Made by a program: the position numbers and the translations under genes | NCBI GenBank assembly: GCA_020342235.1 | Contig: CP073219.1 | Coordinates: forward strand, 868,001-932,000 | Length of the DNA: 64,000 bases | Direction: 5' to 3' | Source of the DNA: Saccharomycopsis phalli | Lineage: Eukaryota; Ascomycota; Saccharomycetes; Ascoideales; Saccharomycopsidaceae | Shown here: in pieces, positions 1 to 64,000 of the stretch | How positions within the stretch are numbered: position 1 is the first letter of the stretch | Layout of the letters: every line of letters begins with the position of its first letter | Notes under the pieces: generated by a model | Seen by the model: only the letters and a program-made list of their open reading frames with translations | Told to the model about the DNA's origin: nothing | Databases searched by the model: none

Positions 1-435
1 CTTATATCCAAACTCCCTATTCTCCCTGCCATTCACCCCCACCTTGAGCAACTTGGCCCAGATTCTCGAACTATCAAGCGTGCTGTTTCCTTCCTTGCGC
101 TTACTTCTCTCCTTTTCCTTCATCTTATCACTCTCGCTCTCGCTCGCATTTCCTCTTGAGCTCAACGACCCGGGCTTCGAGCCACCTCGCGACGATCTCC
201 GCCCGGAGCTATTCTCCTCGTACGAATACGACAGACGTGACTGGCGCTGTGGTGATTGGTTGTGCAGCGATCCTGGTTTATAGTAGTCGCGGCTTCGATA
301 GTCTTCGTTCCGATAATAGTTTGACTGGTAGTACTTGTTTCTGTTGTCATTGCCTCGGTAGCTTCCCCGAGAACCTCGATAATGGCTCTTATAGCCGCTG
401 TACGAAGAGTAATCGTATTTATTACCTTCAGTCAT
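1..435 (-). CDS. N-terminal part of an unrecognised R/Y/G/S-rich protein (runs off left edge)
   Basis: An open frame on the minus strand starts at an ATG at 435 and stays open for 145 codons to base 1, so only the N-terminus is present. The first half is low-complexity and rich in Tyr, Arg, Ser, Gly and Asn (it opens MTEGNKYDYSSYSGYKSHYR). It is followed by a charged Ser/Glu/Lys segment and then a more ordinary stretch containing SSRIWAKLLKVG near the edge. Such tails are common in yeast chromatin and RNA-binding proteins, but I recognise no domain and assign no function. The lack of stops and the biased composition suggest real coding rather than a shadow frame. The plus-strand reading frames over the same bases look like its complement. 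Confidence 0.62.
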   Translation of the reverse strand, partial: MTEGNKYDYSSYSGYKSHYRGSRGSYRGNDNRNKYYQSNYYRNEDYRSRDYYKPGSLHNQSPQRQSRLSYSYEENSSGRRSSRGGSKPGSLSSRGNASESESDKMKEKERSKRKEGNSTLDSSRIWAKLLKVGVNGRENREFGYK

Positions 436-512
436 GGCTGAGGGTTGTCCTTGGGAAAAAATTGAAACCATTGCGCCGGGGCTCGTGTGCGGGATGCCTA
501 ACGTGCTTCAGT

Positions 513-582
513 GATGTGATGTGTTTAGAATGATGTGTTTAGAATGATGTGTTTAGAATGATGTGTTTAGAATGATGTCTTA
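513..582. repeat. Minisatellite, about 14-bp unit
   Basis: Four to five near-perfect copies of a unit containing GATGTGTTTAGAAT lie in the 5' flank of the minus-strand gene that starts at 435. A looser series of ATTATATGCTTG-like units follows to about 635. No coding function is evident. Confidence 0.85.
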
Positions 583-631
583 CAATGATTATATGCTTCG
601 AACAATTATATACTTGGAATGATTATATGCT

Positions 632-780
632 TGTAGTATAGTAACTAGGATAAGCTAGTATAATAGCTAAAATATACTCGCTAGACTATTTACACTTGAC
701 AAAAGACCGGAGATAAGATAAAATGGAAAAAGACAATGCCGTTGTGGAAAGAAATGGACTTTATTCTACTTGCATTTTAA
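632..780 (+). mobile_element. Degenerate solo-LTR relic, same family as 25250-25499
   Basis: The first 70 bases (TGTAGTATAGTAACTAGGAT, then a segment with ATATACTCGCTAGACTATTTA-like bases) match the 5' part of the better-preserved solo LTRs at 25250 and 51317 (minus). The end near 770 resembles their GGACTTTATT 3' part. It is shorter than the intact copies, and I cannot see a clear target duplication, so it is an older, decayed copy. It lies between the partial gene at the left edge and the first ENA gene. Confidence 0.5.
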
Positions 781-818
781 ATTGCAAAATCTTGCGACAA
801 TTTAAAAGAGCGATTTCG

Positions 819-1195
819 CCCAGGAAAATCCAGAGGCAGCATTGCTACAGAAAATAATAATATTTATTTTGTATTTAGCTATATATTGTCTCCGGCATCG
901 GTGATTGGACAAGTATATCTTCACTCAGGAACATCCAGAGGCAGCATTGCTGAAAACCGACGTCAACTCTCATTCGGTTGCTGGAATTAAAAACTTCAAT
1001 TGAGCAATTGTATTAATCCAATGCTCATTACCTTACATATTTACAAGCTCTGGGAGCCTAGAATAGCTATAGCCTTGAATAAATATTATTATCAATTGTA
1101 TTGATGGTGCGTGTAGTGGTTATATAACAAGCCTTGTCGTCTTGTATATAAACTAGGATACCAGTGGTATAATGGCCAATACATTTGCTTGAATA
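819..1195. repeat. Dispersed degenerate repeat, probable retroelement relic
   Basis: The sequence around 819-845 and again 926-952 contains a shared core, ATCCAGAGGCAGCATTGCT. The 860-1000 part matches 50686-50860, with shared GCTATATATTGTCTCC, CAGGAACATCC and AAAAACTTCAAT stretches. The 1060-1090 part (ATAGCTATAGCCTT) matches about 52990-53010. It is a dispersed family, probably an old element. The remainder of 1196-1424 shows nothing I can name. Confidence 0.55.
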
Positions 1196-1424
1196 TTTAA
1201 ATTGGTTATATTTAAAACGGTGCCGTTTTCTGAAGCAAAGGACCTGTCTAGTCCATCCATGACAGGAGATTGATGAGACTTTCAGAGAAGATTGATGAGA
1301 CTTTCAGAGATACCAGGACTTGTGCCATCCTCCCTACATACAATGATACTGTGCTTGAATTACCTATAAAAACTAGTCACTAGGAGAAAAACTAGACAAC
1401 AAAAGCAGCAGCATCACCACAACA

Positions 1425-4400
1425 TTACACCACCCCAGTATTGGACCGCGAAAACGAAGCATACTTCTCAAACGGATCCTTGGAAACCTCATGGTCAACC
1501 AACGCCTTTCTGGTCCGTCTGAGCTGGATTCTCTTGAACCACTTCCAAGCTTCAGCACCAAGCAAGAATAGAACCGTCACTCCCGCAACCACACCCCACT
1601 CGTAGCCAATTCCCTTGTGGAGAAACACCTTGGTGTTGATCACGGGAATGTAAATCACCGGAAACACGCTAAAGAAGCCAACGACAATGGACCAGAACAA
1701 AAACTGGTTCTTCCAAAGATCCAGCGCCGTCTGTCTCCACCACGGCTTGTCTGTATCTCTGTTCATGTAGAACAACGAGTTGACCGGGTGGAGACACTCC
1801 CAGGCCAAGATCAACGCACACCAAGTCATGGTGGAAAACGACGCCGCTCTTCCGCGAAAAACCAAGTCGCAGACATTCGAATTCGAGCTGGTGTCGTTGC
1901 AGTTGACTCCCAAGTACCCGTCTCCCTTGCCGTACACAATGATGACAAAACTCAAGAGACACGACACTGACATCCACAAGCCATAGGCAAAAGTGTCAAT
2001 GATCAACTCCCAAGTGAAGATCCGCGAGTCTGGCGGGGTCTCCAAGATATCTGGCGCCGCGTGTTCTGCTGCTAGACCAATCGCCGGGAACACCGACGTG
2101 GCAACAATCACCCAAAGAACTTCGACTGGCGACAATGGAAACACCGAGAAGCCGCTCTGGTCAATGAACGCCAAGCCGATCATCAAATAGAGCGCCTGGG
2201 CCACGTTCTCAGCGAGCAATTGTAGCACAAACTTCTTGATGTTCGCCGACATTCGTCTTCCTTCCTCGACGGCGTTCAAGATCGAAGCAAAGTTGTCGTC
2301 GGTAAGAACAATGTCCGAAGCCTCCTTGGCGACATCAGATCCGTTCAAGCCCATGGCAACACCCACGTCGGCCTTTTTTAACGACGGAGAGTCATTGACT
2401 CCGTCTCCGGTCATGGCTGCAAATTTGGACCGACGGTGCAACGCGTCAATCATCCGCACCTTTGTTTGCGGAGCACAGCGCGCAATCACCAAGGGCAAAA
2501 CCGGTAACGCGTCGATTTGGTGGTCGGTCAACTTGTCAAAGTCTGGTGCCGACATTGTCATGGAGTCAACGACCTCTTGGCTGTAATGATACAAGTTCCG
2601 AGGCAAGATGCCGACCTCTTGAGCAATGGCTTTTGCAGTTAGGAAATGGTCGCCTGTCAACATCCGGACGTTGATTCCTGCCTTGTGACAGAGTTTCACC
2701 GAGGGACCGGACTCGACTCGTGGGGGGTCGTAAATACCAACCAATCCATGGAAGACGAGTTTGCGCTCGACTTGGTTTCTGGACGTGACGTCGATGGATT
2801 CACCGGTGATGTTTCTGGATGCCAATGCCAATACACGGAGGCCCTGTGAGGAGAGTTCTGTCATTTGTTTTTCAATGTAGTGTCTGTCTGTTTCAGTCAA
2901 GGGAGATGGTTCAGCCAATGGAGATGGTTTTGTCGCCTCAGAAGGTTTTGTCATCTCAGATGGTTTTGTCGCCTCAGAAGGTTTTGTCATCTCAGATGGT
3001 TTTGTCGCCTCAGTTTGTTCAGTACCGCACCACAAATCACAACACTCCAAAAGCCTCTCAACAGCCCCCTTGGCATACACAACCATCTCTTGCGACCCAT
3101 GGCAAACATACACCGAGCTCATCCGCTTAATTGCCGAGTCAAACGGATGCTCAGTGACATGCTTATACTTGTTGCCCAAGTCCAGCTTCGAAAAACCCGC
3201 AAACCGAGTTGCAAACACCCGGATTGCGACTTCCGTCGCATCGCCATGGGCATTCCACCCGTCGTCAGATTCCACCACAGAAGCAATGTTGGCCAACCCT
3301 GCAATGGTCAAGTAGTCGCGCAAACTTCCAGGTAAAGTCTCGGGCAAATCAGACAAAGTCTCAGAAGACAAGTCGCGGCCGAACCGCAACTCGCCCACAT
3401 GTGGATTGTACACATCGCTGGTGTTGTCCACCGAGATAAACCCAAACCCAGGGATCCAGGCCTTGCGGACCAACATCTTGCCCTGGGTCAAGGTGCCGGT
3501 TTTGTCGGAGCAGATGTCGTTGATGCCGCCCAAGACCTCCAAGGAGTCCAATTTCCGCACAATGACGTGCCGCTTGACCATGGCATGCGCGCCAATCGAC
3601 ATTGTGATGGTGAGTACCACCACAAGCCCCGACGGGATCATGGAAAGCGCCACGCAAATCGCGTATATCGCGACCTCCTTGTTGACCCTCATTTTCTGCG
3701 ACGCCATCACGACTATCGCAAACAACACCGCGACAAAGAACAAAATCACCGCAAGCCAGCTGAGTTTCCGCTGCAACGGTGTGCCCACGTTGGTCCCCAA
3801 GATATTGCCCACGACCAGTCCTACTGCCCGGAGAATCGCCCGGGGATATCCTTTGGACGTGTCGAGGGCAAAGAGCGACTTTTCCGCCTGCAACGACTGC
3901 GCAATCTTCCCAATCTCCGTCTGCAACCCGGTGCGGATCACAACGCCCGTGGCCCGGCCCTTGGTAACCACCGACGAACAATAGACGAGATTCAAGCGGT
4001 CGCCCACAGGAACAAACTCCGAGGTATCATAGACAACCTCGTGGTTCTTGCTGATCGGGAGCGACTCGCCGGTCAAAAGCGCCTCGTCGGTCTCCAAGTT
4101 CACCGACTCCACGAGCCTCAAGTCGGCAGGAACCGTGTCGCCGACCCGAATGTGGACAATGTCGCCTGGCACGGTATCCTCGGCCAGAATCGTAATGTCC
4201 TTGCCGTCTCTGGTGCAGTGCGACGTGGGACTCAGGAGCGTTTTCAAGCTGCCCATGGTCTTCTCGGCCTTGATCTCTTGCACAAAGCCGACAATGACGT
4301 TGAGAAACACCACAAAGGTAATGACGCCGCCGGAGATCCAGTCCTTGACGGCAAACGCAATGATCAACGAGATGATCAACACGAGGATCATCCCGTTGAA

Positions 4401-4625
4401 CACTTGGTGCGCAAGGATCTTGCCATAATGGACCCGAGTCGAGCCGCCTAGATTGTTCTTTCCGTAGACCGCCAACTGGCGGTGGGCGGTCTCTTGAGAC
4501 AATCCATTTAGCAAGTCGGTGTGGAAATGGCTGATGGTTTGGTTAATTGTTGAGCAATGGTATTCTAGATGATCATTTTCAACGGTGACAGACTCCTCCA
4601 AATTTGATGTTTTAATTTTAAACAA
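1425..4625 (-). CDS. ENA: ENA-type P-type Na+/K+-exporting ATPase, paralogue 1 (start unresolved)
   Basis: This is a fungal type IID P-type ATPase, which pumps Na+, Li+ or K+ out of the cell across the plasma membrane. Visible parts are the N-terminal cation-ATPase segment, the TGES actuator motif near residue 186, and the phosphorylation motif DKTGTLT with Asp at about 374. The hinge TGDGVNDSPSLKKADVG and a C-terminal membrane bundle follow, about ten helices in all. The length (1066 codons) is normal for ENA. A Thr-Lys-Pro-Ser-Glu repeat lies in the nucleotide-binding loop at residues 538-575. The frame is open from 4625, but that codon is TTG. The first in-frame ATG is residue 79, already in the first helix, and a TATA element sits only about 35 bases upstream of the TTG. 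The initiation site is therefore unclear: non-AUG start, unseen 5' exon or a lost start. A second ENA gene lies at 59694-62945. Confidence 0.9.
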   Translation of the reverse strand: MFKIKTSNLEESVTVENDHLEYHCSTINQTISHFHTDLLNGLSQETAHRQLAVYGKNNLGGSTRVHYGKILAHQVFNGMILVLIISLIIAFAVKDWISGGVITFVVFLNVIVGFVQEIKAEKTMGSLKTLLSPTSHCTRDGKDITILAEDTVPGDIVHIRVGDTVPADLRLVESVNLETDEALLTGESLPISKNHEVVYDTSEFVPVGDRLNLVYCSSVVTKGRATGVVIRTGLQTEIGKIAQSLQAEKSLFALDTSKGYPRAILRAVGLVVGNILGTNVGTPLQRKLSWLAVILFFVAVLFAIVVMASQKMRVNKEVAIYAICVALSMIPSGLVVVLTITMSIGAHAMVKRHVIVRKLDSLEVLGGINDICSDKTGTLTQGKMLVRKAWIPGFGFISVDNTSDVYNPHVGELRFGRDLSSETLSDLPETLPGSLRDYLTIAGLANIASVVESDDGWNAHGDATEVAIRVFATRFAGFSKLDLGNKYKHVTEHPFDSAIKRMSSVYVCHGSQEMVVYAKGAVERLLECCDLWCGTEQTEATKPSEMTKPSEATKPSEMTKPSEATKPSPLAEPSPLTETDRHYIEKQMTELSSQGLRVLALASRNITGESIDVTSRNQVERKLVFHGLVGIYDPPRVESGPSVKLCHKAGINVRMLTGDHFLTAKAIAQEVGILPRNLYHYSQEVVDSMTMSAPDFDKLTDHQIDALPVLPLVIARCAPQTKVRMIDALHRRSKFAAMTGDGVNDSPSLKKADVGVAMGLNGSDVAKEASDIVLTDDNFASILNAVEEGRRMSANIKKFVLQLLAENVAQALYLMIGLAFIDQSGFSVFPLSPVEVLWVIVATSVFPAIGLAAEHAAPDILETPPDSRIFTWELIIDTFAYGLWMSVSCLLSFVIIVYGKGDGYLGVNCNDTSSNSNVCDLVFRGRAASFSTMTWCALILAWECLHPVNSLFYMNRDTDKPWWRQTALDLWKNQFLFWSIVVGFFSVFPVIYIPVINTKVFLHKGIGYEWGVVAGVTVLFLLGAEAWKWFKRIQLRRTRKALVDHEVSKDPFEKYASFSRSNTGVV
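2890..3020 (-). repeat. In-frame minisatellite inside ENA paralogue 1
   Basis: Fifteen-base units alternate between two versions encoding TKPSE-type pentapeptides (Met-Thr-Lys-Pro-Ser-Glu and Ala-Thr-Lys-Pro-Ser-Glu). They insert about 35 residues into the nucleotide-binding domain loop. ENA paralogue 2 has no such array at the equivalent place. Every unit is a multiple of three, so copy-number changes would not break the frame. Confidence 0.85.
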
Positions 4626-4659
4626 AAGTAAAATGTAAAAATTTTCGGGCGCGCATGGC

Positions 4660-4666
4660 TTTTATA
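4660..4666 (-). promoter_or_regulatory. TATA element of ENA paralogue 1
   Basis: On the minus strand the sequence reads TTTGTATAAAAGCC. It is a good TATA box, placed about 35 bases before the first codon of the open ENA frame. In budding yeasts transcription usually starts 40 or more bases downstream of TATA, so the transcript would begin at or inside the open frame. Confidence 0.5.
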
Positions 4667-4764
4667 CAAAGAGGTGCATGAGCCAAGAGTTTTGAGTGGG
4701 GCATGTTATAGATGGAATAGGTAATGTAGTGGGAACGTGGGAAGATGCCAAGAATAGAGGTGGA

Positions 4765-4990
4765 TGAGGTGGATGAGGTGGGTATTAGAGATGAGTATTT
4801 GAAATGGGTATTTGAAATGGGTATTTGAAATGGGTATTTGAAATGGGTATTAGAGATAGAATGTTAGATGTAGAATATTAGATGTAGAATATTAGATATA
4901 GAATATTAGATATAGAATATAGGAGTATTGAGTGAGAACTGAGAGAGACTGAGAGACTGAGAGACTGAGAGACTGAGAGATACTGGGCGA
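4765..4990. repeat. Compound minisatellite upstream of ENA paralogue 1
   Basis: There are three successive simple arrays: GGTGGATGA copies near 4770, about five copies of GGTATTTGAAAT near 4795-4850, and about five copies of AGATGTAGAATATT from 4855 to 4925. Short GAGACTGA copies follow at 4940-4982. The rest of the gap up to 5324 shows no gene or RNA that I can recognise. Confidence 0.8.
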
Positions 4991-5324
4991 GGCTTGATCC
5001 AGAATTCAATCATTCAATCAAATACATCCAACATCAACTAGAATAAACCTGGTAAATACTCGACAACCATTATAAGAAATCCAACATACTTGTCAAGGGC
5101 TCACCCCGAGTAAATTTGAACCATGGCAACAGCCAAAGCCAGACAGAAATGACAATTGAAATACTCACTGTCCAAAGGATCATGGACAAAGTACAAGGTA
5201 AACTGTTTAACACAGCATAAGAATTCAAGTTAGATGATAATCAAATCTTTAAAAGCTCTTGGCACGATTGTATGGATTGGTGACTAGACTTTTCAAAATG
5301 GGCAACTAAAGAGTGCCCAGAATC

Positions 5325-5960
5325 GGTCGGCAAACATGAGTATCCACACAGATAAGTAAACTTGAGTATCCACACAGAGATAAGTAAACTTGAGTATCCA
5401 TACAACGAGATAAGTAAACTTGAGTATCCATACAAAGAGAAAAGTAAACGTGTAGTGTTTTCATACAAAGAGATTAATAAACTTGAGTATCCATACAAAG
5501 AGATTGATAAACTTGTAGTGTTTTGATACAATGAGATTTGGAAACTGGTAGTGTTTTGATACAATGAGATTTCCGAACTCGTATATCCACACAGAGATAA
5601 GTAAACTTGAGCATCCATACAACGAGATAAGTAAACTAGTAGTGTTTTCATACAAGAGATGCGTAAACTTGAACATCCATACAAAGAGATTGTCAAATTT
5701 GAGCATCCATAAAAAGAGATACGTAAACTAGTAGTGTTTTCATACAAGAGATTCGCAAACTTGTACTGTACCCACACAGAGATTAGCAAACTTGGGTACC
5801 CATAAAAAGAGATGAGTAAACTAGTAGCGTTTTCATACAAGAGATTAGTAAACTTGTAGTGTATCCACACAAAGAAATTCAAACTTGTATATCCACACAG
5901 AGATTAGAAAACCCGAGTATTTTCATACAAAGATTGCAAACTTGTGTACCTACACAGGGA
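5325..5960. repeat. Large degenerate minisatellite upstream of ALA1
   Basis: About twenty imperfect units of roughly 25-32 bases contain GAGATAAGTAAACTTG followed by AGTATCCATACA or AGTGTTTTCATACA. On the minus strand one frame stays open through most of the array and would give a repeated ISLYGYSSLL / ISLYENTTS peptide. That frame has no ATG at its 5' end and is explained by the periodicity of the array, so I do not call it a gene. From 5961 to 6120 I see only the ALA1 leader. Confidence 0.85.
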
Positions 5961-6120
5961 TTAGCAACTCACCTTAAAGGCATAACCACACTACAATCAG
6001 AAACTGCACCGCAAAATTCATCCCAGGCAATTTATCCAGATTAAATTAAATACATTGTAAACAACACACCCAACTAACCCTATACACCATATCGTCCAGC
6101 CTTATCTATTAGTCACGAGC

Positions 6121-9069
6121 ATGAAAAGTGAAATCCCGCAGACATTTTTCATGGTATTCAAGTTACCAATATTCAAAACCCACCCTGATTTTCGAATATT
6201 AATAACGCGAAAAATGTCTTCCAGCGCATCGAAATGGCCGGCCACGACGGTCAGAAACACGTTCTTGGACTACTTCAAAGACAAGCAGCACCGGTTTGTC
6301 AAGTCGTCGCCCGTGGTCCCGTTTGACGACCCGACGTTGCTCTTCACCAACGCAGGCATGAACCAGTACAAGCCAATCTTCTTGGGAACGGTGGAGCCGT
6401 CGAGCGAGTTTTACACGTTGAAACGCGCGGCCAACTCGCAAAAGTGCATTCGTGCGGGAGGCAAGCACAACGACTTGGAGGACGTGGGCAAGGATTCGTA
6501 CCACCACACGTTCTTTGAGATGTTGGGCAACTGGTCGTTTGGCGATTACTTCAAGGAGGACGCGATCCCTTACGCGTGGAAGCTCTTGACCGAGGTGTAC
6601 GGGTTGGACGCGGACCGGTTGTACGTGACGTACTTTGGCGGCGACAAGCTGTTGGGCCTTGAGCCGGATTTGGAGGCCAAGGCGATCTGGTCCAAGGTCG
6701 GGGTCAAGGACGACCATATTTTGCCGGGAAACACCCAGGACAACTTCTGGGAAATGGGTGATCAAGGACCATGTGGACCGTGTAGCGAGATCCATTACGA
6801 CCGGGTCGGGGGCCGGAATGCCGCGCACTTGGTTAACATGGACGATCCAAACGTGCTTGAGATCTGGAACATTGTGTTTATCCAGTACAACCGGGTGTCG
6901 AAGGAGTCGTTGAAGCCGTTGCCGGCGCGTCACATTGACACCGGTATGGGTTTTGAGCGGTTAGTGTCGGTGTTACAAGGCGTGAGTTCCAACTACGATA
7001 CCGACGTGTTTATCCCGCTCTTTGACAAGATCCGGGCCTTGACCGGGTCACGTGAGTACGCCGGCCGGTTTGGCGACGCGGACGCGGATGGCGTCGACAC
7101 CGCGTACCGCGTGTTGGCCGACCACGTGCGAACGTTGGCGTTTGCCATTGCCGACGGCGGCGTTCCCAATAACGAGGGGCGCGGGTACGTCTTGCGGCGG
7201 ATTCTCCGGCGCGGGGCGCGCTACGCGCGAAAGTACTTGCACTATCCCATTGGAGAGAAGCCGTTCTTCAGCTTGTTGTTCCCAACGCTTGTCGAGCAGG
7301 TCGGCGACGTGTTCCCGGAGTTGCAGAAGAACGCCGCCAGCATCGTCGACATCTTGGACGACGAGGAGCGCTCATTTGCCAAGACGTTGGACCGCGGCGA
7401 GAAGTTGTTTGAGACCTATGCACGCGCCGCGTTGCAGACCCCCGCCAAGACGTTGTCCGGACGCGACGTGTGGCGTTTGTACGACACGTACGGGTTCCCG
7501 GTGGACTTGACCCAGTTGATGGCGCAGGAGGCCGGGTTGAAGATCGACGAGCCTGGATTTGAGCAGGCCAAGCAGCAGTCGTACGAGGCGTCCAAAGGCG
7601 GAAGCTCGGGCGGCAAGAGTCTGTTGGTGAAGTTGGACGTGTATGCGTTGGCGGAGTTGGCGAAGTTGCGCGTGCCAAAGACCGACGACGAGCACAAGTA
7701 CCACAGCAACGGGATCGACGCGACTGTGTTGGCGATCTACGACGGGTCGCAGTTTGTTTCCGAGTCCAGCGGCGCTGTGGGCGTGGTTTTGGACCAGACT
7801 CCGTTCTATGCCGAGGCTGGCGGCCAGGAGTACGACACGGGCAAATTTGCCGGGGAAAACGCGCAGTTTTCCGTCAGCAACGCGCAATTGTACGGGGGCT
7901 ATGTGTTACACACGGGTTCTGTTTCCCAGGGGACGTTGAAGGTCGGCGACAAGATCGTGGCGACCTACGACGAGACCCGACGGTTGCCGATCAAAAACAA
8001 CCACACCGGTACCCACGTGTTGAACTTTGCGTTGCGCCAGGTCTTGGGCGACGGCATTGACCAAAAGGGCTCGTTGGTCGCGCCGGAAAAGCTCCGGTTC
8101 GACTTCTCGCACAACCGGGCATTGACCATCAAGGAAATCGCCGAGGTCGAGAAGATTGCAAACCAGGACATTGCCAGAGACTTGCCGGTCCACTACAAGG
8201 ATGTGGAATTGGCGACTGCCCAGTCAATCAACGGGCTCCGGGCAGTGTTTGGCGAGACGTACCCGAACCCAGTTCGCGTGGTGTCGATTGGCGTTCCTGT
8301 CGAGGAGTTGATTGCCAATCCAAGCAACCCCGAGTGGCACAACTACTCGATTGAGTTTTGCGGAGGCACCCACGTCGCGTCGACCAAGGTGATCCGGCAC
8401 TTGGTGCTCATTGAGGAGAGTGGGATCGCCAAGGGGGTGCGTCGCGTGGTGGTGGTGAGCGGCGATAAGGCGGCCGAGGTGCAGTCTTTGGCGCTGGAAT
8501 TCGGCCGGCGGTTGGACGCGTTGGACGCGTTGCCGTTTGGCGCTGCCAAGGAGAAGCAGATCAAGGAGCTTGGCGTGGAGTTGAAGAAGTTGTCGATCTC
8601 GATTCTCGACAAGGAGAGTCTCAAGAGCAAGTTCAACAAGATCGAGAAGGACTACAAGGACGCGGTCAAGAAGATCCAGAAGCAGGAGTCCGCCAAGGTC
8701 TTGGACTTGGTCAAGACCGCGTTGGCCGACGACAAGCTGCAGTTTTTTGTCAAGTACATTGCCGACGTGTCTGCCAACGCCAAGTTGATCAACGAGGCCA
8801 TCACCTACGTCAAGAAAAACCACAAGACCAAGTCCTTGTACTTGATCTTGGGCAGCAAGGCCGACCTGAAGTTGGCTCACGGGTGTTATATTTCGGATGA
8901 CGCGATTTCCAAGGGCTTGGACGCGTCCAAAATTGCCGCCGTGGTTAGCGAGTACATTGGCGGAAAGGCTGGTGGAAAGGGAAACACGGTGCAAGGCATG
9001 GGCACTGAGTTTGGTAAGGTTGACCAAGCGGTTGACGAGATTACGCGTCTTGTCCAGGAGAAGTTGTGA
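6121..9069 (+). CDS. ALA1: Alanyl-tRNA synthetase, likely dual cytosolic/mitochondrial
   Basis: It charges tRNA-Ala with alanine. The class II aminoacylation core is at about residues 35-290 (TTVRNTFLDYF, the motif 2 region around HHTFFEMLGNWSFGDYF, and DTGMGFERLVSVLQG). The tRNA-binding part follows, then the editing domain with the zinc-binding HTGTHVLN near residue 628 and the second metal site CGGTHV. A C-terminal coiled-coil and C-Ala domain completes it. The length of 982 residues matches the family. Three in-frame ATGs occur at 6121, 6151 and 6214. The last (MSSSASKW) begins the part that aligns with cytosolic AlaRS. The leader before it is Lys/Arg- and hydrophobic-rich with few acids, like a mitochondrial targeting sequence, so two isoforms from one gene are likely, as known in yeasts. 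Confidence 0.97.
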   Translation: MKSEIPQTFFMVFKLPIFKTHPDFRILITRKMSSSASKWPATTVRNTFLDYFKDKQHRFVKSSPVVPFDDPTLLFTNAGMNQYKPIFLGTVEPSSEFYTLKRAANSQKCIRAGGKHNDLEDVGKDSYHHTFFEMLGNWSFGDYFKEDAIPYAWKLLTEVYGLDADRLYVTYFGGDKLLGLEPDLEAKAIWSKVGVKDDHILPGNTQDNFWEMGDQGPCGPCSEIHYDRVGGRNAAHLVNMDDPNVLEIWNIVFIQYNRVSKESLKPLPARHIDTGMGFERLVSVLQGVSSNYDTDVFIPLFDKIRALTGSREYAGRFGDADADGVDTAYRVLADHVRTLAFAIADGGVPNNEGRGYVLRRILRRGARYARKYLHYPIGEKPFFSLLFPTLVEQVGDVFPELQKNAASIVDILDDEERSFAKTLDRGEKLFETYARAALQTPAKTLSGRDVWRLYDTYGFPVDLTQLMAQEAGLKIDEPGFEQAKQQSYEASKGGSSGGKSLLVKLDVYALAELAKLRVPKTDDEHKYHSNGIDATVLAIYDGSQFVSESSGAVGVVLDQTPFYAEAGGQEYDTGKFAGENAQFSVSNAQLYGGYVLHTGSVSQGTLKVGDKIVATYDETRRLPIKNNHTGTHVLNFALRQVLGDGIDQKGSLVAPEKLRFDFSHNRALTIKEIAEVEKIANQDIARDLPVHYKDVELATAQSINGLRAVFGETYPNPVRVVSIGVPVEELIANPSNPEWHNYSIEFCGGTHVASTKVIRHLVLIEESGIAKGVRRVVVVSGDKAAEVQSLALEFGRRLDALDALPFGAAKEKQIKELGVELKKLSISILDKESLKSKFNKIEKDYKDAVKKIQKQESAKVLDLVKTALADDKLQFFVKYIADVSANAKLINEAITYVKKNHKTKSLYLILGSKADLKLAHGCYISDDAISKGLDASKIAAVVSEYIGGKAGGKGNTVQGMGTEFGKVDQAVDEITRLVQEKL

Positions 9070-9840
9070 TGATTGTTGCGAGTTGTGAAGATGCAGGATG
9101 CTATTCAGGAGGTTGATGTAGAAGAATAACATGTGATTTAGAAGAATAACACGAGATTGCTGCGAATTGTGAAGATGTAACAGATTGCTATCTAGGAGAT
9201 TGAATAGGTGATGTAACATGTGATTGCGAAGTTGTGATTTAGAAGATATAACAGATTGCTATCCAAGAAATTGATGTAGAAGTGAGAATATAACATGGTA
9301 TTGCAAAATTGTTATGGAAAAGATATAACATGAGAATACTGCGAATTTTAAAGTTACAACAGGGATTGCTATCCAGGAAATTTATGTAAAAGTGGGAATA
9401 TAACATGGGATTGCAAAGTTGTGATGCAAAAAGTAGAAGATGTATCGTAGTTGACTAGATTGCCATGGAAGTTGTGATGTACAAGTTGTAACGTGAGATT
9501 GAAAAGTTGCAATGTAGATGATATAACATTAGATTACAAGGTTGTGATGTAAAAGTTATACCGTGAGATTGCTATCCAGGAAATTGATGTAGAAGTACAA
9601 GTTATAACAGGCATTACTGCGAATTAAAAGTCATGTCGTAGTTGACAAAATTCTGACCACAGTTGTGATGCAAAATTAGCCATTCTATATTTGACAAGAT
9701 TACTATCCACAAAAGTTATAACGTATAATCCATGAAAAGAAATTGCTGATCACGAAATTGTGTCAAGATTTAAAGCCAGTGCAGTTGACAAGATTTCCAT
9801 CAAATTGCAATGTATAATCACATTATGAAATTACTGTCCA
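9040..9840. repeat. Degenerate minisatellite between ALA1 and FTR1
   Basis: Imperfect units of about 35-45 bases carry GAGATTGCTATCCAGGAAAT, TGATGTAGAAG and GAAGTTGTGATG. The last coding bases of ALA1 (GAGATTACGCGTCTTGTCCAG, then GAGAAGTTGTGATGA) look like the first, diverged unit, suggesting the array grew from the gene's 3' end. Both genes end here (convergent), so the array probably also holds their 3' UTRs. Confidence 0.75.
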
Positions 9841-9940
9841 AGTCATGTATAAAAGTCATGTTAGCTATCCTGCAAAACTAAAGAAAATTCTACTGCAACC
9901 AAACTTGCACTGCCAACCCAAGTCCATCCTCCTTTCCATC

Positions 9941-11119
9941 CTAGTTTTTAACCGTCACCTCCGTCATGTCCTTCTCACCTCCCTTGGACTCCTCCACAGT
10001 ATATTCCCGCTCACCGTCGGTATTAAACTTCACCTGCTCCGCTTGGCGGATCAACACATCCATCTCAGCCTTGCTCAAGTTCTGGTTCTCCCGCTTGGAT
10101 TTTCTAAAGTAGTACGACGGGTTGAGCTGCGCCAAGGTCATGTTCTTGGTCAATGGCAAGTGGCCAGTTCTCTCCTCGTAGAGCATCAACAAAATCACAG
10201 AAATCAACACCAACCAGTACAAGTTGTAGCACAAGATCGAACTCAAGTACCCGGTATTCTGCCACCCGAGAATCGCATTGAAGATATCCCAACCATTATC
10301 AAGCTCGGGATTACAGCAATTCACATGGTACACAGTACGCTTGATGTCGTACGACCCAGGCCCCGAGCCGTTCTCAGAAGCATCTCCGCCAGTCATCTTA
10401 TTAAAGTGCTGGGTGTCAAAGTACCATGCTGCTCGAGAAAAGAGCGCGGCCGCAATCAAATACAACACACAGGTCGACGCAATGAGGAAGATTTGCATCG
10501 ACGACGACGCACCACCGTAGTATAAAAGCAACCCAACGGCAATTCCAGCAATCAAGCCGCACACCACTGGCAAAGGAAACCCAGAAGCCTTGTTGGAACC
10601 AGTGGCAGTCAACCCTACTCCACCAACAAACACCACTGCCTCCAATCCTTCTCGAAGACAAGTGATGAACGGCAAGAGAAACATAATGTACTTTTTAGTC
10701 AAGTGGCCGAGATTGAGAAACGTCTTTTCCTTTGGCTGAGCAACCATTGCCCGAGCCAACTTTAATCTCCACTTCTCCTGCATCTTTTGGATGCGGAGCA
10801 TGGGGATCCCCATTAATGAAATGATGATCGAGGCAATCAAACAGAACGTGCCCTCCCAGATCTCCTCGGATTTCGACCAGATATCCTTGCCCAACGTATA
10901 AAACGTGCCAATAAACGCTCCTCCTATAATAAGACACACAAGCACCCCAGTCCCCATCCCAAGCCACACTTGTCGACGCAACGCCTTGTATACCTTTTCA
11001 TCTCCGCCTTGAAACGACTTTTTCAAAAACGCCAATAACACCGAGCAAATGATAATGGCCTCCAAGGACTCTCGAAACACAATGAAGAACACTTCAACGT
11101 TGAAAATATCGCTGCCCAT
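9941..11119 (-). CDS. FTR1: High-affinity iron permease Ftr1
   Basis: This is the plasma-membrane Fe3+ permease that works with a multicopper ferroxidase (Fet3 type) in reductive iron uptake. It has 392 residues and about seven membrane helices. The first iron-binding motif is RESLE at 16-20 in helix 1 and the second is REGLE at 156-160, matching the REGLE motifs of the family with one Gly-to-Ser difference in the first. A DASE motif sits at 246-249 in an extracellular loop. The C-terminal tail is charged and cytosolic. The start ATG at 11119 is directly followed by helix 1, as in other Ftr1 proteins. No ferroxidase gene lies next to it in this window. It diverges from ATP7 across about 750 bases. 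Confidence 0.96.
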   Translation of the reverse strand: MGSDIFNVEVFFIVFRESLEAIIICSVLLAFLKKSFQGGDEKVYKALRRQVWLGMGTGVLVCLIIGGAFIGTFYTLGKDIWSKSEEIWEGTFCLIASIIISLMGIPMLRIQKMQEKWRLKLARAMVAQPKEKTFLNLGHLTKKYIMFLLPFITCLREGLEAVVFVGGVGLTATGSNKASGFPLPVVCGLIAGIAVGLLLYYGGASSSMQIFLIASTCVLYLIAAALFSRAAWYFDTQHFNKMTGGDASENGSGPGSYDIKRTVYHVNCCNPELDNGWDIFNAILGWQNTGYLSSILCYNLYWLVLISVILLMLYEERTGHLPLTKNMTLAQLNPSYYFRKSKRENQNLSKAEMDVLIRQAEQVKFNTDGEREYTVEESKGGEKDMTEVTVKN

Positions 11120-11659
11120 CTGTGACTATCTGTATGCAATGCTTTCGATTATCAAGAGCAAATATATCCTCGCACGGCAAAAACCTCTCTTGCCTATTAT
11201 ATATATACTTTTCCAAACACGCCAAATACAATCGCTTGGGGGTCTCTTTAAAAGACACTGCATGCATGGGTTTGCAACCTCTTGAACCAGCAATGTTCAA
11301 GATCTCGCACAAATACACGGCAAAAACTCAAACTAGACAGGCACAAATTTTGTATTTATTACCCCAGCCTTGTGATGTTGATTTGTTCAAATCACCACTG
11401 CTCAACACTCGAGTGATTTCTGTTTAATAATTTATACGTGCATACATGTGGCCAGCCGCATGTCCCATTTCTTTATCTGATCAATCAGTTAAGCAAGAAT
11501 AGCCTAACATCTTTTGTATGTTTTGACCTGGTTCCACAAACAAATCTCAAAAGCCACTCAGCCTTGCCAAGCAAATCCATCGTCCTCGACTGTCAAAATA
11601 GGTTTGCCAAGTTTTACCCACATATACATCTGTTGCAAACTCAAACCTAGAGCGAATCA

Positions 11660-11795
11660 TTACCCGGACGCTTACCTGGAAAATTTTTTTTTTTAATCTA
11701 CACCCTGCTCAATCGGCGGTGCGCATCGCTCATACCACCTACACGTGACCGAATCATGATACAGGGCTCGCAACGAATTGAAACCGGCCGGGTAA
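11660..11795. promoter_or_regulatory. Two opposed TTACCCGG (Reb1-type) sites in the ATP7/FTR1 divergent promoter
   Basis: TTACCCGG is read on the plus strand at 11660-11667 and CCGGGTAA at 11788-11795, both within about 210 bases of the ATP7 start. The core matches the Reb1 general regulatory factor site of S. cerevisiae; binding here is inferred. The rest of the 11120-11867 gap holds short hydrophobic frames but no convincing gene. A GCATGCATGGGTTTGCAACC stretch near 11263 lies on the FTR1 side and I cannot assign it. Confidence 0.5.
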
Positions 11796-11867
11796 GAAAT
11801 TTTGGTCCAATTGCGAGCTTCTATTTGGGTCAAATAATTTTCGGGTTATACTGTTCTATACAACACC

Positions 11868-12432
11868 ATGTCTGTTGTAAGTAACGACTCTTGGAGACAC
11901 AAGGAAGATTATTAACAGATAGCGTGCTGCTACTAAATTGGACTGGAGTAAATTGATTACTTCTCTTGGCTTGAAGGGCCAAACCGCCTCTTCTTTGCAA
12001 GCATTCAAGAAGAGAAATGATGAGGCTAGAAAAGCCGTGTTTGAGTTGTCCAACCAAAACACCGAAATAGACTTTTCCCACTACAAGTCCATCTTGAAGA
12101 ACCAAGACATTGTTAGAAAAATCGAGGCCGATGTCAACGCTTTCAAGCCAGTTACCTACGATGTGTCTAAGCAGTTGAACACCATTGAAGCATTCAAGCA
12201 AAAAGCTTTGGAAAACGCCACTGCTACTGAAGAGGTTGTTGCCAAGGAATTGAAACAATTGGACGAGACCTTGAAGAATATTGAATCTGCCAGATCTTTT
12301 GACGAATTGACCATTGACGATGTTGTAAAGGCCAGACCAGACATTGATGATAAGGTTACTCAGGTCGTCAAGAAGGGTAGATGGGACGTCCCAGGGTACC
12401 ACGAGAAGTTCGGTGACCTTGTTGTTATGTAA
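11868..12432 (+). CDS. ATP7: Mitochondrial F1Fo ATP synthase subunit d (one intron)
   Basis: This is peripheral-stalk subunit d of ATP synthase in the inner mitochondrial membrane. The long frame alone lacks an ATG. Joining 11868-11876 (Met-Ser-Val) to 11923-12432 across a 46-base intron gives a 172-residue protein starting MSVARAATKLDWSKL, which matches the N-terminus of yeast Atp7. Conserved landmarks are FKKRNDEARKAV, DFSHYKSILKNQDIV, SARSFDELTIDDV and the C-terminal KKGRWDVPGYHEKFG. The reading frame stays in phase across the junction. PEX6 lies tail-to-tail only 46 bases downstream. Confidence 0.95.
11877..11922 (+). other. 46-base intron of ATP7
   Basis: It has a GTAAGT donor directly after the third codon, a TATTAAC-like branch site, and an AG acceptor (GATAG) only about 7 bases beyond it. 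It must be removed to link an ATG to the conserved Atp7 body; the nearer CAG acceptor would lead straight into a stop. Confidence 0.85.
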
Positions 12433-12478
12433 GGAAGTACAAAATAAAATTATGAATATTCAACCTGTATCTTTACAC

Positions 12479-15400
12479 CTATATTTTCTCCTTGCCCTTG
12501 CCGACAGACGGCTCCTCGTTTAAATAATCGTCGTATAAAGCATCATCCTCGGCATCGAGTTGTATTGTAGTATTATTTTCCGGTGGAGCGTGTGTGTTGG
12601 AGAACCCATTACCGTTGATTGGTTTTCCGTGCTTGCCATTTACCAGTTTTTCATATCTTTCACTTTCCAGATTTCCATTTGCCAATCCTCCATTTACCAA
12701 TTTTCCATTTGCCAATCCATATCTTGCATTTCCCACTTCTCCATTTGCCAATCCATATCCTGCATTTTCCACTTGTCCATGTTTTCCATTCGCCTTCTTA
12801 CCACCCTCAAAACTATCCCGAACCTTCAAGTAATGCTGCAATTCTTCCACAGACACCGACGGAATAAGCTCTCGTTTCGCCTTATCCAAGTCTTGTTGCG
12901 TGACAAGCACCTGTGTATCCTCTTTGGTCGCAATATTGTCTAGCCACCATCTTGTGTTGACGGGGGTTTCTTGCGTCTTATTATACTCAGTGAACTTCTT
13001 GTCCACCTCACCAGCTTTCCGAGTCATTGCATTCAACATGGCATCAGAAGACAAGGCATAAAAGTCGGCACCAGTGTAATTAAAGGGCAAGTCCAGCACA
13101 ACTCGACCCAAATCCACCTGCGAGTCAAACGTAAACTTCCGAGTGAGTGCCTTCAAAATATTCATCTGCTTCTCGTGGGTGTCTGAAATACCCAAATATA
13201 GCATCTTGTCGAACCGGCCTGGTCGCAATAACGCCTCGTCCAACAAATCAGGCCGGTTGGTTGCACCAACAACAAATACACCTTCACCATCGTCACTCAT
13301 CCCGTCGAGTTCCGACAATAATTGCGACACAATTCTATCCATTACCCCGCCCGAATCACCCTGGTTGCCTCTCTTTGGAGCCACAGAATCAAGCTCGTCA
13401 AAGAAAACCACACAGGGTTTAGCGTCACGGGCCTTTTGGAAAACCTTCCGCACATTAGCCTCCGATTCTCCAATGTACATATTCAAGAGCTCGGGGCCTT
13501 TCACAGAGAAAAAATTCAACGAAAAGTTTGTAGCAATGGCCTTGGCTAACAACGTCTTACCAGTACCTGGAGGACCATAGAACAATATTCCCGACCGCTT
13601 CTTTAAGCCCTTACTAAACAAGTACGGATTCTTCAACGGCAATTCAATAGTGTCCAATATTTCGCCCTTTACCATATCCAATCCTCCGACATCTTCCCAC
13701 TTTACGTTTGGGATCTTCGGCGCACCAATGGACTCGCTAAATGCGTTTCTGGCATTATTAATAGACGTCTCAAAGTCTTTGCTGGTGAGCCCAATTGCAC
13801 CACCATTGCTGAGAATCAAATCATCAAGAGAGAACTTAGGATGTTCAGCAACATAGTCGGCATACCTGTCATGGGCAATATTTTTCGTGTCTTTAATGAT
13901 AGACACCAAATCACCAGGGCTTAATCCTGCTGATTGTAAAGAGAGGGTGCTGATAGATACGTCGCTGTTCAAGGAATATTCCAGACCAGGGCCCTGCAAG
14001 TAAAACTTGAACACCTCCAGACGCTCCTGTTCATTTGGAATGCCGATTTCCACATTAAAGTAGAATAAGCTTCTCAAGTTATTGGGCACTTTGTTCACAT
14101 CGTTCACCGAGGCAATGACTATGAGTTTATTATTCAATTTGTAGTACTCGTTGATTAATTCTATCAACTTCACACTAAAATTGTTCTTTCTGGAGTCCTC
14201 TTCTTCTTTAACCAATCCGTCCAAGTGCTTGAAGAAAAGAATCATTGGCCCGTGGCAATTTTTAACCGTCACGTCAATCTTTCCTTTAATAGTACCAATA
14301 ATCTTCAAGTCAGAGCCTGGTGATAGCAAAAGATCGTAGCCATCTAATTCCAACAACATCACCCCCATTTCTGTGGACAAGCTATGGACCAACGTGCTTT
14401 TTCCAACATTACGGCTGGAAGATGTCAAAAGCACACAAGTCTTGATAGGCATGTCTGACACCAAGCTGGTGTTGATCAAGTTCTTCAACTTCAAAGCACC
14501 GGGAAACACCTTATCATGTGCCACATTCAAGAAGTTAAACATGGGTTTCAAGGCCAAATAGCTGTGGATTGCCATGTTACTACTAGGCAATCGGAAGTCG
14601 TTTATCAAACCGGCCTGGGTCAATTTTGTCTTGTGAGGGTTGATGAGATATTGGTCTGTGTCACTGATACCATCACTGGTAATATCGGTAATCTTGAACC
14701 ATAAAATTTCATTGGGAATACCCTGAGGAAGTGTTGGAGGGTAGTTTTGTTCAAACTGCGCGTGGAGGCTTCGAGCCAACAACGCATCTATTGGAATAGG
14801 AATCACTGATCCGTTTGATATGACCCGTTGGTTTGACTCAAAGTATGCCTTTAAATTATTTACAAATACCCGCTGAAATGTCCGGTTCAAACTGTAAAAC
14901 GAAGCAATTCTGGAGATTGTCACCAGCTTGGCAATTTTAAACGAGCCGCTGTGCTTTTCCAACAACTCAAACTTGCTTGGATTACCTAGATTTGCATACA
15001 ACACCGGTGAGATGTACACACTGTGCTGGTTGAAGTTGTTTGGCTCAACCAAGGCGAAAACCTTGAGTCTTCGCACCTTGTGATTATCGATTTTGACCTT
15101 CACGTAGTCGCCGCTTATGCAGTTGATGTTTACGAGATTTTTGTAGCTGGTGAAGGCAAATATTTCCGGATCTTCTTCGGGTTTTGGCGCGGGGGTAAAA
15201 TGGTCAAGCTTTGACGTCAATGGTACAACCAGCAACTTCCGGTTTTGCTGGATTGCCAAATTCTGCTCGATATAATCATCCAATGTGATTTGGTTTGATT
15301 TCAACCGGGCCAATAGCGGATCTGACTCGATTGGCACTGACGCATGCGTTTCTGATTTCACCACGACGATCTCGGTGCTGGAGTCGACTAGACCTTGATT

Positions 15401-15808
15401 AAAAGGCTCAACGGAAATAATCTGCCCAATCTCTTTTATTGTGTCGCCATTGATAGCTAGATCCCCTAGTTTGTCTCTGATGGATGCTTGCTGCAGCTTC
15501 ACGTCAAGATACAAGTCCTGATTGACAGCAATAATGACTTTCGAAGCAGAAACAGGGGTGACAGCCCGGTATATTGCCTTATTTACTGTGGTGATTTCGT
15601 TTTCAATGAAAAGTTTCACGGTTTTTTCGCCCAACTTGTCATTTCTGGAGACAATCTTGTACAATTTGTACTGGGCCAAGGGTCCGGAGCCTAGCAATTT
15701 GACGGCCAAATATTCGTGGTTGGTGGTTTCTATATCACCAGAGATCTCGATGGAATTCGAGCCAAACGCCTTTGTCCTAGGCGCAAATATAACGTCGGCT
15801 CGGTTCAT
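12479..15808 (-). CDS. PEX6: Peroxisomal AAA+ ATPase Pex6
   Basis: Pex6 forms a heterohexamer with Pex1 and extracts the Pex5 import receptor from the peroxisomal membrane. It has 1109 residues. An N-terminal substrate/adaptor region precedes two ATPase rings. D1 has a degenerate P-loop region (TSSSRNVGKSTLVHSL) and no clean Walker B. D2 has a classic Walker A (GPPGTGKTLLAKAIAT), Walker B (VVFFDELDSVAPKRG) and the second region of homology ending in NRPDLLDEALLRPGRFDK. The inactive-looking D1 is typical for Pex6. The C-terminus carries an unusual Asn-Gly-rich repeat encoded by a minisatellite. It ends tail-to-tail with ATP7. Confidence 0.96.
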   Translation of the reverse strand: MNRADVIFAPRTKAFGSNSIEISGDIETTNHEYLAVKLLGSGPLAQYKLYKIVSRNDKLGEKTVKLFIENEITTVNKAIYRAVTPVSASKVIIAVNQDLYLDVKLQQASIRDKLGDLAINGDTIKEIGQIISVEPFNQGLVDSSTEIVVVKSETHASVPIESDPLLARLKSNQITLDDYIEQNLAIQQNRKLLVVPLTSKLDHFTPAPKPEEDPEIFAFTSYKNLVNINCISGDYVKVKIDNHKVRRLKVFALVEPNNFNQHSVYISPVLYANLGNPSKFELLEKHSGSFKIAKLVTISRIASFYSLNRTFQRVFVNNLKAYFESNQRVISNGSVIPIPIDALLARSLHAQFEQNYPPTLPQGIPNEILWFKITDITSDGISDTDQYLINPHKTKLTQAGLINDFRLPSSNMAIHSYLALKPMFNFLNVAHDKVFPGALKLKNLINTSLVSDMPIKTCVLLTSSSRNVGKSTLVHSLSTEMGVMLLELDGYDLLLSPGSDLKIIGTIKGKIDVTVKNCHGPMILFFKHLDGLVKEEEDSRKNNFSVKLIELINEYYKLNNKLIVIASVNDVNKVPNNLRSLFYFNVEIGIPNEQERLEVFKFYLQGPGLEYSLNSDVSISTLSLQSAGLSPGDLVSIIKDTKNIAHDRYADYVAEHPKFSLDDLILSNGGAIGLTSKDFETSINNARNAFSESIGAPKIPNVKWEDVGGLDMVKGEILDTIELPLKNPYLFSKGLKKRSGILFYGPPGTGKTLLAKAIATNFSLNFFSVKGPELLNMYIGESEANVRKVFQKARDAKPCVVFFDELDSVAPKRGNQGDSGGVMDRIVSQLLSELDGMSDDGEGVFVVGATNRPDLLDEALLRPGRFDKMLYLGISDTHEKQMNILKALTRKFTFDSQVDLGRVVLDLPFNYTGADFYALSSDAMLNAMTRKAGEVDKKFTEYNKTQETPVNTRWWLDNIATKEDTQVLVTQQDLDKAKRELIPSVSVEELQHYLKVRDSFEGGKKANGKHGQVENAGYGLANGEVGNARYGLANGKLVNGGLANGNLESERYEKLVNGKHGKPINGNGFSNTHAPPENNTTIQLDAEDDALYDDYLNEEPSVGKGKEKI
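12600..12790 (-). repeat. In-frame minisatellite encoding the Pex6 C-terminal tail
   Basis: Degenerate units of about 18-24 bases encode repeated LANG / NGKHG / YGLANG motifs over roughly 60 residues, beyond the D2 ATPase. The unit size stays a multiple of three. As far as I recall, Pex6 tails of model yeasts do not carry such a repeat. Confidence 0.75.
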
Positions 15809-15859
15809 GATAACTCAAGTCTTGAAGATTCGTCTAGATGATCTATTTGTGGAGGCAAC

Positions 15860-15867
15860 TTACCCGG
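15860..15867 (+). promoter_or_regulatory. TTACCCGG site in the PEX6 promoter
   Basis: A Reb1-type core lies 52 bases upstream of the PEX6 ATG (15808). From about 15935 to 16015 follow four degenerate copies of AACCAAGTGTGG / GAATCGAACCATG. Two of them resemble a reversed tRNA B box but cannot form a T-arm. Confidence 0.45.
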
Positions 15868-16338
15868 GAGAAACACGCCATGCATGTACCAGCAGATGGG
15901 CCAAGGGCTCAATGGTTGTGGGCCCGGGAACGGCTTGAAGGAATCAAACCAAGTGTGGAGTCGAACCAAGTGTGGGAAACAAGTCTAGTGCGAGAATCGA
16001 ACCATGCACGAGAATGGCACTGGACTTGAATAGCATTCGATTTGAAGGATTTGCGGTGTATGCCAATGTACGTTTCTAAGATCTGGACACAGATATCTTG
16101 AACAAACAACTGTAGACGTGTAACTGAATATTCGACAAGACCACAGCAATCCAGGGACTGTACAGAGAAAAAAAAAAGGCCACTAGTTCTCTGTACAAGT
16201 GAAATTTCACAGTGACCCATATATTATCACCTTCCATCTTTCGTGTACCCCACACATGTAGTGTTGGGTTGGTAATTCCAGAAACGGGTTGGGGTATATA
16301 ATGGCGTTGATTGGCATATTTGAACCTGGCGCAGGACT

Positions 16339-16611
16339 ATGGAAAAAAAATATTTGATTGGAATCGACAGAGTGCCAATGGGAAATGCTCCTTTTGAGGC
16401 ACATTTGATTGTCAACGACCAAGTGGGGCGTACCCAGGCTGTTGGAGGTGGTAGGAATATAATCTTGACCGATATACAACATGCTTGGTTGGATGGGGGT
16501 ATTGATGACCGGTCGAACTGGGTTGAGGATAATATTAGCAAGGCACGGAACCATTGCAGAAACTACAGTGTGGCCATTCGGTTTCATAATCCAGTGGGAC
16601 GAGGAAGTTAG
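16339..16611 (+). CDS. Possible small hypothetical protein, 90 aa
   Basis: An ATG-initiated frame of 90 codons begins MEKKYLIGIDRVPMG and has balanced, non-repetitive composition, unlike the surrounding repeats. A TATATAA element lies about 45 bases upstream. I recognise no domain and no family. An overlapping minus-strand frame (16207-16587) covers the same bases, so chance openness is possible. It could also be a remnant of a larger gene. Support is only the start context and composition. Confidence 0.3.
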   Translation: MEKKYLIGIDRVPMGNAPFEAHLIVNDQVGRTQAVGGGRNIILTDIQHAWLDGGIDDRSNWVEDNISKARNHCRNYSVAIRFHNPVGRGS

Positions 16612-16689
16612 TTGGGAAATGGGATGTATGGGTAAAGCTGCAAATCAAATACACCGAGTGCAAAGTAAATCTACCACCAAGTGCGAATC

Positions 16690-16775
16690 AAAATGCAAAT
16701 CAAAAGCTACAGCTTAAGCTGCGAATTAACTGCGAATTAGCTGCGAATTAGCTGAAAATCAAACTGCAAATCAAA
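16690..16775. repeat. Short tandem repeat
   Basis: There are about six copies of GCAAATCAAA and then GCTGCGAATTA, decaying outwards. No function is visible. Confidence 0.7.
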
Positions 16776-16929
16776 GGTACATCCCTAAACTACACGTCAC
16801 CAACTTTCAGAACCCACTACTTGCTCATCCTGCTTAATATCAATCGATTGTATCCACAAATAGCCGTCCATCTTTTGCTTTGCAACATAATCTGTTATCT
16901 AAGCAATGGTGCTAGCAAGAACCTGGGTA

Positions 16930-17590
16930 CATCGTTTATATGGACCAGTACATTGTCTGAATCCTTGCTTAATCTAATATTTTTCTCTTGACTAACTAGA
17001 TTTTCATCTTGGTGGTCAGATTATTGTCTTTTTTTGTCAAACTGGGTGTTTATCTTGGCTTTAGCTCTATTCTTTCTTGTCAAATTTGATTTTAATCTTG
17101 GTTGTTTTCGTTCTATTATTTTCTTGTCAAACATGATCTTCATCTTGACTTTAGCTCTATTATTTTCTTGTCAAACATGATTTTAATCTTGGCATTATCA
17201 ATATTCTTTCTTGTCAAACATGATTTTAATCTTGGCTTTGGTTCTATTCTCTCTTGTCAAACATGATCTTCATCTTGGCATTCTAGGCTCGATTATTTTT
17301 CTTTTGTCAAACATGATCTTCATCTTGGCATTTAGCTCGTTGCTTTTGACAAACTAGATATGCATCTTGGTTGTTTTAGCTCGTTGCTTCAACCAACTTG
17401 ATTCTCATCTGGCTTTTTCTCGTTGTTTCAACCAATTTGATTTTCATCTTGGCTTTTTCTCACTGTTTCAACCAACTTGATCTTCATCCTGGCTTTTTCT
17501 CTCTTTCAACTAACTTGATCTCATCTTGATATTTCAGTCCCAGCCTTTGACAAATTCGATCTTAGCCTTGTTTCAGCTCGTTGCTTTTTC
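16930..17590. repeat. Degenerate minisatellite between PEX6 and the GAS gene
   Basis: About fifteen imperfect units of 40-50 bases read roughly TTCTTGTCAAACATGATCTTC, then ATCTTGGCTTTAGCTC. The unit becomes shorter toward the right end. It lies far upstream of both divergent genes. From 17591 to 18670 I see the GAS gene's upstream region and no convincing gene. Confidence 0.85.
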
Positions 17591-17862
17591 AGACTTTTGA
17601 AAATAACCTTTGAAAATAAAAACCATCTCACTCAAGTAACATTACAAACTCAATCATCCCAACTTTTAATATACAACCAATCGCTCATCTACACCAATCA
17701 CTCAGCTACACTCACGACACTCATTACCCTTACAAGGCTCACGTGCGCATCTACAATACCCGTCATACGTAGCATTTATGTACTCACTTTTTTTAATAAA
17801 TCTCTTGTGCCAGGCAATGTCGCACCATTCTTGCCACAAATGCAAGTGACGCGTCCCCAGTA

Positions 17863-18102
17863 CCAAGGACCAAGGCCCCAAGTAAAACCGGTTCGTAGAA
17901 CATGTCTAAAATTAGCAGGGGCTTAGCCTCAACTGTCAGGTGATGCTAGCCTGACACAACTGAACTACCAGTAATTGACACAAGTTTGAGTGTGCGTGTT
18001 CTCCGGTAAGTCGGCCGTCTCCGTAAAAGGGTAAACATGGTAAACACATGTAATGTACCATTGTCTGAGAAATTTTGCATACACTTGAATCCCGTTGCCA
18101 AG
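17863..18102 (+). promoter_or_regulatory. Cluster of CCAAG motifs upstream of the GAS/PHR gene
   Basis: CCAAG occurs at 17863, 17870 and 17878, spaced 7-8 bases apart, and within GCCAAG at 18097. Rim101/PacC factors bind GCCAAG or CCAAG, and GAS/PHR homologues in Candida are pH-regulated through such sites. The distance (570-800 bases) and shortness of the motif make this tentative. Confidence 0.25.
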
Positions 18103-18670
18103 AGTCTACACCATTGTACATCTGAGAATGTCGCAGACCAGATTGATCCGGTGTTTGCTCATCTAGCAACGGGGTATTTCCAAATCCAGCCAATAGGAGT
18201 GGTGCTAGTCACAGTGCCTCGTACTTGAAGTGTAGTAGCGACATGACTCCTGAAAAAAAAAAGACAATGTGGCTTATTTCGCCCAACCCTGGCAGCCTGA
18301 AATCGCGACCACACCCATGGACAAAGCACAGCGATCCAATACCGCGCTGCTCCCAGTGTTTTCTGCCAGGGTATATCCCATTTAGTGCCAGTGTTCGTAC
18401 CATGGTGCTAGGTGGTTTAGTGCGTTTGTCGTTACCTTGCGCGCTTGCAATTCCTGCAGCGTCTCTCAATTAGGTAACGTGTGCTGCACCCTCGCGCATG
18501 CCTGTGTTTACCATTTCTTGGCTATGTAATAGCCTGAAAATTTGTATAAAGCATTCCACTCTCCCCTGTGTGAAATTTTAGTTTTAGGAGGCGCAAATTT
18601 GAAAACTGTGTTTTTGCATTTGTGAATTTCATTTCATTTCGTCTAGTATAGTATATTCGTCTCTCTGGAA

Positions 18671-20299
18671 ATGGTGAATCTCAAGAATCTCATCGTCTCG
18701 GCGCTTTGTCTTGGCGCGGTCCAATCGGCCAGTAGCTCCTCTTCTTCGTCTTCTTCCACGACCACAGAATTACCTGCGATCGAGATCGTCGGAAACAAGT
18801 TCTTCTACTCGAACAACGGGTCGCAGTTCTACATCAAGGGAATTGCCTACCAGTCTGACTCGGCCAACTCGTCGGACACCACGTTTGTCGATCCGCTTGC
18901 CGACTTTTCCACCTGTTCAAGAGATATTCCGTTTTTGCAAGGCTTGGGCACCAACCTCATCCGAGTGTATGCTGTCAACACCTCGTTGGACCACTCGCAG
19001 TGCATGACTGCTTTGCAAAACGCTGGCATTTACGTCATTGCCGACTTGTCGCAACCTTCGGAGTCCATCAACAGAGACTCCCCATCGTGGACTCTTGACT
19101 TGTTGCAGAGATACACTTCTGTCGTCGACATGTTTGCTCCTTACACCAACGTTGTCGGTTTCTTTGCAGGTAACGAAGTCACCAACAACAACACCAACAC
19201 CGACGCTTCTGCTTTCGTCAAGGCTGCCGTCAGAGACACCAAGGCATACATCAAGCAAAAGAACTACAGAGCCATCCCAGTCGGATACTCGTCCAACGAC
19301 GACTCCAACACTCGGGTTCCAATGGCCGACTACTTTGCCTGTGGCGACAAGAGTTCTGCTGTCGACTTTTACGGCATCAACATGTACGAGTGGTGTGGAA
19401 AGTCCACCTTCCAGTCCTCTGGATACCAGCAAAGAACCCAGGAGTTCCAGAACCTTACGGTGCCAATTTTCTTCTCCGAGTACGGTTGCAACCAGCCGCT
19501 GCCTAGAATCTTCCAGGAAGTTGGCACTCTTTACGGTTCGCAAATGACTTCCGTTTGGTCCGGTGGAATTGTGTACATGTATTTTGAGGAGGCCAACAAC
19601 TTTGGCTTGGTCAGCATCGACGGGAACTCGGTGCACACTTTGGACGACTACAACAACTTGAAGTCCCAATTGGCCTCGATCTCGCCATCTTCCGCCAAAA
19701 CCGGCGACGTCACCAGCGCCTCTGCCACTTTTGCTTGTCCAGCCACTGATCTGAACTGGCAAGCGGCTACCTCGTTGCCTCCTACTCCAAACAACGCCAC
19801 TTGCAACTGTTTGTACGACTCCTTGAACTGTGTGGTGAGCTCCGACGTTGACGTCAGCAACTACGCTGACTTGTACGCCTTTGTGTGTGCCAAGATCTCT
19901 TGTGACGCCATCAACGCCAACGGGACTTCCGGAAAGTACGGTAACTTCTCCTATTGTTCCGACCAAGAGAAGCTCTCTTTTGTCTTGAACGCATACTACA
20001 AGAATGCCGGCTCAGTGTCTTCTGCCTGTGCCTTTTCTGGTTCCGCCTCGTTGAAGTCTGCCACCTCGGGAGCAGCCTGTGCCAGTGCTCTTAGCAACGC
20101 TGGTAGCGACTCGTTGGCTGCTGCTTCATCTGGATCAAGCAGTGCTTCTGGTTCTGGATCGGCTGCCAAGTCTTCTTCTAGTTCCAAGTCTTCTGCCAAC
20201 ATCTTGAAGGGCTCGATTGTCTTTACCAAGTTGGAGGTTGCTGTTGCATCGTTGTTGTGTGCTTCGTTCATTGGTGGAGCATCCATAATCTTGTTTTAA
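18671..20299 (+). CDS. GAS1: GPI-anchored 1,3-beta-glucanosyltransferase (Gas/Phr family)
   Basis: A GH72 enzyme that cleaves and rejoins beta-1,3-glucan chains in the cell wall. It has a signal peptide of about 20 residues, then a Ser run. The catalytic domain has the acid/base Glu at about 169 in [11 protein letters not shown] and the nucleophile Glu at about 270 in [10 protein letters not shown] cysteine-rich X8/CBM43 module follows ([12 protein letters not shown] onward). A Ser-rich stalk and a C-terminal hydrophobic tail ending GGASIILF form a GPI-anchor signal. At 542 residues it fits the GH72-plus-CBM43 subgroup (Gas1, Gas2, Phr1, Phr2). Which orthologue is not decided by sequence alone. 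Confidence 0.93.
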
Positions 20300-21194
20300 T
20301 TGTATAGACATTACATATTTGTTTTATTTGTGTAGGAAATGTGTATTGAAGGAGTGTATTCAAGCTATTTGGATTGATTGTCAAAACCTTGAGCAACGAT
20401 GTTGAGTTTATCTTGATGGATTTTAGAAATCATTCTAGAGCCATGGGTCTTGACTCGACAGTCTTTTGTCTGTATCACAGATATTATTTTACTGTGTAGT
20501 AGTTTAAACTTCATTCATTCATTCATCTTTCATCACTTTCATCTTTTCCGTTTTTTCATCTTTTTATCTGCCTTTGGAATTCCTTTAACATCACCAAGGT
20601 TATTCTTTAAATACTCTCTACATATTGTAATCATCACACAAGCTCAAAGTTTGCCATTGCATTCTGGTGAAATTAAATGAGTGTAGATTGAGTTGTTAAT
20701 AGCAAAGAGTTTTTAGACGATCACGTAGAATTTGCCATGGGCATTGCAAATGGCAGTCTCGGTATTGAGTTAAATATCACACTCATTTAACCCTTGACTT
20801 GGAATTGTTTTGGACAATGAAATACCAGTTGGCGTGAAATTGATGCCACACTAATCAACACGATTGAATTGCCAAAACACCGAGATTCAGCGGGCAGGCA
20901 TTTACATTTAGCACCACATAATGGCGCCAATTGAAGTTTAATTGACGATAATGGTACAATAATATTTACTGTACAACCAATACACGTACCATGTACTACA
21001 ATACAACTGCTCAGATGGAGTTTTTAATCCCAACTGAATGAGGGCTGACAATGGGATTTCTCTACAGTTGTCTCAGGGTTTCGTGAGTGAAGATATATTT
21101 GTCAAATATCGTGGTCTCAGTAACAATGTATGGCTAAATAGAAGAATGAATATTATTATAATCACTGTTGAATGTATGTATATTGTCTGAAATT

Positions 21195-21420
21195 ACAATA
21201 GGATTGGCATAGATTGCCAACCGGATTACTCACCGGATTACTCACCGGACTGGTCACCGGACTTTTCAACGGATTGCTCGCCCGACTGGTCACCGGATTG
21301 CTTTACCGGATTGCTTCGCCGGATTGCTTTACCGGACTGATCACCAGACTGATCACCGGACTGATCACCGGACTGATCACCGGATTGTACACCGGATTGG
21401 CCACCGGCTAGTCACCGGAT
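21195..21420. repeat. CCGGATT minisatellite upstream of PFK2
   Basis: About sixteen short units of 12-15 bases read CTCACCGGATTG or TGATCACCGGAC. Neither strand gives a gene-like frame beyond the repeat. The rest of the 20300-22017 gap is AT-rich with no feature I can support. Confidence 0.85.
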
Positions 21421-22017
21421 ATATTCCTGAGAATCTCGTCGAATCACGTGCCTGGAGGATATAGCTTAGTACAACAAATATTACTCTTCACTTCCCTTGG
21501 TATAGCTAAATACGATAATTTTTGTAGCTCTCATTAAAAGTTTCAACCAGAGTCTACAACTTAGTTTCACAACAACATGCTGGAATACCATTCCTCTACA
21601 TGATATAATTCAGCAGCCAAACATGTCAAGGACCAAGCTTATAATACCATAATAAGCAACAAACTGCTCAAATTGAGTATAGTCCTAGAGAGCTATTTGA
21701 GAGGTCAAGTGGTCTTTGGCAATGTTATCCAGCAAGATCTGAAGTACACTTGTCAAATAGCAGTGTTTTGGAGAAAATGACTAATACAAATAAATATTAT
21801 ACTCTTGATCTTTTCTACTCTTGATCATTTATATTCTTATTATACTCTTGTTTTATATTTTTATTCTTTTATATTATTCTTGTATATTTAATCAGCCGTC
21901 ACGATGTACAGTCCGTCTTCTGACGGCCCGATCAGGTGATGCCATCGGGCATCAGCTCACACATTTTGTCAGATATATTACACCACATACACCTGGATCG
22001 ACACGAATTGCTTGCAA

Positions 22018-24876
22018 ATGGGCCAAACACAGTATCCATTGGTGCACGACCCGTCCTATTTTTCCATCTCCACGTCCGACGAGACCTTGTTGCAGGAGGC
22101 AAAGGCGTTTTACCACGAGCTTCTTGGCTTTGACATCCGCAGCTCCTCCAACGATACCGTCTGGCTTACCACCGACAAGACCGAGCGACAGACGTGCATC
22201 AAGCTCAGCTTGGACAGCCGAATCTCCGAGACCCGGCGCGATGTTGAGCTCCGGAAGGCACAGTTTGCCGAGCTTGTGCGCACCGACGACTGGCGCTCAT
22301 TGCTGTTGAGTTTTGTGTTCAAGACGCGGTCAACCCGCGCGATTCTTGACCAGTTTGATGCCCTGGCCCACGGCCAGGTCATTTACCAGCCACGGCCCGA
22401 CGCCAATGCTCCGGTGGAAGTCTATGTGCTTGACCCGTTGGGGAACTTGGTGGGGTTCTGCACTACGAGCAACACGTTTGCGGCGTCGCTACCAGCGGCA
22501 GCCGCCGCGCCGCAGCCTGAGGTCAGCGAGGTCGTCCGCGGCGGCAAGGGCGACTTTGCCGGGCGGAAGCTTGCGGTGATGACGTCTGGCGGCGATGCGC
22601 CGGGCATGAACGCAAATGTGCGTGCGATTATCCGCACTGCGATATACAAGGGGTGCACTCCTTATGCCATCTACGAAGGTTACGAAGGCCTAGTCAAGGG
22701 CGGGCCGCAGTACATTCGTGAGATGCACTGGAACGACGTGCGTGGGTGGCTCCGCGAGGGGGGTACCAACATTGGCACTGCACGCTGTAAGGAATTCCGC
22801 GAGCGCGCGGGCCGCTTGCGGGGCGCCAAGAACTTGATTGCTGCTGGCATTGACGCATTGATTGTATGCGGCGGCGACGGCTCGCTCACCGGGGCCGACC
22901 TTTTCCGGGCGGAGTGGCCCAGCTTGCTCGACGAGTTGGCGGCGTCTGGAGAAATCACCCCCGAGGAGCACGAGAAGCACCGCCACTTGAACATCTGCGG
23001 GACGGTCGGCTCGATCGACAACGACATGTCGTCGACCGACGCGACCATCGGCGCATACTCGTCGTTGGCGCGTATCTGCGAGGCGATTGACTACATTGAC
23101 GCTACCGCCAACTCGCACGCGCGTGCGTTTGTGGTCGAGGTCATGGGCCGCCACTGCGGCTGGTTAGCGTTGATGGCCGGTATCGCCACCAGTGCAGACT
23201 ACATCTTGATCCCCGAGAAGCCTGCGTCGTCGCAGGAGTGGCAGGACCAGATGTGCAAGATCGTGGAGAAGCACCGGGAGCGCGGCAAGCGCAAGACGAT
23301 TGTGCTTGTTGCAGAAGGCGCGATTGCAGCAAACTTGGCGCCCATCACCTCGAAGGACGTGGCTGCGGTTTTGGTCGAGCGTCTTGGCTTGGACACCCGC
23401 ATCACCACGTTGGGCCACGTGCAGCGCGGCGGCACTGCAGTGTCGTACGACCGGATATTGGCCACGCTCCAGGGCGTGGAGGCGGTGGAGGCGGTATTGG
23501 CATGCACCCCTGACACGCCGTCGCCAATGATCGGCATTGAGGAGAACAAGATTGTGCGTCGGCCGTTGGTGGACGCAGTGCGGTTGACCAAGTCCGTCGC
23601 CGAGGCGATCTCGCGCCGAGATTTCAAGGAAGCCATGAACTTGCGTGACGCGGAGTTTGGTGAGCATCTCGCCAACTTTATTGCCATGAACTCTGCCGAT
23701 CACAACGAGCCGTCGTTGGCGCAGGAGAAGCACTTGAACATTGCCATTGTCAATGTCGGTGCCCCTGCCGGCGGCATGAACAGCGCGATCTACTCGATGG
23801 CGACGTACTGCATGTCCAAGGGGCACCGTCCGTTTGCGGTATATGACGGCTTCTCCGGACTCGCCAAATCGGGGCTCATCAAGCCGCTCGACTGGTTGCA
23901 AGTGTCCAACTGGAACTCGCTCGGCGGCTCGGAGATTGGCACGAACCGCGCGACCCCCGAGGAAACCGACATTGGCATGATTGCCTACTATTTTGAAAAG
24001 TACAACATTGACGGGTTGGTGATTGTGGGCGGGTTTGAGGCGTTTGTGTCGCTCCAGCAGTTGGAACGTGCCCGGGCAACCTACCCTGCGTTCCGCATGC
24101 CGATGGTGTTGATTCCTGCCACGATCAGCAACAACGTTCCAGGCACCGAGTACTCGCTTGGCGCCGACACCTGCCTCAATGCGTTGATGGAGTACTGCGA
24201 CATTGTCAAGCAGAGCGCCGCGGCTACGCGGAACCGGGTGTTTGTTGTCGAAATCCAGGGCGGCAACTCGGGGTACATTGCCACGTTTGGACAACTTATT
24301 GTTGGCGCACAGGTTTCGTACGTACCGGAGGAAGGCATCACGTTGCAGCTTCTTGAGGACGACATTGAGGACTTGAAGCGGTCTTTCCAAGCGGACGAGG
24401 GCCGTGGCAAGGCCGGGCGGTTGATTCTCAAGTCGGAGAAGGCGTCCAAGGTGCTCACCACCAAGGTGATTGCCGACATTATCAACCAGGAGTCTGGCGG
24501 ACGGTTTGAGGCGCGGACTGCGATTCCAGGTCACGTACAACAAGGCGGCATCCCGTCGCCAATTGACCGGACCCGGGCGTCGCGATTGGCGTGTCGGGCG
24601 GTGCAGTTTATCGAGACGCACAGCGAGCACATGGCAGCGATCAAGTACAGTAGTGACTATGCGAGCTTCCTTGTGCTGGAGAGCGACAGCAAGAAAATCA
24701 TGGACTGCGCGGCAGTGTTGGGCGTCAAGCGCAGCAAAATCACCTTTACGGGGGTGGGCCAGTTGTACAGCACGGAAACCGAGATGAAGAAGCGCATGCC
24801 TAAGACGATCCACTGGACTGGGATCCGGAAGATTGCCGACATTTTGGTAGGTCGTCAGAAGGCTGTAGATGTATGA
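22018..24876 (+). CDS. PFK2: 6-phosphofructokinase beta subunit
   Basis: It makes fructose-1,6-bisphosphate from fructose-6-phosphate and ATP, the committed step of glycolysis; the yeast enzyme is an alpha4beta4 octamer in the cytosol. The ATG at 22018 gives 952 residues. An N-terminal glyoxalase-like domain (about 1-150) is specific to yeast PFK. It is followed by the catalytic half with MTSGGDAPGMN at 188-198 and GSIDND at 331-336, then the regulatory half starting near NVGAPAGGMNSA. The beta assignment rests on HWNDVRGWLREGGTNIGTARC-type sequence and on NSADHNEP at the linker, both as in Pfk2. The alpha-subunit gene is not in the window. Confidence 0.95.
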   Translation: MGQTQYPLVHDPSYFSISTSDETLLQEAKAFYHELLGFDIRSSSNDTVWLTTDKTERQTCIKLSLDSRISETRRDVELRKAQFAELVRTDDWRSLLLSFVFKTRSTRAILDQFDALAHGQVIYQPRPDANAPVEVYVLDPLGNLVGFCTTSNTFAASLPAAAAAPQPEVSEVVRGGKGDFAGRKLAVMTSGGDAPGMNANVRAIIRTAIYKGCTPYAIYEGYEGLVKGGPQYIREMHWNDVRGWLREGGTNIGTARCKEFRERAGRLRGAKNLIAAGIDALIVCGGDGSLTGADLFRAEWPSLLDELAASGEITPEEHEKHRHLNICGTVGSIDNDMSSTDATIGAYSSLARICEAIDYIDATANSHARAFVVEVMGRHCGWLALMAGIATSADYILIPEKPASSQEWQDQMCKIVEKHRERGKRKTIVLVAEGAIAANLAPITSKDVAAVLVERLGLDTRITTLGHVQRGGTAVSYDRILATLQGVEAVEAVLACTPDTPSPMIGIEENKIVRRPLVDAVRLTKSVAEAISRRDFKEAMNLRDAEFGEHLANFIAMNSADHNEPSLAQEKHLNIAIVNVGAPAGGMNSAIYSMATYCMSKGHRPFAVYDGFSGLAKSGLIKPLDWLQVSNWNSLGGSEIGTNRATPEETDIGMIAYYFEKYNIDGLVIVGGFEAFVSLQQLERARATYPAFRMPMVLIPATISNNVPGTEYSLGADTCLNALMEYCDIVKQSAAATRNRVFVVEIQGGNSGYIATFGQLIVGAQVSYVPEEGITLQLLEDDIEDLKRSFQADEGRGKAGRLILKSEKASKVLTTKVIADIINQESGGRFEARTAIPGHVQQGGIPSPIDRTRASRLACRAVQFIETHSEHMAAIKYSSDYASFLVLESDSKKIMDCAAVLGVKRSKITFTGVGQLYSTETEMKKRMPKTIHWTGIRKIADILVGRQKAVDV

Positions 24877-24879
24877 TTA

Positions 24880-25010
24880 AGTACAATAAACAGACTACAA
24901 TAAACAGATTTACAATAAACAACTATCTGCAATACATGGCTATCGATGATAAACAAATCTACAATAAACAAATTTACAATAAACAAATCTACATTAAACA
25001 GCCATCGACG
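24880..25010. repeat. Minisatellite immediately after PFK2
   Basis: About eight copies of TACAATAAACARATT begin within a few bases of the stop codon and extend through the likely 3' UTR. AATAAA is part of each unit, so the array also multiplies a polyadenylation-like signal. Confidence 0.8.
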
Positions 25011-25249
25011 AAAAACAGCCATCTACATGTAATATAATGAGACTTTACTTTTCAACTCCATTCTCGCTGATTCAAACTTTTGACACAATGGAAATAACCT
25101 AGCCAAGTCCATTCCTTCCCACAACATGGTCTTTCTCATGACTTTTTATTCTTTTTTGAGCATCTTTAATCTTTTCTCAACCTTTTTGTTCTAGTAAGAA
25201 TATCTTGACTTTCTTTCAACCTTCTGATATAAACTTTTAACATACAGGT

Positions 25250-25499
25250 TGTAATGTAGTAATTAAGATACGTGTTGATAAGATAGTTAGAATATATTCG
25301 CTTGACCTATTTAGAGGGCGAGATTCGCTATATAAGTGGTGACGGTGTCAGGAAAGGAGAGACGTAAGCGTACGGCACTGCTGCCTTAGTATTGCCTCAA
25401 CTGGTCAAAGGAATGTGTTTAGGGTAATTATCTAATACTAATCGTGGGAGTTGGAGTCTTGTATCAAAAAGAATTAAGGTAGGTACGGACTTTATTACA
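25250..25499 (+). mobile_element. Solo LTR of an LTR retrotransposon, with target duplication
   Basis: A 250-base element begins TGTAATGTAGTAATTAAGAT and ends GGACTTTATTACA, with TGTAAT/ATTACA inverted ends. It is flanked by a direct 5-base duplication CAGGT at 25245-25249 and 25500-25504. The copy at 51078-51317 (minus) aligns along most of its length, sharing for example AAAGAATTAAGGTAGGTAC. The duplication is intact, so insertion is fairly recent. No internal region is present, consistent with LTR-LTR recombination. Superfamily (copia or gypsy) cannot be told from the LTR. Confidence 0.88.
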
Positions 25500-25599
25500 C
25501 AGGTAATGGTCTAGTCAACTATTTCCATCTGACAGAGAGAATCAGTCGAGTGAATATTTGAATATTTATCCACACGTATTTTAGTTATTATGTTACACT

Positions 25600-25880
25600 A
25601 CAAGGCTGTATCTAAAACTGTATCTACAAGACAATATGAACAAGACTAAATCTACAAACTGCATCTACAAACTGTATTTACAAACTGTATTTACAAACTG
25701 TATTTACAAGACTGCATCTACAATTAAACAAGACATATTTACAATTAAACAAGGTGTACTACAATTAAACAAGACATATCTACAATTAAACAAGGCGTAC
25801 TGCAATTAAGCAAGACGATATAAACAAGACTGCATCTACAAGATTGTATGTACAATTGTATATGCACAATCATATATGCA
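25600..25880. repeat. Minisatellite downstream of the GH76 gene
   Basis: It contains mixed units of about 15-20 bases (CTACAAACTGTATTTA, ACAATTAAACAAGACATAT, ATATGCACAATCAT). The array lies between the solo LTR and the stop of the minus-strand GH76 gene at 25943. Confidence 0.8.
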
Positions 25881-25942
25881 CAATCATATGCACAACACCT
25901 ACACATTTACAACATCCACAATATAAATCATTAACGTGTTTA

Positions 25943-27352
25943 CTAAAACAACATCCATACCCCACCACCAACAACCACGCTGAGCACTATCGCGGTGATG
26001 ATTGCAGCACCTACACGGTCCTTCAGGGTAATCTTCAAGTCGTTCTGCGACAACTCCTTAGTAGTGCCGGCACCTGCAGCGTTGTTACCCACACTCGAGC
26101 CGCCGGTAGAGTTGGTTAGCGGCACTGCTGAGTCACCGCCGCCGTCGCTGGTATTGTTGGACGGGCGGTTCTGCGTCACAAGCAAACTGGTGACGATTTC
26201 CATGGCGCTAATCTGCTGTCCGAGACCGGTATCACCGTCGTAGTTGCCGGCGGTCCACTTGACCCCGCAGGCGTTGTTTGGCCCGCTACATGCCTTGGCG
26301 GCAGCCTGGGCCGACGACACAATAAGCGGGCGGATGGTGTCGTACACCTCCGGCACCAATACCGCTGTCTGGGACATGAACCGCGAGAACACCGACTTGA
26401 AGGACTTTTGGTCGTTGTTGCACGTGCCGGCGTTTTCGCACGCAGCCTCGTACATGACGCCGTTTTGGAAGAACTTGGCCTGGATCGTGGTCAACAAGCC
26501 CTGCACGTGGCCTAACCAGGTTGCGTTGTTGGTGTGTGAGTAGAGGTACGCGGAGCCCGAGATCAACAACCCGTAGTTGTAGGTCCACTCGTACGGGGTA
26601 AAAGTCTTACATGCGGTCTCAATGGTAGCCCCGTCGTACACATTGTACGTCAGCCCGTTGATCGAGATGAACCCAATGGCCACGAGCCAGTCCCAGGTAC
26701 GGGTCGCAATCTGCACGTATGTGTCGTTGCTGGTGTACCGGGCCAAGCGCGCAGACAAGTGGAACAAGCATCCGTTGGACACAGTGTTTTTGTAATTGTA
26801 CCCGTTGTTCCACGTGAAAATCTGCCACCGGAGTCCGCCGCCGCAGTTGCTTGGGTCCCACCGCGAGTTCATAGTAGCTACCACCGCCTGCACCAACGCC
26901 AACCAGCCGGGCTCTGACAGCGGTGGATTGGTGAAGTTGCGTTCGACAGCTTCCATTGCAGCAATGCCCCAGAAGCCCTGATCGTCGTTTCCCTCAGACG
27001 TACTCTGGTTGGACGGGATGTAATCGTTGTTTTCTCCACGCTGGAACATGAGCGACACATAAAGCAACTCCTGGTACGTGTCGTTGTCACAGAAATTACG
27101 CACGTTGATGAGCCCGCCCCATGCCTCACCAGCCTCCCACCAGTAGTAAGGTGCCTGGAACATGCCAATAACCCCTCCTGGACGGTATCCGTCATAGTAG
27201 GATATAACACCCTGGCAAATGGTGGTGAGGGCATTGCAAATGGACGTCTTGCTGGTGACGTCGAGATCCACCGCGGCGACAGAGGCCACAAGCGTATATA
27301 CAAGAGCAGAAGGAGCACTGGTAAACCTCATGTTTATCAAGTTGAGGTACAT
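25943..27352 (-). CDS. GPI-anchored GH76 mannan endo-alpha-1,6-mannosidase-like protein (Dfg5/Dcw1)
   Basis: Members of this family process GPI glycans to attach cell-wall proteins to the wall and are essential as a pair in yeasts. The protein has 469 residues. A signal peptide lies within the first 28 (ATG at 27352, or the internal ATG at 27331, which gives a more typical signal start MRFTSAPSALV). The GH76 domain fills most of the protein, with aromatic-rich YYWWEAGEAWGG and the catalytic Asp pair at about 123-124 in GNDDQGFWG. A Ser/Gly/Thr linker and a hydrophobic C-terminal tail form a GPI signal. Dfg5 and Dcw1 cannot be separated by eye. It shares a divergent promoter with DLT1. Confidence 0.9.
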   Translation of the reverse strand: MYLNLINMRFTSAPSALVYTLVASVAAVDLDVTSKTSICNALTTICQGVISYYDGYRPGGVIGMFQAPYYWWEAGEAWGGLINVRNFCDNDTYQELLYVSLMFQRGENNDYIPSNQSTSEGNDDQGFWGIAAMEAVERNFTNPPLSEPGWLALVQAVVATMNSRWDPSNCGGGLRWQIFTWNNGYNYKNTVSNGCLFHLSARLARYTSNDTYVQIATRTWDWLVAIGFISINGLTYNVYDGATIETACKTFTPYEWTYNYGLLISGSAYLYSHTNNATWLGHVQGLLTTIQAKFFQNGVMYEAACENAGTCNNDQKSFKSVFSRFMSQTAVLVPEVYDTIRPLIVSSAQAAAKACSGPNNACGVKWTAGNYDGDTGLGQQISAMEIVTSLLVTQNRPSNNTSDGGGDSAVPLTNSTGGSSVGNNAAGAGTTKELSQNDLKITLKDRVGAAIITAIVLSVVVGGGVWMLF

Positions 27353-27379
27353 TTACGTTGTTTTTGGTCTTGCTGCCGG

Positions 27380-27904
27380 CCGGGTAACGTGGCTGTATCG
27401 TGGCGCTGCATGTTAGTCCTGACTTCTAAATTGGGAGGGGCAATACCGTTGTAGTGGTTAGTTTTGTATTGTTGTGTGATGGTATGTTTAGCTCGGCTAT
27501 TTGTGTGTATTTTATAACGTATGATTACTGCGGTTGGTGTTGTTTCCGTTGTTGATTAGATTGGCGAAATGAGTGACTTGGTTGTTGAATGGCTGTTATG
27601 TTTGTATAAAAGTGACGTATGCTGAGGGTATTGAGATTTATCGCTTACTAATGCATTATATATCACGGTGTATACATTCTCATGCTAGACATGGTTACCT
27701 AGATGTATTTTCTAGCCAGATGCATTTATACCTATACATTACACCTAAATATCACACGTAGACATTACACCTAAATATTTGCCTCATTCATTCGTTGCTT
27801 TGTCACATTCTCTCCCACAGCCTCCTCATTACTCTCCTACTTACCCGGCCAATATTCATTCATTTGATAAATTTCACATCCTCACTATTTACAGACTTAC
27901 CCGG
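27380..27904. promoter_or_regulatory. Three TTACCCGG sites in the GH76/DLT1 divergent promoter
   Basis: Sites lie at 27380-27387 (CCGGGTAA, 28 bases from the GH76 ATG), 27841-27848 and 27897-27904 (45 bases from the DLT1 ATG). The two near DLT1 sit in a 55-base direct repeat containing CATYTGATAAATTTCACATCCTC. The remainder of the gap shows no gene. Confidence 0.5.
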
Positions 27905-27948
27905 TTACCGCCCATCCATCTGATAAATTTCACATCCTCCTCCAGTCC

Positions 27949-28614
27949 ATGCCACAAAAAAAGCGCCGGAGCAAGCTCCAACGAGCAGTGTACCGCGTCA
28001 CTTTAATAGTGTTCATCATCCTCTTCATCGCAGCAGTCTCGTTGCTTCCAGTGGACACCCTCATTCAGACGACGAAAAACGACCAGTCGCTTCCCAACAT
28101 CGCCGTCAACACCATAATCGTCTTGAGCTTCTGCGTGATCTTCATTGTCATCTCGGTGGTGTTTGCCTTTATCCGCTTCTTTGGGTTCTACCGCTCCCTC
28201 AACGACATCCCCAAGAATTACACCCCGATCCACGAAAACGACTTCAATCACAAGTCGTGCCATCTCCACATTGTAAACAACTTCAAGCGATGTCGCGAAA
28301 TATACCACAGACTGACGACGCCCCCCAGCGAAATCGAACACAGCGGCTTATCGTCGCCAATCAAAGACGAGACCGTGCTTCCAAGCTCTCTTGTGTACGA
28401 AGATGTCATCCGGAGCATTGGCGATCGGTTGAAGCTGAGCGGCACTGAGCAAACCATGCACCTTTCGTTCCGGGAGATTTTCAGCGCGAACCAAAACAAC
28501 GAGAAATCGGCTGACATGATCGACATGTACGAGCAGTTGAGGTTCAGCGGCAGTGCGGTTAGCCAAGAAGCGTTTTTGGAGTTTTTGGTGGAGTTTCTCA
28601 AGACATACCGGTGA
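27949..28614 (+). CDS. DLT1: Dlt1-like two-helix membrane protein
   Basis: It is similar to S. cerevisiae Dlt1 (defect at low temperature), a membrane protein of unknown molecular role. It has 221 residues. A basic N-terminus is followed by two hydrophobic helices at about 15-37 and 48-72. A cytosolic part follows with DIPKNYTPI, SLVYEDVIRSIGDRLKLSG and IDMYEQLRFSG, which match the Dlt1 order DIPRRYIPI, DRLKYHG and IDLYETIRFSG as I remember it. It lacks the long C-terminal tail of the S. cerevisiae protein (about 340 residues). It starts at the first ATG after the TTACCCGG pair. Confidence 0.82.
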   Translation: MPQKKRRSKLQRAVYRVTLIVFIILFIAAVSLLPVDTLIQTTKNDQSLPNIAVNTIIVLSFCVIFIVISVVFAFIRFFGFYRSLNDIPKNYTPIHENDFNHKSCHLHIVNNFKRCREIYHRLTTPPSEIEHSGLSSPIKDETVLPSSLVYEDVIRSIGDRLKLSGTEQTMHLSFREIFSANQNNEKSADMIDMYEQLRFSGSAVSQEAFLEFLVEFLKTYR

Positions 28615-28623
28615 CGTCATTGT

Positions 28624-28682
28624 CACGTGGCACCGCCAAGTGTCACGTGTGAGAAATTGTCACGAATGTCATTGTTCACGTG
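28624..28682. promoter_or_regulatory. Three CACGTG E-boxes upstream of the cyclin gene
   Basis: CACGTG is at 28624-28629, 28644-28649 and 28677-28682, all between the DLT1 stop and the cyclin ATG. It is the core for Pho4 and Cbf1. The gene downstream encodes a Pho85-type cyclin, so control by a phosphate or sulphur regulator is plausible but inferred. Confidence 0.45.
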
Positions 28683-28824
28683 ATTGGCAGTGCCACCGGG
28701 TCAGCAGCGGCTTTCAGCTCATGCGTCTTGGGTATTAGTCACCTGCATTCATGCATGGCGATATAAAAGTTGAACATTTGCCTGGTTTTCGAGCAGCTCT
28801 TCGGCCTCACAACAATCTTTCACC

Positions 28825-29571
28825 ATGCTTACTGATACTTCTCCTCCTCACATCGCATCATCATCATCCCCGTCACCCCCATCTGTTGTCAGCTCGAAGC
28901 AAATGATAGCTCACTCGTTGGTCAGTGCCACGTCCGTCCTTTTGACAACTCTTTGGTACGAGTTCGACCCCAGCTCCTCAGAGGAGTCCACCAAGTCGCT
29001 TAATTTGTTCATCATCACCGTCCTAAGACGTTCGAAGCTGGCAAACCACACGCTCCAGATCGCGCTTTTGTACTTGTTGAAGCTCTCAGCGGCGATAAAG
29101 GACGCCGTCCAGGCGAAATTAAGACGTGGTCTGCTCGCGCCAAAGGACAATGTCTTTGTGTGCAAGAAACGGACGTTTTTGGCCTGCTTGATTTTGGCGT
29201 CCAAGTTTTTCCAGGACAAAAACTACTCGATGAAGTCCTGGGGCGTCATTTCGGGGCTCTCTGGCAAAGAGTTGGCTGCCAACGAGATAACTGTTTTAAA
29301 ATCCTTGGACTACAATCTCTACATCAACTCGGGCCTGTTTGCCGAGTGGAGCAACATCGTGTCGTACTTTGTGCTCATTTCGTCACGAGCCCTCAAGTCG
29401 GCATCAACAAGCCAAGCGAAATTCAACAAGGTGAGTTCACAATGGAGCATTCTTGTAGAGAACTTGGACTGCGGAAGCAACTTGTCGGGCTCCAAGGATT
29501 ATTTCAAGCTCTTGCTCAACCATCATCGCGGCCGGGTGATGTACCGGCCGTTTCTTGTGCGCTCTTGTTAA
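28825..29571 (+). CDS. Pho85-type (Pcl family) cyclin
   Basis: It is a short cyclin of 248 residues. After a Ser/Pro-rich N-terminus, a single cyclin-box region (about 40-190) contains NHTLQIALLYLLKL, RTFLACLILASKFFQDKNYS and NEITVLKSLDYNLYIN. The last two blocks are diagnostic for the Pcl1/Pcl2/Pcl5/Pcl9 type that activates the Pho85 kinase. The exact Pcl cannot be chosen by eye. Its promoter carries three CACGTG boxes, and it lies 210 bases after DLT1 on the same strand. Confidence 0.82.
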   Translation: MLTDTSPPHIASSSSPSPPSVVSSKQMIAHSLVSATSVLLTTLWYEFDPSSSEESTKSLNLFIITVLRRSKLANHTLQIALLYLLKLSAAIKDAVQAKLRRGLLAPKDNVFVCKKRTFLACLILASKFFQDKNYSMKSWGVISGLSGKELAANEITVLKSLDYNLYINSGLFAEWSNIVSYFVLISSRALKSASTSQAKFNKVSSQWSILVENLDCGSNLSGSKDYFKLLLNHHRGRVMYRPFLVRSC

Positions 29572-29634
29572 GGCCTACTATATTATAAAAGCATAGATAC
29601 TAATTTACGATACATGACTCATGATCCCGCGTAG

Positions 29635-29845
29635 CCCGGTGACTCATGTAGTCTTTTGAGATGAGATGCGTCCGGGTAATGTCCAGAGGTAGCTGTGGGA
29701 GTGATGATTGGGACGCAATGATTTGGACATTGCATGCATCCGGGTAACCATTGATGTGAGAGTGGTGATTGGGACGCAATGATTTCAAAATGAGATGCGT
29801 CCGGGTAACGCATCAATAACCGTGGGAGTGGTGACTGGGGACATA
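29635..29845 (+). repeat. Tandem array carrying TTACCCGG-type sites, reaching the SSQ1 start
   Basis: About three units of 65-75 bases read GTGGGAGTGGTGATTGGGAC, then CAATGATT, then GAGATGCGTCCGGGTAA. CCGGGTAA occurs at 29672-29679, 29740-29747 and 29801-29808. The last unit's ATGATT is the ATG at 29846, so the array runs right up to the coding region. Confidence 0.75.
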
Positions 29846-31750
29846 ATGATTCGGGTGATACATGGGGGAATGCGACTTGGAATCGCGGCCAGGAGATATT
29901 CGAGCCGGCTGGCGGTGATTGGCATTGATCTTGGTACGACAAACTCGGCAGTGGCACTAGTTGAAGGGAAGGACGCGCGAATAATCGAGAACGAAGACGG
30001 CAAGCGCACCACGCCGTCGGTTGTGGCGTTTTCCAAGGACGGGCGGGTTTTGGTCGGCGAGGCGGCGCGGCGTCAGGCGGTGGTGAACCCAGGGAACACG
30101 TTTTTTGCGACCAAACGGCTCATTGGCCGGCGGTTCGAGGACCAGGAGGTCCAGCGCGACTTGAAGAACGTGCCATACAAAATCGTGCCGAGCAGCAACG
30201 GAGACGCGTGGGTTGAGACGCGCGGCGGGAAGGCGTATTCGCCGACGCAGATCGGCGCGTATGTCTTGGAAAAGCTCAAGACGCTCGCCGAGAGCCATGT
30301 GGGACAACCGGTGGAAAACGCGGTGGTGACGGTTCCTGCGTACTTCAACGACGCGCAGCGGTCGGAGACAAAGACCGCCGGCTCGTTGGCCGGATTGACC
30401 GTGCTCCGGGTAGTCAACGAGCCAACAGCAGCCGCATTGGCCTACGGCTTGAGCAGCAAAAAGTCCGGCTTGATTGCGGTCTATGACTTGGGTGGAGGCA
30501 CTTTTGACATCTCGGTGTTGCACATTGATAGCGGGGTGTTTGAGGTGCTAGTCACCAACGGCGACACCCATTTGGGCGGGACCGATTTTGACCTGTTGTT
30601 GGTAAACAAGGTCGTCGAGCATTTCAAGACCACCAGCGGAGTTGATTTGTACGAGCAGGGCGACATGGCCGTGTTGCTGCGGCTCAGAGAGGCGTGCGAG
30701 GCCGCCAAGATCGAGTTGTCTCACGTTCAGGAAACATCCATCCGGATCCCGTTTGTCCACGGGCAGAAACACTTGGAGTATCCCTTGACCGAGACCCAGT
30801 TGGACACAATGTCCGAGGACTTGATCCTGCGCACAGTGGCACCGGTGCACAAGGCCTTGAAGGATGCGGAGATCGAGCCGCGGGAAATCGACGAGGTGAT
30901 TCTTGTTGGCGGCATGACCCGCATGCCCAAGATCCGCGAGACGGTCGCCCTGCTCTTTGGCAGAAAGCCCAACACCCTGGTGAACCCTGACGAGGCAGTG
31001 GCTCTTGGAGCAGCAATCCAGGGCGCCGTGTTGTCTGGCGAGATAAAAAACGTGCTCTTGTTGGACGTGACCCCATTGACGTTGGGAATCGAGACATATG
31101 GCGGAATATACTCGCCGCTCATTCCACGGAACACCACCATCCCGTACAAAACCACTCTGACGTTTTCCACTGCCGTCGACGGCCAGACGTCCGTCGATAT
31201 AAGCGTCTACCAAGGCGAGCGGCCCTTGGTCAAGGACAATAAGCTCATTGGCCACTTCAAGTTGAGCAACATCCCAGTGGCTCCAAAGGGCGGGCCGAAG
31301 ATCGAGGTGTCGTTTGACATTGACGCAGATGGCATCATCGAGGTCAAGGCCACAGACCAAGCAACCAACAAAGACGCGTCCATCACCGTCAGCGGCTTAT
31401 CGGGATTGACACAAGAGGAGGTCAGCCGCATGGTGCAAGAAGCCGAGCAGAACAAACACGTCGACAAGCAACGCCAGGCAATCCTACAACATGCCAACAA
31501 CGCTTCACTTATTGTCACCGATGCAAAAGATGCGTTGGGAAAGTACGGGCTGTTCATCACAGATCACAACCTTGCGTCAGGGCCCATGGAAAACGCGTTA
31601 CATGACTGTGACGTGTTGGTGAACAAAATAAGACAAGAGGGTATAACCGATGGCAGTGTGGTCGCCGATCTCAAGCAAAAAACCGACACCATCCAGGCTG
31701 AAAGCGTCAAGTTGTTTTCTCAAATTGCAAAGCTACAGCTGGGCAAATGA
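29846..31750 (+). CDS. SSQ1: Mitochondrial Hsp70 specialised for Fe-S cluster biogenesis
   Basis: Ssq1 works with Jac1 to release Fe-S clusters from the Isu1 scaffold in the mitochondrial matrix. The nucleotide-binding domain starts IGIDLGTTNSAVA and has DLGGGTFDISVL and VGGMTRMPKI. The substrate domain and a short C-terminal lid end in QLGK without the long tail of Ssc1. GEIKNVLLLDVTPLTLGIET and SPLIPRNTTIPYK fit Ssq1 better than Ssc1. The frame opens at 29795, but that ATG is inside an upstream repeat. ATGs at 29846 and 29870 give presequences (MIRVIHGGMRLGIAARRYSS or MRLGIAARRYSS) that look mitochondrial. CTG codons at 30827, 30950 and 30977 sit where homologues have Lys/Asn, Lys/Asp and Ala/Ser, supporting CUG as serine. 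Confidence 0.92.
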   Translation: MIRVIHGGMRLGIAARRYSSRLAVIGIDLGTTNSAVALVEGKDARIIENEDGKRTTPSVVAFSKDGRVLVGEAARRQAVVNPGNTFFATKRLIGRRFEDQEVQRDLKNVPYKIVPSSNGDAWVETRGGKAYSPTQIGAYVLEKLKTLAESHVGQPVENAVVTVPAYFNDAQRSETKTAGSLAGLTVLRVVNEPTAAALAYGLSSKKSGLIAVYDLGGGTFDISVLHIDSGVFEVLVTNGDTHLGGTDFDLLLVNKVVEHFKTTSGVDLYEQGDMAVLLRLREACEAAKIELSHVQETSIRIPFVHGQKHLEYPLTETQLDTMSEDLILRTVAPVHKALKDAEIEPREIDEVILVGGMTRMPKIRETVALLFGRKPNTLVNPDEAVALGAAIQGAVLSGEIKNVLLLDVTPLTLGIETYGGIYSPLIPRNTTIPYKTTLTFSTAVDGQTSVDISVYQGERPLVKDNKLIGHFKLSNIPVAPKGGPKIEVSFDIDADGIIEVKATDQATNKDASITVSGLSGLTQEEVSRMVQEAEQNKHVDKQRQAILQHANNASLIVTDAKDALGKYGLFITDHNLASGPMENALHDCDVLVNKIRQEGITDGSVVADLKQKTDTIQAESVKLFSQIAKLQLGK

Positions 31751-31843
31751 ACATGTGTTTTGCAATTGCAAATTACAGTTGGGTAAGTTAACATGGGTTT
31801 TTGCAAATTGCAATACTATACCTGGGTAAATGAACATGCGTGT
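31721..31843 (+). repeat. Three-unit tandem repeat crossing the SSQ1 stop codon
   Basis: Three units of about 41 bases start CAAATTGCAAAGCTACAGCT, GCAATTGCAAATTACAGTTG and GCAAATTGCAATACTATACC, and each ends near GAACATG or TAACATG. The first unit includes the last codons of SSQ1 and its TGA; the next two lie in the 3' flank. The array therefore arose by tandem copying of the gene's own end. Confidence 0.88.
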
Positions 31844-31867
31844 ATATAGTGATTATATGTATTTATA

Positions 31868-33496
31868 TCAACTCTCGACCTTCACGTGGTTGTGCCGCCC
31901 ATGCTGTTCCACAGTTATTTTATTATCAACAGCCTCGACATCTTCCTCGTCAAATGCGAGCCACTCAGCAAATCCGTCCGTATACGTCTTTTGCAATTTC
32001 TTCTCAACGTAAAACAAGTTCCGCTGGCCTTTGACCATTTTACGAAACTCGTCGTACTCATCATCTGTCAACAAGCACGAATCAAGCTGCTTCCAGATTT
32101 CAGTCTTGTTGATCGACAACCCAATGAATACAATTTCATTGCGCCGGTCGCCAAATTCGCCTTTCATGTCTTTGTCAATCAACGCTTTCACTTCAGGTGG
32201 ATAGCTTTCGCTGCCAGTGACGTCAAACCACGGAATGCCTCCTTTTAATGTCAACATTGCACCAGCAGATGACCATTCTCCACGAATAATATGACGCGAT
32301 GCTAGCCAGAAGAATCCCTTTGATCTGAGCAATGGGCCGAAGACGGATTGCTTTTTATTCTGCAATACTTCAGTCTCTGGAGTATCCTCCAATTCTAAAT
32401 CGCTGTCCTCTTCTCCTTCTTCTCCTTCTTCTCCTTCTTCTCCTTCTTCTCCTTCTTCTCCTTCTTCTTCTTCCTCCTCCTGTTCCTCCTCCTCAGAGTC
32501 AACTTGCATCTCATCCTCATTGTCAATTCCAGACTGCTCAATTATCACAAACTTATCTCGAATCAATTTGTACAACCGTTCAGGGTGAAATGGCTTTCGA
32601 GCAGTGTACACAAAATTACTGATTCCATACTCCTCCGTCTCTGGCTTAGGCGCAAGCTTTGCCTTGGTCTTGTCGCCATAACCCTCCACCAAAGACATCT
32701 CCTGGATACTCTTAAGCCAACCAGCAGAAGAAGACGCTTTTTCAAAATCAAACAACTTGGTGTTGATGATTTTTTTAATGTCAATCTTGCAATAATCAGA
32801 CTCCAACACTTTGGCCTGTGGGTTTAATGACTTTATAATCTTGTGGACTTTTTGCAACTGACTCTTCGTCACAGTTGACTTTTTATTTACAATTATTACA
32901 TCAGCGAACTCAATCTGGTCCACCATCAAGTCGGTAATGGTTCGCTCGGCCTCATTTTGTCCCGAGTCCCCAAATCTATCAACCAAAAACTCAGTTGTTT
33001 CAAAACAGTCAAGAAACGTAAATGCATCAACCACAGTAACACAAGTGTCTAGTTTCGTCAACTGCTGCAAGCCGCCCATTTCGATAATCTCCTTCAAAAG
33101 AATCTTTTCCTTTTTATCCAATTCCTCACCAGACTCAAGAAGCATTTCCGTAAACTCGGTCGTGAATGTTTCTGCAACTTGCATCGGCTCAGAGATTCCC
33201 GTGGACTCAATCACAATATACTGGAATCCACCGTTCTTTGCCAATGAGACTAGCTCATCTAACAAGTCACCTCTAAGTGTGCAACAAATGCATCCGTTTT
33301 GTAACTGAATGAGTTTCTCCTCCTTCTTGGTGACTTTATGGTCTTGGATCATAGCTGCGTCAATGTTGAGAACCGACATATCATTAATGATGACTGCAAC
33401 TTTAAGACCATGGTTTCCAGTAAGGATGTTTTCCAATAGTGTGGTTTTTCCTGAACCCAAAAAGCCAGAGAGGAGTGTGATGGGGATTGGTGACAT
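31868..33496 (-). CDS. COG0523 (CobW/ZNG1-like) GTPase, putative metal chaperone
   Basis: G3E-family GTPases deliver metals (zinc, cobalt) to client proteins; the eukaryotic ZNG1 loads methionine aminopeptidase. The protein has 542 residues. The P-loop is GFLGSGKTTLLENIL near residue 11, the metal-binding CICC is at 69-72 in QLQNGCICCTLRGDLL, then ESTGISEPMQVAE and a NKKS guanine motif. A CobW C-terminal domain contains RPFHPERLYKLI and SKGFFWLASR. Between them is a long Glu/Gly acidic insert coded by a simple repeat, which lengthens it beyond the usual 400 or so residues. The C-terminus has a His-rich HGRHNHV. No zinc-responsive site was recognised upstream, and substrate is unknown. Confidence 0.88.
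   Translation of the reverse strand: MSPIPITLLSGFLGSGKTTLLENILTGNHGLKVAVIINDMSVLNIDAAMIQDHKVTKKEEKLIQLQNGCICCTLRGDLLDELVSLAKNGGFQYIVIESTGISEPMQVAETFTTEFTEMLLESGEELDKKEKILLKEIIEMGGLQQLTKLDTCVTVVDAFTFLDCFETTEFLVDRFGDSGQNEAERTITDLMVDQIEFADVIIVNKKSTVTKSQLQKVHKIIKSLNPQAKVLESDYCKIDIKKIINTKLFDFEKASSSAGWLKSIQEMSLVEGYGDKTKAKLAPKPETEEYGISNFVYTARKPFHPERLYKLIRDKFVIIEQSGIDNEDEMQVDSEEEEQEEEEEEGEEGEEGEEGEEGEEGEEDSDLELEDTPETEVLQNKKQSVFGPLLRSKGFFWLASRHIIRGEWSSAGAMLTLKGGIPWFDVTGSESYPPEVKALIDKDMKGEFGDRRNEIVFIGLSINKTEIWKQLDSCLLTDDEYDEFRKMVKGQRNLFYVEKKLQKTYTDGFAEWLAFDEEDVEAVDNKITVEQHGRHNHVKVES
32404..32500 (-). repeat. In-frame acidic simple repeat within the COG0523 GTPase gene
   Basis: Nine-base units encode Gly-Glu-Glu, flanked by runs of GAA/GAG codons, giving an acidic linker of about 30 residues between the GTPase and CobW C-terminal domains. 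Confidence 0.85.
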
Positions 33497-35704
33497 TTCT
33501 ACGGAGCTTCAACCAGTGATGCCATGCGATTTTATATGAAACTAGAAAATATACCATACGAGTTATAGGATATTAGTAAAATATTTGATGAATAATATAG
33601 AAGATTCTATTGGCTGGTTTCGGCACTAGTAACGAGTTTTTAGACCCTGCGAGTTACAGTAACCAATAAGGTGCAAATCAATTGTAATACGAGATTCGGT
33701 ACATGCAATGGTAAAGAGAGATCAAGTACAGTCGACTATGAAGATCAATTGATCATAATCAATTGTAATAAAGGATTAAATACCCAACTCGACTCTTGGT
33801 AGTAGAACTTTAACCACTCTTGAAAATATTGAACATGTTGAATAATCTTACCTCGTTTCACTTGTAACCAGAATACGGGTGGCTTAGATAGTTGAAGCAT
33901 ATTTTTCTTGAGAAAGTCGATCTATTTATAATTACTTGAATAGGATGGTTCTTATTATGGCTCTGTTGATACCTCGATAGTCAGTGCATAACTAGTCATG
34001 TGTCATGTTATAAATAGGTAACTGCAGCATAGTAACTCGAATACTAGTTGATCTAATAGCTAAAATATATTCGCTTGACTATTAATATTTGAAAATGAAA
34101 TGAATTAACCTTTGATATATAATATATTGGTATTTTCTCTGGTTTTGTAATATGGCTGTTTCTGGAAGAAATAACGTATAATGGATAAAAAGAAAGTACA
34201 ATTAATAAAAGACATACACGATTTCCGAAAAGATACGGAAATTGTAAGGCAAGGAGAGAATAGGAAAATAAGGAATTAGTGTAGCTATTAAGAAGAAGTG
34301 TGGCGTCTTTTTATTGCAGTAAAAATGTTATCAATGAGCTATGAAGTGCATGATAGCATGGTAGGTGATTAACTAATATACGGACGGTTATTATTATAGT
34401 CGAAACTGGGTCATAAGGCTTGGCACTCCGTATATAAGAGGGACAAGTTCTACTGAAATGGCAAATATTAACAGAGTCGATCAACTAGTTACCATTGACT
34501 AGTTTCCCGACTAATCTAATTATTCAATTTCATAGGAATAATGAAATAATATAGAGTTTAAAATTTACACTTATTACCGTGGCTATTCTGAGTGAACAAA
34601 TAAACTCAAACAGATTTTCATCTAGGTAGTAAGAAATGATTCACATGGAAAAAGCTGTTATTGTCCAAGATGAAAAGAAGTATGGAAATAAAAATAGAAA
34701 GTCAGAGATTCAGTCTTGTTTAATAAATTGGAAGTTACTCTATCACACAATTACAGACATTGTCTCCCGGACAGAGGGTTACCCAGTACAGTTTCCTGTA
34801 CGTGCGGCACAAAAACTCTTAATTTACCATTGAAATCCATTTCCATTTACCATTCATTGACAATTTTGTCTACATTTACCATGAGCCATAATGTTTGTCC
34901 ATGCCAGCCTTTTAAAGTTTGAAGTCCGGGAAAATTGCTGCAGCTGATAAAAAAAAAGGGTCTTGACTGGTGCAAGGGTACACGGCTGAAAATTAATTAA
35001 TCAAAGCAAAATTACTGAATGTGCAATTTCTCTTGCAAATATACTGGTGATATCCACAATTTTTCTTGTGGAATCTGGAGAAACGGAATTGCAACAGAAC
35101 GGTTTTTGCCAACCTGTGACATAGTTAGTAACTGCATAAAAATCTCTTGGAATGACACATTGGTCCGTTGGATCTGTAACATTGCCGTGCGGCCAGAGTT
35201 TCAGCCCAAGGGAAAAGCGATTTAAAGGGCCAAAGGAGTGTCTCATATATGGGAAATTAATATAAATTTTCCCGCTTTGTGACTCACATTGCTCACGAAC
35301 CGGTCTTTTCTTGCCATGCCGTTGTGATTCCGAGATATATTCTAGCTTTTTCTTGCAGCTTGTCATGTGCAGTTGCACAAGCTTGCAAGAAACTTCAAAC
35401 ACCGCCATTTGACCCAGATCATGTCGTTTCAAGCCACTGCTCGTATATCATCAAACATTAAATGGAGATGCGCTTCTTCTGCCCATTCACTTTGGTATTA
35501 TATCGTAGCATATTGCACTACACGGAAGACAAATATCGCTCAATTCCAAAAGTGTGGAATGGTGCAATACCAAATGACTGCAACTCATTCAGTGTGTCTC
35601 TCAGTCTGTACATGGTCTAGTTCAACCTTAATTTTCTGACGTGGATTCAATATGCCTATATATACGCATGTTTCCTTTAGGCAAAACGACCATATATTCT
35701 TGCC
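33497..35704. other. Gene-free AT-rich stretch with an LTR relic
   Basis: No convincing gene is seen in this 2.2 kb. At about 34023-34100 a segment (AGCATAGTAACTCGAATACT, AATATATTCGCTTGACTATT) matches the 5' third of the solo LTRs at 25250 and 51317, so it is a decayed copy with unclear 3' end. AT content is high between 33540 and 34700. The last 500 bases are the likely promoter of the MFS gene. Confidence 0.5.
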
Positions 35705-37261
35705 ATGTCTGAGAAACACTCACACGAGTCGGTAGCACAAGAATTATATGACAAGCACCAGGAACTCAATTCCAGATACGCTGATGTTGCGGTTGGGTTT
35801 CTCCATGAGCACGACCACCTAGTACCCGAAATAACTCCCCAGCAAAGCTATGCTTTGAGAAACAAGTTGGTGTTCCGCGTCCTTGGATTGACGTTTCTCA
35901 TCAACTTGTTAATGTACATGGACAAGGCTGCGCTTGGGTACTCGTCCATTTCTGGATTTTGGGAGCACACTGGGTTAGACCAGGACAAGTACAATAACGT
36001 AAACACGATCTTTTATGTTGGCTTTATTGTTGGCCAAGTGCCGGGCACATATCTTATTCTGAAGTACCGTTTGAGCCGGTTGATTCTTACGATTACCGTG
36101 TTTTGGTCCATCATCATCTTCCTCCACTGTGCTGCATACAACTATGCCGGTGTGATTGTGCTTCGCTTTTTCTTGGGTTTCTTTGAGTCGGTGTCGATTC
36201 CAATCTTGACCACGACAAATGGAATGTTTTTCAACCGGCACTTTCGCGAGTTGACCCAGCCAATCTTCTATGTCTCATGCATGATCTCGCCCATCCCAAT
36301 TGGATTCATATCCTTTGGGACTCTCCATGCACACACGACGTTTGGCGACTATAGAATCTTAAACATTATAATCGGCGGCCTCACCCTCCTTCTTGCCGTG
36401 GTTGTGTACTTTTTCTACCCCGACAACCCGATCCAGGCAAAGTTTCTCACCACCGAAGAGAAAATATGGACCATCCGAAGCGTCCAGAGCACATCACACA
36501 TCTCCATCGAACAGAAGGTCTTCAAGGCCAAGCATGCCAAGGAGTGTCTAACCGACTATGTGTCGTGGCTCATTGCCGGGTTCTTTCTTCTCCAGCAGTT
36601 GGCCAACAACTTGTCATATCAGCAGAACCTCTTGTTCACAAACATGGGAGGAATCAGCAACATTGACTCCACCCTTGTGTCGGTTGCTGGTGCTGGGTTT
36701 GCGTTTTTCTGGTCGATTACCGCTTGTCTCTTTCTTTGGGTCTTCCCAAACACAACTTGCCTCACAATCATATGGACCACGCTCCCAGCTCTTGTCGGCT
36801 CCATTGTCGCGGTCTCGTTGCCATGGAGCAACACAATCGGAGAACTTGCGGCAATCAGCTTGGCGTCCCAGTCGTTTGGCGTGGGCTGGATCTGTGCCTT
36901 GGGTCTAGCGCAGACCACTGCTGGTGCATCTTACACCAAGCGAATCACCAGAAACGCACTTATGATGTTTACTTATTCGATTGCCAATATCATATCGCCT
37001 CAGTTGTGGCAGGCTAAAGATGCGCCTCGTTACAAGCCTGCGTGGATCGTTCAGATTGTGCTCAGTTTCTTTACTGCACCAGCACTAATTGGTGTTGTGT
37101 GGTTTATTCTTAGACGACGTAACATCAAGCGAGCAGCAAAGCTAACTGCGGAAAAGGAGGTGGGAGTGGTGAAAGATGCAGATGGTGAAGATATTGTGAT
37201 CAACATTGCTGCCCTTGACTTTACCGATCTCGAGGATGAGACTTTTATATATCCGACGTGA
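35705..37261 (+). CDS. MFS permease of the Dal5/anion:cation symporter family
   Basis: A plasma-membrane proton symporter for a small organic anion; relatives carry allantoate, pantothenate, nicotinate, biotin or thiamine precursors. It has 518 residues and twelve predicted helices. A hydrophilic N-terminus leads into LRNKLVFRVLGLTFLINLLMY, and helices 4-5 contain RFFLGFFESVSIPILTT. YPDNPIQAKFLTTEEK follows helix 6, a hallmark of this family, and the tail ends LDFTDLEDETFIYPT as in Dal5-type proteins. The substrate cannot be told. The end of the coding region overlaps a tandem repeat. Confidence 0.88.
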   Translation: MSEKHSHESVAQELYDKHQELNSRYADVAVGFLHEHDHLVPEITPQQSYALRNKLVFRVLGLTFLINLLMYMDKAALGYSSISGFWEHTGLDQDKYNNVNTIFYVGFIVGQVPGTYLILKYRLSRLILTITVFWSIIIFLHCAAYNYAGVIVLRFFLGFFESVSIPILTTTNGMFFNRHFRELTQPIFYVSCMISPIPIGFISFGTLHAHTTFGDYRILNIIIGGLTLLLAVVVYFFYPDNPIQAKFLTTEEKIWTIRSVQSTSHISIEQKVFKAKHAKECLTDYVSWLIAGFFLLQQLANNLSYQQNLLFTNMGGISNIDSTLVSVAGAGFAFFWSITACLFLWVFPNTTCLTIIWTTLPALVGSIVAVSLPWSNTIGELAAISLASQSFGVGWICALGLAQTTAGASYTKRITRNALMMFTYSIANIISPQLWQAKDAPRYKPAWIVQIVLSFFTAPALIGVVWFILRRRNIKRAAKLTAEKEVGVVKDADGEDIVINIAALDFTDLEDETFIYPT

Positions 37262-37400
37262 GTGTTGTGATATTATATTCTATGCGAGTGTTGTGATAAT
37301 TATATTCAATGTGGGTGTTCATGGTTTTTATTCATCACTGTTCATGATTTTTATCCATCACTGTTCATAATATTCACTATCATGGTCTTTGATTCCAAAT
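37250..37400 (+). repeat. Tandem repeat starting at the MFS gene's stop codon
   Basis: The first unit (CGACGTGAGTGTTGTGATAT) contains the TGA stop. It is followed by CGAGTGTTGTGATAATTATA and then shorter GTTCATGATTTTTATCCATC-type units. Another case where the 3' end of a gene seems to have been copied in tandem, though weaker than at SSQ1. Confidence 0.65.
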
Positions 37401-37519
37401 GTCATTTGGCGACACTCTTAATTCTCACGCATCCTGTTTACATTAATTCCGTCTTCGTGTAATAAGTTATATAATCAATGTACAATATACATTGGCTGAA
37501 CCAACGTATTACTTTTAAA

Positions 37520-40500
37520 TTACTTCTTGTAGGACACCCTCGCATACAGACTTCCCACAGGTTCGCTTTGAAGATAATCACTCGTCACCGTGCCGTCAAT
37601 CTCTATCCAGGGCGACTCGATATTCTCGTGCGCAATATCCTCTTGGTACGATAGATACGCGCTAATAAACGTGTTCCAGTCGGCCTCAGAGGTCCCTGAT
37701 TGCTCGTCGTCGGTCCCCACATAGCGTATGCTTGCCTTTTCCTTGCCATATGCCACCAGAAACAAGTCGCCGTCTCCAAGTACCGACCGTGCATCAGAGA
37801 GATATTGTAGCAAGTCCTTGGTGGAGTGCTGGTCACTATTTTCAAATAGCTGGATAAGCTTGTGCTCCATGGAATCCTCAATCTGCAACTTCTTGATGTA
37901 TTGCACAATGTCGTGGACAACTCGCTGGATGGAGAATAGCTTGTATGCCTTGTTTCTGAACACGTCTCTGAGGATATCCTCAAACAAGGCGATGTCGATG
38001 TCGCCGTCAATGAGCTTTTCGACCAAGACTAGCACCTGCTCGTAGATGTTTTCGTCGGCAATAAGCTGCTGGAGATGCTCCGACTGAGGCTGGACCAACT
38101 GCAACGTCTTGGCAAACGGCACGTCTTTGCGGTTCTTCAACTCTCGTGAGACTTCCAGGCACAATTTCTTGACCTGCTCGAGTCGCTCGCAGAGCACAAA
38201 GATCAACCGGATGAACGCGTAGATCTCGACGTTGAAGAACATTGCTCTGACGTTCAGCGGCTGCGTCAAATCTATGGTCACGTTGCTGTTCACCCCGATC
38301 TTGTACCAGTCGCGTGGCGGCGGAAACGCGTCCTGGAGTTTCTGTTTCTTGGCGACTGGAGCGCGGTTTTCCTCGGGCGGCCGTTTGCTTTTTGAGTTTT
38401 TCTCTAGTTTCTTGCTGGACTTTGGCTCTGGTTTCTTGTCTGGAGCGTTGCCAGACTTTTCCAGCGACTCGCCTGGCTCCTCGACATATGGCGCAAACTT
38501 TTTGACGTCCTGGATGCAGAACAACGCGACAAGAATGCGGTAGAGGAACGCGGTGATGCTGTGCCTGTCATGCTGGGAATACGTGGAGTACGAGCCGACA
38601 AGCCTGGCCACCAAGCGGACGATATCGACGAGAATCGAGTGGTCGGAGATGTCGTATGATAGCTGGCATGGGAGAATCAGAAAGTCTGTGGAGCCTAGTT
38701 TGCGGCGCGCGGTGACTTGTTCGATCTTCAATGCCAGGATCTCGGTGACAAGGGCCTTCAAGGATAAGTGCTTCTTGTCTGTCTGGCGGAAGTTCAAGCC
38801 AAGATGGTCCAACGACTTGAGAAACACGCGCTGCTCCTGTTCGCGCCAGACCTTGTTCCACTCGCGATGTGCGCGTTTCCACTCCTCATCCTTGAGCTTC
38901 AAGCGGGCCAAGACCACGGGAATCGCCACGATCGGCGAGTTCTGGATCGCGTCAATGACCTTCAAGCCCTGCGCGTCGCCATAGACTTTGCGGATGACCT
39001 TCTTGTAGATGGTGTGCGACGTCGCGTGAAGTCCTTCGCGGAGGTTGAAGGACTCCTTTTCCTCGGGCAGCATGGCAAGAATCTGTTTGGCAATGGTCTC
39101 CAACGTCTGGATCGTGCGCACGTTGGCCTCCAAGTAGAAATCGTACTCGTGCCGCTCCTCCTCGATCTTGAAGAGCACTTCCTCGTATTGGTTCTTGCGG
39201 TGCGCCACAAACCCAGAGTCCTCTGATGCCCATGTAGGATGGCCGACCCACTCGTCGTTCAACACCTCCCAGCACATGTCGTCGCGACCCAAACACGGTG
39301 CCCGGGTCTCTTCCTGGGGCAATTTCCGGTACGACGGGCCGCATGCAGGCATCAATGCGTACTCCAAATGCGGTTTCTGCTGCCCGATGTTGCGGATGCT
39401 GCGGATGTCGGTGTCATAGCCGACAAACGCCTTGAACCAATCGAACAAGCTACTCTCGTTGCCAATGAACCCGTGCGCCCGCTCGATCAACGTCGGCTTG
39501 TCGATCGCCTCGTTGGAAAACAAGTTCACGAGCTTCAAGAAGTTGTTGTACACCTCTCCGTTGCCAATGTACTTTTTCACCTTGTTGAAAAACACAATCT
39601 CGCCCTGGTGCTCTGGCGCACGCTGAACAGGCTCCCGTTCGTGTAAATACTCGGCTGATTCCGGGGCTTTGGACGGGAAATTCCCCACGGGAGGAAGCTG
39701 CACCCCATATGCCCTCTGGGGAAACTGCCGGTTGTGTTCGCGCTCAATTTCCGGGAGAAACTGGCGGAAGTCCGCCAAGAGGTCGGGTGCACTGCGGAAC
39801 AACACCGAGATCTGCTGGTATACCTCCTGGATCGGCCGCTGCTCCCTCTGGAACGTCTGGAGAATCTCAATGAAGCTGTTGTAGATCTCCGGCTGCTTGA
39901 TGAACCGGATCTTGATCTTATTCACATAGTTGATGGCGTCGTCCATCTCAATCGGCTCCTGGGGCTTCTTCTCCTCGGGATACACGCTGATGCCCCGGGA
40001 AATTGTACCGGAGGGGGTGGTGATCCGGATCGGAGCCGGGTCGTTGGGGTCCATCGAGTACAGAAGACTGAAATCCGGCGGGAGAAACGTGTTAAACCCT
40101 TGGATGAGCGCAGGATTGTTGCCAAACAACGCAGACACCCGGTCAATCACCCCGGGCGTGTCGATCCGCTGGGTGTTGAAATCCTTCATAATGTCCAAAA
40201 AGTTGTTGTACACCTCGGTGTTGTCCCGGTAGTATCCCTTCACCTGGTCCAAGTACGTCAACGCGTCGTCGATATTGAGTCGCCGAGAGCCCCCTGGCCC
40301 AGCAGCAACTTCCGCAGATTGATTAGGTCCGTAGCTCGGCATTTGTCCCTAGATATTGTTAGTTCCGTCTGTGGGTCCTGGTCGTGTACTTACGTTCTTC
40401 ATGGCACTCCCCGGAAATCCCTCCATTCCAGGGTGTCCTCCGCTGATTGGCGGCAAGTTGTAGTACCCATTGCTAGGTGGTTCTGTTTGTCAGTATATCC

Positions 40501-40668
40501 CCAAGGCTGGCTCTCGTACTTACGATTCTCCAAATTGATCAGCGGCAATATTGGCGGACGCGTGTGGCTCGCATCGTTAGTAATTTCTCCCATCCTGACT
40601 CGTCGGCTCACTTACCCTAATGGTGGCTGTGACATTGTTTCTGGCACTTGCCCTGTTGCAAAATTCAT
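37520..40668 (-). CDS. SIN3: Sin3 transcriptional co-repressor scaffold (four exons)
   Basis: Sin3 is the scaffold of the Rpd3-Sin3 histone deacetylase complex in the nucleus. Exons are 40668-40616, 40567-40524, 40482-40394 and 40348-37520. They join in frame to 3015 bases, 1004 residues. The N-terminus reads MNFATGQVPETMSQPPLG, then HTRPPILPLINLEN, then a Pro/Gly-rich linker. Three paired amphipathic helix domains follow (LNIDDALTYLDQVK; MDDAINYVNKIK; VVFFNKVKK-like), then the histone-deacetylase-interacting region (YRKLPQEE, CWEVLNDEWVGHPTW). It is shorter than the 1536-residue S. cerevisiae protein, mainly in low-complexity parts. Without the introns the gene would appear to start at 40342, losing 64 residues. 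Confidence 0.93.
40349..40393 (-). other. Intron 3 of SIN3, 45 bases
   Basis: Donor GTAAGTAC, branch ACTAACA, acceptor TCTAG about 8 bases later. It joins the codons for Met-Lys-Asn to Gly-Gln-Met-Pro-Ser in phase. Confidence 0.85.
40483..40523 (-). other. Intron 2 of SIN3, 41 bases
   Basis: Donor GTAAGTAC, branch ACTGACA, acceptor ACAG directly beyond it. The alternative acceptor CCTAG ten bases on leads to the wrong frame; the CAG acceptor gives LEN-QPPSNGYYNLPP in phase. Confidence 0.8.
40568..40615 (-). other. Intron 1 of SIN3, 48 bases
   Basis: Donor GTAAGTGA, a perfect TACTAAC branch site, acceptor GCGAG a few bases on. It splits a Gly codon (GG/C) and keeps the frame from the ATG at 40668. 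Confidence 0.82.
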
Positions 40669-40706
40669 GTGCACAATATTATAATGCATGTTTTCTATGC
40701 GTCGCG

Positions 40707-40714
40707 TTACCCGG
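40707..40714 (+). promoter_or_regulatory. TTACCCGG site with adjacent CACGTG upstream of SIN3
   Basis: The Reb1-type core is 39 bases upstream of the SIN3 ATG, followed at once by GGACACGTGCC with an E-box. Confidence 0.5.
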
Positions 40715-42548
40715 ACACGTGCCTGGGTGAGGTCGATATAGTGGTGGACCAATTGATTAATCTGTTGGTAATTTTTATTTAAGGCTATAGTTATACTAGG
40801 CTCCCAATTAATATGTTGTTGCGTTTATAGTATGGCCATGTCCTTGGGTTTGGTACTTGTAATGGAAGAAGCAAGACGTGCTTGAAATCAGTCTCTGAGT
40901 ATTTGATATTGCCAACGATTCGATATTGCCGGAGGATTCGATATTGCCATCGATTTAATATTCAAACTAATTTGCCTTGGGAATCGTATTAAACACAGTG
41001 GCCATACTTTCTTCATTACCATCAGTGCCTCTCCACTAAATTGTGTTTACCATGCATCCAAATTGAATCAGCCTGCAGCCCAAATAATACTAGAAGATAT
41101 CAAAGAGATCAAATATTCTCTTGGCATATTCAGCAATAGCAATCATACAAACCGTGCTTATAGATCACAATTAGAGTAACGTATTATTTCGCTACTCTGA
41201 TTAAGCCATACAATTCAAGTCAACAATTCAAGCCATACAATTCAAGCCATACAATTCAAGCCATACAATTCAAGCCATACAATTCAAGCCATACAATTAG
41301 TTGCTTAACCAAATTCACACGTTGCTTTCCCCACATCCAAACCACAATCTACCCCAACAAGCATATACGCTCCAGAAACGTCATCCACTCCAGAAACACC
41401 ATCCACCACACAAAACTGATCATAATGCATTCAGACAATCCATCTTCACTGCTTCAACCCAGCATTTGCTACAAACTACAATCACTGTTGCTCGTCACTT
41501 CAATTGTAGTCACATGACCAAGGCCGCCTAAAGCATCAGAATGCAACAACAACTCTCAAGTCAAATACCACCACGAAAAGACCCCAAACAGATTTCGTAT
41601 AAGTTGCTTCCGAGTCTTATGTAGCTTCTTGTGACAAGCAGTATAGTTGAAAAGGCGCCTCGACGACCCGGAATACAAATATAACGTCAGCTCGTTATTA
41701 TGGAAACCAAAGTGGTAAGAATAACTGGAACAAACCGACATTCTATTTTAATAGGTAAAAATTCAGACAAAGGTTATTGCATCCCGAGCTTATGATTTCT
41801 GAATGACAGATTCTCCATGGGTCAATAGATATAGCATGGACCTTTTGCAAGTAAAAATCAAACACACCGTTTGAGGGACTAGCAATCAAACAATTCAAAG
41901 CATTAGCTGGCTACTCAAACTGGTAAACACGGATTTATATGTACTAAGCACAAATTACGACATGTGCCTCGATATTTTCGACGAGGTGAAAAGTGCGAAA
42001 TTGTCTTCTATTCTTAGCAAAACCGTCTTCTCTATCTTAGAAAAATGAATATGATTCCAGTTTTTTCAATCCAAACCTAGCCAGCTCAGTAATTGCATGG
42101 TATGAGACTCAAGATTAGCTTATTTCACCCATTGGAGAAATACATCAGATGATCTGAAAGCCGGCAATGAGACACCAGTTCCAAATATCAGACATGTCGG
42201 ATTCAATATCTGGACTTTATCAACTTGGCTATCATCATAAAATACTCTTCACTTAAAAAGAATTCTGAATCTAGTTTATATATCTTTCCATCTGAGTATT
42301 TAATACCAACAGCACATAATCAGTTGCGCAGCCTATATACATTACCCAATGCGACCTAGCACACAGGAAAGGATAAATTTCAACCATGATTAAATATTGT
42401 GACGTACTTAGTGTTGTCTCTTCTCTGATGGGGACCTTGCACTAGTAGTAATAAATAAATAATAAGTAATAGTAGTAGTGAGCTCAGTAAGATACGAGGT
42501 ATTATTGATAGTGCCGGGCTATCTTACAAACGTATACTATATTTATTT

Positions 42549-42697
42549 TGAACTAAATATTTTGGAGGCAGTAAATCCCTCTTATAAGGCATTATCGGCA
42601 GGTTAATACTGCTCCATCCGGTTGCAACCACATCATCAATCATGGTTACGAGACCAAGAACTCTGATAGAATAAGTACATTTCACCAATGTACGTCA
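42549..42697 (+). mobile_element. LTR-like direct repeat, copy A
   Basis: About 149 bases, beginning TGAACTAAAT and ending AATGTACGTCA, match 43169-43320 at roughly nine positions in ten, including ATACTGCTCCATCCGGTTG. TG...CA ends suggest an LTR, but no target duplication is clear. Weaker similarity extends about 100 bases upstream in both copies. It may be a relic of an element that inserted near the tRNA gene. Confidence 0.45.
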
Positions 42698-43168
42698 TTT
42701 CTCCTCTTTTCTTTTAGGAAAGTTTTTACTGGCTTCTTTTCGTTCGATACACAATAGTGAATCCCCCTATGGTTCTTCTCTGGCTTGTTCTCTGCCGCCC
42801 ATAGGTTGAATTCATGTATGGACATAACTTGGTGGATATTTAAGACTCATCTCTATTGGTCCCCACTTCTCGATGCCATTTCGATGGCTATTTGTATGAA
42901 TCCTTGCCAATTTGTTTCTGCGACTTCCACTTGTGACCCCCATCCTCATCATCATTCTTGATACAAGATTATCTGACTTCTAATCTGATGTACTAACAAA
43001 AAACCTTAGACTGTGATCAATGATAAGGAAAAACTTAATACGTAAATACGGCCCACAATATTAAATAAATAATATTGTAGGTTCGGAGCACAGAACTATC
43101 AGTAGCTACTATAACAATTATACATTGTTCCAATCGATACCGTAATATACATTCTGTATATAAAATCC

Positions 43169-43320
43169 TGAACTAAATTACTTGGAGGCAGTAAAGCCCT
43201 TTTATAAGGTATTATAGGTAGGGTAATACTGCTCCATCCGGTTGTAACCACATCATCAATAATCGTGGTTACGAGACCAAGAACTCTGATAGGATAAGTA
43301 CATTTCACTAATGTACGTCA
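43169..43320 (+). mobile_element. LTR-like direct repeat, copy B
   Basis: Same family and orientation as 42549-42697, about 620 bases downstream and 230 bases upstream of tRNA-Ile. The spacer between the copies has no recognisable internal retroelement domain. It is either two solo copies or the ends of an element whose interior is almost gone. Confidence 0.45.
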
Positions 43321-43549
43321 AGTACATATACATCTCTGATTTTGATATTGTGTTCGTTGTCCAAGGTTGAAGATCTTTGGTCTTGCATCGTCTTCGGTAT
43401 GATCGACATCCCGTAACGTACTATGCATGTTCGGCAATGTACGCCAAGACGTTCCAGGATATCGCTTCGTATGCAAATTAACAATCCGCAATTGCAACGA
43501 ATAAAACATTACTGGTTAAATAATGAAAATAGCTAAAAACTTTCGAAAA

Positions 43550-43633
43550 GGTCCCTTGGCCCAGTTGGTTAAGGCGTGGTGCTAATATGTAATTGTTACG
43601 CCAAGATCACCAGTTCGATCCTGGTAGGGACCA
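43550..43633 (+). tRNA. tRNA-Ile (anticodon AAU) with a 10-base intron
   Basis: Acceptor stem GGTCCCT pairs with AGGGACC. The D-arm contains GCCCAGTTGGTTAAGGC. The T-arm ACCAG-TTCGATC-CTGGT is perfect. The anticodon stem TGGTG pairs with CGCCA. The anticodon AAT is at 43584-43586. The loop is split after the base following the anticodon by TGTAATTGTT (43588-43597), the standard position for tRNA introns. Without it the tRNA is 74 bases, as in other yeast tRNA-Ile(AAU). A run of T follows at 43638 as the Pol III terminator. Confidence 0.93.
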
Positions 43634-43820
43634 TTCTTTTTGCAAGTTTCAGTAGCCCAGTTGGGTCCTGGAAAATCCAATTTTTTTTCAAGCCGTTCAA
43701 TGTAATTTCAACAATCAAATCTCTCATTACAGGAGTATAATCGATTCATGATGCAGATATGACCCCAAGTTAATACGCTGGTATATTTTCCGTGATTAAG
43801 GATTTACTAAATTAGAATAC

Positions 43821-43990
43821 TGTACGTGCAATATAGTAAGATGCGTGTTGATACGAGTCGACTTGGTAATACGTATATAAATAGGCCGTTTCAGTCGGAA
43901 CTTTAACCTGACAATAACTGATAATGCGTGTAAAGATCTTATTGTCCAATATAGAAACATGCCAACAGTAATTGTGTCAACAAAAACACC
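43821..43990 (+). mobile_element. Probable decayed LTR relic downstream of tRNA-Ile
   Basis: TGTACGTGCAATATAGTAAG, then ATGCGTGTTGATACGAG, resemble the start of the solo LTR at 25250 (TGTAATGTAGTAATTAAGAT, ACGTGTTGATAAGAT). The right end is uncertain; no target duplication is seen. The rest of 43634-44151 shows nothing else. Confidence 0.35.
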
Positions 43991-44151
43991 TTACAAAAAT
44001 AGTTCGGAATATTTAATCGGAATACCTTCTCATATATACAACCTTAACAGATAGAATCTGCCACAGCGGAACCAAAGTTAGCGACAGAACTAACAGCAAA
44101 TAGAATATATTCACTCATAGATACCCCATATCTGGGCAGCAACTAAGTAAC

Positions 44152-45060
44152 TTAGAATTTCTTTCCAAACAAGATCATTTGCAATTGATCGTACATGGAA
44201 ATAACACCAGCACCGGCAACACCTCTCAAGATGTTAGCACCGCAACCCTTGAACAAGGACTTAACACCCTCCTTGGCAACAACTTGTCTGAAACAGTCAA
44301 GAGCACCGTTGTACTTAACACCAGTACCAGAAGTCATCATCATTCTTCTTCTGACAGTGTCCAATGGGTAAGAAGCGGTGGAAGCACCAGTGGTGACAAC
44401 CCATCCCAACAAGAAGGAAGCCAAGAAGTTACCCTCCAAAGAACCGGTCAAGACGACTGGCTTAAGGGAGTCGTACAAACCAAAGTACAAACCTCTGTAG
44501 ACAACAATTCCGATAACAGATGGACCGAAACCTCTGTACAAACCGGCAATACCGTCAGAAGCAATGGTCTTCTTGTAGACATCGAACAAACCCTTGAATT
44601 GTCTCTCGGCGTTAGCACCACCCTTGACAGACTTGGCGTCGTTGGCCAATCTGGTTCTGGCAAAGTCCAAAGAGTAGACAAAGAACAAAGACAAACCACC
44701 AGCAGCACCACCGGAAGCCAAGTTAGAGGCAAACCATGGCCAGTACCCATCAGATTTCTTGAGGTTGAAGATAGCCTTAATCTTGTCCTTGAAGGCAAAG
44801 TTAAGAGCCTGGGTTGGGAAGTATCTGATGACGTTAGCAGTGTTTCCTCTCCAGAAAGAAGCAACACCCTCAGCAGAAGCGGTTCTGGTGAAACAGTCAA
44901 TGATACCGTTGTATTTGTGAGACAAACGACCTTGTTTGATCATTTCATCTTGGTTCTGGATCAACAACTTGACTCTCTCGATTGGAGCAGCAGCAGTTTT
45001 AGCGACGGCAGCGGAAACACCGCCCATAAGGAAGTTAGTTAAAAAGTTGTCTTCAGCCAT
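44152..45060 (-). CDS. AAC2: Mitochondrial ADP/ATP carrier
   Basis: It exchanges cytosolic ADP for matrix ATP across the inner mitochondrial membrane. It has 302 residues in three repeats of about 100, six helices, with carrier motifs [24 protein letters not shown] and [11 protein letters not shown]. The last is the RRRMMM signature specific for this carrier. The short N-terminus is as in fungal Aac2/Pet9. The gene symbol is the nearest yeast name; paralogue identity is not decided. Codon use is strongly biased to TTG, GGT and AAG, as expected of a highly expressed gene. Confidence 0.96.
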
Positions 45061-46048
45061 TTTGATTCTGTGTAAAGGTACAAGCTAGGTGAAAAGGAAA
45101 GAAAAAGAAAACGAGTAAAAGGAGCGATTTATACAGGTCTCCGACCCACACCCCCCGAAAATCCCATCCGGAATACCCACCAATTTACTATGTGTCACGT
45201 GACAAATAGCGTGCCGTGCACCCTCGGAATGGACGTTGTCTTTCCTCTGGGGTAAAATATGCCACGCATAAATCTGCATTGACCAATAATCGTCAAGTAT
45301 TTGCTAAATTTCAGCCAATAAAAATGTCGGTTTAGGGTGACCCTCGGAACTAGTCGGCTAGCCCAAAAAATTTTCAACTCTATCAAGAAAATTTTTCAAA
45401 TGATAGTCGCCATGGCCGATAACCCCTCTAGGCAAATTAAACTTTTACACTGTGATAATAACACAGTCTATTTGGGCAAAGGACAGCTAGACGATTAAAG
45501 TTTTTTTTTTTTTTTTCCTTTGACCGTTGTCATTTGTACAGGTTTTTTTATTTTTAGCATCCTACTACTGTAAAACTACCATATTAAATCATATTTAAAT
45601 CAAGTATTTTATTTCCATTACAAGCCAGAGGCAGTGGTGGCTAATTGGGAACGGTAAAATGTGTCAAATGGTAAATCCCATTGAAAAGTCTAGAATCCAC
45701 ACAAGACAAATATAGAACTCGCAAATCTAGAGTATGGACTTTAGCATGTTTGATCCACAATGGCCGATTGTCATTTGAATATATCCGTGTCGCAGATACC
45801 CAAAAATCAGGACATCCACGATTCAGGATCTAGCCGAATGTTGCGTACCCAAGGGGAAAACCTATGTAGCTTGTATGAGGAGTCGACGAAAATTCTTGTA
45901 AATATCCTATTACATTCCGACCACACGTGATGCGCTGAGGTCACTTGCGATCTAGGATACATGCCGTACTGTGTTACATAGTCGACAGCCTATATTTTGT
46001 TGCGACTCAAAACTTCTTTTGATTTTCTATTACAAAAACTCTTAAACT
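45061..46048. promoter_or_regulatory. Divergent promoter of the ADP/ATP carrier and the TBC gene
   Basis: GTCACGTGAC (E-box) lies at 45194-45203. CCAAT boxes occur at about 45282 (ACCAATAATC) and 45319 (AGCCAATAAAA), fitting Hap2/3/4/5 control of a respiratory gene. A run of seventeen or so T residues is near 45503. No gene is seen in the gap. Confidence 0.4.
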
Positions 46049-49006
46049 ATGGCTCCACAGAGCGATGAATTCCCACTAAAATCATTTGTGACTAGGAATA
46101 GGTCGTTGGCTAGAAGATCTATTCATGCACCAAAGAAAGGCGTGTTCAACTTGGGTGGAAGCCAAGAGCCAGAGCAACCAGTTGAGAAGAAAAAGCCTCG
46201 GCCCACTTCCTTCATGGGGCCGCCTAGCAACAGCAACGAGAGTCTTACTAGAAGCCGGCCAATGAGTATGATAAGCACCAATAGCAGTTTGAATGGTGGC
46301 GCGATGCCACGAAACCACATCAAGCTAGATTTAATGTTAAGCAACGATGTCTCTACGACAGCGATATCAAATTCCACCAATCAGCAGAGTTTTAATCAAA
46401 ACGTATTGAGAAACCACAGCTCGTCGGTCGATAAGAAGATTTTCAATACACCACATATGGTGTATTCTCCAGAAATGGGCCGAGCCGGACACAATAGCCA
46501 GCAAACTATGAGCTTGGGCCCCGAAAAGAAGTTCAACGTCGGAAACAGAAAGGAAGATACCAGTGAGTACAGCTACAATCTAAGAGCGATACACAGACAA
46601 TTCAATGTTAACAAGTTTAACATGGGATTGAAGTCGGACTTATTCAAAGATGTCAAGGCAGGGAAGGTTTCTCTCTTGAAGGAATTAAAGAGAATCGAGG
46701 AGGCTTATTCTGCCGAAGTCAAGACTCCTAACTTGAACCATTTCAAGATCGATGACACCATTCACTGGGAGTTTTGGATATCAATTGTAGACCACTATCC
46801 GCGCAAGATGACCAAAGTCAAGTCGTTAAAGACAATTGAAAAAATGGTCACAAAGAATGGAATCCCAAGCTGCATTCGGCCATTGCTCTATTTATACTTG
46901 ACTAACAGCAAGGCTGCAACATATGAAAAAATCTACAAAGAGAACAGCGTGGTGAGTTTCTTTTCAAAGGAAAATGATTTGAGATTAAAAATCTGTGAGA
47001 CATTTAACCTTGACTTGCGATGCTTGAAATCTGACCAGGACATGTTTAACATTGCCGATTTGGATAAGGAGTTGTTACAAAAGGTGGACAAGGATTTGTT
47101 TGAAATATTAAGAAACTTCACATTATACTATGATAGGGGAGGCTACAATGAAATCGAAGGACTATTGAGCCCGGAAAACTCTCCAAAATTCACAGAATCC
47201 GAAACAGACCAGTGTTTTTACTTGCCATCAAAGGCTATTATCGCCATCTGTGACTTGCTTCTTCGCAACTGCACCAAACCGGATCAATCATCAAACAGCA
47301 ATCCTACAGAGTCTACTTTAACCAAGAGCGAGATTTTCTCCATGTTGATTATGCTAAATGAAAACTATTTCAATTTCGATAATGAAATAAACAAGAGAAA
47401 CTGGGAGGTGTTAAAAGCGGGTGGTAATCATGGTAATAATGCCTCTCTTAGTAGAAGGTCATCAGTAAACATGGATTCGGGGTCTATATTTTCTAAGTTA
47501 AGTGATTCAAGGGATGCCCTCTTCTCTATCAAGAACAATTATCAATCGGACTATAACAAAAAGAAGTTGAGCCATTTATTCAACCGGTCGTTGGAGGACA
47601 CTTATCCAGAAATATTCTTGCACTTGTCCTCAAAGGGAATACAGACCAGCCTTTTACTAGAGAGATTTGTATTTGAGTTCTTTCATAGGTTCTCTGTGAA
47701 TTACAAGTTGTACGATAATGATGACAGGGACGAGACTAAACTCGGGAAGGAAACCCCAGAAAAGGATATTGTGGTCAATGATATTTCCTTGAACAATGCC
47801 GATATAACGGCCATTAAATCGAGTATCAAAGCGGAAGGAGATATCGGAGGAGATTTGGAAGATGTGGAAGACAATGAGATTTTCAAGGATGGCTACAAGT
47901 TGACTAACAATGACTTGTTGAAGATTTTGGACGTTGTTATCTTTGAAGGTGTCGAGTTCTTGATCAAATTTATGCTTTTAATAATTGAGAAAAACTATTT
48001 CAAGATTTTCCAGATAAAGAACAACAAAGTGTTGACGAAGTTTTTGTTTAGTGATGCGGCCTTTTCCTTTTTGAAAACTGAGAATTTCAAGTTTGTAAAC
48101 AAAAGGGTGCTTGAGAGCGAACTAGGCAAGTATGCGCATCTAAATCCAGTGACTATGAATCCTTTTACAGAACAATTGAATGATCAGGAAGACATTAAGC
48201 AGAAACTTAAGGATGCGACCAAAGATAATGAAGGGCGCAGTGATCTTGCCAAGGAAGATAATTTGATTGAGATCTCCGTTAAGCGGCCAAAGAAGTTTAA
48301 CGATTTCATAGCTGAGGCGTTGAAATTCGATTTGCCGATTTATAAGTACGAGGACGAGATCAAGTATTTGGAAAAGGAGAAACAAATGATGGATCAGAAG
48401 GTGAAGGAAACAGCGGTGGGAATTGGGGCGCAGATTGGCATACACAGCAATTTGAGTGCCACGTCTGTTAATTCTGCACTTACTGATTTTGGGGAGAACG
48501 AGGGCTATGGGTCGTCGAAATCGTCGAATACCCTTCACTTGGATGACTTAATGACTGATGAAATAAAAGGCTTGTTAGTAGAGAAGAAGCAAAACAAGGT
48601 GAAGAGCATGAAGCTACAAGCTGACTTTAATAATTTGTCCATGACACACAAGACATATAAGCAGGAAATATTGCTAAAGCATGAGAACTTGAACACGATC
48701 AAGACTACGAATCTACAGTTGAGGGCACGGAAGGATGCGCTCAAGCAGAAGTTGGAAGACTTGAAATTGAAGGAGGAGCTTTTCCACTCGGTGCTTCGAA
48801 ATCGGAACATTGAGAAGATGAATGATGATGTGAAGATGCAGATTGATTCTGTCGCCGACGCAATACGGGACATTGCGGGAACCACGGACAAGTTGCGGGC
48901 GAAAGTGGCGAGTTACCAGGAGAAGATTCCTGCTGTAGAGGCGTCGAAGACGAGTAAGCCAGCGGGTGGATTCTTTAGTGGTTTTGGTTTTGGCCGGAAA
49001 TCATAG
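46049..49006 (+). CDS. Divergent TBC (Rab-GAP-like) protein with C-terminal coiled coil
   Basis: The protein has 985 residues. The first 230 are Ser/Asn-rich and disordered. From about 235 the sequence resembles a TBC domain: HWEFWISIVDHYPR, then GIPSCIRPLLYLYL (canonical GIP..R...W), then YDRGGYNEIEGLLSP where active Rab GAPs have GYCQGM. Later blocks YPEIFLHLSSKGIQTSLLLERF and ILDVVIFEGVEFLIKFMLLII match the end of the domain. Long acidic and Asn/Ser-rich inserts interrupt it. Residues about 750-955 are heptad-rich and probably a coiled coil, as in Gyp5/Gyl1. The catalytic Gln of the YxQ motif is replaced by Glu, and the Arg-finger motif is altered. It may be a non-catalytic scaffold; the family call is by eye. 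Confidence 0.7.
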   Translation: MAPQSDEFPLKSFVTRNRSLARRSIHAPKKGVFNLGGSQEPEQPVEKKKPRPTSFMGPPSNSNESLTRSRPMSMISTNSSLNGGAMPRNHIKLDLMLSNDVSTTAISNSTNQQSFNQNVLRNHSSSVDKKIFNTPHMVYSPEMGRAGHNSQQTMSLGPEKKFNVGNRKEDTSEYSYNLRAIHRQFNVNKFNMGLKSDLFKDVKAGKVSLLKELKRIEEAYSAEVKTPNLNHFKIDDTIHWEFWISIVDHYPRKMTKVKSLKTIEKMVTKNGIPSCIRPLLYLYLTNSKAATYEKIYKENSVVSFFSKENDLRLKICETFNLDLRCLKSDQDMFNIADLDKELLQKVDKDLFEILRNFTLYYDRGGYNEIEGLLSPENSPKFTESETDQCFYLPSKAIIAICDLLLRNCTKPDQSSNSNPTESTLTKSEIFSMLIMLNENYFNFDNEINKRNWEVLKAGGNHGNNASLSRRSSVNMDSGSIFSKLSDSRDALFSIKNNYQSDYNKKKLSHLFNRSLEDTYPEIFLHLSSKGIQTSLLLERFVFEFFHRFSVNYKLYDNDDRDETKLGKETPEKDIVVNDISLNNADITAIKSSIKAEGDIGGDLEDVEDNEIFKDGYKLTNNDLLKILDVVIFEGVEFLIKFMLLIIEKNYFKIFQIKNNKVLTKFLFSDAAFSFLKTENFKFVNKRVLESELGKYAHLNPVTMNPFTEQLNDQEDIKQKLKDATKDNEGRSDLAKEDNLIEISVKRPKKFNDFIAEALKFDLPIYKYEDEIKYLEKEKQMMDQKVKETAVGIGAQIGIHSNLSATSVNSALTDFGENEGYGSSKSSNTLHLDDLMTDEIKGLLVEKKQNKVKSMKLQADFNNLSMTHKTYKQEILLKHENLNTIKTTNLQLRARKDALKQKLEDLKLKEELFHSVLRNRNIEKMNDDVKMQIDSVADAIRDIAGTTDKLRAKVASYQEKIPAVEASKTSKPAGGFFSGFGFGRKS

Positions 49007-49029
49007 TTGGGGATATATTTGGCTGAAGC

Positions 49030-49112
49030 CTTGGTGGATTACTGAAGAGCATAGGTGGATTACTAAAGAGCATGGTGGATTACTGAAGACCATGGTGGAT
49101 TAGCATTGGACG
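49030..49112. repeat. Short minisatellite after the TBC gene
   Basis: Four copies of about 21 bases, GGTGGATTACTGAAGAGCAT. A GGTGGATTCTTTAG stretch lies in the last codons of the gene, so derivation from the gene end is possible but weak. Confidence 0.75.
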
Positions 49113-49312
49113 GGCATGTTTGGCTGGTTTGTTTACGTATTGGCACGCATTATTTGTATTGACTATATACTGACATCATATTATATATTATACTATAAAT
49201 CGAGTCGTTGAATGGAGTATGTCTAGCAGACCATGCGGGCACCACGCCGCTGCTATGCGCGCTCGCATCACAAAATTTTTTTTTTTCACTGCACAGGCAC
49301 AAGGGCATAGAC

Positions 49313-50326
49313 ATGACTGATAAGATAGTGGGAATTGAGTCGAATAGAGTGACAAATGTGTCGAGCAACGATATCCCGGGGTACTTGGCGGGCACAGACT
49401 TGGCGTGGGATATTGAGAAGTTCAAGTCGACGTTTGATATCGACATTCAGCACTTGACTGATAAAGTGGCCAACTTCGACTTGATCAATATCGACACCTC
49501 GATTGCGAATGCGTTCCGGCGGATTATGATCGCAGAGGTTCCGTCTGTTGCCGCAGAGACCATATATATCTTCAACAACACGTCTGTGATTGCCGACGAG
49601 GTGTTATCGCACCGGATCGGGCTCATTCCGTTGAAAGTGGATCCCGACGTGTTGTCGTGGGTGGACAACTCGGGCGACAACGAAGAGGAAAAGTTCACCG
49701 ACGACAACACGATAGTCTTGTCGTTGAACGTCGCCTGTACCGTGAACCAGCTGGCTCCAAAGGGCGCAACCGACCCTCGAGAAATGTACAATAATGCCCA
49801 TGTTTATGCGCGCGACTTGAAGTTCGAGCCTCAAGGTAAGCAGGCCGAGCTCTTCAAAAACAGCCCCGTGGAGCCAGTCAACCCAGACATCTTGTTGGCA
49901 AAGCTTCGGCCCGGCCAGGAGATTTCGTTGACGGCACACTGCATTTTGGGGGTTGGCTCGGATCATGCAAAGTTCTCGCCAGTGGCCACTGCGTCGTATC
50001 GGTTGATGCCTGTGATTGATATCTTGCAGCCTATTGAGGGGAACGACGCCAAGAAGTTCCAAAAGTGTTTCCCACCGGGGGTCATTGGCATCAATGAGGA
50101 CGGGAGTGCATATGTCAAGGATAGCAGAAAGGATACAGTATCGCGGGAGGTGTTGCGACATGAGGAGTTCAAGGGGAAAGTGAAGCTTGGACGGGATCGG
50201 GGGCGGTTTATATTCAATGTGGAGACTGCAAGTGCCATGTCTCCAGAGGAGATTTTTTTCAAGAGTGTGAGAATCCTCAAGAACAAGGTGGAGTACTTGA
50301 AAAACTGTCCAATTGGGCAGGTGTAG
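49313..50326 (+). CDS. RPC40: Shared RNA polymerase I and III subunit AC40
   Basis: AC40 pairs with AC19 as the alpha-like assembly platform of RNA polymerases I and III. The ATG at 49313 (MTDKIVGIESNRV) gives 337 residues, close to the 335 of S. cerevisiae. The frame is open further upstream but without ATG. The alpha motif is DTSIANAFRRIMIAEVPSVAAE. The dimerisation parts and the C-terminal FFKSVRILKNKVEYLKNCP are all as expected. The leader holds a four-codon upstream reading frame (ATG at 49212), out of frame with RPC40, and a T-rich tract followed by CACTGCACAG that could be part of a leader intron. The last codons are the likely seed of the array that follows. Confidence 0.95.
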   Translation: MTDKIVGIESNRVTNVSSNDIPGYLAGTDLAWDIEKFKSTFDIDIQHLTDKVANFDLINIDTSIANAFRRIMIAEVPSVAAETIYIFNNTSVIADEVLSHRIGLIPLKVDPDVLSWVDNSGDNEEEKFTDDNTIVLSLNVACTVNQLAPKGATDPREMYNNAHVYARDLKFEPQGKQAELFKNSPVEPVNPDILLAKLRPGQEISLTAHCILGVGSDHAKFSPVATASYRLMPVIDILQPIEGNDAKKFQKCFPPGVIGINEDGSAYVKDSRKDTVSREVLRHEEFKGKVKLGRDRGRFIFNVETASAMSPEEIFFKSVRILKNKVEYLKNCPIGQV

Positions 50327-50685
50327 GGTGATGACTGGCGGGAGGGATTGAAACATTGACAAATGGGAAACATGACTGCCAATTGGTGGCATAAAGTGCT
50401 TAAACTGGCCAATTGACAGTATAGATGCTTAAAACTGGCCAATTGACAGTATAGAATACTTGAAAACTATTGACAGTAGAGTGCTTGAATCCAATGACAA
50501 ATGTAGAGTATTGAATGCAATGACAAATGTAGAGTACTTGAAACTGTCCAATAGAAGGTATAGCGTGTGTTGAATCCAATTGATAGGTGTATAGTGCTTG
50601 AAATATATCCAATTGAAGGTATAGAGTATTGAATCCAATGACAAATGTAGAGTACTGAAGTCTATTCAATTAAAGGTACAATAAT

Positions 50686-50955
50686 AATATTTATTTTTGT
50701 ATTTCGCTATATATTGTCTCCAGCATTATGGTTATTCGACAGATGTATTTTCATTCAGGAACATCCTGAGGCAGCATTGCTGATAAAGAAAACCCTTTGT
50801 CAATTCTCATTTGGTTGCTTGGGACTAAAAACTTCAATGGTAGCAGCCGTATTGTTGGTACTTGGTGCTTGTATTGATTGTGTAAGAAGCCTGGTCACCC
50901 TTGTTGTCAAATGTGACCGCTGAATCACATTATATGTTGGAGGAATCACATTCCA
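50686..50955. repeat. Dispersed degenerate repeat inside the RPC40 array
   Basis: It matches 860-1000 (GCTATATATTGTCTCC, CAGGAACATCC, GAGGCAGCATTGCT, AAAAACTTCAAT). Its end (CTGGTCACCCTTGTTGTCAA) matches about 53128. Near 50934-50957 a small palindrome TGTTGGA...TCCAACA lies at its edge. It is probably an old element fragment; its age is greater than that of the LTR at 51078. Confidence 0.5.
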
Positions 50956-51077
50956 ACACGTTCTGATAAAAATTGAAAGTAAAGAGTACTTGAAATATAT
51001 TCAATTGAAGGTAGAGGGTATTGAATCCAATTGAGAAATGTAGAGCGATCCAATTGAAGGTATAGAGAAATACAATT

Positions 51078-51317
51078 TGTAAAGTTCGTACCTACCTTAA
51101 TTCTTTCTGATACAAGACTCAAACTCCTACGATGACTATCAGATATTTACCAAAACACATTTCCTAGCCTGTGACGCATCACAAGACATTTGTGCCTTAC
51201 GTCTGGTCTCTCCTTTCCCGGTTACTTCGCCACTACATAGAGCCTGCCTTATTCCAATAGGGCAAGCAAATATATTATAACCATCTTATCAACATGTGTC
51301 TGAGTTACTATATTACA
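51078..51317 (-). mobile_element. Solo LTR inserted in the RPC40-derived minisatellite
   Basis: A 240-base element on the minus strand, beginning TGTAATATAGTAAC and ending CGAACTTTACA, is flanked by the 5-base direct duplication CAATT (51073-51077 and 51318-51322). CAATT is part of the minisatellite unit, so insertion happened after the array had formed. It is a close relative of 25250-25499. No internal region is present. Confidence 0.87.
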
Positions 51318-51705
51318 CAATTGAAGGTAAGTGTACATGAAAAGCTGTCCAATTGACAGTATATAGTGCTTGAAAACTATTGACAAATGTAGAGTATTGA
51401 ATCTATTCAATTGAGGGTATAGAGTCTTGAATCCAATGACAAATGTAGAGTAATCCAATTGAAGGTATAGAATAATCCAATGACAAATGTAGAGTAACCA
51501 CTAAAGGTATGAGAAATCCAAGTGACAAATGTAGAGTAACCCAATTGACAAATGTAGAGTAACTCAATTGACAAATGTAGAGTAACCCATTGAATATATA
51601 GAGTAACGATTGAAGGTATGAGCAGCCATTAAGGCATGAACAACCATTTAGACATCAACCCACTGAGCTTATTTAGACATCAACCCACTGAGTTTGCCTA
51701 CACAC

Positions 51706-52469
51706 CTATACATGCTCCGTGGCCCTCACTGGCAGAACATCATTGTCCAATGTTCCTTCCATAAACGAGTCCATCTTCCATGCGTCGCGCAAAATCAGAA
51801 ACACCCCTATCGTGAGCGCATTCATCTCCCCAGAATACCCGTCGCCCTCCTCCAGATCAGGTTCGCCCGGCAGCTCCACCGTCTCGATGTAGCACATGGC
51901 AAACATGCAGAATTGCACCACAAGCACCACACAGTCGTTGAGCAAGATCTTCAACTTGCTGTGACACACAGGCTCGCCAATTAACTGGAGCGTAAGACCC
52001 CCGTGGGTGTAGCCATGAAATCCCGGGCGTTCCCCCGCGGTGTAGTCGGAAAAGAGGATTCTCGTCAAGATCACATAGCCGTTGGTGACGAGCGTGGCAA
52101 AGTAGAGCACCTTGGTGATTTGCTGCTTCTTCTGCCGGGAAAAATGCATAATGGTGCCCGGCGGAAACGGACTCGCCGACATGGCCTGGACAAAGCATCG
52201 TAGAAGAAGCGTGACTAGCGATAGGCTGAAGTTAGTCTTGTCGGCAAACCGCACCACCATACTTACTCAAGGAGGTACACATAGATTATCCAGGTATACC
52301 CGAGGATCTCAAAGCCACTCCTTATATCATTGAAAAACATGGCCCTCCGCGTCTTGCGGTTGTTTTTATTGCTTACGCCCAAGTCCCCGTCCGTCATGTA
52401 CTCATTGATGTTAACCATGCTAAAACAGGGTACATGAATCACTCCAATCTCCTTGGGTGCCACCTGCAT
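51706..52469 (-). CDS. DUF1746 membrane protein, Dsc4-like (one intron)
   Basis: Exon 1 is 52469-52267 and exon 2 is 52225-51706, joined in frame to 240 residues. The junction reads GYTWIIYVYLL-DLSLVTLLLRC, rebuilding a continuous pair of membrane helices. That pattern (short N-terminus, ...YVYLLDLSL..LLRCFVQ.., then further helices around VTNGYVILTRILF and CVVLVVQFCMFAMCYIE) fits the fungal DUF1746 family. S. pombe Dsc4, a subunit of the Golgi Dsc ubiquitin ligase complex, belongs to that family as far as I recall. The gene assignment is firm; the family call is from memory. The C-terminus is acidic (PGEPDLEEGDGYSGE). Confidence 0.75.
52226..52266 (-). other. 41-base intron of the DUF1746 gene
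   Basis: Donor GTAAGTATG, branch GACTAAC, acceptor TTCAG four bases on. It splits an Asp codon (GA/C) and joins two open frames that each lack half of the protein. Confidence 0.85.
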
Positions 52470-52669
52470 GGATCATGTTTCTCGGCAAGCTTCATACTGG
52501 GCAAATGATGATGTGATGCGAGTGATTTTACTCTTGATTTTATTCTGCTGGTTAAAGATTTTATTATCATGGTAATGGTCTAGCTGGTTTATTTTCTTTT
52601 ACCGGCGTGGTCTTCCCAAGGCATGTTGAATCTCGCACTGGAATCTCACACTGGAATCTCTAGAATTAA

Positions 52670-52770
52670 TACATCATTAGGGTTTAAAGTATCTGTAGAC
52701 TTGGCTATACCTAGAATATAATGCGCCATTAGAGTTTAAAGTATCTGTAGACTTGACTATACTCTAGAAT
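52670..52770. repeat. Tandem duplication of about 55 bases
   Basis: GTTTAAAGTATCTGTAGACT followed by TGRCTATAC.CTAGAAT occurs twice (52681 and 52734). No function is apparent. The surrounding 52470-53375 gap also contains a dispersed repeat copy and no gene. Confidence 0.75.
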
Positions 52771-52979
52771 TTAACTTTAAGAGACCTGCCGCACTAGTAC
52801 CCTGAGAGAGTGTGGCTCAAGCCACCTCTAAAGATCTAGGCAAAAAGCTCATTGCTCATTAAATGCCTATTCCTCTACATTTACACCGGTACTAACTGTA
52901 AGTTTTTTATCTCTGTTGCAGAGTTTTCTTTTGACACCATAGCGGCACCATCCTTAGTAGGCGGTGAAGCGTCAATCTC

Positions 52980-53150
52980 TATGGAGTCTAGTATAGCTAT
53001 AGCCTTAACAAATATTATTGTAATAAAAAGGGTTGCATTTCTTTCCGGTAATTACGATTGACTTCAATTTCACCAGTTTGCCAATTCACAATACTTGAGG
53101 TGGTTGTATATGCCTGGTCACCCTTATTACCAAGTTTATGAATTTATTTC
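52980..53150. repeat. Third copy of the dispersed degenerate repeat
   Basis: AGTATAGCTATAGCCTTAAC and AAATATTATTG match 1060-1095. TATGCCTGGTCACCCTTATT matches 50888-50910. It joins the two other copies into one family, though each preserves different parts. Confidence 0.45.
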
Positions 53151-53375
53151 TGGCCAAAGCAGCTGCCCAACATCGGCAATTATAAATCCCATCAATTAAG
53201 CTCCCTAACTAGCTCAATCCAATAAAAATGCAGTGTTCTACCTTGCCTCTTGCGGTGTTCGGGACATCTCTGCTTCCTGCTCCATAGTTTCTTATTAAAA
53301 ACACATGTTGTTGATCCACACATATTGCACTCGACTTGCCTACGTCTTCTAATCTATTAATAAACTTTTATTAAA

Positions 53376-56300
53376 CTATTTGATCTTAAATTGTTTAATC
53401 AAATCACCTCCAAAACTGCAGATCTCATTATACACAGCATCCTTGTTTATAATTACCGCCTCCTTTCCATTGGCAGGCTTGATGTTATATCCCAATGTGA
53501 TTTTAAATTGCTTTTCATTCAACACGTTAGGATAAAAGATTCCAGTCACGACATTCTCGCCAGACTTGTTCACTGCCCCAAGGCGGTGCGTAGAGAATAA
53601 TATAATATTAGAGTACTTGTCATTCAAGTCATCCACAAACTGGGTAACAGGGTCAGACTTTTCAATAACATCATCCACTCCTCCAACACTAGTATTACCA
53701 TTGAGGTTCTTGTAACTACTGGCAGTCAACAATCCAGACGACTCAGAGAGCGACACACTCTTGGTCTTGATAACAATATCATAGTCCTCCAATGCTGGCT
53801 TAAACAACAAGTCGACGGTAGATTTATCAATGCCCCTAGTCTCAATTAAATTGACTGCTACTCTCGACAATGCAGTCAATCTTGTGGCAATAGGCAAAGG
53901 AATGTTGTTGCTCCAAAGAATACCAGAGTTGTCATTCTTGGTTCCCACAAAGAACTGGGTCTTCAATCCATTTGGGTCTACCTTCCGTATATGGTCAAAG
54001 TTGGATAATATCGTGTGATATGTCTTTACCGGTAGCTTATCGGACAACTTTGCAAATGTCTCATGCGAGACATCTATACCATCTATCATCGATGTCGAGT
54101 CCAACTCCTTGTCGAGACGCTTGGTAAAATCGAGAACCAATGCGTCTTCCTTCCAGTTCCAACTGGCAAGGTAATACACTATTCTGAGAAATCCATTAGT
54201 GACTCCAGATGGCGGAAGCCAAGGATCACTATCCACAAATACTCGGAGCACTAATAATTCTACCAACTCGTCGTTCAAATGGCACAATAACAATTGATCG
54301 TCCAACCACTTTTTGAAAAGTCTAACCACTGGCGAAAAGTATGTAAAATGGTGTGCCAATGTTGACAAACTCCGCGTTTGTTTTACCGACCCGATGTATT
54401 TGCGGTAGAATTTTAAATAGATTGACTCTAGCAAGTGCTTTTTATCCTTGGAGACATTGGCGTTGGCCCGCAAGTATAAAATCTCATCTCGCTCGCTCAA
54501 GACTCTTATACGGAAGCCATATCCATCTGGACTAACGACATCAAGGGTCGTGATATCCAAATACGGCACTGATTTATTGTCTGCCACAAGAAAGAATTTG
54601 TAGTCATCTGCGGCACGCGATTGTCCAAGCAAATCGTAAATCTTCAAGAGGAATGCGGTTTTTGTCTTTTCCAAGGCGTTGAGCTCGTCCGGCCAGCTCT
54701 TGGATGTTTCGAATTCAAGGACAATTTCCTGAAAAAAGTCTGGGTTTGAGACGGCAAACGGCACCGGCACCAAGAGAGTAGAGTATCTGAATGCGGATGA
54801 GCTTGGAAGAAGGGTTTTGATTTTCAAAGGCAAGCCATCGTTCAAGGAAAGGAGTAGCTTCTGTAAGTTTTCAAAGCTGGTTTTGAAGTTGTTGAAGCCG
54901 TTGACATTGACAACGGAAGTCTTTGTGCTGGACGGAAGCAACGGCAACGGTATTTTCTCTTGGAAATAGTTTACCGGCGAGTGGATTTTGCCGGCGGTGA
55001 AGGGGTCCAAGTGCTGAGAGAACAAATATTTGACTATTTGGATGATGACCGGTTCGTTTGCGGAAGTTTCCCAAACGACACAGTGGTTGATCAGGCTGTC
55101 CTTGAATCTGCGGACCGTGACCTTATTTCCCCAGAACAGATTGAACTCCTCGCTAGCCTCTGTGTCTGAGTTGAGCGGGCCCTTGATGAGGATTTTCTCT
55201 GACTCTTCCTGGTGGAGGATCAAGCCGATGTGGATCTTGGAGGTGCTGAGATTCAACTCTGGTTTTCTGCGGTGGATGGTAGTTCTTGTTCCCGATATCT
55301 GTTTGTAGGCGTTGACTGAATGGTCGACGATACGAACCGAGATCTGCCTTACCTTCAGCAGAAGACCGGTTTCGAGGATGGTGTAGATTTTGTTCTTGAT
55401 GAAGTTTTCGTAGCTGATAAACGTGATGCGCTCCTCGGGACTAAACACAATGCCGTCTTGTTCTGCGAGCAAATCGCCATCATGTTGCGAGTACTTTGGC
55501 ACAGGGAGTTCGAAGTTGATGTCATACTTCAAGTTGGCAATGTCACCGTTCTTTAGGAAGATGTTATCAAAGGGATCCTTGACGTCATCATTGAGCAACG
55601 CAAGCGTGATCTTGGCCTCGTGCCGGAGCATGTTGTAGGATGCAATTGTCATTTTCCAAAGGAGGTTCAACTTGGTGGTCTTGTCAAACACTGTAGGCAC
55701 GTTGTATCCTTCCAGGGTGTACTTTACATGGGTCAACGAGGCTTCTGGCGTCGAATGGAGGCACAAGCTGCCGATTTCCGACAAATCCATGGTGGCCAAG
55801 TACTTGACCACACCTTTGAACAACTGGTAGGATGAGAATCCGGTTAGGAGAATCTTGTTGCTCTCGACCCCACCACCTTTTAGCAACGCTGCCATGAGCA
55901 TGGCAAACTCAAAGTACCCAAATCCGCCATGGGCCATGGCCCCCGATTTGAAGCCCCGCTGCAAGAGCCAGAGCCTGCCGAGGGTGCATGCGTCGGCAAA
56001 AGCTGCGACCTGCTTCTTGGTCTTGAAGAGGATTTTCAAGTAGTGGCTGTAGCACGAGTTGCTGACCAACGACGCGTTGTATAGCGGGGTCGCTGGGAGC
56101 TCCTGGCTATCCAGATGGATGCGGATGTTGTTTTTGCTTGGGGCAAGTTTCTTGGGGTCAAAGGCGCCGTATGGGAACGAGGCGATGATCCGGACCCCGA
56201 ATTTCGACTTGCAAAAGTTCATGTCGTTGTCCAAGTGCGTCGCCGCACAGTCGATGCGGAGCGATGGCGTGAGCAAGTCGTTGTTGACATACTCATAATG

Positions 56301-57086
56301 GAACTTCAAAAAGGGCAACTCGACGCCAATCGAGTCGACCAACGCACGGGTCACATACGCCAAGTAGAACGAGCGCTTGTGGAACGCCCGGTAGTTCAAA
56401 TGGTCCTTCTTCTCAAACAACCCCACAGGCATCTCGAGGTTCAAGTCGATCACGTGGTCAAACGGCAACTGGATCCCGCCCTTGAGGCCAAACGACCCGA
56501 CCAACGTGATGTCGCCCGGCCGCTGATAGCCGAATCGGTAGTTCACGTTGAGCGGCTTTGGGTCGGCAAACGGAATCGACACCCGGTGGAACTTTCCATG
56601 CTTGGTGTTGCTGCTGAATATGCCATTGGCCTGTTCAAGAGTCAAGTTGGTGGCTTCGTCAATGCTCTGAATCGCGCCGTACAACTCGTGGAGAAACTTC
56701 TCCACCACGCGTATCTTGCTCTCGTTGAGCTTCACCTCCAGAATAAGCTCGTCAATCTGCATTTTGAAAATGTTCAGCTTGAAAAGCTCTGCAGTCTCTT
56801 TGGCGATTTGCATGTCCTGGTAGTCGTCCGTCTTTCGCTTCTTGTGCGGCTTCCCGTCTCCATTTTCCAGATCCATGGCCATTTCATTTTCCAGATCCAT
56901 AGCCAGTTCATTTTCCAGATCCATAGCCATTTCATTTTCCAGCTCATTTTCCAGACTTTCTGATTCGCCCATGTCACTCACTTGCAACACTTCATCTTCG
57001 ACAATTGCCTTGATAATCCGTGTCTTGGAAACAGATGCGCCCCCGTTGCTCACCGACAGTGATCGTCGCTTCTTGGTTAAAACCAT
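53376..57086 (-). CDS. UTP22: U3 snoRNP / small-subunit processome protein Utp22
   Basis: Utp22 (Nrap family) binds Rrp7 and acts in 18S rRNA maturation in the nucleolus. It has 1236 residues, as in the S. cerevisiae protein. A basic start (MVLTKKRRSLSVSNGG) is followed by an acidic repeat and a KKRK nuclear signal. The Nrap core has FHRVSIPFADPKPLNVNYRFGYQRPGD, FGYFEFAMLMAALL, WGNKVTVRRFKDSLINHCVVW and, near the end, IILFSTHRLGAVNKSGENVVTGIFYP. The core keeps the family order of poly(A)-polymerase-like modules. The only oddity is the minisatellite-coded acidic insert at residues 46-76. Confidence 0.95.
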   Translation of the reverse strand: MVLTKKRRSLSVSNGGASVSKTRIIKAIVEDEVLQVSDMGESESLENELENEMAMDLENELAMDLENEMAMDLENGDGKPHKKRKTDDYQDMQIAKETAELFKLNIFKMQIDELILEVKLNESKIRVVEKFLHELYGAIQSIDEATNLTLEQANGIFSSNTKHGKFHRVSIPFADPKPLNVNYRFGYQRPGDITLVGSFGLKGGIQLPFDHVIDLNLEMPVGLFEKKDHLNYRAFHKRSFYLAYVTRALVDSIGVELPFLKFHYEYVNNDLLTPSLRIDCAATHLDNDMNFCKSKFGVRIIASFPYGAFDPKKLAPSKNNIRIHLDSQELPATPLYNASLVSNSCYSHYLKILFKTKKQVAAFADACTLGRLWLLQRGFKSGAMAHGGFGYFEFAMLMAALLKGGGVESNKILLTGFSSYQLFKGVVKYLATMDLSEIGSLCLHSTPEASLTHVKYTLEGYNVPTVFDKTTKLNLLWKMTIASYNMLRHEAKITLALLNDDVKDPFDNIFLKNGDIANLKYDINFELPVPKYSQHDGDLLAEQDGIVFSPEERITFISYENFIKNKIYTILETGLLLKVRQISVRIVDHSVNAYKQISGTRTTIHRRKPELNLSTSKIHIGLILHQEESEKILIKGPLNSDTEASEEFNLFWGNKVTVRRFKDSLINHCVVWETSANEPVIIQIVKYLFSQHLDPFTAGKIHSPVNYFQEKIPLPLLPSSTKTSVVNVNGFNNFKTSFENLQKLLLSLNDGLPLKIKTLLPSSSAFRYSTLLVPVPFAVSNPDFFQEIVLEFETSKSWPDELNALEKTKTAFLLKIYDLLGQSRAADDYKFFLVADNKSVPYLDITTLDVVSPDGYGFRIRVLSERDEILYLRANANVSKDKKHLLESIYLKFYRKYIGSVKQTRSLSTLAHHFTYFSPVVRLFKKWLDDQLLLCHLNDELVELLVLRVFVDSDPWLPPSGVTNGFLRIVYYLASWNWKEDALVLDFTKRLDKELDSTSMIDGIDVSHETFAKLSDKLPVKTYHTILSNFDHIRKVDPNGLKTQFFVGTKNDNSGILWSNNIPLPIATRLTALSRVAVNLIETRGIDKSTVDLLFKPALEDYDIVIKTKSVSLSESSGLLTASSYKNLNGNTSVGGVDDVIEKSDPVTQFVDDLNDKYSNIILFSTHRLGAVNKSGENVVTGIFYPNVLNEKQFKITLGYNIKPANGKEAVIINKDAVYNEICSFGGDLIKQFKIK
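56860..56955 (-). repeat. In-frame minisatellite in UTP22
   Basis: Three to four 24-base units encode LENEMAMD / LENELAMD. Each unit is a multiple of three. They add an acidic, Met-rich segment to the disordered N-terminus. Confidence 0.88.
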
Positions 57087-57569
57087 CTTATTTAAATCTA
57101 CTTTGTCAACTGGAGGATAGGACTATCCTTCCATGAGACTACTGCAAAATCCTTGACCGCCCACACACTGTCACTACATCTCGGAGGCAATAGGGTAACC
57201 CTGCCCAATAAAATTTTTTCTACGATGTGAGGGTGCACGCACCCTGGATTTTACACCTGGTTGAGGTTGTATATTCGGCCAAGCTCTAGCAAATTTTCAA
57301 AATGCCCCGGTACTAGTAATGCTTCTTATTGAGTTGAACAAGTGTAGTGAACTTGGTATGATAATGTGTAAAGATATGTCGGCTCTTGTCTGGATTCAAA
57401 TAGGCTGAATGGATTTCAAACCAGGCTGGACATGGATCTTAGATCAAGGCGAGAACATCTTTGATTCCTTTTGGCTGAAATCAATCAACCTCCCATGGAA
57501 ATCAGCTTCTAGTCGGCAAATGCTTTGGAATAGTCGTTACTTCCTATGAACTAGCCATAACAAGTAGAT

Positions 57570-57730
57570 TCTTTGAATACCAAGTGGCTTATTTGAAATA
57601 CCAAGTGGCTTATTTGAAATACCAAGTGGCTTATTTGAAATACCAAGTGGATTATTTAAAATACCAAGTGGATTCTTGGAAATACCAAGTGGATTATTTA
57701 AATACCAAGTAGATTATTTAAAGTTACCAA
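57570..57730. repeat. Minisatellite of CCAAGTGG units upstream of ENA paralogue 2
   Basis: About seven copies of roughly 20-24 bases, AATACCAAGTGGCTTATTTG, lie about 2 kb before the second ENA gene and 0.5 kb before the UTP22 start. Each unit carries CCAAG, the short Rim101-type core; this may be coincidence. Confidence 0.85.
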
Positions 57731-58729
57731 CAATGTCGTTGGCGTGGCAACATCATTCACCTGGCTAAACAATATCCAAAGGCTCCTTGCTCTTTAGCCA
57801 TATTCACCAGTAATATAGCCAAACCGCAATACCGAATTAGCCAAAACACTCGTACCGGCCTAAATGTCAATCCGCCATCTCACAGCCATGTCCAAGGAAC
57901 AAAATTAAAACAAAACACCCTCCGAATAGTCCATCCTCCCAGTTACCGTCCATCCACTTCTACCAGAGCCAAAGAGCAATCTGGTCAAAATCACTAGCCA
58001 CTCAGCATCTTGTATGGTGATAAACCAATCTGCTTAAAATGGAAACCACTAAACTACATCAGCTCAACAAAACAAGAGGATTATGCCGATTAAATCCTGG
58101 AATGGCCCATTTCCAACGTCAATCTGAAGCTTGTATCTCATTAGTACTCTGTGTTGCAACTAAAATGTGATTGATTTATATTCATCAATGGCTCGTATCC
58201 ACATTATCCCGCAGCGGGGTATACTAATGAAAATTTGCCTTTATTGGGAACATCATACTAGTCATTATTACTAATATAATACTAGTCATTATTCCGGCAC
58301 GACTTCTGGCGACATTCAATGGAGTGGAATTCGACAAGCCATGCATGCAACCTCTCTGCTCAAGTTTAATCTATATTGTCAGTAGGGATCAACTGAGACA
58401 CAAAATGCTCGGCCAACGTCACCACTAGCGTTAATATCGGCTCTACAACCTCATGACCCTCTTCCGTCACTTTTTCAAATGGATATTCAAAGAAGCACCA
58501 GTATTACGTTCATTTCCATCAAAGGAAACAGTGGATGAATAAAATCGTTCCAGGATACGTAACCAGCATAGATATGGCCGGCTCTTTGGGAACTTTGTCC
58601 GCATGTGCTTTATAAACAGCTTTAATACTACTCGTCTGGTGAAGCAACCATTGAGTAAACATGCCGAGACCGAATGAGTCCTCAACTGGAGATATAAATA
58701 CAACTATAGTGCGTGACAATCTCGCCTCA

Positions 58730-58812
58730 AAAATCTCACAGCAGAAATCTCGCCGCAAAATCTCACGGCAAAATCTCACGGCAAAATCTCACGGCAAAAT
58801 CTCACGGCAAAA
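58730..58812. repeat. Short tandem repeat AAAATCTCACGGC
   Basis: There are five to six 13-base copies, the first ones diverged. Aside from this and the array at 57570, the stretch 57087-59693 has no gene I can support; its last few hundred bases should hold the ENA promoter. Confidence 0.85.
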
Positions 58813-59693
58813 TTACATTGCAAAAATCATAAGATTAATTCGTACAGGATAATCACCTGGCTTCCTCGGAGCAAGGTTTGCTATCCATCAAAAAGCAACA
58901 TTGCGAAAGATGATAAACCAATGCTACTACCACGAGTTAAAGTACTCGCAGCCCACCAATCAATACCCTACAAGCACCAGCATTGATTAAGAGATACAAA
59001 AAAAAGATCAATACAAAGTGTTTAATTTCTCCAGGGCCATGGCCCATTTGTTAGCGAGCAACATTAACTCAACAGGGTAACGGCTCTCTTCCTTGGGAGG
59101 CAACAACGTTCCTCTGTATATACAAGAAACAAATTCCTTGGTTGTCGGGTATTTTGCCGAGGCTTCGGCAACTCTTGCTTCCGGAAAGTGAAGGATCTAG
59201 ATCGCTAAGGAGGCGCAGCTTTGCGACCCGCAGCGGCCTCACAGTCACCAAAAGCTGCATTAATTGCGTATTTTGAGTAAAAATTTCTGGGCACACGTGA
59301 AGATAGCTGCCCGCATTTCATTATTCCGTTCGTATGGTGCATTGCAATGCGTATGTAACCGCACAGTGCCTCGATATGCATGATATAGTCAGGCGTATTT
59401 CTAGACCTTGGATACCGTGGTTCGCCCCGGGGAAAAAGCGGTTACTATAAAAACCCATGGAATAAGCCGCTGGTGATGCTGAAATGTCGTCAGGAGCGAT
59501 CCCAGGGCTTGTTTCCGGGCCTCCGGTTTGCCAAGTGGAGACTAGGTTAAAGGCGAACATATAGTTCTTGGCATTAGAACCAGATGCAGTGCATCCATTT
59601 TCTATGATGTAAAGGACATTGATAAGGTACAGAATATATATAGGCGTAACCCCTCGCTATTTTTGCAACCATACGAAAAATTCTAAACTTGTC

Positions 59694-62600
59694 ATGCCAG
59701 AGAGTGACAAGATCAGCATTGAATACACTATAAAGAATACTCCACAGTCTCAAGAGAGTCAATTGGGCAACACAGACGAGTTCTACCGTCTACCAGTGAA
59801 GGATGTCGAGAGTCACTTTGGCTCAAATGTCGAGACGGGATTAACTAGCGCCGAGGCCGAGGCTGCTCTCAACAAGTACGGGCCCAACTCCTTGGGCGAG
59901 GGCCTGAAAATTTCCTATACCAAGATTTTGGCGCACCAGGTCTTCAACGCCATGATTCTTGTATTGATAATCTCGCTAATCATTGCGTTTGCAATCAAGG
60001 ATTGGATTTCCGGCGGAGTCATTTGTTTTGTCGTTGCTTTGAATGTTGTGGTGGGGTTTGTGCAAGAGGTCGATGCCGAAAAGACAATGGGCTCGTTAAA
60101 AACTCTTTCCTCGCCGTCGTCACACACTATACGAAACGGCGAAGATGTCACCATTCCCGCAGACCAAACTGTCCCCGGTGATATTGTCCATATTGGCGTT
60201 GGTGATACCGTTCCTGCCGACATGCGGCTTATCGAGACCATGAACTTGGAAACCGACGAGGCGCTTTTGACCGGCGAGTCTCTTCCAATTGCAAAGGACC
60301 ACACCCTTGTTTACGGAGGCAGCGACCCGATTCCCGTTGGAGATCGCTTGAATATGGCCTACAGTTCCTCGATTGTCTCCAAGGGAAGAGGCACTGGAAT
60401 CGTGGTCAAGACAGGACTCAATACCGAGATTGGCAAAATCGCAAAATCGTTGCAAGATAACGGCCTGCTTATCCGGAAAGTTGACAAGTCCAACAACAGA
60501 AAGCCAAAGAAGAGAGAGTACACTTTTGCTGTCGCTGGAACCATCAAGGACGTCATTGGCAACGTCTTGGGGATTTCCACAGGTACTCCCTTGCAGAGAA
60601 AATTATCGTGGTTGGCTATAATTCTTTTCTGGATCGCCGTGGTGTTTGCAATAATTGTCATGGGCTCACAAAGAATGAGAGTCAACAAAGAGGTGGCAGT
60701 TTACGCCATTTGTGTCGCCTTGTCAATGATTCCTTCGGCTTTGATTGTCGTTCTAACCATCACAATGGCAATTGGAGCCCGTGTGATGGTCAAGCGGCAC
60801 GTTATTGTGCGAAAGATCGATTCGTTGGAAGTCTTGGGAGGTATCAACGACATTTGCTCGGACAAGACAGGAACATTGACTCAAGGAAAGATGATTGCCA
60901 AAAAGGCTTGGATACCAAACGTCGGAACCTTCTCGGTGGAGAATTCAAACGAGGTTTATAACCCAACTGTTGGTAACGTTGACTTTTTCAAGAGCAAGTG
61001 CCCTGCCTCAGTTGAATCCAATTATGAAGACGGGAAGCCTTTGAAGCCAATCAACGTCCCCGAGCCTTTGCCTCATGGATTCGCCAAGTGGTTATTTATT
61101 GGTGGATTAGCCAACATTGCCTCTGTTCGAAAAGTCCAGGAGGAGGGAGAGGAAAAGGATACTTGGAAAGCCCATGGCGATGCAACCGAAATTGCAATTA
61201 GAGTATTTACTACGAGATTCGCAGACTTTGCAAAAGAAAAGTTGGATGAGGAATATGAGCACATCAGAGAGTTTCCTTTTGACTCCTCCATCAAACGCAT
61301 GAGTTCGATTTTCGTAACCAAAGATACACACGAAACACACGTATACACCAAAGGTGCAGTCGAGCGGATTTTGAACTGCTGTGAGTCCTGGTACGGTGCC
61401 GCTGATGATTCCAGCGATCTATATGATAATTCCGAGCCGATTCCTTTGACTGAAGAAGATAAGCATTACATTGAAGAGCAAATGACTGTGCTTTCGTCAC
61501 AAGGATTGCGGGTTTTGGCGTTAGCATCCAGAGACATTAGCGAGGAAAATATTGATGCTACCGAAAGAGACCAAGTCGAGTGCAAACTTGTGTTCCAAGG
61601 ATTGGTAGGAATATATGATCCTCCAAGAATTGAGACAGCTCCTTCAGTGAAGTTGTGTCACAAGGCCGGCATAAATGTCCGAATGTTGACTGGTGACCAT
61701 CATCTTACAGCCAAGGCCATTGCTCAAGAGGTGGGGATTTTGCCTCGAAACTTGTACCATTACAGCGAGGATGTGATCAAGGTCATGTCTATGACTGCTA
61801 ATGAGTTTGATAGCTTGACTGACGATCAAATCGACGCATTGCCGGTTTTGCCCTTGGTGATTGCACGCTGTGCTCCTCAAACCAAGGTGAGAATGATTGA
61901 TGCGTTGCACCGTCGGTCCAAGTTTGCAGCCATGACAGGAGATGGAGTCAATGACTCTCCGTCGTTAAAGAAGGCCGACGTGGGTGTTGCCATGGGCTTG
62001 AACGGATCAGATGTTGCGAAGGAGGCTTCGGACATTGTTCTTACCGACGACAACTTTGCTTCGATCTTGAATGCCGTCGAGGAAGGAAGAAGAATGTCGG
62101 CGAATATTAAAAAGTTTGTGTTACAATTACTCGCTGAGAATGTCGCCCAGGCAATCTACTTGATGGTGGGACTTTGCTTCGTGGACCAGTCTGGCTTTTC
62201 TGTGTTCCCGTTGTCTCCAGTGGAAGTGCTTTGGATTCTTGTGGTAACGTCGTGCTTCCCAGCAATTGGATTGGCTGGCCAGGCGGCTTCACCTGAGATT
62301 TTGGAAGAATCGCCAGATTCGCGGATTTTCACCAAGGAGGTCATTATCGACATGTTTGCCTACGGATTGTGGATGGCTGTGTGCTGCTTGGTCAACTTTG
62401 TCATCATTGTCTATGGCAAGGGCGACGGATACTTGGGTGTTGACTGTAACACCAACAGCGCAAGTTCACATACATGCGACTTGGTGTTCCGGGCGCGATC
62501 TGCGTCATTTGCAACCATGACTTGGTGCGCCTTGATCTTGGCCTGGGAGTGTATACATCCGACCAACTCGTTGTTCCACATGAACCAGGCGACCGATCAC

Positions 62601-62945
62601 CCATGGTGGAAGCAAACTGCAATTGATCTTTGGGGCAACCAGTTTTTGTTCTGGTCGGTGATCTTTGGCTTTGTCACTGTCTTCCCGGTGATCTACATCC
62701 CAGTGATCAACACCAAGGTGTTTCTCCACAAGGGAATTGGCTACGAATGGGGTGTGGCTATTGCGTTTACGGTTTTGTTTTTATTGGGCGCCGAGACCTG
62801 GAAATGGATCAAGAGAATTTACCTTCGGCACGCTGCTGCCAGAAAGGCCACCAACCCAGAGTATGAGTTGGAGAGAAACGACCCGTTTCAAAAGTACTCT
62901 TCGTTTTCCAGAGCCAACACCGGGAACTCCACCACGTTGGTTTAG
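59694..62945 (+). CDS. ENA: ENA-type P-type Na+/K+-exporting ATPase, paralogue 2
   Basis: A plasma-membrane cation efflux pump of the fungal ENA family. The ATG at 59694 (MPESDKISIEY) gives 1083 residues. Upstream the frame is open but has no ATG. The N-terminal cation-ATPase domain is complete (FYRLPVKDVESHFG), then LLTGESLPI, Asp 390 in CSDKTGTLTQG, MLTGDHHLTAKAIAQEVGIL, TGDGVNDSPSLKKADVG and the C-terminal helices ending SSFSRANTGNSTTLV. It is clearly homologous to the gene at 1425-4625 along its whole length but lacks the TKPSE array. The segment 61900-62110 is nearly identical to the paralogue even at synonymous sites. Confidence 0.96.
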   Translation: MPESDKISIEYTIKNTPQSQESQLGNTDEFYRLPVKDVESHFGSNVETGLTSAEAEAALNKYGPNSLGEGLKISYTKILAHQVFNAMILVLIISLIIAFAIKDWISGGVICFVVALNVVVGFVQEVDAEKTMGSLKTLSSPSSHTIRNGEDVTIPADQTVPGDIVHIGVGDTVPADMRLIETMNLETDEALLTGESLPIAKDHTLVYGGSDPIPVGDRLNMAYSSSIVSKGRGTGIVVKTGLNTEIGKIAKSLQDNGLLIRKVDKSNNRKPKKREYTFAVAGTIKDVIGNVLGISTGTPLQRKLSWLAIILFWIAVVFAIIVMGSQRMRVNKEVAVYAICVALSMIPSALIVVLTITMAIGARVMVKRHVIVRKIDSLEVLGGINDICSDKTGTLTQGKMIAKKAWIPNVGTFSVENSNEVYNPTVGNVDFFKSKCPASVESNYEDGKPLKPINVPEPLPHGFAKWLFIGGLANIASVRKVQEEGEEKDTWKAHGDATEIAIRVFTTRFADFAKEKLDEEYEHIREFPFDSSIKRMSSIFVTKDTHETHVYTKGAVERILNCCESWYGAADDSSDLYDNSEPIPLTEEDKHYIEEQMTVLSSQGLRVLALASRDISEENIDATERDQVECKLVFQGLVGIYDPPRIETAPSVKLCHKAGINVRMLTGDHHLTAKAIAQEVGILPRNLYHYSEDVIKVMSMTANEFDSLTDDQIDALPVLPLVIARCAPQTKVRMIDALHRRSKFAAMTGDGVNDSPSLKKADVGVAMGLNGSDVAKEASDIVLTDDNFASILNAVEEGRRMSANIKKFVLQLLAENVAQAIYLMVGLCFVDQSGFSVFPLSPVEVLWILVVTSCFPAIGLAGQAASPEILEESPDSRIFTKEVIIDMFAYGLWMAVCCLVNFVIIVYGKGDGYLGVDCNTNSASSHTCDLVFRARSASFATMTWCALILAWECIHPTNSLFHMNQATDHPWWKQTAIDLWGNQFLFWSVIFGFVTVFPVIYIPVINTKVFLHKGIGYEWGVAIAFTVLFLLGAETWKWIKRIYLRHAAARKATNPEYELERNDPFQKYSSFSRANTGNSTTLV

Positions 62946-63354
62946 GGCGGTTGGATGTATTTATTTTGATAGATGGAGCAGTGAACATGAGTGTATTTAG
63001 GTGCTGTAGGTACCCCGCAATGTCCCAACAGGCATGTACCATTGTAAATCGATTGATGCGGATATAGCCAAGGTCGGATTTGTACTTTATATAGCACCTG
63101 CAGTAGCTTTTGACTTGGTGCGCGAATCGTTCATCTCGCATTCAGGACTGCTGATGCCGGGAATTGCATTCCAGCTAGCGAGAATTGCGGTTTGAATGGG
63201 TGTGATAGTAGGGTTAGAGGGTCATGCAGAAGTGATTAAGACGTGAGTGTGGGTAAATAGCAATGGAAGCAATGTAAATACGAAATTGCCGGAGCGCAAT
63301 GTAGGGCTTGGTCTCAGACTGCTATGTGGTAGGAGTAACGATACGGTCAATTAA

Positions 63355-63525
63355 ATGTGGACAAAAAATTGTGAACAAATTGCGGACAAAAAATTGTGAA
63401 CAAATTGCGGACAAAAAATTGTGAACAAATTGCGGACAAAAAATTGTGAACAAATTGCGGACAAATTGTGAACAAATTACGGAAAAATTGCGGACAACTT
63501 TTGGACAAATTGTAGACAAATAAAT
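63355..63525. repeat. Minisatellite of about 30-base units before GLO3
   Basis: Four nearly identical units read GTGGACAAAAAATTGTGAAC then AAATTGCG, followed by shorter decayed ones. It lies between ENA paralogue 2 and GLO3. The rest of 62946-63671 shows nothing else beyond an ATACCCGG sequence near 63618 that only partly matches the TTACCCGG motif. Confidence 0.88.
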
Positions 63526-63671
63526 CACTTCAATTATCCAACCAAATAATTGTCTCCCACCCAAGACCAAACCAAGCATGCCTGTCAATCTGGCCCGATC
63601 TCATGTGCCGCCCGGGATACCCGGCCGTAGCGCGGTGACAAAAACCACGTTGATTGATCCAGTGTATACCC

Positions 63672-64000
63672 ATGTCTGACGAATTAGCTACGCCAGAAGA
63701 AATCAAGGCGGTGTTCTCGAAACTCCAGAAAACCCCCATCAACAAGGTATGCTTTGACTGCTCCAACAAAAACCCCACCTGGACATCTGTTCCGTTTGGT
63801 GTGTTTCTTTGCTTGGAGTGCTCCTCGGTCCACCGAAACTTGGGCGTGCACATTTCGTTTGTCAAGTCGTCCAACTTGGACAAGTGGACAAGAATACAGT
63901 TGCGGGGCATGAAGGTCGGCGGAAACAAAGTCGCCAAGGAATATTTCATCAAGCGTGGAGGACAAGCCTTGTTGACCCGTGATGCCAAGCAAAAGTACAC
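63672..64000 (+). CDS. GLO3: ArfGAP, Glo3-like (5' part, runs off right edge)
   Basis: The frame starts at the ATG at 63672 ([20 protein letters not shown]) and remains open for 109 codons to the window edge. It has the ArfGAP zinc finger CFDC-x16-CLEC and the catalytic Arg context [37 protein letters not shown] follows. The short acidic start followed by ...[23 protein letters not shown] resembles Glo3 (ArfGAP2/3 type) more than Gcs1 or Age2. Glo3 stimulates GTP hydrolysis by Arf1 on COPI vesicles between Golgi and ER. Only the catalytic domain is visible here; the Glo3-specific C-terminus lies outside. Confidence 0.9.

Follow-up and report, generated by a model that had tools for sequence, protein, structure and literature searches.

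A minisatellite apparently seeded by the end of RPC40 in Saccharomycopsis phalluae, and higher tandem-array cover between convergent genes

The gap between RPC40 and its convergent neighbour in Saccharomycopsis phalluae is occupied by degenerate tandem units like TAGAGTACTTGAAACTGTCCAATTGAAGGTA, which resemble the final codons and stop codon of RPC40 itself. Comparison of gene, array and related proteins establishes both the homology and its direction, from gene to array, with the RPC40 tail as the seed. The favoured reading, to which a probability of about 0.8 is assigned, is a single-locus minisatellite that would have arisen by tandem duplication of approximately the last 33 bases of RPC40, grown, and later been interrupted by two repeats. 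This is a clear case with a nameable minisatellite seed, since conservation of the protein shows which of the two ends is the older. A first-pass annotation of the same DNA had gone further and proposed that coding 3' ends recurrently expand into downstream minisatellites in this genome. That claim is replaced by one on gene orientation that can be tested: within the sample analysed, array cover near gene edges is approximately six-fold higher in convergent gaps.

The window is a stretch of 64,000 nucleotides (C8:868001-932000); the assembly it comes from has eight contigs and 14,148,124 bases. The sample comprised the window plus 250 kb taken from all eight contigs (314 kb, 118 ORFs), in which ORFs of at least 150 codons, without intron models, were treated as genes. 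Gaps containing N (2500 N bases in L006), gaps shorter than 40 bp, and L001 and L002, which are copies of the window, were dropped. S. phalluae is a yeast responsible for yellow rot in an edible mushroom (PMC8468998). A passage of its genome paper puts repeat sequence at 87.05% (by BLAST) and mini- and microsatellites at 0.07% (PMC8468998). Tandem Repeats Finder (TRF; score 40, period of at least 7) covers 4.8% of the 314 kb sample, which is far above that 0.07%, the methods being different. The features of the RPC40 locus, in window coordinates, are as follows.

49313-50326, + strand: RPC40 (RPAC1, AC40) coding sequence, with Pfam RNA_pol_L and RNA_pol_A_bac and 70-85% identity to 10 RPC40 proteins
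50286-50326, + strand: putative seed, the last codons and stop of RPC40, with edges AGGTGGAG and AGGTGTAG 33 bp apart; profile match at 50291-50315
50378-50679, + strand: array block 1, mostly 25-31 bp units (TRF rows and cut-out units)
50680-50968 (ends approximate), strand not assigned: dispersed repeat within the array, matched at 89-91% by at least 41 other pieces (40 scored out of 348 first-look candidates)
50969-51077, + strand: array block 2, which matches block 1 at 86% across 75 bp
51078-51317, strand not assigned: solo-LTR-like element, TGTAA...TTACA, with 5-bp flanks CAATT (51073-51077 and 51318-51322)
51318-51625, + strand: array block 3, a long tail-like unit first, then units of approximately 20-23 bp toward the far end
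51706-52260, - strand: convergent neighbour, DUF1746 protein (Pfam PF08508), an upstream exon being possible

The last 60 bases of RPC40 align to the array unit at 50526-50552 with a score of 37 (25 of 29 columns identical, one gap of 2 bases), and to the unit at 51324-51355 with the same score. The mean for 60-base pieces along the whole of RPC40, tail included, against the same downstream DNA is 18. The similarity noticed in the first-pass annotation is thus upheld, but its length is nearer 29 bases than the 35 or so originally given. As a raw match the tail is high, not unique. Among 41,190 comparisons (60-mers of the 314 kb sample in steps of 15, both strands), it is the second-best distinct place against the array, and an unrelated place, L009:4426-4500, scores 40 on the strength of one 30-base match. 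That result could be taken to favour a chance likeness between the array and the gene end. A profile of the units alone, for which 14 of 26 excised units were used and the gene was left out, is more telling and argues the other way: after eight matches in the array, the ninth is the RPC40 tail, with 15.9 bits at 50291-50315 and an E of 0.0053 across the 314 kb, while the best match elsewhere reaches 6.8 bits and L009:4426 is absent among the profile matches listed. Chance is consequently a very remote explanation. Equally remote is the possibility that the array is older and invaded the end of RPC40. Similarity alone carries no direction, but the tail KVEYLKNCPIGQV is kept in 10 relatives, with KAEYLRNCPIGQV as the terminus in S. 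crataegensis, and this contradicts an array-first origin. The 10 proteins were picked from 120 listed, and eight of them carry yeast names. In all 11 rows, the window's own included, the C-terminal residues K, Y, L, C and P are invariant and the protein ends agree to within two residues. Since the tail is conserved in all 10 relatives, the RPC40 end is taken as ancestral and the array as derived, and the seeding of the array by the gene tail, as first suggested, is borne out by this conservation together with the unit-profile match.

Searches of the whole genome point to a single locus. The unit as typed in the first-pass annotation has one genomic occurrence within 3 mismatches (50529-50563, 1 mismatch). 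Array queries across the whole genome listed this locus alone, in a coarse search that distant kin could escape; the same query misses the RPC40 tail, and the 60-base tail used as a query matches only itself (E<=10), not even the array.

Minisatellites consist of head-to-tail units of roughly 10-100 bp, and the RPC40 array, with head-to-tail units, TRF periods of 23-59 and 26 pieces of 20-45 bp, belongs among them. Megasatellites have units longer than about 100 bp, usually in coding frame. Those of Candida glabrata are likewise yeast tandem repeats, but the units of the RPC40 array, at 20-45 bp and past the stop, are much shorter and lie outside the reading frame. TRF marks 519 of the 1379 bases of 50327-51705, and the first 50 or so bases past the RPC40 stop have scant unit structure. 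The array had been described as kilobase-scale; two dispersed repeats had been counted in, and with both removed the array to 51640 amounts to 780 bases, including the first 50 poorly structured ones. Multi-unit blocks recur within it, one at 80% across approximately 124 bp and one at 86% across 75 bp. The unit at 51333-51355 in block 3 is very near the RPC40 tail (91% over 23 bp) and sits 1 kb from it; for this reason the idea that unit age simply changes with distance from RPC40 was rejected. The short units at the far end (approximately 20-23 bp) were probably shortened by deletion.

The element at 51078-51317 has several features of a solo LTR, namely TG...CA ends, CAATT on both flanks and dispersed copies (42 further matching pieces at 72-94%, the best near-full-length copy at 82%). 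Removal of this element with one CAATT restores a continuous array unit, and array units lie on both sides of the repeat at 50680-50968. For these reasons both dispersed repeats most likely landed after the array had formed. Another copy of the solo-LTR-like family is found at 25250-25494 (- strand) of the window, with CAGGT on both sides, in an array-rich convergent gap (24877-25942).

A plausible route for the birth of the array is suggested by short direct repeats at the edges of the putative seed. AGGTG occurs at 50286 and 50319, 33 bp apart, and this pair is the only repeat of at least 5 bases at a distance of at least 10 bases in 50281-50336. It extends to 8 bp with one mismatch (AGGTGGAG and AGGTGTAG), and the second copy contains the stop codon. 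The end of RPC40, approximately 33 bases, would have been duplicated in tandem past the stop, and the probable route is replication slippage from one of the two short repeats (AGGTGGAG, AGGTGTAG) to the other. Slippage of the nascent strand once the stop had been copied would spare the gene and leave the copies in the 3' flank. The array could then have lengthened to approximately 0.8 kb through more slippage or through unequal exchange, in part by several units at a time, after which units would have been shortened and the two dispersed repeats inserted. The array most likely persists because it lies in a convergent 3'-3' gap without a promoter. Two observations count against this reading: the scant unit structure of the first 50 bases past the stop, and array units that read TAGAGTAC, two bases off the simplest predicted junction, so that slippage is a probable rather than a proven route. 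GGTATAG and ATGTAGAG variants are found in the units. Nothing in this analysis suggests a function for the array.

Similar first steps have been described elsewhere. According to the model of Haber and Louis (1998), to which passages of PMC3389668 and PMC6947457 refer, minisatellites arise between direct repeats of 5-10 bp. The RPC40 locus resembles this model as cited there, since the putative first unit is bounded by a 5-bp direct repeat (AGGTG, at a distance of 33) and a single locus carries degenerate units of 20-45 bp. It differs in that a stop codon closes the RPC40 seed, which would make the unit mostly coding in origin. In rad27-deletion strains of Saccharomyces cerevisiae, a passage of PMC5677150 describes duplications of the form ABA to ABABA via short direct repeats, one of which also lies between two genes. 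The predicted first step is the same; those duplications are fresh and were formed in a repair mutant, whereas the RPC40 array is old and decayed. Within the sample, 7.4% of 2217 intergenic 45-mers reach a local-duplication score of 24, compared with 0.3% after shuffling. Because intergenic DNA is this rich in local duplications, the birth of an array looks routine here.

The proposal that gene tails are special seeds, which some biased process would expand into downstream minisatellites again and again, was examined by comparing stops with starts, coding DNA and intergenic DNA of the sample. Besides RPC40, there are three clear stop-straddling cases (SSQ1, L006:6972 and L023_27:36147). One of these lies in the window:

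31714-31838, + strand: array across the stop of SSQ1 (31748-31750), the window's second of this kind; 40 bp x 3

The gene called SSQ1 has an HSP70 match, and the seed proposed for its end is confirmed by an array that straddles the stop with a score of 39. The other two genes named in the first-pass annotation did not fare so well. The ALA1 tail is weak (score 21, with rank P 0.033 against other flanks, in one comparison; score 20, a 10-base match, in another) and that of the MFS permease gene scores 15, although a TRF array begins at 37258, within the last bases of the latter gene; on these tail scores both were rejected as convincing coding seeds.

When the last 45 bases were compared with the next 150, the threshold score of 32 was reached or passed by 3/101 stops and 1/109 starts; among the control positions the tally was 7/354 in coding and 26/344 in intergenic DNA. 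Outside the window the counts were 2/82 stops and 0/90 starts. RPC40 stays below the threshold here (score 25), its best copies being too distant for this short range. With 1 kb flanks and a score of at least 36, 2 of 84 tails (RPC40 and L023_27:36147) stood against 1 of 90 starts (SSQ1). The mean for the tails of 84 genes against their own downstream kb was slightly above control (17.3 versus 16.4). TRF arrays crossed four stops and only one start, where random shifts predict 4.0 and 4.1 respectively. These small excesses at stops lean toward a tail bias, but the stop-start difference has a Fisher P of 0.35, arrays over stops are as numerous as expected, and the rate at stops exceeds neither the coding nor the intergenic rate. 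On the stop, start, coding and intergenic counts and the TRF shifts, a genome-wide seed bias of coding tails was therefore rejected in this sample; recurring expansion of gene tails is improbable. The excess of downstream over upstream that had been predicted survives in array cover, which within 200 bp is 15.2% after stops versus 5.7% before starts (15.8% versus 3.5% with each base counted once), but not in the similarity of stops versus starts.

The excess of arrays after stops is attributable to convergent gaps. Within 200 bp of a gene edge, arrays take up 25.1% of the DNA (bootstrap 13.6-37.6) in the 25 convergent gaps. In the 38 tandem gaps they take up 4.6% (stop side) and 3.4% (start side), and in the 25 divergent gaps 3.5%. 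The comparison is post hoc, and one version omits the window, where the idea arose: there, cover is 16.7% in 20 convergent, 2.6% in 31 tandem and 3.6% in 19 divergent gaps (permutation P=0.0018). Arrays of any extent occur in 17 of 25 convergent gaps versus 21 of 59 others (P=0.0085), and 8 of the 25 have an array cover of 0.00. A stop-side excess within tandem gaps was rejected, since the 4.6% and 3.4% are close and the mean cover of gap halves runs the opposite way (0.049 stop side versus 0.091 start side, 29 gaps). Gaps longer than 3 kb were left out of the gap-occupancy, half-gap and bootstrap comparisons. All five convergent gaps of the window hold arrays, with 35-75% cover; SSQ1, ALA1, the MFS gene and RPC40 all have convergent neighbours and border four of these five. 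The stop-crossing TRF arrays (SSQ1, L006, L009 and L023_27) and the RPC40 array are likewise all in convergent gaps.

The simplest cause of this accumulation is the absence of promoters between convergent genes. Convergent pairs might instead promote the birth of minisatellites, with converging transcription, positive supercoiling and cohesin leading to slippage or breaks. Convergent zones of S. phalluae would then be hot spots and RPC40 one product, a duplicated block that happened to include the tail. Both the near-edge cover, in the whole sample and outside the window, and the any-array counts speak for this idea, and a passage of PMC8360656 describes an enrichment of positive supercoils in the DNA between convergent genes of S. 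cerevisiae. Relaxed selection without a promoter predicts the same pattern, however, and the contrast weakens over whole gaps (8.9% versus 4.8% and 3.5%; P=0.077 outside the window), the bootstrap interval for the difference, for all gaps up to 3 kb, being -0.014 to 0.162. Over the last 150 coding bases, arrays cover 3.1% where the neighbour is convergent (8 of 62 genes) and 1.4% where it is tandem (3 of 39), too few genes to tell. Promotion of birth by convergence is rather unlikely, as is the corresponding hot-spot origin of the RPC40 array, and duplication of the RPC40 tail followed by persistence in a promoter-free gap is preferred. No description of the array pattern itself was found in the literature, at the level of titles and the beginnings of abstracts.

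A few other arrangements were seen. The 49-bp array at L006:6952-7141 takes in the final 21 bases of a gene and the entire 169-bp gap behind it, as far as the end of the convergent neighbour. A 61-bp duplication (1.9 copies) at 29694-29809 of the window spans the first ATG of the SSQ1 ORF; it may belong to the 5' flank rather than to coding sequence if the true SSQ1 start is further in. Two genes that resemble each other lie near the two ends of the window (1425-4391, - strand, and 59694-62945, + strand) and are candidates for P-type ATPases, perhaps ENA-like.
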